Shown: piece after piece, positions 1 to 23,335 of the stretch
How the letters are laid out: every line of letters starts with the position of its first letter
How positions within the stretch are numbered: the first letter of the stretch is position 1
DNA from: a virus
Reading direction: 5' to 3' (one strand)
Length of the DNA stretch: 23,335 nt
Virus record (IMG/VR): IMGVR_UViG_3300003629_000019
Coordinates: 1-23,335 of that record
Position numbers and translations under genes: made by a program
Notes under the pieces: generated by a model
Databases searched by the model: none
The model's input: only the letters and a program-made list of their open reading frames with translations
Told to the model about the DNA's origin: nothing

Positions 1-1
1 G

Positions 2-118
2 GCCGCTCGGATCAAAGAGATTATGGAGACCGGCTTGCCGCTCAAGGTGCCCTCTAAAGTTGACGATGACATCCCGGCCCTGCGGGGTCTGGACAACAAT
101 TGGGGAGAAGTCGAATGA
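2..118 (+). CDS. C-terminal fragment, possibly family A DNA polymerase (5' end outside window)
   Basis: An open frame enters from the left edge and ends at TGA 116-118, giving 38 residues. The end reads IMETGLPLKVPSKVDDDIP, then NNWGEVE. This resembles the extreme C-terminus of family A (Pol I/T7-type) DNA polymerases, where a helix with a Met-Glu pair is followed by a 'VPLKVDVG..NW.E' strand; that is family knowledge recalled from memory, and the spacing here is longer than usual. If right, the replication module lies to the left on the plus strand. The stop overlaps the next start as ATGA (115-118), so the two genes are probably translationally coupled. The fragment carries no catalytic motif, so the call is tentative. 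Confidence 0.45.
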   Translation, partial: AARIKEIMETGLPLKVPSKVDDDIPALRGLDNNWGEVE

Positions 119-327
119 GCTTCAACGCCGAAATCAAAACTCTTGGATTCAAAGATATGCATGATGAGCAGGTCGAAGCATTCCTGCGCATGGTGGATCT
201 TACTCTGTCACTGGCTGAAGCCTATGACAACGCAGAGGTGTTTGACCACGCTCTCCAAATCGCAGAAGACGCAGTCATTCTGTTCGGCGGTAACGGTATC
301 GAAGTAAAGTTTGAGGCCGCTTACTGA
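115..327 (+). CDS. Small hypothetical protein (70 aa) at the end of the plus-strand module
   Basis: The ATG at 115 overlaps the upstream stop (ATGA) and is preceded by GGGGAG at about 102-107, a plausible ribosome binding site. This is preferred to the in-frame codon at 100, which lies inside the upstream gene. The product begins MSFNAEIKTLGF and looks helical and acidic, with no signal peptide or membrane segment. I do not recognise the family. It is the last plus-strand gene, and its TGA (325-327) lies inside the 3' end of the convergent minus-strand gene, so the two coding regions overlap tail to tail by 7 bp. Real coding is supported by the coupling and by position; function is unknown. 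Confidence 0.6.
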   Translation: MSFNAEIKTLGFKDMHDEQVEAFLRMVDLTLSLAEAYDNAEVFDHALQIAEDAVILFGGNGIEVKFEAAY

Positions 328-3300
328 CCGGATGTTCGCTGTGCGATTCCCAGATTACGAAGCGCCTCAAGTGGGTTACTACCCAACAGATCCAGTGATG
401 GAGGTTGACTTCTTGCCTGTGGCACCGAGGGTTGTGGGACCGGTGCAACAGGCATTGAACCGACAACGGGGGCGGCAGGAGCCGCCCCTTGTACATTAGC
501 AGGTCCAATCGGCTCAGGAAGCTGATACGCTCCTTCGGGCACGGTCGTCTCCATACGGATCATCCGAGACAGGTTGCTCTCACGGTCAGGTTCACGGGCC
601 ACGGGCCGCAGAGGCTGGCCCATACGCTCTCTCACAAGGGCGTTAATTTCCTGCACAGGAAGCTGATCGACCAAACGAGCACGACCTTCCTCCCGTAGCT
701 GGCGAGAAACTTCCAACACTGTCTCACGGCTGACAGGGCGAGGATAGAAGCGCCCGTCGAGGATGTTGTTGATCTCTGCATTGCCAAGGCCAGCCGCTTT
801 CAACTGACGGAATACGCGGCGGCGACCAACCTCTGGGTCGGCATACAAGGAAATCGCAGCCTGTGCCTGGGAATACAGCAAGGACTGCGTGTTATACAGC
901 GCATCCATGGAGTCCGCGTACCCAGAGATCATCTCTTCTACGGTTCTGTCCGAAGCAGTAAGAGCTCTGTTAGCAGCACCTTTTGCTTCGTTGCGAAGCT
1001 CTGTGTATTCCAGGCCGTTGAACTCGAAGTCACGGTTCATGTTCAGCTCGAGCGGCGTAAAGCCTGTGAACTGACGGGCGATTTCTTCGTACACATCATA
1101 CTCCTGGCCACGAGAACCTGGAACTTCGAAGAAGGCGCGGCTCATCCGTCCAGGGCGAATCTCACCACCCCGAACTTCAGCAAGCAGGTTGATGTAAGCA
1201 GGGGCCAGGCTGTCTACGACATGCAAGAAGCCAGCCGAAATCTTGTCGCCAAGCGGTGCGCTTTGCTCATAGATTTTTGCACCTGTGGCTGTGACACCGC
1301 CACGACCAATACCCAAACTCATCGGGCCGCTTGATGGCAGCACGTCACGGATGCGTTCGTAGATGATGGCTTCCGAAGCAAAGGGGTCTGTATATGAGGT
1401 AAACGAAGCCCACATCCCACTGGCGATCGCTTCCGCCTCTGACTTACCAAGACGGCCCTGACGCGCATACTCTCTTAGAGCTGCGTTTGCAGAATCAGTA
1501 ACGAAACCATACGGAGCAACGTAGCTCAGGTTTACAAACTTGACCTTGCCTTCGCCATCGTACTCAATCGGCACGAGCATCTGATCGCGCAGGTAGTCTT
1601 GCGACAAGTCATAGACGCGGTTCATGTCATCTTCTGTCATACCGGTGCTCATCATGCCAGCTTTGACCATGGCGGATGGAGCGACGACGGCAACAGACAT
1701 GTAAGAGGCGAGGCGCTGTGCACCCAACGCACGGATATTGCGCTCGAGGATGGCTGCCCTTTGCTCACCCATCGCTTGGCGCAGTGCAGGCTCGACTTCG
1801 TAAGCCATCTCTCTCAACGCCCGGCCCACAATGTTGACAGAGTTGCGGATGTTTTCAGACGCAAACGACATGAAGTTACCGAAGAGCGGGAAGCGGTCGA
1901 GACCACGAATGAAAGCGCCCACACGGTTGTAGGTTGGCATCGTATCCTTGGCGATCTCTGCAGCCATAACTTCGATCGGATTCAGTTCAGCCAAGACCTC
2001 CGAACCTACACGCCGTACAAGGCCGTTGTTTACAAACGAAGCCATGATCTCTTCAAAGAACGGATCGTTTTTGCTTACGTTTACGCCAGCCTTTGTCAGA
2101 GCTTCTGTAAACTTTGCCTCTTCTGAAAGCACAGCAATGGCTTTAAAGAAGTTGTCTGAGCCTTCGGCCAGAGCTGTGAAGAAGCGGTCGAGCTGCTTGT
2201 AAACCGGCAGGCTCTCAGCTTTCTCAATTGCCTTCGCTGTTTTACCAGCAAACCCTAGCTGCTTGCCCTCTCCGATAAACTCTCTCAAAGCAGAGATCAG
2301 AAGGTTTGTATTTTGCGTACCGCTGAGCTCGATCTTCCGCACCAAGCGGGCCAATCCTGCGTCGTCCAGGTTTGCCATGTCGCCCAACAAAGTCTGGAAC
2401 ATGGCCGCAAAGTCCATGTTCCGGGGAATGTTGGCGTTTGCAGCAAGCATCGAGGCGTTACCCAAGATGTCTCGAACACGAGATGGAAGGTTTGGAACAA
2501 TCAAAGCTTTCTGTGACAAACCACGGAATTGATTGAGGACAGCAAACAGTTCACTGGCAGGGTGCAGACCCAGTTCCAATGGAGCGGTGAACATGTTGGC
2601 CATCTCTTGCGGAACATACATCCCCGTAAGAGCGCCATACTCCCCACCAAAAACAGAGTTAGGGTTCAGCTCGTCGCCCAAACGCACGTAGCCTTCGTTT
2701 TTCAAGAAAGCTTCCTGTTCCCGAAGAGCTGTTACAGGATCCGTTCCCGCCATGTAGCCACGAGGCAAAGCTTCTGTCCCACGAGGGGACGGGGTTTGAA
2801 CGGCGAGGCGCTCAGGGGACATATCCATCCGCACTACGAGAGGGCGGCCACCCTGTGCGATTTGATCCACAGCTTTGTCGATCGACACCGCATTACCAGA
2901 ACGGGCTACGTTTCTGTAGAAGTCTCCAGCCGCAGAGGTCTTGGCCATCTTATTGATGCTTGTGACGTACAATTTCTTGGGGTCTTTGATCTCCCCCATG
3001 AACGCACGAAGCAATGGGTTGTTGTCGATGATCGGCTTGCGCTCGATAAACATCTCTTCGCTGATGTTTAAAACAGGACGACGAGACGCAACCACGCCAC
3101 GCACACCTTCGCCTCCACGAAGTTCTTGCTTTAAAGCTTCGCGAACATTTTTTAACGCAGCCTGCGGCCCGATCTGATCGGTAGCCTTGAGGCCGAGGAT
3201 TTCATAAACAATGCGTTGAGCTTCCCGGCGCTGCACTTGAGGTGCAAGGTCCGAGAACCCAGGAACGTACTGGTCTCCAAGCGTGGACCGTCCACCAGTA

Positions 3301-4769
3301 ACCGCTGTGCCCATGAAGTTTTGGACTTCATCTACAACGTCATCGAACTCTTTACTGGTGAGGTCCAGGTTCTCATAAAACTTACGGGCCTCTCCAGGCT
3401 CATACATCGTGAACAAACGATTGAGATATCCCATGTTCGCAGCACGATTGGTTTCGATCTCATCGATGACAGACTGAATACGATTCTGTTGGAACGTGGT
3501 ATCAGCACTTTCTTTGGCACGAGACAAAGAACCCAAGAGATCGTCTTGGTAGGTGTTCATAATTTTGAGCGCGTCGTCTGCAGCCTTCCTGACAGGGTTG
3601 CTGCCGTCAGGAAGCTGATACATGTCCAGCGCACTCTTGTTACCTGTGAGGTAATCGTAAGTTTGAGCCGATGCTCTCTCTGGATTGGCCTCGCCTGACC
3701 GACGCATGATACGTGGCAACTCTGCAAAGGCCTGTTCTACCTTGTTGTACTGACGAAGTGCACGACGAGAGGCTGCGTCACCCGAAGCAATTACATCCTG
3801 CAGTTCTTCAAAGATTACAGGATCTCCGCCACGGGATGGAGAGAAGTAACGATTGAACAGCTGCGTTGCACCTTTGATGCCAGGTACAGTGGAGAGCTTT
3901 TGAGCGCCAAGATTCACGTAGCGGTTGGTTCCACGAACAGCAGCCGAGATCCCAGGTCCGATGACCGGGGCCGTAGCTGCCGCCCGAATCCCAGCTCCTG
4001 CACCAAGAAGAGCTGTATCAAACGCACCGCTCAACAACGCTGCCTCAGATGCACGGCGCAGACGGTTGCGAATAATACGTGCTGCGTTCTCGGACCCTGT
4101 ATCCAGTGCGTCGTACTCTTCTGTGCGCAATGACTCGGGCAAGAACTCAAAGTTGTCGGCAATAGTGGAGCGGCCCTCTGGGGAGACGAGAGTTTCAACA
4201 ACACCACTACCCAAAGCTGTGGTTCCGATCAGGCCAGGACGTGTGGCAAAAACACTACGTCCGATTGCTGAGCCACGGGCGGCACGACCAACTGCTTCAG
4301 CGGAGCGCAAGAAACGGCCAGACGATGCAACGCCTTGAGCACCACGGGCCACGGACCCCGCACGACCAAGCCAACCTGCAACAGGAATAAACCCGATGAG
4401 GAAGGATCCAATCTCATCTGTAATTTCACCAGCTGCGCCAAGCTCATCGATACCGAGAGCCTGCTTTACATCCTCACCAGTTTCGGTGACGTAACGAGCA
4501 GTGTTTGTGTCGAAAACATAGTCGATGCCTGCGCCACCAAGTTCGCCAATGCCCTGCAACACGCTGATCGGAGCGCGAACTGCGCCCTTGGCAATGTCGG
4601 ACATGACGCTGAATACACCAGTCTCTTCTTCCCCTTCTGCTGGACCGATAGGTTCGGGCAAGACATAGTTGGGGTCTGAGGCGGGACCGATAGGTTCAGG
4701 CAAAGTGTATTCAGAACTTGTAGTCGCTGGACCAAGAGGCTCAGGCAGCGTGTATGTTTCCTCAGCCAT
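321..4769 (-). CDS. Very large internal virion / DNA-ejection-type protein (1482 aa)
   Basis: The largest gene and the last of the minus-strand module. The start ATG follows AAGAGGT with 4 nt between, and lies 9 nt after the preceding stop. The N-terminus has three copies of Y-x-LPEP-(L/I)-GPA at residues 6-15, 21-30 and 35-44, with a fourth at 1415-1424 in a Pro/Ala-rich tail. Between lies a long, mostly helical protein with a few Gly/Ala-rich hydrophobic stretches (around residues 125-145 and 245-280) that could insert in membrane, and many charged helices. No lysozyme or protease motif was recognised. In short-tailed phages, large proteins following the other internal proteins are usually ejected into the host envelope with the DNA (T7 gp16 is the functional analogue). 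That role is inferred from size, position and composition, not from homology. Confidence 0.7.
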   Translation of the reverse strand: MAEETYTLPEPLGPATTSSEYTLPEPIGPASDPNYVLPEPIGPAEGEEETGVFSVMSDIAKGAVRAPISVLQGIGELGGAGIDYVFDTNTARYVTETGEDVKQALGIDELGAAGEITDEIGSFLIGFIPVAGWLGRAGSVARGAQGVASSGRFLRSAEAVGRAARGSAIGRSVFATRPGLIGTTALGSGVVETLVSPEGRSTIADNFEFLPESLRTEEYDALDTGSENAARIIRNRLRRASEAALLSGAFDTALLGAGAGIRAAATAPVIGPGISAAVRGTNRYVNLGAQKLSTVPGIKGATQLFNRYFSPSRGGDPVIFEELQDVIASGDAASRRALRQYNKVEQAFAELPRIMRRSGEANPERASAQTYDYLTGNKSALDMYQLPDGSNPVRKAADDALKIMNTYQDDLLGSLSRAKESADTTFQQNRIQSVIDEIETNRAANMGYLNRLFTMYEPGEARKFYENLDLTSKEFDDVVDEVQNFMGTAVTGGRSTLGDQYVPGFSDLAPQVQRREAQRIVYEILGLKATDQIGPQAALKNVREALKQELRGGEGVRGVVASRRPVLNISEEMFIERKPIIDNNPLLRAFMGEIKDPKKLYVTSINKMAKTSAAGDFYRNVARSGNAVSIDKAVDQIAQGGRPLVVRMDMSPERLAVQTPSPRGTEALPRGYMAGTDPVTALREQEAFLKNEGYVRLGDELNPNSVFGGEYGALTGMYVPQEMANMFTAPLELGLHPASELFAVLNQFRGLSQKALIVPNLPSRVRDILGNASMLAANANIPRNMDFAAMFQTLLGDMANLDDAGLARLVRKIELSGTQNTNLLISALREFIGEGKQLGFAGKTAKAIEKAESLPVYKQLDRFFTALAEGSDNFFKAIAVLSEEAKFTEALTKAGVNVSKNDPFFEEIMASFVNNGLVRRVGSEVLAELNPIEVMAAEIAKDTMPTYNRVGAFIRGLDRFPLFGNFMSFASENIRNSVNIVGRALREMAYEVEPALRQAMGEQRAAILERNIRALGAQRLASYMSVAVVAPSAMVKAGMMSTGMTEDDMNRVYDLSQDYLRDQMLVPIEYDGEGKVKFVNLSYVAPYGFVTDSANAALREYARQGRLGKSEAEAIASGMWASFTSYTDPFASEAIIYERIRDVLPSSGPMSLGIGRGGVTATGAKIYEQSAPLGDKISAGFLHVVDSLAPAYINLLAEVRGGEIRPGRMSRAFFEVPGSRGQEYDVYEEIARQFTGFTPLELNMNRDFEFNGLEYTELRNEAKGAANRALTASDRTVEEMISGYADSMDALYNTQSLLYSQAQAAISLYADPEVGRRRVFRQLKAAGLGNAEINNILDGRFYPRPVSRETVLEVSRQLREEGRARLVDQLPVQEINALVRERMGQPLRPVAREPDRESNLSRMIRMETTVPEGAYQLPEPIGPANVQGAAPAAPVVGSMPVAPVPQPSVPQARSQPPSLDLLGSNPLEALRNLGIAQRTSGQ
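469..488 (+). terminator. Possible plus-strand terminator hairpin inside the convergent gene
   Basis: A perfect 8-bp GC stem (GGGGCGGC / GCCGCCCC) with a 4-nt AGGA loop lies about 140 bp past the last plus-strand stop and is followed on the plus strand by TTGTACATT. The stem is strong, but the T tract is poor. On the minus strand the same bases encode a Gly-Ala-Ala-Pro-Ala-Ala-Pro stretch, so the palindrome may be only a coding by-product. It is the only candidate I see for stopping plus-strand transcripts where the units converge. Confidence 0.3.
498..527 (-). repeat. C-terminal copy of the Y-x-LPEPIGPA peptide repeat
   Basis: Encodes YQLPEPIGPA (residues 1415-1424 of the 1482-aa protein), matching the three N-terminal copies encoded at 4638-4754. 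It lies more than 1370 residues away from them. Confidence 0.85.
4638..4754 (-). repeat. Three N-terminal Y-x-LPEP-(L/I)-GPA peptide repeats
   Basis: The first 44 residues of the 1482-aa protein hold YTLPEPLGPA, YTLPEPIGPA and YVLPEPIGPA, spaced 14-15 residues apart by short Ser/Asp/Thr linkers. The sequence shows a short linear motif; its function is unknown. Confidence 0.9.
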
Positions 4770-4778
4770 TTGTACCTC

Positions 4779-6128
4779 TTAGCGTGGACGTACTGGGTAG
4801 CGCATGCCGTTATAAACAAACTCCGTTTGACCGGCTGCTCGGGCTGCATCCTCTAACTGTTGAGGGGACGCACTAAGATCAGTTGTAGCCGCACCTCGAG
4901 AAGGCATCCGAATACCAAACCGGTCAAAGACACCTTGTCTTGCCAGATTATCTGCATACTCTGCAGCACCTAACGGATCCGTGATCCCTGCGCTAGGAGC
5001 ATCACTAATACCTGCCTCGTAAAGACGGGCATAGTAATCTGAAATATCTTCCTCAGTTATCGCGCCCCGATTTGCTTCCTCAAGAACAGACTCAAGGGCT
5101 GCGGAACGAAGCTCCGCATCTTGCGCACGACGAGCGGCTTCCTGTTCGCTCATGGCGCTCAGGCCAGTAAGTGCGCCCTGCGCAATGTTCGTAAGAGCAT
5201 CAGGGCTTTGACCCGCTGCAATAGCCAGACCAATCATGGCAAGCTGCATGGCTTTGTCTTGCGCAGTCTGTTCATTAGCGCCGCCAAGAACCTCTTGAAA
5301 CAACTTCAGGCGATCTTCGTAACGAGAACGGAGATCGTCTTGTGTTTCATCTGGGTTCGGTAACAGGTTCTCTGGGATAGAGGGTGGCTGATTAGGAACA
5401 CGAACAACATCGTCGGCTGTTGTTTCTGCTTCCGCTTCCATTTGATCCGCGACTTCAGCAACTTCTTCTTCAGTCATGCTGCGCACGGGAGGCTCGGTAG
5501 CCTCTCGATCAGGCATTGTGTCTTCTGTTTCAGCCGGGCGGAATGGAGGACGAGGAGAGGTAAGCCGATCTTGAGCTTCCTCCAAACGCTCACGAGCACG
5601 TTCCACACCTGCAGGAGAACCAGATTCCACAGCGCGTTCATAATCGCGCAAGGCTCGACGGGCTTGGCCCTCGAACAAGTTTTGGGTCGCGAGTTCTGGA
5701 GCTTCGATCTGAGCCTGTATCTCTGGGGACGAACCGATAATCTCACTGGCACGAGCTTGCTCTTGTTCCGTTACCGGCGAGCCGTCCATGCGGAAAACAC
5801 GCCCAGTGCCAGGATCAAACAAATAAGGCATAGTTCCAACAGTGATTTGACGAGTACGAGCGCGACCTTCAGGGGTCAACTCGCCACTCGGACCAACATC
5901 AAACGTCGGAACAGGAGATGTCAAAACCTCTTCTGCTTGGCGCAAGAGTTCTTCTGAGGGTCTAACGCTTGAAACAAAAGGCGCGGTCACCAATGACCCA
6001 TCCTGAAACTTTTGAACCTCGTTTGCTTCCTGCATCAGCTCTGGGTAAGAGGCCATAATACCGCCCATGTTCCGCAACGTGTTGCGGGCTTGGCGATCTG
6101 CGAAGAGCTTTCGATTCATTACGGCCAT
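4779..6128 (-). CDS. Internal/ejection-type virion protein, acidic and coiled-coil rich (449 aa)
   Basis: Begins MAVMNRKLFADRQARNTLR, followed by GGIMASYPELM. This N-terminus matches a conserved opening I know from uncultured marine phage contigs (recalled, not searched). The first ATG has AGAGGT 7 nt upstream; a second ATG three codons later is possible. Residues 125-330 are rich in Glu, Ala and Arg and likely form long helices; around residue 300 there is a short hydrophobic helix (AMQLAMIGLAIAAGQSP). A degenerate FQDGSLV at about residues 41-47 recalls the GG-x-V motif of its neighbours. It sits between the Gln-rich 562-aa protein and the 1482-aa protein, in the order typical of internal core proteins of short-tailed phages. 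No enzymatic motif is visible. The exact role is unknown. Confidence 0.65.
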   Translation of the reverse strand: MAVMNRKLFADRQARNTLRNMGGIMASYPELMQEANEVQKFQDGSLVTAPFVSSVRPSEELLRQAEEVLTSPVPTFDVGPSGELTPEGRARTRQITVGTMPYLFDPGTGRVFRMDGSPVTEQEQARASEIIGSSPEIQAQIEAPELATQNLFEGQARRALRDYERAVESGSPAGVERARERLEEAQDRLTSPRPPFRPAETEDTMPDREATEPPVRSMTEEEVAEVADQMEAEAETTADDVVRVPNQPPSIPENLLPNPDETQDDLRSRYEDRLKLFQEVLGGANEQTAQDKAMQLAMIGLAIAAGQSPDALTNIAQGALTGLSAMSEQEAARRAQDAELRSAALESVLEEANRGAITEEDISDYYARLYEAGISDAPSAGITDPLGAAEYADNLARQGVFDRFGIRMPSRGAATTDLSASPQQLEDAARAAGQTEFVYNGMRYPVRPR

Positions 6129-6140
6129 AAAACTTACCTC

Positions 6141-7829
6141 TTAGGAGAATGCGCCACGAAGACCATACGCCGCCAGGCCGAGACCAGCAAGCTGAGAAAC
6201 GGGGCTTGCGCCAGGCTGTGTCATCGTGGATGCAATACCGGTCGGAGAACCAGACAGAATATCGGCACGGAACGCCGTCTGCTGGAACGGTGCCATGATG
6301 CGCTGGTACTCGTTCATGCGCGCCGCGTCGAGTGCTGCCTGCTGTTGCGCCTGTTCTTGAGCACCGATCTGCAACATCGTGTTGATGTCCTGCTGACGCA
6401 TCTGCGCACCCATCTGACCAATCTGCGCTTGTTGATAGCCAAGCTGACCGATGCCTTGCGCCGCTTGCGCCGCTTGCCCTGCAGCGGAAACACCAAGCTG
6501 ACCAAGACCAAGGCCCAATTGACCGGCCTGACCAGCTGCTTGAAGTTCTTGGCCTGTGCCCTGCAGTGCAAGCTGACCGAATTGAGATCCAATTGCACCA
6601 GTTGCTTGGCCCAACTGGCCGTACAAACCTGCAATCTGCGCCTGACGAGCCTGCTGCGACTCAAACGCCTGCTGCGCCTGTTGCTGCGCTTGACGATATG
6701 CATCAGAACGAAGCTGTGTGGCCATGCGGGCCTGCTGCTCTGCAACATTGCGACCAAGCTCACGTTCCGCTACTGCTGCGCGGCTTCCACCAAATGCGCC
6801 CGCCTGCGCTGCCTGACCACGCAAAACATCTTCTTGCATCATGCCCTGACGGGCAATGTCCTGCTCTACCTGGCGAACAACGTCCTCCAGATATGGGTCC
6901 ATAAACTCTTTATACCCAGTGGTGGGGTCGTAACGCTCAGTCGCACCCGCGCCCAAGACACCCGCTTCAGTCAGCACGTCAATCGCTGCTTCGCGGTAGG
7001 GCATTGCTTCTTGGACCGCGCCGCGAGACGCAGCTGCCGCACGAGAAAGATCACTCAGAGCTGAGCGAACGTCGCCACGCGCACCACTGGCTGCGGATTC
7101 AGCCTGACTGATTGCTGAGCGAAGACCTTCAATGCCTTTGCCTGCTGCCGCAGTACCTTTTTTAAGAGCACCTTCGTACTGCCCAATACCTGCACGGGCG
7201 AGTTCTGCCGCCTGCTGCTGCGCCGCAGTGCGTTCTGCAATTTGATACTCGGGCAACATCGCTCCAAGATCAGTGCCAACAGAAAGCTGGTAAACCTGTT
7301 CCGCCAACGACAGAGGTACTGTGCCGTCAGTTTCAAAGACGCTTCCGCCTTCCTGGAAGGTCTGTACTTCACCACCGTCTTTGTAACGAGGGTTTTGAAT
7401 TGGCACATCGTACTGCGTAGGCTGACGATCACCTGCAATAGTATTGCGGATGTTTGCGGCAGCCTCGTTAAAGGCGCTGCCTGGATTGCGAGTGTTTACA
7501 CCACCAGGCAAATAGCTACCAACGGTGGAAACAAAATCATTTCCAACACCGCTGACCCGACCACGAGTTTGCATGTTGTCGTTGTCGTTTCCCCGATCGT
7601 CACCAGTAGAGCGAGCTGGTGGAGGCGGAGGCGGAGGAGGTGTGAGCATTGCATCATATGCGCCTTGAACATTTTCAGCCTGGGAAGCAAGAGATCCACC
7701 AGGTTGAAAATAAACAGGCATAATGCCTGTCAGAGCAGACGCAGGAAGCTCACCCCCATAAAGGTGAGCCTGGAGAACCGGGTCTAGTTCTGTCTTTTGG
7801 GTTACTGTCTGGGAACCACCACCACACAT
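6141..7829 (-). CDS. Ala/Gln-rich internal virion / ejection-type protein starting MCGGGS (562 aa)
   Basis: Starts at ATG 7829, overlapping the previous stop by one base (TAATG). The N-terminus is MCGGGSQTVTQKT. Near residue 65 there is a run of eight prolines and then an Asp/Asn-rich stretch. Around residues 150-165 two copies of the GG-x-V motif occur (DGGEV, EGGSV). The core contains YLEDVVRQVEQDIARQG and GAFGGSRAAVAERELGRN, a pattern I associate with presumed DNA-ejection proteins in marine short-tailed phages (from memory). Residues 380-520 are almost entirely Gln, Ala, Gly and Leu helices. No signal peptide or enzyme motif. The low-complexity DNA gives long antisense frames that I consider shadows. 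Confidence 0.68.
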   Translation of the reverse strand: MCGGGSQTVTQKTELDPVLQAHLYGGELPASALTGIMPVYFQPGGSLASQAENVQGAYDAMLTPPPPPPPPARSTGDDRGNDNDNMQTRGRVSGVGNDFVSTVGSYLPGGVNTRNPGSAFNEAAANIRNTIAGDRQPTQYDVPIQNPRYKDGGEVQTFQEGGSVFETDGTVPLSLAEQVYQLSVGTDLGAMLPEYQIAERTAAQQQAAELARAGIGQYEGALKKGTAAAGKGIEGLRSAISQAESAASGARGDVRSALSDLSRAAAASRGAVQEAMPYREAAIDVLTEAGVLGAGATERYDPTTGYKEFMDPYLEDVVRQVEQDIARQGMMQEDVLRGQAAQAGAFGGSRAAVAERELGRNVAEQQARMATQLRSDAYRQAQQQAQQAFESQQARQAQIAGLYGQLGQATGAIGSQFGQLALQGTGQELQAAGQAGQLGLGLGQLGVSAAGQAAQAAQGIGQLGYQQAQIGQMGAQMRQQDINTMLQIGAQEQAQQQAALDAARMNEYQRIMAPFQQTAFRADILSGSPTGIASTMTQPGASPVSQLAGLGLAAYGLRGAFS

Positions 7830-8749
7830 TAGACACGCCCTCCGCGCTCAAATTCTTTCATCATGCGGTACATCTTGGCCGCGCCCTTAGCGCGATCACC
7901 ACCGCCCGCACCGCGAACAGCGCGCTCTGTCATTACAAATTCACCGTCCGAGAGCCGAGCTTCTTGGACAGGTACACCATCTTGATAGATCTTGGCGGGA
8001 ATCGAATCACTGCGCCCGGTCCCCGGACCTTCTACATAGCCTCCATCAGCCAACATAAAAGGCTGCATGCCACGCTGCATCATCGCCGAGCCGATTCCAC
8101 CCATTGGATAGGTCATGCCTTGCCCGGTCATATCCATGCCAGACATAGGGGGCGCGGACTGTTGATAGTAACCCGCTGGCTGGATGGTCTGAGGAACCAT
8201 GGCTTGTGGGTTTGGCGTTGGGGCCTGCTGAGGCAACATGCTCATAACTGACGGAGCCGCCTGTGAAGGCTGGCCGCGACGAACTTCTGGCTGTGGCATG
8301 GGCGCGGGAGTTGTTCCGCCGCCAATCCCAGCTTGGCTTGCAAGTTGGAGAGCAGTCAAAGGATTCAATGTTTGACCTGCTGCCGCTGCGCCAGTTCTCG
8401 CTGCTGCCGCACCCGCCGTGCGAGCTGCTGCTGCGGGGGCTGCTGATACCGCCGCGCCGCCTGCGGTGCCTGCTCCAGTCGCTGCCGCACCTGCACCTGC
8501 GCCAAGGCCACCGAGCGCCGCGCCGCCAAGTCCAAAGGTTGCTGCGTTTGCAAGAGCCTCGCCGGGGTTTCCGCCTGCAGCAAGTGTGCCAATTCCTGCG
8601 CCGATTGCAGCGGGGGCCGCTGAGGCAATAAGACTACCGATCCCTGTAGCTGCAGCGCCGCCAAGTGCGGTCGCTACGCCTGCGCCGATCGCGGGCATCG
8701 ATGACGCAACCAGACTTCCCAATAGTGGAGCTAAAAGAGGTACGGGCAT
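7829..8749 (-). CDS. Ala/Gly-rich internal virion protein with a tape-measure-like C-terminal motif (306 aa)
   Basis: The ATG at 8749 follows GGAG at a spacing of 8 nt and is the first gene after a 116-bp gap carrying a possible promoter. Residues 1-130 are nearly all Ala, Gly, Leu and Ile, able to form hydrophobic helices. A Pro/Gln/Met-rich linker follows (about 145-230). The C-terminal 74 residues hold DGGYVEGPGTGRSDSIPAK, then LSDGEFVMTERAV, then FERGGRV at the end. 'DSIPA..LS-GEFV' patterns are common near the ends of phage tape-measure proteins and in marine phage internal proteins (family knowledge recalled). I infer a membrane-active or internal tail protein. The hydrophobic N-terminus could help form a DNA channel, but that is speculative. 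Confidence 0.65.
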   Translation of the reverse strand: MPVPLLAPLLGSLVASSMPAIGAGVATALGGAAATGIGSLIASAAPAAIGAGIGTLAAGGNPGEALANAATFGLGGAALGGLGAGAGAAATGAGTAGGAAVSAAPAAAARTAGAAAARTGAAAAGQTLNPLTALQLASQAGIGGGTTPAPMPQPEVRRGQPSQAAPSVMSMLPQQAPTPNPQAMVPQTIQPAGYYQQSAPPMSGMDMTGQGMTYPMGGIGSAMMQRGMQPFMLADGGYVEGPGTGRSDSIPAKIYQDGVPVQEARLSDGEFVMTERAVRGAGGGDRAKGAAKMYRMMKEFERGGRV

Positions 8750-8762
8750 TCATTTTCTCCGC

Positions 8763-8818
8763 GCACCAAACATGGTGCCGTTTGTGTAAAAACCTGATCT
8801 GCGCCGTCACAATCGGCG
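8763..8818 (-). other. Two small hairpins in the leader of the internal-protein cluster
   Basis: In the leader of the 306-aa gene there are two inverted repeats: CGCCG/CGGCG with a 7-nt loop (8802-8818), and GCACCA/TGGTGC with a 4-nt loop (8763-8778). The second lies just upstream of the ribosome binding site. Neither is directly followed by a T run on the minus strand, so they are not good terminators. They may stabilise the mRNA or affect translation. Nothing else is seen in the 8750-8865 gap apart from the promoter candidate. Confidence 0.4.
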
Positions 8819-8828
8819 TGTTGACCGC

Positions 8829-8858
8829 ATACTAGCAGAAACCACTGTTATAAGGCAA
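8829..8858 (-). promoter_or_regulatory. Possible sigma70-type promoter with extended -10
   Basis: On the minus strand, TTGCCT (8858-8853) and TAGTAT (8834-8829) are separated by 18 bp, and TGC directly precedes the -10 hexamer (extended -10). Each hexamer matches 4 of 6 consensus bases. It lies in one of the few gaps over 100 bp between minus-strand genes and would start transcripts near 8822, upstream of the internal-protein cluster. Consensus is moderate, so this is a candidate only. Confidence 0.35.
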
Positions 8859-8865
8859 CAAAGGT

Positions 8866-10074
8866 CTATGCACTACTTACAGCCTCCCAAGCAGAGCCTG
8901 TGTAAAAATTCAACTTTCCAGTGGTTGAATTAAAAATCAACAACCCTGCTTCTGGAGAAGATATCGCATCACGGCCAGTGGTCGAGTAGCTTGGAAGGAT
9001 TAACCTAGCACTTGCGTCAAGCGTAGTAAAAGCACCTGTTCCGGGGGACGATGTACCAATGTTTACGTTGGTAATGTCGCCGCCATTAAAGTTCACATCA
9101 CCCGAGGCGTTGGCTGTAACGGTTTTAGAGGCCTGGACAGAACCAAGAGACGTGATGTCGTTGTAGTTCAACTCGGTTGCAGTAGCTGTGATTGTTGTCC
9201 CAGCAATACTAAGCGTAGAAAAGTTTCCCGTTCCTGCGGTTGTTGCGCCGATGTTTACGGCATCAATCGTACCGCTGTTGATATCGACATTGGTGAGATC
9301 AAAGTTGTTGAAGTCGATGCCAAAAGAATCAGTGGTAACAACCTTATTTGCCTGAACCTGCCCCAAGCTACTGATGTCATTGTAGTTCAACTCAGTCGCG
9401 GTCGCAGTAACTGTGGTGCCTGCGAGTTGAAAGGTTGTAGTAATGTTTGCGGACGTAATACTTGCAGAAGTAATGTTTGCAGTTGCAACAGTAGCTGTTC
9501 CCGTAACACCCAGATCAGTAAAGTCACCCGTGCTTGCGGAAGAAGCCCCGACTGGAGTCCCGTCGATCGCACCACTATTAATATCGACATTCGTCATCGG
9601 AGCGTTTGCAAAATCAATTGCTTTTGCTGCACCAGCCGTCACCGTTTTGTTGGCTTCGACAGTTCCAAGAGTTGTGATGTCGTTGTAATTCAGCTCCGTG
9701 GCAGAGGCTGTCACCTCCACAGCGTCAATGTTGAACGTGTTGTTTACGTTGAGTGTGCCGTCGATGTCAGCTGTTCCGCCAGTCGAAACCGTAAAGTTTG
9801 TTGTGACCTCAAGATTTGGAACAACAAAAGTCCCTGGAGTTCCCCCGGTCCCTACGCGCAAAATAGTGCTGTCTACCCAAACCGTTCCGTCTTCCAAATC
9901 CACAGGAGTAGTGGGAATGTCGGTCATTACGGTTTTTGTAGCACGGCCTTCACCAGGATTTTGGTACTGCTCCAAATACACAGCAAAAGACTGCACAAGG
10001 GAGTCCATGTACTGTCGGCTGTATTCGTCCGGGGCGAGCGGGAATATCGGCTTGGCGAGATTGCGCGAACTCAT
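8866..10074 (-). CDS. Tail fibre protein with ELNYNDI repeats (402 aa)
   Basis: Starts at ATG 10074, overlapping the previous stop by one base (TGATG). The N-terminus (MSSRNLAKPIFPLAPDEYSR, about residues 1-55) probably attaches to the virion. The rest is Thr/Ser/Asn/Ala-rich beta sequence with three copies of TELNYNDI (126-133, 227-234, 300-307), each followed by a 'SLG.VQA.K.VT' strand, plus 'TNVDINSG.ID' and 'G.TTAGTGNFSTL' units. Such repeats are typical of marine phage tail fibres. The C-terminus (SPEAGLLIFNSTTGKLNFY, then GSAWEAV) matches a common fibre-tip ending. The role is host recognition as a trimeric fibre (inferred). A related ELN repeat occurs in the other fibre at 15002-15985. 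Confidence 0.82.
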   Translation of the reverse strand: MSSRNLAKPIFPLAPDEYSRQYMDSLVQSFAVYLEQYQNPGEGRATKTVMTDIPTTPVDLEDGTVWVDSTILRVGTGGTPGTFVVPNLEVTTNFTVSTGGTADIDGTLNVNNTFNIDAVEVTASATELNYNDITTLGTVEANKTVTAGAAKAIDFANAPMTNVDINSGAIDGTPVGASSASTGDFTDLGVTGTATVATANITSASITSANITTTFQLAGTTVTATATELNYNDISSLGQVQANKVVTTDSFGIDFNNFDLTNVDINSGTIDAVNIGATTAGTGNFSTLSIAGTTITATATELNYNDITSLGSVQASKTVTANASGDVNFNGGDITNVNIGTSSPGTGAFTTLDASARLILPSYSTTGRDAISSPEAGLLIFNSTTGKLNFYTGSAWEAVSSA

Positions 10075-12131
10075 CAGCGCCTCCCGTCAGGACGAATGTC
10101 AATCGTCGGGCTACCAAGCCTCCAGGTCACACCAATTTCATCAGACTCCAAGCGGAACCGCATGCTCCTGCCACGAAGACGCATGTAAACCTGCTCGGTA
10201 AACTGCTCCACAGGAGACGTGTTGGTCTGAGTAACTGTCTTTGAGTTAGACTGAACGATGCCGCTACCCATTGCGTTTTGCATCTTCACTGTCATCGAAA
10301 CGGACGGAGAGTCCGCTGTAGAGTTGTCTAGCGACAGATCAGGCAAAACCCTAGAAACAAACATGAAGTTGTTTCCGTCAGCAATATCGATCGGGCTGGA
10401 CTCGATGTAGCTGTTCATGGCTGCGCCATCCGCATCGATGCCAACCTCGTGCTCGTACAGATAGTTGTCAGCCGAAGCGATCGGATTTGGATCCACACCA
10501 CGGTCAATCCATGCTGTCCGCCCCAACTCTCCATAATACCAAACACCTTCGGAGTAGTTATAAACTACATACCGATCGTTTTCCTGGCTGTTTGCCGAAG
10601 GATAGAACCAAAACACTTCAGAAAATGCGGAGTTTACACCAGCAAAGATCTTTGCACGTTGGTTTTGATTGAGGTCGCTAAACACGTAATCACGAACAGT
10701 GCATGGGAGTTTTTCCACACGGCCCGTGAACACATAGAAGTTTGCGATGCCCATCCAATACACCATGTCGTTTACAGCTACAGCCGCATTCGGACCTTGG
10801 ATCGTGGTGTTATAGGCAAGCTCCTGTAGACCAAATGTAAACGGAGGTCCAAGATACTGCATTGCATGCAGCGATGCATCAGTGAAGATCAAGATCTGTT
10901 GGCGGGTTTCAACCGCCGTTACGATCTCGGAACCAGAACCAATGCGCAATTCACCCGCTGTGGTGGTCGCCGTAGTTTCCCACTCGGTCAGTGATTCTTG
11001 GTCCGAGAACCGAATGAGCAACGGGTCTTGTGTCCCGATACTATTTTCTCCATCACAACCAAACGCAATCACGTGGCGATCTTGGTCAGACACAAGAACC
11101 TGCTTTGCGATAGTAGGCGCAAGATTAGAGCCTGAAAGAGAGGAAAGCTCTACCATTCTATTTGGAGAGCGCACGTTGGGAGAGTCACTTCTGTCCCAGT
11201 AATAAATGCTGCCGTCTCGAATACAGGCAATCAAGTCTTCCCCGAAATTGTCTTGAGACCAAATGCGGAGGTTCGCACCTGCGACCGCAATGTCTGTGCC
11301 AGAGCCCCACGTTCCACGGCTCCAGGTTCCTGCACCCCAACCGTTGCCGTAGATCGCAGCATCTGGACCAGGGTTGATTTCGTAAGCTCCAACAACGGAC
11401 GCACCGCCATTACCTGTATCAGAAGCGTTTGGAAACACTGACAGAACAATAAAGTAAGAGTCCGTGTCTGGTACGGAAGAAACTTCATACTCTGCGTTCA
11501 GAACCGTGTCCGTTACAGTCCCTCCTAACGAAACCGCCCCAGAGAACGTAACAAACGCACCAGCTTCCGCTCCGTGAAGAGTGTCGCTGACCAATAGCGA
11601 AGAACAAAACACTGCAGTCGTGGAGGTGTGCGTTGCTGCTGTGGTTGAATTATAGCCGCGTTGGCACTGCTGCAGAGTGTTGCCAAGAACACCAGAGTAC
11701 AGAATTTCTTCAGAGTCTATCTTGATGACACCCGAAGCGGGAAATCCTGACGCATCAGCAAGCGTGATCGTTACGTCGTCAGCGCCGATGTTGCCAGAAA
11801 GTGTCGAGTCCACCACGGAGAACGTAACGTCTCCTGCCGATGTCGTGACGCGAATAGGTGTGATATTATAGTATGCCTCACCATAACGGTAGTAGTACCG
11901 CCGGTTTGTACCAACGGACAAAAGCCGCTCCCCTTGGAGCGTCACCCAGGAGATCATCCCACGACAGGACCCTAGAAAAGTGGAGTTGTTTAGCTTTTGC
12001 CAACCGCCAAGCTTTTCTGGAAACCCCAACCGGAATCTTACGAGGTTCCCGTCACGCCAGCCACCTTCGTTGGTGTAGGCGGTGACCTCTCGATTGATGC
12101 CGGGTCTAAATTGCAGCTTAGAAAGCGGCAT
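10074..12131 (-). CDS. Large tail structural protein (685 aa), possible tail tube/nozzle component
   Basis: The start at 12131 has AAGGAG about 11 nt upstream. It begins MPLSKLQFRPGINREVTAYT, then EGGWRDGNLVRFRLGFPEK and LGGWQK. This opening is very common in marine phage genomes (recalled), where the protein is annotated as a virion structural or stabilisation protein. The length (685 aa) and beta-rich composition suit a tail tube or nozzle protein of the T7 gp12 or P22 gp10 type, but homology to these is not shown. A short Trp/Gly motif, GWGAGTWSRGTWGSG (encoded at about 11304-11343), also appears at the N-terminus of the repeat protein at 16048-17205. The middle region (DRHVIAFGCDG, LRIGSGSEIVTAVET) looks beta-propeller-like. 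Confidence 0.7.
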   Translation of the reverse strand: MPLSKLQFRPGINREVTAYTNEGGWRDGNLVRFRLGFPEKLGGWQKLNNSTFLGSCRGMISWVTLQGERLLSVGTNRRYYYRYGEAYYNITPIRVTTSAGDVTFSVVDSTLSGNIGADDVTITLADASGFPASGVIKIDSEEILYSGVLGNTLQQCQRGYNSTTAATHTSTTAVFCSSLLVSDTLHGAEAGAFVTFSGAVSLGGTVTDTVLNAEYEVSSVPDTDSYFIVLSVFPNASDTGNGGASVVGAYEINPGPDAAIYGNGWGAGTWSRGTWGSGTDIAVAGANLRIWSQDNFGEDLIACIRDGSIYYWDRSDSPNVRSPNRMVELSSLSGSNLAPTIAKQVLVSDQDRHVIAFGCDGENSIGTQDPLLIRFSDQESLTEWETTATTTAGELRIGSGSEIVTAVETRQQILIFTDASLHAMQYLGPPFTFGLQELAYNTTIQGPNAAVAVNDMVYWMGIANFYVFTGRVEKLPCTVRDYVFSDLNQNQRAKIFAGVNSAFSEVFWFYPSANSQENDRYVVYNYSEGVWYYGELGRTAWIDRGVDPNPIASADNYLYEHEVGIDADGAAMNSYIESSPIDIADGNNFMFVSRVLPDLSLDNSTADSPSVSMTVKMQNAMGSGIVQSNSKTVTQTNTSPVEQFTEQVYMRLRGRSMRFRLESDEIGVTWRLGSPTIDIRPDGRR

Positions 12132-12143
12132 GTGTCCGGCTCC

Positions 12144-12611
12144 TTACGCAGGTTCTGACGGCCAATCACCTTCAGATAGAAACGGGAAGTTTTGATGGTC
12201 CGTAATATCACGCAACTGCTGACGGTATGTCGCCCACGCAATCTTTTGATCATTGGTCAAAGGTGTGTCGTCAACCTGAGTCCAGTCCGACCGAGCAAGT
12301 TTTTGGTTTCTGTCCTGGCGAACTGCTTCAGACTGTCTGTTAGTCCGTTCAGTGATCTCTTCAGGGCTGGCCTCAGAAACATTCCAGACCTGAGTCCAAG
12401 TTGACCCAACAAGAACAGGAGTTCCTTCAGAAATGTTTTTTGTGTAATCGACCGTGGGCCGCTCAGCTCTAACAACAACTTCAAGGCCCCACTCTTTTAG
12501 GAGCTCGTCGGTTGGTTTTTTCGGAAAAGACGTGTTGGGGTTGTCTTTACGAAGCATCCCAATGCTATATGGGTACTTTTCGACAACACCGTTCTTTACA
12601 AGTGCATGCAT
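12144..12611 (-). CDS. Phage tail assembly chaperone-like protein (155 aa)
   Basis: The start ATG at 12611 follows GGGAGA with a 6-nt spacer. The C-terminal 65 residues carry RNQKLARSDWTQVDDTPLT, then WATYRQQLRDIT and a final WPSEP. This 'R...L..TDWTQL.D.PLT...AWATYRQ.LRD....P....WP' pattern is the signature I know for the phage tail assembly chaperone family (Pfam Phage_tail_APC). The N-terminal half (KYPYSIGMLRKDNPNTSFP) resembles the front part of many small tail-associated proteins that help fibres fold. It lies between the glycosyltransferase/fibre block and the large tail protein, which fits a fibre-assembly role. No membrane segment. Confidence 0.72.
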   Translation of the reverse strand: MHALVKNGVVEKYPYSIGMLRKDNPNTSFPKKPTDELLKEWGLEVVVRAERPTVDYTKNISEGTPVLVGSTWTQVWNVSEASPEEITERTNRQSEAVRQDRNQKLARSDWTQVDDTPLTNDQKIAWATYRQQLRDITDHQNFPFLSEGDWPSEPA

Positions 12612-12612
12612 C

Positions 12613-12891
12613 TTATTTCTCCCTAACGGCCTGAGCCAAATCGAGGATTGCCTCTGCTACTTTTAGCATAGCCTCAGCTTCAGTGTAAGGGATTTTCTTT
12701 TCCCGGAACTCGAACTTTTTGCTTTCTGGGTGGAAGTACATCTTCCACCCCACGCCAAAACCGCCTTCAGGATACTTTGGAATGTCTTTCGTCTCTACAA
12801 AATGACCCGTGCCATTAGGGTTTTTTTGATAGTTGATTGCGTCCACAAACATCCAACCATCAGAATCAACGTCACCAAATAAAAAAGCCAT
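12613..12891 (-). CDS. Hypothetical protein in the tail-fibre block (92 aa)
   Basis: The ATG at 12891 directly follows the glycosyltransferase TGA (TGAATG), with GGAGA 5 nt upstream. The N-terminus contains DVDSDGWMFVD, a D-x-D-x-DG acidic turn like the start of a calcium-binding loop, but the residue at loop position 12 is Ala, so a true EF-hand is not supported. The middle is aromatic and Gly-rich (EGGFGVGWKMYFHPESKKFEF); the C-terminus is an amphipathic helix. I do not recognise the family. Its place between the glycosyltransferase and the chaperone-like gene suggests an accessory role in fibre assembly or modification (inference only). Confidence 0.6.
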   Translation of the reverse strand: MAFLFGDVDSDGWMFVDAINYQKNPNGTGHFVETKDIPKYPEGGFGVGWKMYFHPESKKFEFREKKIPYTEAEAMLKVAEAILDLAQAVREK

Positions 12892-13878
12892 TCATCTCTC
12901 CGTTTTAAAAAGCCTTTTAAGGGCTGTGTTAGCAATGTCTCGGGGCAAGTCCCCCCAACACGCTGTTTCTATGGGACTGTTTTTAGGTGGGGTAGTGATA
13001 GAGCAAGCATTTATGGCCGCTCCATATGCAAAAGGAGCATTCCCAATCTGAAGGGAAACGTGTGCAAGATGAGTCCAGGCCTCTCTGCATGATGGGTCAG
13101 AGGCAACTGCGAACAAAAAAGATCTAATCATTTCGTTTTTATTTTTCATCTCAAAGAAGCATTGAGCAACGGAAAGCCACGCATACGCTGATTTTATACG
13201 GTTTTCAGGGTTTTCAGTTTTTTCAAGAAGCTCAATTGCCTTTTTATACTCAGATATAGCCTCTTCAAAAAGACCTTTTTGTTGATGCTCAAAGGCGAGC
13301 TGCGTCCACGCAGAAAAATTGGTCGGGTCATTTTCTAAAATTTTCAAAAGCAGAGGCTCATAGTCTCTTTGTTTACCGTTTTGATGATGCTCCATGCGGA
13401 CACTGGTATCAAAATACTTTGCGGAGGAAGGTGTTACTGGAGCTAAAAGTTCGTGCACGGCGTTCTTCCAGACACAAGAGTGTCGTGCGTGAATGCGGAA
13501 TCTTTTAGACAAGATAGATGGAATTGTCTTTTCAGAATCTGCCCACTCATCAACAAACTCGCAGCTTCCAAGATCTCCGTCAAAATCTTCCTTTAGGCAA
13601 TCTAACCAACCGCACACTAAACGCTCATCCAAGTCCATACTAACGCACACATCAACATCTTTTGGAACAAGAGAAAGAGCCTTGTTTCGTGCGTCGTCAA
13701 ACCGCCAGGGTTCTATCTTTTCTTGATGAACAATTGCGCCGCCGGCTTTTAAAAGCTCAACGGTTTTGTCCGTAGAACCTGTGTCCAAAACATACACTGG
13801 GCAATCTCCAATAGATTGCAGAAAACAATCTACGTTTTCTGCTTCGTTTTTAGAGATTGCATAAACGGCTATTTTCAT
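12892..13878 (-). CDS. Family 2-type glycosyltransferase with TPR-like C-terminus (328 aa)
   Basis: The N-terminal 150 residues show the GT-A fold pattern of family 2 glycosyltransferases: a first strand with ISKNEAEN (8-15), VLDTGSTDKTVEL (30-42) for nucleotide-sugar binding, DDARNKAL (61-68), and MDLDE (81-85) supplying the D-x-D metal site. Residues 170-290 are helical repeats (NFSAWTQLAFEHQQKG, EAISEYKKAIELLE, SAYAWLSVAQCFFEM, REAWTHLAHVSLQIG) typical of TPR units. GT2-TPR fusions are known for proteins that glycosylate proteins or cell-surface sugars. The gene overlaps the propeller gene by ATGA (13875-13878). Targets could be the phage fibres or propeller, or host surface glycans; this is inference. 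The DNA looks clearly more AT-rich than most of the window, which suggests acquisition. Confidence 0.88.
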   Translation of the reverse strand: MKIAVYAISKNEAENVDCFLQSIGDCPVYVLDTGSTDKTVELLKAGGAIVHQEKIEPWRFDDARNKALSLVPKDVDVCVSMDLDERLVCGWLDCLKEDFDGDLGSCEFVDEWADSEKTIPSILSKRFRIHARHSCVWKNAVHELLAPVTPSSAKYFDTSVRMEHHQNGKQRDYEPLLLKILENDPTNFSAWTQLAFEHQQKGLFEEAISEYKKAIELLEKTENPENRIKSAYAWLSVAQCFFEMKNKNEMIRSFLFAVASDPSCREAWTHLAHVSLQIGNAPFAYGAAINACSITTPPKNSPIETACWGDLPRDIANTALKRLFKTER

Positions 13879-15005
13879 GCGCCCAAGCCGGGATAAACAC
13901 TGAAAGAAAGAGCTTGACCCGTCCGTAGATTGTTTAAATTGTAAGAGCTCGAAAAACTCAATGAGCCTGGGGTCGTATGATCCAAAAGAATTAGATCATC
14001 GTTTCTGTTTTCTCCGACGGCTAGATAGTCACCCGTAGGACTAAACTTTACAGCTGCTCCATCTGGAGTTGCGTAACTTGTAGCAAAACTCACGGAACCT
14101 GGGGTTGTATGGTCTAAAAGAGTGACGCCACTAGTTGCAGCATTAAACCCGACTGCGATATAGTTTCCGTCTGGAGAAAAATCTACGCTGTTTATAGCGT
14201 CTGGAAAAGTATATGTGTCGGCTAAACTTAGAGAACCAGCCGTCGTATGGTCTAAAAGAGTAAACGTAGCACTGGCTGTTCCAGAGTTGTACCCTGAACC
14301 GACTGCGATATAGTTTCCGTCTGGAGAAAAAGCTACAGTGTAAACTTCATTAGAATTGCCAACGGCCGCTGTGTAGCTGTCCGCAAAACTTAAAGACCCA
14401 GAGCTGTGAGAAACCAGCGTAACATTTGGTCCCCCACTGTTGGTGTTGAAATAACCAACCACTAAATATGAGTCGTCGCTATTCCAATCGAGATAGGTAG
14501 CATAAGAGTTAGCGCCCCCAAGAGCATAGGAAGTTACACTGCTAAGGCTTCCTCCGGAAGGACTTAGAAGCGTAAGCTCACTAGCAGCTTGGCTGCCAAC
14601 GGCGATGTAATTATTGTCATTACTAAACTTACAAGCATAAGCAGAAACGTTACTGTTTCCACTCACACTGTATGTGTCGAGCCCCGAAAGAGATCCAGCA
14701 GTAGAGTGGTCTAAAAGGTGGGTGTTAAAATATTCACCCCCTACTGTGCCCCAGCTAGAAGCAACCGCCAAATAGTCGCTGTAATCACCAACGGAATTAA
14801 AAGAAACAGAATATCCGCTTCGGTCATCTCGTAGCAAATAACCCACAGCTAAAGTCAAAGACGATGGGTCTGTGTTGTCAAAAACCTGTACACCCCATTG
14901 ATTTCCGTCAGTGGTTTTGTCCACCGCAACAGCAAGATATCCGCCGGCACTACCACCGCCGGCACCTGCCGCTGCTGCTTCAACTTTCTTAGAAATAGTG
15001 CTCAT
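13875..15005 (-). CDS. Seven-repeat beta-propeller protein in the tail-fibre block (376 aa)
   Basis: The start chosen is ATG 15005, which overlaps the fibre stop (ATGA) and has AGGGGA 8 nt upstream; an upstream in-frame start would lie inside the fibre gene. After a 22-residue Ala/Gly-rich N-terminus, the Y-(I/L)-x-VG-like core strand recurs seven times, at residues 23, 78, 133, 180, 232, 282 and 327, every 45-55 residues. It is often preceded by F-S-P-D-G and followed by 'LLDHTT.GSLSFA.SY'. The first unit lacks its leading strand, while the C-terminus ends in an extra strand (ALSFSVYPGLGA), as expected if the ring is closed by combining both ends. This is the WD40/lactonase-like pattern. No enzyme residues are evident. 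Its context suggests a receptor-binding or fibre-tip protein (inference). Confidence 0.75.
   Translation of the reverse strand: MSTISKKVEAAAAGAGGGSAGGYLAVAVDKTTDGNQWGVQVFDNTDPSSLTLAVGYLLRDDRSGYSVSFNSVGDYSDYLAVASSWGTVGGEYFNTHLLDHSTAGSLSGLDTYSVSGNSNVSAYACKFSNDNNYIAVGSQAASELTLLSPSGGSLSSVTSYALGGANSYATYLDWNSDDSYLVVGYFNTNSGGPNVTLVSHSSGSLSFADSYTAAVGNSNEVYTVAFSPDGNYIAVGSGYNSGTASATFTLLDHTTAGSLSLADTYTFPDAINSVDFSPDGNYIAVGFNAATSGVTLLDHTTPGSVSFATSYATPDGAAVKFSPTGDYLAVGENRNDDLILLDHTTPGSLSFSSSYNLNNLRTGQALSFSVYPGLGA
14149..14331 (-). repeat. 33-bp exact direct repeat between two propeller blades
   Basis: The same 33 bases occur at 14149-14181 and 14299-14331, 150 bp (50 codons) apart, covering the FSPDGNYIAVG core of blades 5 and 6. 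Identity at the DNA level in adjacent blades suggests recent duplication or gene conversion. Confidence 0.85.
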
Positions 15006-15985
15006 GCCAAAGCATCCCCTGCTTGGAACCCATACCAATTTGTACCACCATCAGTGGTCAAAAAGACAAATACGTCTGTTTCACCTGACGCAGGAGCATC
15101 AGGAGCAGTTCCGCCCGCCCAGTCCACGGATGCTGGCCATGTCAGTGTATGAGTCCCACCAGCCGTGACTCGAAGGGTAAAAGCATAAGAGTCGTCTGTC
15201 GTAAGTTGAACACCAGCATAGCTAAAGGTAAAGGTGGTGTTGCCACTAGTGGTAAGAGTGAAAGTGTTGCCTTCGTCGCAGTCTACAGTAGGCGAGGTCC
15301 CAGAAAGTGCAACAACAGTTTCAAGATAGCAAACAGCTTGAACTTCTTCCGTAAGTTTAATGTTTCCGTTTGCATCCGCTGTAACAGCTTTACTTGCCTG
15401 AGAAGTCCCCAAGGTCGTAATGTCAAGATAATTGACCTCTGCTGTTGTGACCGTAGCTCCGTCAAGGATATTCAACTCAGCCGCTGTAGCAGTCAGCCCG
15501 AGATTCGTAAGGGCAGTTGCTGCGTTGGCCAAATCAGAGAGATTGTTTGCGGCAGTCAGAAGACCTGAGAGGTCCGCAGTAAGACTTACGACATTTGCAC
15601 CCGCACCGCCGCCGTCACAGTACACAATGTCTGTGCCGCCATCGGGGATCGTAACTGTGGTCCCCGAACCCTGACTGATGATGACGCTTTGACCAGAATC
15701 GTTTTTGATAAAGTATAGTTTGTCCGCGTCGTTTGGGGACACGGTCACTGTGTTGGTGCCGCTTGGCGTACCGCCAAAAACTAGAACTTTATACTGACCG
15801 TCCGAAAGGCTGCCATCTGAAGTCGTTAGCGTATGTGTCGTTCCAGACAGCGTGATTGCACCAACACCGTTCGTGAGGCGGTCAATGATCTGGAGGTTTG
15901 TGTTGGTGGTTTGCCCCCACGTGCCCGACTGTTCGCCGTCTGCAATGAGCTCGATGCCACCATTTGCCGTGTAGGTACTAGCCAT
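15002..15985 (-). CDS. Tail fibre protein (327 aa)
   Basis: Begins MASTYTANGGIELIADGEQS, with GTWGQTTNTNLQIIDRL, an N-terminal pattern common in marine phage fibres (recalled). The middle has TAAELNILDGATVTTAEVNY, then LDITTLGTSQASKAVTAD, a variant of the ELNYNDI repeats of the second fibre. The C-terminal ~100 residues (TLRVTAGGTHTLTWPASVDW, then VFVFLTTDGGTNWYGFQAG) match a widespread fibre-tip ending. The ribosome binding site is weak (GGGAAA). It is the first gene after a 62-bp gap with a good promoter, and is followed by the propeller gene with an ATGA overlap. The likely role is host-surface binding. Confidence 0.82.
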   Translation of the reverse strand: MASTYTANGGIELIADGEQSGTWGQTTNTNLQIIDRLTNGVGAITLSGTTHTLTTSDGSLSDGQYKVLVFGGTPSGTNTVTVSPNDADKLYFIKNDSGQSVIISQGSGTTVTIPDGGTDIVYCDGGGAGANVVSLTADLSGLLTAANNLSDLANAATALTNLGLTATAAELNILDGATVTTAEVNYLDITTLGTSQASKAVTADANGNIKLTEEVQAVCYLETVVALSGTSPTVDCDEGNTFTLTTSGNTTFTFSYAGVQLTTDDSYAFTLRVTAGGTHTLTWPASVDWAGGTAPDAPASGETDVFVFLTTDGGTNWYGFQAGDALA

Positions 15986-16014
15986 TTCGGTTTCCCGTCT
16001 TTAAATTCGACCCA

Positions 16015-16043
16015 ACTATACGTTCTTTTTCAGAACAACTCAA
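16015..16043 (-). promoter_or_regulatory. Sigma70-type promoter upstream of the fibre/propeller/glycosyltransferase block
   Basis: On the minus strand, TTGAGT (16043-16038) and TATAGT (16020-16015) are separated by exactly 17 bp. The -10 matches 5 of 6 consensus bases and the -35 matches 4 of 6. Transcription would start near 16008, about 22 bp before the fibre ATG. The spacer includes a small GTTCT/AGAAC inverted repeat (16022-16036) that could be an operator or chance. Its place in a 62-bp gap between otherwise packed genes supports it. Confidence 0.55.
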
Positions 16044-16047
16044 TCCG

Positions 16048-17205
16048 TTATGCCGCAATCTCAGTCCAAGTGACCGCTGCAGCAGGGACAATCTTGCCCC
16101 AGACTACGACTGTGTTCAGTTCCATTGTAGCCTCAAGGCCCGTCAACGCCACATCTGAGCTACCCGTCACAGTGACGGACCCAAGGGCGGAGGTCGCCGC
16201 AACGCCAGTCACAGGAACCAAAGCCTGCGGGTCAACGGTTACATTACCAAGCGCAGAAGTTCCCGACACTCCAGTCACTGAAAGCGTGGAAGTTCCGGTG
16301 ATTCCTACATCGCCGACCTCAGCAGTTGCTGCAACCCCCGTTACAGGAACAAGAGCTTGCGGGTCAACGGTTACGCTGCCTAGAGCACTGGTAGCCTCCA
16401 CCCCCGTTACAGGAACAAGAGCTTGCGGGTCAACGGTTACGCTGCCTAAAGAGCTTGTGGCCTCTACTCCTGTAATAACAACAACTAGCGCACTGCTTTG
16501 TGTCACCTGGCCGACAGCACTCGTGCCCTCTACGCCAGTAAGATCGACAAAACCAGTACCTGTTATAGCTGCATCACCAACAGCGCCAGTGCCCTCTACG
16601 CCGGTGACAGCAACACCAACATTCGGAACCACAACACTGCCGAGAGCTGTTGTGCCCTCTACGCCGGTGACAGTGACGATATTCGCACTACTTTGTGTTA
16701 CCTGGCCGAGAGCACTCGTGCCCTCTACGCCAGTGGTACTAACAAGAGCGGTGCCGGTGATTGTCGGATCACCAACCGCACCAGTGCCTTCTACGCCGGT
16801 CAGAGATACTACAGCCGTACCAACAACCGTTTCGTCTCCAAGGGCTGTGGTTCCCTCGACGCCTGTGGGGACAACAACCGCTGTGCCCGTGACCGTTTCG
16901 TCGCCAAGGGCTGTGGTTCCCTCGACGCCTGTGGGGCTTACAAGAGCTTGCGGGATTACCGTTACGCTTCCAACTGCGCCTGTCGCAGAGACCCCAGTCG
17001 GAGATACTACAGCCGTACCAACAACCGTTACGCTTCCAACTGCGCCTGTCGCAGAGACCCCAGTCGGCGACACTACCGCCTGCGGAACAACCGTTACGCT
17101 TCCAACTGCACTCGTTCCAGAAAGCCCCGTTACCACAACCGGTAACGGGGTTCCCCATGCACCTTCACTCCAAGTGCCTCGGCCCCAACCTGAGATTACA
17201 GCCAT
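16048..17205 (-). CDS. Virion-associated protein of ~sixteen 22-residue beta repeats (385 aa)
   Basis: The ATG at 17205 has GGAGG 8 nt upstream. The N-terminus is MAVISGWGRGTWSEGAWG, a Trp/Gly motif shared with the large tail protein at 10074-12131. Residues 26-354 are fifteen tandem units of 22 residues (one of 21), with consensus TGV(E/S)(G/A)T(S/T/G)A(L/V)G.VTV..QA.V.., followed by a degenerate sixteenth unit and a C-terminus ending VTWTEIAA. Every unit should form short beta strands, giving a long rod or solenoid. Copies are very similar at the DNA level. I infer a tail spike, fibre or surface decoration rod; no enzyme motif is seen. The repeat leaves other frames open on both strands, which I treat as shadows. 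Confidence 0.72.
   Translation of the reverse strand: MAVISGWGRGTWSEGAWGTPLPVVVTGLSGTSAVGSVTVVPQAVVSPTGVSATGAVGSVTVVGTAVVSPTGVSATGAVGSVTVIPQALVSPTGVEGTTALGDETVTGTAVVVPTGVEGTTALGDETVVGTAVVSLTGVEGTGAVGDPTITGTALVSTTGVEGTSALGQVTQSSANIVTVTGVEGTTALGSVVVPNVGVAVTGVEGTGAVGDAAITGTGFVDLTGVEGTSAVGQVTQSSALVVVITGVEATSSLGSVTVDPQALVPVTGVEATSALGSVTVDPQALVPVTGVAATAEVGDVGITGTSTLSVTGVSGTSALGNVTVDPQALVPVTGVAATSALGSVTVTGSSDVALTGLEATMELNTVVVWGKIVPAAAVTWTEIAA
16144..17130 (-). repeat. Tandem 66-bp repeat array (15 units) inside the repeat protein gene
   Basis: Fifteen 66-bp units (one of 63 bp) encode the 22-residue repeats. Some neighbours are identical over long stretches: 49 bp at 16334-16382 and 16400-16448, and 44 bp at 16958-17001 and 17024-17067, each pair offset by exactly 66 bp. 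This suggests recent duplication or homogenisation. Confidence 0.92.
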
Positions 17206-17226
17206 AGCTGGGCCCTCCGGTTAGAG

Positions 17227-17673
17227 TTACGCGATGCGAATAATGGCGTTAGATGCGTCCGCCGTTGGGAACTGAATTGTGAATGTCCCAGATGTAGAGC
17301 TCTTGTCCTCACCAAAGTCGAGAACCGCAACAGCATTCGTAGTGCCAGTGCCGCTACCTGCAGTGGTGTTGTAAATCAAAGCACCGCGAGCAGTAATCGT
17401 TGCCGAAGTAAACGAAATGTCGTCGAAATCGGTGAACGCTGTGGTGCTCGAAGTGGTTGGCGTGACATTCGTCAATGTGCCGCCACCTGCGGAGTACGAA
17501 CCGGAATTACCCACTTCGTTGGTGGTTGTGTAATCCGTCGTTGCTGCGCCAAGTGTTGCACTGCTTGTGTATAACGCCAGCTTGAAGGTGTCCCCTGTCG
17601 AAGCAGTGAAGTCATGCTGAGCCTGCAGCAATTCCTGCTTGAAGGATGTGCAAAGGGCCTGAGAGATAGCCAT
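17227..17673 (-). CDS. Virion structural protein, tail-associated type (148 aa)
   Basis: The start at ATG 17673 (MAISQALCTSFKQELLQAQH) lies 1 nt after the preceding stop and has AGGAG 7 nt upstream. This is preferred over an in-frame start 12 codons earlier, which would overlap the upstream gene without a ribosome binding site. The sequence is Thr/Ser/Ala-rich and beta-stranded, with FKLALYTSSATLGAATTDYT, an Asp/Phe patch (TAFTDFDDISF), RGALIYN and the end FTIQFPTADASNAIIRIA. The whole pattern is familiar from many marine phage contigs (recalled), where it is annotated only as structural or hypothetical. It may be a minor tail or head-closure protein. Confidence 0.72.
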   Translation of the reverse strand: MAISQALCTSFKQELLQAQHDFTASTGDTFKLALYTSSATLGAATTDYTTTNEVGNSGSYSAGGGTLTNVTPTTSSTTAFTDFDDISFTSATITARGALIYNTTAGSGTGTTNAVAVLDFGEDKSSTSGTFTIQFPTADASNAIIRIA

Positions 17674-17674
17674 G

Positions 17675-17965
17675 TCAAAGTCTCCTGATTTGGTCGGCCA
17701 GGTCAGCAAACCCTGCCTCGCGAAGTTTTTGCCCGACCGAAATACGGTCTTGCTCTATACCCATTGTAATGTAATGCTCGACAATTCTCAACAACTCTTG
17801 CTGAAAGGCTCGAGCTTGATCTCGAATCTCTTTCGGAGCGTTATCAGAGACACTGATCATGCGGTCCACACAAAACTGGGCGATTTCTGCTGGGGTATGT
17901 CCACGATTGTTTGTCGTATGAACCTTGAACGCCCCAGGGGGAATCTCTGTTACCATGCCTTGCAT
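17675..17965 (-). CDS. Small helical hypothetical protein in the head-tail block (96 aa)
   Basis: The ATG at 17965 follows AAAGGAGT with a 7-nt spacer; a second ATG three codons later is possible. The product contains NNRGHTPAEIAQFCVDRMIS, APKEIRDQARAFQQEL and a final LREAGFADLADQIRRL. It is all-helical, soluble and close to a small protein often seen beside tail genes in marine phages (recalled). Function is unknown. Its position between an adaptor-like gene and a structural gene suggests a head-tail assembly or scaffold role. Confidence 0.65.
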   Translation of the reverse strand: MQGMVTEIPPGAFKVHTTNNRGHTPAEIAQFCVDRMISVSDNAPKEIRDQARAFQQELLRIVEHYITMGIEQDRISVGQKLREAGFADLADQIRRL

Positions 17966-17976
17966 AAACTACTCCT

Positions 17977-18627
17977 TTAGGTTTTGGCGCGAATGACCAT
18001 TCCCGTGCGGTACTGGTCAGTGGTTTCCTTGGCCTCACCAAGCATTTTCACGCCAGTGATCGCCTCATTGAATCGAACGTTATATGCCTGGAGAACATCC
18101 TGCTCCCCTTTCATATAGATGTATGCTTCGATCAAAGCTCCATACAACAGAGCCATCTCAGCATTCTCGCTCAACCACGTTGTTCCGCTGTCCGCACCAG
18201 ACGTGATGCTGTTCGGACGATAGAAGTAGTGAAGTTCGACAAGGTAAGAGTCTGCAGGCGTTGGGGCCAATATAAAATTGTCTACGTCGAACTGAGCGTA
18301 GTATACTGGGTCACCTGTTGTATCAGCATCTGGCGTATAAGCCTGGATGAAGCTCACATCTTTGAACTCAATAAAGGTCTTGGCACCGTTGCTGTCCTCA
18401 TAGCTCAGAGAAAACGGCGCAAGGAAATCTGTTGGACAGGGCAAGTATTTATTGCCCGCCACCGTAGAAGCTGTAGCGTTTTTCCGGAACAAACTCAACT
18501 GAACATTTTTCAGGATGCGTTCTTCCGCAAAGCGAATAAACAAAGGGATGTTTGCCACAAAAGACGTTTCGTCATTTTGCGTGTAATCCTGAATCGCTTC
18601 TTTCAACTCGCCATAGGTCATCGTCAT
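17977..18627 (-). CDS. Head-tail adaptor / connector-like protein (216 aa)
   Basis: Starts at ATG 18627, overlapping the previous stop as ATGA; GGAGG lies 10 nt upstream. The N-terminus (MTYGELKEAIQDYTQNDET, then IPLFIRFAEERILKN) is a helical opening typical of phage adaptor proteins of the SU10/gp6-like type that attach under the portal. The middle is beta-rich (KYLPCPTDFLAPFSLSY, FILAPTPADSYLVELHYFY), and the C-terminus returns to helix (AEMALLYGALIEAYIYMKGE). The similar general plan of the 221-aa protein upstream suggests two successive ring proteins of the neck. The assignment is by pattern; no structural match was run. Confidence 0.68.
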   Translation of the reverse strand: MTMTYGELKEAIQDYTQNDETSFVANIPLFIRFAEERILKNVQLSLFRKNATASTVAGNKYLPCPTDFLAPFSLSYEDSNGAKTFIEFKDVSFIQAYTPDADTTGDPVYYAQFDVDNFILAPTPADSYLVELHYFYRPNSITSGADSGTTWLSENAEMALLYGALIEAYIYMKGEQDVLQAYNVRFNEAITGVKMLGEAKETTDQYRTGMVIRAKT

Positions 18628-18926
18628 GACGTTACAACCTCCACCGTTCCGACCTTAGCAGAAAGCCGGAGAATGTTTGGATTTGGATCCATGACCGTAG
18701 GAATACCAACATATACGGTCAATGTCTCTGCTTGATCAGGACGTGGGTTCCGCAATGCCTGTGGATCAGGCCCAACCTTCGGAGGATACAACTGTGGATG
18801 CTTGGGCTCAAACTCGTCCGGGCCAACGAGCGCACCAGTCCACTCCTTCTTCATCTCGCGCAGGCGATAACGAAAACCAGAGCGGTCAGAAATACCCCAA
18901 GCATTTTTATTTGACGCAAACGCCAT
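18624..18926 (-). CDS. Small virion or head-tail protein (100 aa)
   Basis: Begins MAFASNKNAWGISDRSGFRY, then EWTGALVGPDEFEPKHPQL. The ATG lies 1 nt after the preceding stop with an AGGGTG-like ribosome binding site. It is rich in Pro and Arg and lacks membrane segments. The same N-terminus with the 'GALVGPDEFEPK.PQ' stretch is frequent next to adaptor genes in marine phage genomes (recalled). The C-terminal half (LTVYVGIPTVMDPNPNILRL) is probably beta. Likely a head-completion or neck protein by context; the molecular role is unknown. Confidence 0.66.
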   Translation of the reverse strand: MAFASNKNAWGISDRSGFRYRLREMKKEWTGALVGPDEFEPKHPQLYPPKVGPDPQALRNPRPDQAETLTVYVGIPTVMDPNPNILRLSAKVGTVEVVTS

Positions 18927-18927
18927 G

Positions 18928-19593
18928 TTACACCCTCAGATAGCGAGCACTAGGCTGAAGCTTCAAAGCAACACGGTCCTCGTCCTCCTGCGCAGCACGA
19001 GTAAACTCCTCCTCGTACACAGCCTTCAAAAGCTGCAGGCGCTCAGGAGCGCGCTTCATCGCAAGGTAATACGCAAGGCCAGAGACCATGCATGGATAAA
19101 AACGGAAAGGAACCTGCGCCGTATTTGTCAGCGCATCTGCGTCCTCAATCCGACGCACATAGTAATAAACCAGCTGATCCGTAGAGTTCTCAGGAACCTG
19201 CCACAGATTGATCACAGGCTGAATTGTGCGGTCGAGATAATACTGACTCGGACGGCCCTGGCTCGTCTTGTCAGGGAAGTTCAAGTAATCGCCACGGCTG
19301 ATGCGCTCAACCTCATAGTCCGTGCTGTCACGACGGAGCACCATCTCCAGAATGTCCACGACATCCGCGCCAAGCGTATACTGAGACGTGCCTTGAGTTA
19401 GGGTTGTCGTACCTTGCTCCACGGTCCAGAGATTCAGACCACGGTTTGCCCATTCAGCAAACATCAGGTTCAGAGACCGACGTGCTGTGCGAGCGTCATA
19501 GCCCGTGCGAACTTCGAGGCCGCAGCGTTCGTACGCCTCCTCGATCATCTCCGCTACGTCGAGCTGAAAGTCTCTGCTACCCGAAGTGGTCAT
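18928..19593 (-). CDS. Head-tail adaptor / tail-tubular-like protein (221 aa)
   Basis: The ATG at 19593 lies 1 nt after the preceding stop (TAAGATG). The N-terminal helices include FQLDVAEMIEEAYERCGLEV and ARRSLNLMFAEWANRGLNLW, a hallmark I associate with phage adaptor or tail-tubular-A-like proteins. A beta region (TTTLTQGTSQYTLGADVVDI) follows, then SQYYLDRTIQPVINLWQVP and a helical end (YLAMKRAPERLQLLKAVYEE). Length and layout match neck ring proteins that join portal to tail in short-tailed phages. It is the first of two adaptor-like genes in this block. Confidence 0.72.
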   Translation of the reverse strand: MTTSGSRDFQLDVAEMIEEAYERCGLEVRTGYDARTARRSLNLMFAEWANRGLNLWTVEQGTTTLTQGTSQYTLGADVVDILEMVLRRDSTDYEVERISRGDYLNFPDKTSQGRPSQYYLDRTIQPVINLWQVPENSTDQLVYYYVRRIEDADALTNTAQVPFRFYPCMVSGLAYYLAMKRAPERLQLLKAVYEEEFTRAAQEDEDRVALKLQPSARYLRV

Positions 19594-19594
19594 C

Positions 19595-19765
19595 TTACTT
19601 TTCCTTCATTCCCATAGCCATGCGTTTACGAGGGCTGCACATGCTCTGGTCTTTGTTTCCTTTTACGGAACCACCACGAGCAAAACCCTCAACGCCACGG
19701 CCTTTGAGGATGTCAGCCTTTGTAACCTTGCCGTCTTTATTCAGATCAGGAAAATCTTTTTTCAC
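19595..19765 (-). CDS. 56-aa basic mini-protein with an EF-hand/dockerin-like loop (GTG start)
   Basis: The start is GTG 19765, overlapping the previous stop as GTGA, with GGAGG 8 nt upstream; this clear ribosome binding site supports the non-ATG start. The product begins MKKDFPDLNKDGKVTKADIL. Residues 7-18 (DLNKDGKVTKAD) fit a 12-residue calcium loop: Asp at 1, Asn at 3, Asp at 5, Gly at 6, hydrophobic at 8 and Asp at 12, the dockerin variant of the EF-hand. A GG-x-V motif (ARGGSV, 29-34) follows, and the end is Lys/Arg/Met-rich. Similar openings occur in other marine phages (recalled). Calcium binding is predicted, not shown. Confidence 0.72.
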   Translation of the reverse strand: MKKDFPDLNKDGKVTKADILKGRGVEGFARGGSVKGNKDQSMCSPRKRMAMGMKEK

Positions 19766-20043
19766 TTCTTGGTCCTCCGCTTCGCTGGAGACACACGGCG
19801 TGGCTTACCAGCGGGTTGTCCTAGACTCTTCTTTTCTGCGATCTTCTTCCGCTTTTCACTTGCGGACATCTCAGAAGCAGTCTTCGGTGTCTTAGAGCTT
19901 ACACGTTTTGTAGGACGACAGTAAGGGGTTCCGCGCTTTTCGCCTTTGCTACGACCGCAGGCTTTGCCAGTGCGAACATCCTTCCAGTCCTCTTTGAACC
20001 AGCGACGAAGGGCAGCGCCCTTTTTCGTTTTACGGACAGCCAT
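19762..20043 (-). CDS. Small very basic protein with CGR and YCRP motifs (93 aa)
   Basis: The ATG at 20043 overlaps the upstream stop as TAATG. The product begins MAVRKTKKGAALRRWFKEDW, then DVRTGKACGRSKGEKRGTPY, a CRP motif and a Ser/Lys/Glu-rich helix ending PRRVSPAKRRTKK. The two conserved-looking cysteines (in ACGR and YCRP) and high positive charge suggest nucleic-acid or DNA-packaging contact, possibly with metal or disulfide. I recall similar sequences in marine phages and in some giant viruses, but cannot verify this. The function is unknown. It lies inside a cluster of tiny basic genes. Confidence 0.72.
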   Translation of the reverse strand: MAVRKTKKGAALRRWFKEDWKDVRTGKACGRSKGEKRGTPYCRPTKRVSSKTPKTASEMSASEKRKKIAEKKSLGQPAGKPRRVSPAKRRTKK

Positions 20044-20222
20044 TAGAACGTCCTTGTTTTACGAGGTGCCTTCACCATTCCGCCTTTGGCTTTCTTCTGA
20101 GTTTTGTTTCCCCAGTTCTCGGCACCAACTTTACGGCACTTGGCAATCGCTCCGCTTGCGTAAGCAGAGGGAAAGACTTTGTACCGAGCCTTTACCTTTC
20201 TATAGCAAGCGTCTTTTGCCAT
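20043..20222 (-). CDS. 59-aa basic protein with DACYRKVKARYKVFPSAYASG signature
   Basis: The ATG at 20222 overlaps the upstream stop (TAATG), and the stop overlaps the next start the same way. The N-terminus reads DACYRKVKARYKVFPSAYAS, then IAKCRKVGAENWG, a compact signature with two Cys that I have seen in many marine phage contigs and, I believe, in giant viruses (recalled). The C-terminus holds AKGGMV (45-50), the same peptide and nearly the same DNA as in the preceding 44-aa gene. The strong positive charge suggests nucleic-acid binding. Function is unknown. Confidence 0.75.
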   Translation of the reverse strand: MAKDACYRKVKARYKVFPSAYASGAIAKCRKVGAENWGNKTQKKAKGGMVKAPRKTRTF

Positions 20223-20311
20223 TAAGACATCTTACATTTTTTAGGCTTACGGCCAGACATTACAGCGCCGCCAGCGCGATAGCCTTTGACCATTCCGCCT
20301 TTGGCTTTCTT
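20074..20311 (-). repeat. 23-bp exact repeat shared by two adjacent mini-genes
   Basis: An identical 23-bp stretch occurs at 20074-20096 (59-aa gene) and 20289-20311 (44-aa gene), with an imperfect third copy at 20313-20335, exactly 24 bp from the second. All encode K-A-K-G-G-M-V-type peptides in the same frame, so a short coding segment was duplicated within and between the genes. Confidence 0.85.
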
Positions 20312-20356
20312 TACCATGCCACCTTTGGCCATCTTCTTTTTAGATCCGCAGTTCAT
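20222..20356 (-). CDS. 44-aa Lys/Gly-rich mini-protein with three GG-x-V repeats
   Basis: The ATG at 20356 has a strong GGAGGT ribosome binding site 4-5 nt upstream, which makes a real gene likely despite the size. The product begins MNCGSKKKMAKGGMV and carries AKGGMV twice (10-15, 18-23) and RAGGAV (27-32), ending RKPKKCKMS. It has two Cys, no acidic residues and a very high net positive charge. The stop overlaps the next start as TAATG. Similar tiny GG-x-V proteins occur in marine phages (recalled). Possible roles are packaging, DNA binding or a virion cement; none is shown. Confidence 0.7.
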   Translation of the reverse strand: MNCGSKKKMAKGGMVKKAKGGMVKGYRAGGAVMSGRKPKKCKMS

Positions 20357-20394
20357 AGGAACCTCCGTGATTTGTTTGGACATCTGAGTCCGGT

Positions 20395-20676
20395 TCATTG
20401 CTGGCGCTCCAGCATTGTCACAACGCGATCGATCCGATCAACCAACGCCATAATCTGTGTCTCTATGCGGCCCAGCTGAACGGCTTGTTCTTGAGCTCGA
20501 CTCTCAATTACATCTGTTCGTGTCTCAACACGAGTAATGCGCTCAGCATTGTTCTGAATCGCTGCGTCCATTTGCGAGAACATCCAAACAGCGCCTGCAA
20601 ACTGGAGAATCAAACCCAGAATAATAGACACTGGTATACTCTTGCTAAGATGCCACTGAGAATCGTTGTCAGCCAT
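20395..20676 (-). CDS. Single-membrane-span, coiled-coil protein, possibly holin- or spanin-like (93 aa)
   Basis: The start chosen is ATG 20676 (MADNDSQWHLSK), which has AGGTGA 4 nt upstream and lies 8 nt after the preceding stop; an earlier in-frame codon at 20706 would overlap that gene. A hydrophobic segment (PVSIILGLILQFAGAVWMF) spans about residues 15-33, followed by a long heptad-type helix (NNAERITRVETRTDVIESRA, then LGRIETQIMALVDRID). This single-span plus coiled-coil build is seen in small phage lysis proteins (holin, i-spanin) and in some virion membrane proteins. No endolysin is in the window, so the lysis role is only suggested. It is the only non-basic member of the small-gene cluster. 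Confidence 0.68.
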   Translation of the reverse strand: MADNDSQWHLSKSIPVSIILGLILQFAGAVWMFSQMDAAIQNNAERITRVETRTDVIESRAQEQAVQLGRIETQIMALVDRIDRVVTMLERQQ

Positions 20677-20684
20677 AAGGTCAC

Positions 20685-20933
20685 CTACCACATTTTGCAC
20701 GACCAATATCTGGCCGATAGTTTATCCAGTTTCTTTGTATCACATCCATGGCGAGCGCGGAAAGATTTGCGGCGCTTTGGATCTGATTTCTTGATCGTCA
20801 TGTTGGCGTCGCCAAAGCGGACAATCTTTTCTTTGCCCTTATCGCATGCTTTCACGATAAACTTTTTACCACCCGACTTCTCGCGGCGAGGCTTGTTGCA
20901 GGCCATCTTTGATTTGTCGGCGCGTTTAGCCAT
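20685..20933 (-). CDS. 82-aa Cys/Lys-rich basic protein with RRKSFRARHGCDT motif
   Basis: The ATG at 20933 overlaps the preceding stop by one base (TGATG). The product begins MAKRADKSKMACNKPRREKS, then FIVKACDKGKEKIVRFGDAN, DPKRRKSFRARHGCDTKKLD and the end SARYWSCKMW. The 'KACEGGKEKIIRFGE ... RKSFKARH ... SA.YWA.K.W' pattern is a family I know from many cyanophage-like and other marine phage genomes, and I believe from giant viruses (recalled, unverified). It has four Cys and many Arg/Lys. The function is not established; nucleic-acid or capsid contact is plausible. Confidence 0.78.
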   Translation of the reverse strand: MAKRADKSKMACNKPRREKSGGKKFIVKACDKGKEKIVRFGDANMTIKKSDPKRRKSFRARHGCDTKKLDKLSARYWSCKMW

Positions 20934-21676
20934 CAGAGCGGTCCTCCGTTCTGTATAAGAATCAGGTCATAAGCGGCTGTAAGAATAGCGTTGTTTGTTC
21001 GAACCGTTGCCCGAACATCCAAATCAGATTTTTCAGGAAGCGCAAACGGGCAGGTAAACCCATAGTGGTACTCGGAACTTGCTACCTCAAAAGTGTGACC
21101 AACTAAAAAACGGTCTCCAGGAATGCGGTAGTAGAACGTGCCAGTCGCATCTGCCCCTTCTTGGATAGTCATAACGCCCTGCGTGAGATACGCAGTATAT
21201 CCCGCAGGGACAGTGTAGATACCCATCAAGCTCTGGCCAATGCCTGCATTGATGCGAGCCACAGTTGTGCCACCTTTGGTGATAGTGACGTTGCCAACGT
21301 TCACACTCGTTCCATTCATGCGAACGGACTCAATACGTTTGAAATCATTTATTGAGGTGTTACCAGATGCAGCGGTAAGCGTAATTGTTTCTGTAAACTC
21401 GTTATAATCCTCATCGAGGCCGACGACGATTACGTTTTTATCTGCATCAGATGCACTTGCACGAGCTATCGATATAGTGCCGGCTGTGTCCCAAGCACTC
21501 CATGGATAGACCGTGTCGTTTACATCCCAAAGGGTTCCGGTTGTGTTGACCGACATCGACGGTACTCGGGCCATGCGATGCACGAAAGTGTGGCCCGGAA
21601 TCTGTCTCCGGGCCACCTGAAGCTCAAATGGCTCCGAGGTTCCGACCTGCGATATAGAACGGATCTCGTAGACCAT
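20933..21676 (-). CDS. Virion structural protein, beta-rich (247 aa)
   Basis: The ATG at 21676 follows GAGGT. The product begins MVYEIRSISQVGTSEPFELQ. It contains VGLDEDYNEFTETITL, then SINDFKRIESVRM, VGNVTITKGG and AGIGQSLMGIYTVPAGYTAY. This 'V.GLD.DY.E.TETI.L ... NVGTI.I ... GQ.LMAIYTVPAG.TAYLT' pattern is frequent in marine phage virion proteins (recalled). The rest is beta-stranded with an aromatic patch (YPWSAW). It follows two other capsid-region genes, so it is likely a capsid, neck or spike component; the exact place is unknown. No enzymatic motif. Confidence 0.7.
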   Translation of the reverse strand: MVYEIRSISQVGTSEPFELQVARRQIPGHTFVHRMARVPSMSVNTTGTLWDVNDTVYPWSAWDTAGTISIARASASDADKNVIVVGLDEDYNEFTETITLTAASGNTSINDFKRIESVRMNGTSVNVGNVTITKGGTTVARINAGIGQSLMGIYTVPAGYTAYLTQGVMTIQEGADATGTFYYRIPGDRFLVGHTFEVASSEYHYGFTCPFALPEKSDLDVRATVRTNNAILTAAYDLILIQNGGPL

Positions 21677-21684
21677 TTATTACC

Positions 21685-22311
21685 TCACGCGTGGAAGGCA
21701 GTGATGTTTGTGAAAACAGTCGTGCCTGCTGTGTACGGCAAGTAACAACCACCCTCAAACACAACACCTTCATCAGGAATTGTAATGTCGCGCTCTGCGG
21801 TGGCAGAACCAACCGTGCCAAGCTTGAGCTTTTCAATACCTGTGGCGCTTGCATTGGTAAATGTGACAACACCCGCTGCGGAAGAGTTCACAATGAACAC
21901 ACCCTTCAAACGAGCGCGCTCTGCAAAGATCACATCCAAAGCATCATTAGACATACCAACTGTGATAGCGCCCGCTGTGTCGTCATCAACTGTGACAGCA
22001 GTTACTGTGCGGAAATACAATGTGCCCGTTACCGTAGTGGTGTCTGGGCCAGTGATTGTTTCCGTCTGAGCGTTTCCGTTTACGTCAGTACCTGTGATCG
22101 TAAACGTACGACCGTCATCTGTGCCTGCAGAAGTGATCGTGATTAAACGCGCTGCAGTAAAAGAGGCTACGCCACCGGATGACTCCGCGCCGTTAATAGT
22201 AAGGCTTTGCTCGCCACCAGCTGCTGGGGTCTGCGACTGGCAAACCCCATCAGCGTCAGCGGCAGTAGTATCAGCCTCAATGAATTTGGCTTTTACGTCA
22301 GAACCGGCCAT
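21685..22311 (-). CDS. Virion structural protein, possibly capsid decoration (208 aa)
   Basis: The ATG at 22311 has AGGAGGT 4 nt upstream. The product begins MAGSDVKAKFIEADTTAADA and is rich in Thr, Ala, Gly and Val. A segment FTITGTDVNGNAQTETITGP resembles the VGLDEDYNEFTETITL segment of the next gene, suggesting the two share a beta domain. The remainder shows repeated short strands and the end VFTNITAFHA. No signal peptide or membrane span. Being two genes after the capsid gene suggests a head decoration or fibre role (inferred). Confidence 0.65.
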   Translation of the reverse strand: MAGSDVKAKFIEADTTAADADGVCQSQTPAAGGEQSLTINGAESSGGVASFTAARLITITSAGTDDGRTFTITGTDVNGNAQTETITGPDTTTVTGTLYFRTVTAVTVDDDTAGAITVGMSNDALDVIFAERARLKGVFIVNSSAAGVVTFTNASATGIEKLKLGTVGSATAERDITIPDEGVVFEGGCYLPYTAGTTVFTNITAFHA

Positions 22312-22323
22312 GCTGACCTCCTA

Positions 22324-22833
22324 TTACTGGTCAGCAAATGCTGGTGCTGTTGCGCCGGTTACGGAACCCCAGATGTACCAGTTGGTGCTGTCCTTCGCCA
22401 TGATGTTGATAACGGCAGAGCCAGGGACATTTACCTGAATCTTAGAGTTGGAGTTGCCGTCAGCAAAAACAACAGAAGCTGCGCCGTCGTCGGTATCGTT
22501 GAACGCAACGTTGCCGATGAAGAAGTTGGTGTCAGAACCAGAGTCTACGATAAAGTCAGTCGCATCTGCTGCTGCGCCGCCGTAAACAAAGGTGAAGTGT
22601 GCACCAGCAACTGGGCTAGGCAAGGTGTAGGTGTTGTCCTGAGTTCCGTCAGGAACGATCAGTACACGACCGCTGTGAGTCGCGTTGGTAAGAGTTACAT
22701 CACCGTCTGCGAGTGCGACAGGTGCGCCGCCGTAGGTTGTGATTTCGGTAACTGCGCCAGTGGTTTCGTTCTTTGTAATGGACTTGAAGCCATTCTCAGA
22801 GCGTACTGGACCCGAGAAAGTTGTATTAGCCAT
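22324..22833 (-). CDS. Virion structural protein directly after the capsid gene (169 aa)
   Basis: The ATG at 22833 has AGGAG 7 nt upstream. The product begins MANTTFSGPVRSENGFKSIT, then ITTYGGAPVALADGDVTLTN, and ends STNWYIWGSVTGATAPAFAD. It is all-beta, Gly/Ala/Thr/Asp-rich, without Cys or membrane segments. The opening is common directly after marine phage capsid genes (recalled), where a decoration or cement protein is usual. The 'KDSTNWYIWGS' end also resembles fibre-type trimer tips. It is the first gene after the capsid terminator, so it may receive reduced read-through or use its own weak promoter. Confidence 0.68.
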   Translation of the reverse strand: MANTTFSGPVRSENGFKSITKNETTGAVTEITTYGGAPVALADGDVTLTNATHSGRVLIVPDGTQDNTYTLPSPVAGAHFTFVYGGAAADATDFIVDSGSDTNFFIGNVAFNDTDDGAASVVFADGNSNSKIQVNVPGSAVINIMAKDSTNWYIWGSVTGATAPAFADQ

Positions 22834-22858
22834 GTGAAACTCCTGTCTTGGCTAGTGT

Positions 22859-22877
22859 CAGCCACACCGCGTGGCTG
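22859..22877 (-). other. 7-bp hairpin between the capsid terminator and the next gene
   Basis: A perfect CAGCCAC/GTGGCTG inverted repeat with a 5-nt loop lies about 26 bp before the 169-aa gene start. It has no following T run. It may protect the downstream mRNA or be a processing or binding site. I see no convincing -10 element nearby. Confidence 0.4.
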
Positions 22878-22910
22878 TCAGGGATGCACCAACAATACAG
22901 GAGCTCAGAA

Positions 22911-22942
22911 CAAAAAGAAAGGGGCGATCCGAAGACCGCCCC
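22911..22942 (-). terminator. Rho-independent terminator after the major capsid gene
   Basis: On the minus strand, a 9-bp stem (GGGGCGGTC / GATCGCCCC, one G-T pair) closes a TTCG tetraloop (22942-22921) and is followed by TTTCTTTTTG (22920-22911). This is a textbook intrinsic terminator with a very stable C(UUCG)G loop. It starts about 24 bp after the capsid stop codon, so capsid message would largely end here. Confidence 0.9.
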
Positions 22943-22966
22943 AGTCAGACCAACAGGGAGGTTGGA

Positions 22967-23335
22967 TTAGGCTGCGCCAGGCGAACCGAATACAGCGCGA
23001 GGATCGGAGAAACCGAAGCTGTAACGCTCACGCGCCTTGAAGCGCATGTTGCCGGTGTCGAAGTCGGCTTCCATGTTCGTCGAGAGCGGTGTGCGCTCGA
23101 AGTGGATGAAGCCGCGAGGCGCGTCCGTCTTGATGAAGAATGCATCAGGGTCGGTCAAGAAGTCGTTGACCGCGTACCCGTCAGGCAGCATGCCCATCGA
23201 ACGGATTGCGTTCACGTCGTTGTCTGCAGTGCCGACGCGGAGGTTGGAAACCATCAGACGCTCAGCTACGAACTGCAGCTGGCGAGGAACGATGAGCTTC
23301 ATGCCGCGAAGAGCAACTTTCAAACCACGCTCGTC
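22967..23335 (-). CDS. Major capsid protein, C-terminal part (5' end outside window)
   Basis: The frame is open from the right edge to TAA 22969-22967 (122 residues visible, starting DERGLKVALRGMK). No start codon in the window is taken as real; the frame continues beyond the edge. The visible part holds GMKLIVPRQLQFVAERLMVS, then PDGYAVNDFLTDPDAFFIKT, FERTPLSTNMEADFDTGN and RERYSFGFSDPRAVFGSPGA. The pattern of 'KL.VP..L...A..L..S', 'F.T.D.P.G...F.R' and a final 'R.RYSFG..DPR...GS' is typical of HK97-fold major capsid proteins of this marine phage type (recalled). It would build the icosahedral head. The terminator right after it fits a very highly expressed gene. Confidence 0.8.
   Translation of the reverse strand, partial: DERGLKVALRGMKLIVPRQLQFVAERLMVSNLRVGTADNDVNAIRSMGMLPDGYAVNDFLTDPDAFFIKTDAPRGFIHFERTPLSTNMEADFDTGNMRFKARERYSFGFSDPRAVFGSPGAA

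Follow-up and report, generated by a model that had tools for sequence, protein, structure and literature searches.

We analysed the virus record IMGVR_UViG_3300003629_000019 at its full length of 23,335 bases (the window referred to below) and found that it encodes a protein of tandem 22-residue units, which we read, with a probability of about 0.6, as a beta-solenoid-like structural part of the tail-fibre (host-recognition) module of a short-tailed marine phage. On the best reading, this predicted rod is a scaffold on which reach and glycan binding can evolve.

The rod gene is the longest open reading frame on its strand. Its product contains 16 units anchored by TG[V/L], of which fifteen are full and one merges with the C-terminal cap (unit table). 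The gene and its parts are as follows.

16048..17205 (-): gene for the repeat rod, 385 aa and stop codon
17152..17190 (-): tryptophan motif GWGRGTWSEGAWG at the N-terminus (residues 6-18), with residues invariant in relatives
16144..17130 (-): units 1-15, which fill this interval exactly, 22 residues each save unit 8 (unit table, TRF)
16606-16668 (-): unit 8, 21 residues instead of 22 (unit table)
16078..16143 (-): unit 16, degenerate, joining the C-terminal cap (unit table)
16048..16110 (-): C-terminal cap VVVWGKIVPAAAVTWTEIAA (residues 366-385) plus stop, an ending that recurs in relatives

A previous sequence-only reading had described fifteen 22-residue units with a 66-bp period at 16144-17130. 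The period and the coordinates were correct, with a sixteenth, degenerate unit to be added, and the unit length applies to fourteen of units 1-15, the exception being unit 8. At the N-terminus, residues G6, W7, R9, W12 and W17 were invariant in 31 of 31 aligned relatives, making the tryptophan motif a putative anchor or cap. At the other end, V366 and W369 were nearly invariant in the alignment of the 31 relatives, and the ending VWGxIxPxxxxxW...IAA recurs in relatives. A stretch similar to the N-terminal motif, GWGAGTWSRGTWG, lies at 11274-11345 (-) within the predicted tail hub (10074-12131). DSL-LC04 and CRP-902 have this motif in their hubs as well, and it was not found in those of HTVC023P or ctjtQ328; the motif common to rod and hub could be a shared docking element. 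On the opposite strand, an open reading frame of 463 aa (15833-17224, +) was rejected as a gene because its layout reflects the 66-bp period and its hits are the repeat matching itself. This period and codon use keep the frame open.

The protein was 50% identical to itself at a shift of 22 residues, compared with ~8-18% at other short shifts. In the DNA, exact runs of 49 bp (16400-16448 = 16334-16382) and 44 bp (17024-17067 = 16958-17001) were found at 66-bp offset, as the sequence-only reading had claimed, and TRF flagged both sites; among 300 synonymous reshuffles of the gene the longest run was 26 bp with either codon usage. Adjacent units shared 59.5% DNA identity versus 52.3% in shuffled order (p = 0.00075). 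Three groups of related units were distinguished.

16958..17109 (-): units 1-3, with the 44-bp exact run at 66-bp offset
16474..16800 (-): units 6-10, old block duplication at three-unit offset (identity matrix)
16334..16464 (-): units 11-12, with the 49-bp exact run at 66-bp offset

Units 6-7 were 71% and 80% identical in DNA to units 9-10 (identity matrix), and the region carries a 24-bp run at 195-bp offset. This likeness is an old block duplication; together with the likeness of neighbouring units, it indicates array growth by both single-unit and multi-unit duplication. Units 11 and 12 differ at 8 bases, 7 of the 8 differences being synonymous, which points to protein constraint since that duplication. 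The description of the copies as homogenised suits only units 1-2-3, 4-5 and 11-12 and the block 6-7/9-10, since most units are well diverged, the closest pair being 88% identical. Expansion and contraction had also been called ongoing. Whole-unit differences between relatives, described below, agree with this, but no such ongoing change is evident in the window itself: the best pair is only 88% identical, and L005, its sole near copy, has an array that is identical base for base, within 13.2 kb without substitution. L005 lacks stretches of 11, 25 and 19 bp near window positions 22981, 17716 and 16049, each at or near a gene end; these may be either true losses or artefacts of assembly or sequencing.

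The rod family is common among marine viral contigs, with 505 loci confirmed in one scan. One scan for relatives yielded 227 related loci, of which the best 80 were kept. Among 221 distinct loci, 1901 of 2105 steps from unit to unit were 22 residues long, and the unit number of complete rod proteins was 5-32. Identity of relatives to the window protein was 38-52% over the whole length, caps included. Pfam, PHROG and PDB sequence searches with the rod protein gave no family match, and PHROG searches with 31 relatives gave two marginal matches, in one relative each, both to families of unknown function. A GenBank phage DNA search with the window returned no match, and no description of the family was found in the open-licence papers searched. 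Despite its abundance, the family lacks an entry in Pfam and PHROG, and it appears to be undescribed in these libraries and papers. A scan of GTDB genomes found one rod locus, L314, in a Rhodobacteraceae MAG. It lies on a phage-like 13-kb contig (WTIQ01000105.1) with the rod-fibre gene order of the window, which hints at a Rhodobacteraceae host.

We modelled the window rod protein and an 8-unit relative as monomers with AlphaFold2. Both models were all-beta and periodic, with solenoid-type repeats, in line with the beta rod that had been predicted from the sequence; pLDDT was 70.0 for the window protein and lower, 61.5, for the relative, with caps below 50. Foldseek found nothing significant in the PDB (E above 0.1) and two matches at E <= 0.001 among viral models, both uncharacterised proteins of uncultured phages. 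With VIA-align, the window model aligned to beta-solenoids, best to CsgA, a subunit of curli (Z 25.2, rmsd 8.8, 294 residues), and the model of the relative aligned to the secretion domain of FHA (Z 13.3, rmsd 2.9, 169 residues). CsgA, a beta-solenoid with repeats of ~22 residues, resembles the rod in repeat length; in contrast, the rod is a phage protein without a curlin Pfam match. The models suggest that the protein is likely to be a solenoid with about one coil per unit.

The sequence-only reading had also suggested that the rod could set the length of a spike or fibre, and the gene does lie within a tail-fibre cassette, where it adjoins known fibre genes. Its neighbours include the following.

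17227..17709 (-): upstream neighbour of the phrog_644 family, 160 aa (PHROG match)
15002..15985 (-): downstream neighbour, tail-fibre-like, with N-terminal GEQSGTWGQTTNTNL motif (PHROG tail fiber matches)
10074-12131 (-): tail hub, a large homologue of the 'stabilization' protein known from short-tailed phages

Further neighbours in the window are a glycosyltransferase-like protein, a WD40 protein and other tail-fibre-like proteins. A phrog_644-like gene was found upstream of the rod in 85 of 89 loci identified via the rod itself, and the GEQSGTWGQTTNTNL motif downstream in all 84 testable rod-seeded loci (84/84), against a background of 1.6% and 0.15%, respectively, in random stretches of the same loci. 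Homologues of phrog_644 are present in the pelagiphages HTVC023P and HTVC027P, the roseophages CRP-901/902 and others, and the gene that follows is annotated as tail fibre in the cultured relatives CRP-902, CRP-603 and ct7L0027. We read the source phage as short-tailed and marine, related to HTVC023P/HTVC027P and CRP-901/902.

Two named phages carry members of the rod family, with tryptophan motifs and 22-residue-type units, directly after the phrog_644 homologue as in the window. WJZ48131.1 of DSL-LC04, a hypothetical protein, is 36.6% identical to the window rod; gp68 of HTVC027P (QGZ17849.1), whose units are degenerate, has low identity and was identified by gene position only. Both contain more tryptophan motifs inside the rod than the window protein does. 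In HTVC023P a different protein occupies the rod slot, suggesting that the rod is one among several alternatives at this position, and alternative proteins were likewise found in the slot in 80 phrog_644-seeded loci.

The interior of the rod can change while its surroundings stay the same. L022 and L040 were 99.7% identical over 3.2 kb upstream and ~95% identical at the gene end, with an interior of ~65% identity. L018 and L020 were 100% identical over 1500 bp upstream and shared the gene's first 509 bases, after which they diverged. The pattern in both pairs indicates recombinational replacement of the interior, not one-unit slippage. L020 also differed downstream of the rod from L016, which is of the L018 type (76% identity over 173 bp), and crossovers within the array may be a way in which the fibre genes that follow it are exchanged. 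The most likely cause of the array changes is homologous recombination, both among the repeats and between co-infecting phages.

In some relatives, one unit's loop holds a Laminin_G_3 domain (PF13385, a concanavalin-like lectin). The window rod protein has no Laminin_G_3 or other Pfam domain, whereas L050, L028, L035 and L246 score 60-71 bits for PF13385 (curated cut-off 27.6). In all four, the insert starts after residue 5 or 6 of the unit, in the loop that reaches to about residue 10, and beyond it the second half of the unit resumes. In two clades, near-identical phages differ in the presence of the lectin. Flanks of L243 and of L246-L248 are 99.5-100% identical, and the insert is absent from L243; in L246, unit 8 carries it in its loop as one clean in-frame insertion of 633 bp (Laminin_G_3, E = 2e-19), with 99.6% and 98.8% identity to L243 on either side and flanks 99.6-100% identical. 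Among L243-L248, the lectin is absent in two metagenomes and present in at least four. In the other clade, L050 has the lectin (Pfam E = 2.7e-16) and L081/L082 lack it. Unit number does not change with the lectin state (11 each in L243 and L246, 8 each in L050 and L082). Neither these insertions nor the replacement of whole interiors had been noticed in the sequence-only reading.

Between L028, L035 and L050, the inserted domain has 84-86% DNA identity, compared with 64-76% in the flanking 600 bp, which fits a lectin cassette that moves horizontally; tighter constraint on the domain may also play a part. A domain search gave 123 loci. From the best 80 of these, 61 were classified, and 25 had three or more clear 22-residue units, which puts the cassette in at least 25 rods; most other lectin loci listed had similar starting motifs and one or two clear units. 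In marine metaviromic islands, tail fibres and carbohydrate-binding and lectin-like proteins are reported to be the most variable identifiable genes (PMC3909814), in line with the mode of action proposed below.

From these data we propose how the rod would work. Each 22-residue unit would form approximately one coil of a beta-solenoid, and the caps would fix the rod on the tail or within an oligomer. Unit number would set the reach, at ~0.5 nm per coil and hence ~8 nm for the window rod if each unit is one coil, and the rod surface, exposed turns or plugged-in lectins would contact glycans on the host surface. More specifically, any unit would accept a horizontally mobile lectin cassette in the turn that follows its residue 5/6, and blocks of units would be duplicated, deleted or swapped; we hold the odds of this plug-in arrangement to be about even. 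If it is true, reach and glycan specificity could be changed independently of each other.

The rod might instead be a virion appendage or decoration, such as a collar whisker or a head or tail decoration, that has no specific host recognition and whose changes are the neutral drift of a recombining repeat. Such a part would be expected to tolerate neutral turnover of units, unit number is constant in many clades, and no receptor-binding fold was detected in the window protein. We nevertheless regard this explanation as unlikely, given the very tight slot between phrog_644 and the fibre genes, lectin inserts that share one loop position across at least four backgrounds, and interiors that differ beside 99.7% identical flanks, as expected of host-recognition genes.

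We also compared array lengths between relatives, in the 44 pairs whose flanks are at least 95% identical on both sides; the array variants come from assembled metagenome contigs, in which repeats can be misjoined or collapsed. Length was equal, without gaps, in 29 of the 44 close pairs, and given the many clades of constant unit number, any tuning of length would not be frequent everywhere. L178 and L180 differed by 330 bp (five units) and were 100% identical in the rest; collapse in the L180 assembly is possible because L178 has two identical five-unit blocks. L205 and L216 differed by 198 bp (three units), with further rearrangement. Copy number, proposed earlier as a point to compare across relatives, thus does vary. 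That unit number alone determines the length of a spike or fibre, so that the rod is purely a ruler, would agree with the range of 5-32 units and with close pairs that are off by exactly three and five. We judge it improbable, since the number is the same in 29 of 44 close pairs and several cases change unit identity or the inserted domain with unit number little altered.

Collapsed or chimeric repeats are a very improbable source of the copy numbers and variants as a whole. The data are all assembled metagenome contigs and the blocks of L178 could be collapsed in L180, but the units of the window are distinct (best pair 88%), the separate record L005 has the same array, and each lectin state of L243-L248 recurs in several metagenomes. 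A phase-variable (on/off) surface structure, also raised by the sequence-only reading, is scarcely credible: the tandem repeats are intragenic and frames are interrupted in L021 and L026, but the 66-bp unit is a multiple of three, so that adding or removing units leaves the frame unchanged, the array changes between relatives are of whole units or whole codons, the break in L021 is a compensating +1/-1 bp pair 12 bases apart and most likely an assembly error, and that in L026 is one 47-bp deletion in a single case.

Variable repeat shafts, mosaic tail fibres or spikes (PMC10684548) and BACON arrays (PMC6949934) are known kinds of structure with which the proposed host-recognition rod can be compared. 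It resembles fibres and spikes with exchangeable parts (PMC10684548, PMC3909814) in its fibre-cassette position, its fixed ends with a variable repeat interior, its lectin-type domains and its variation between near-identical phages. In contrast, no sequence match to any described fibre family was detectable, and the variable part is the 22-residue array with a lectin in a unit loop, whereas mosaic fibres swap the C-terminal tip. The BACON arrays of crAss-like phages are likewise tail-associated tandem arrays with suggested host or glycan binding and grow through duplication or single-domain transfer (PMC6949934). Their units are full domains, whereas the rod unit has 22 residues and belongs to no Pfam family, BACON included. 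The unusual part of the rod is a lectin plugged into the loop of a short repeat and gained or lost between near-identical phages. Natural close pairs that differ only in unit number, interior or lectin offer a direct test of the retuning of host binding, which in phages has otherwise been studied mostly in culturable models.

Other genes of the window also contain repeats. The fibre-like genes at 8866-10074 (-) and 15002-15985 (-) both carry repeats of the type TATELN(Y/I)...DITTLGxxQASKTVTAD, and exchange of repeat units between the two is possible. The gene at 13875-15038 (-) encodes a beta-propeller protein of the WD40 type (Pfam WD40, E = 7.2e-14), which is unusual in a phage structural module, and contains a 38-bp near-repeat at a spacing of ~150 bp. 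Adjoining it, 12892-13878 encodes a glycosyltransferase-like protein with TPR repeats.
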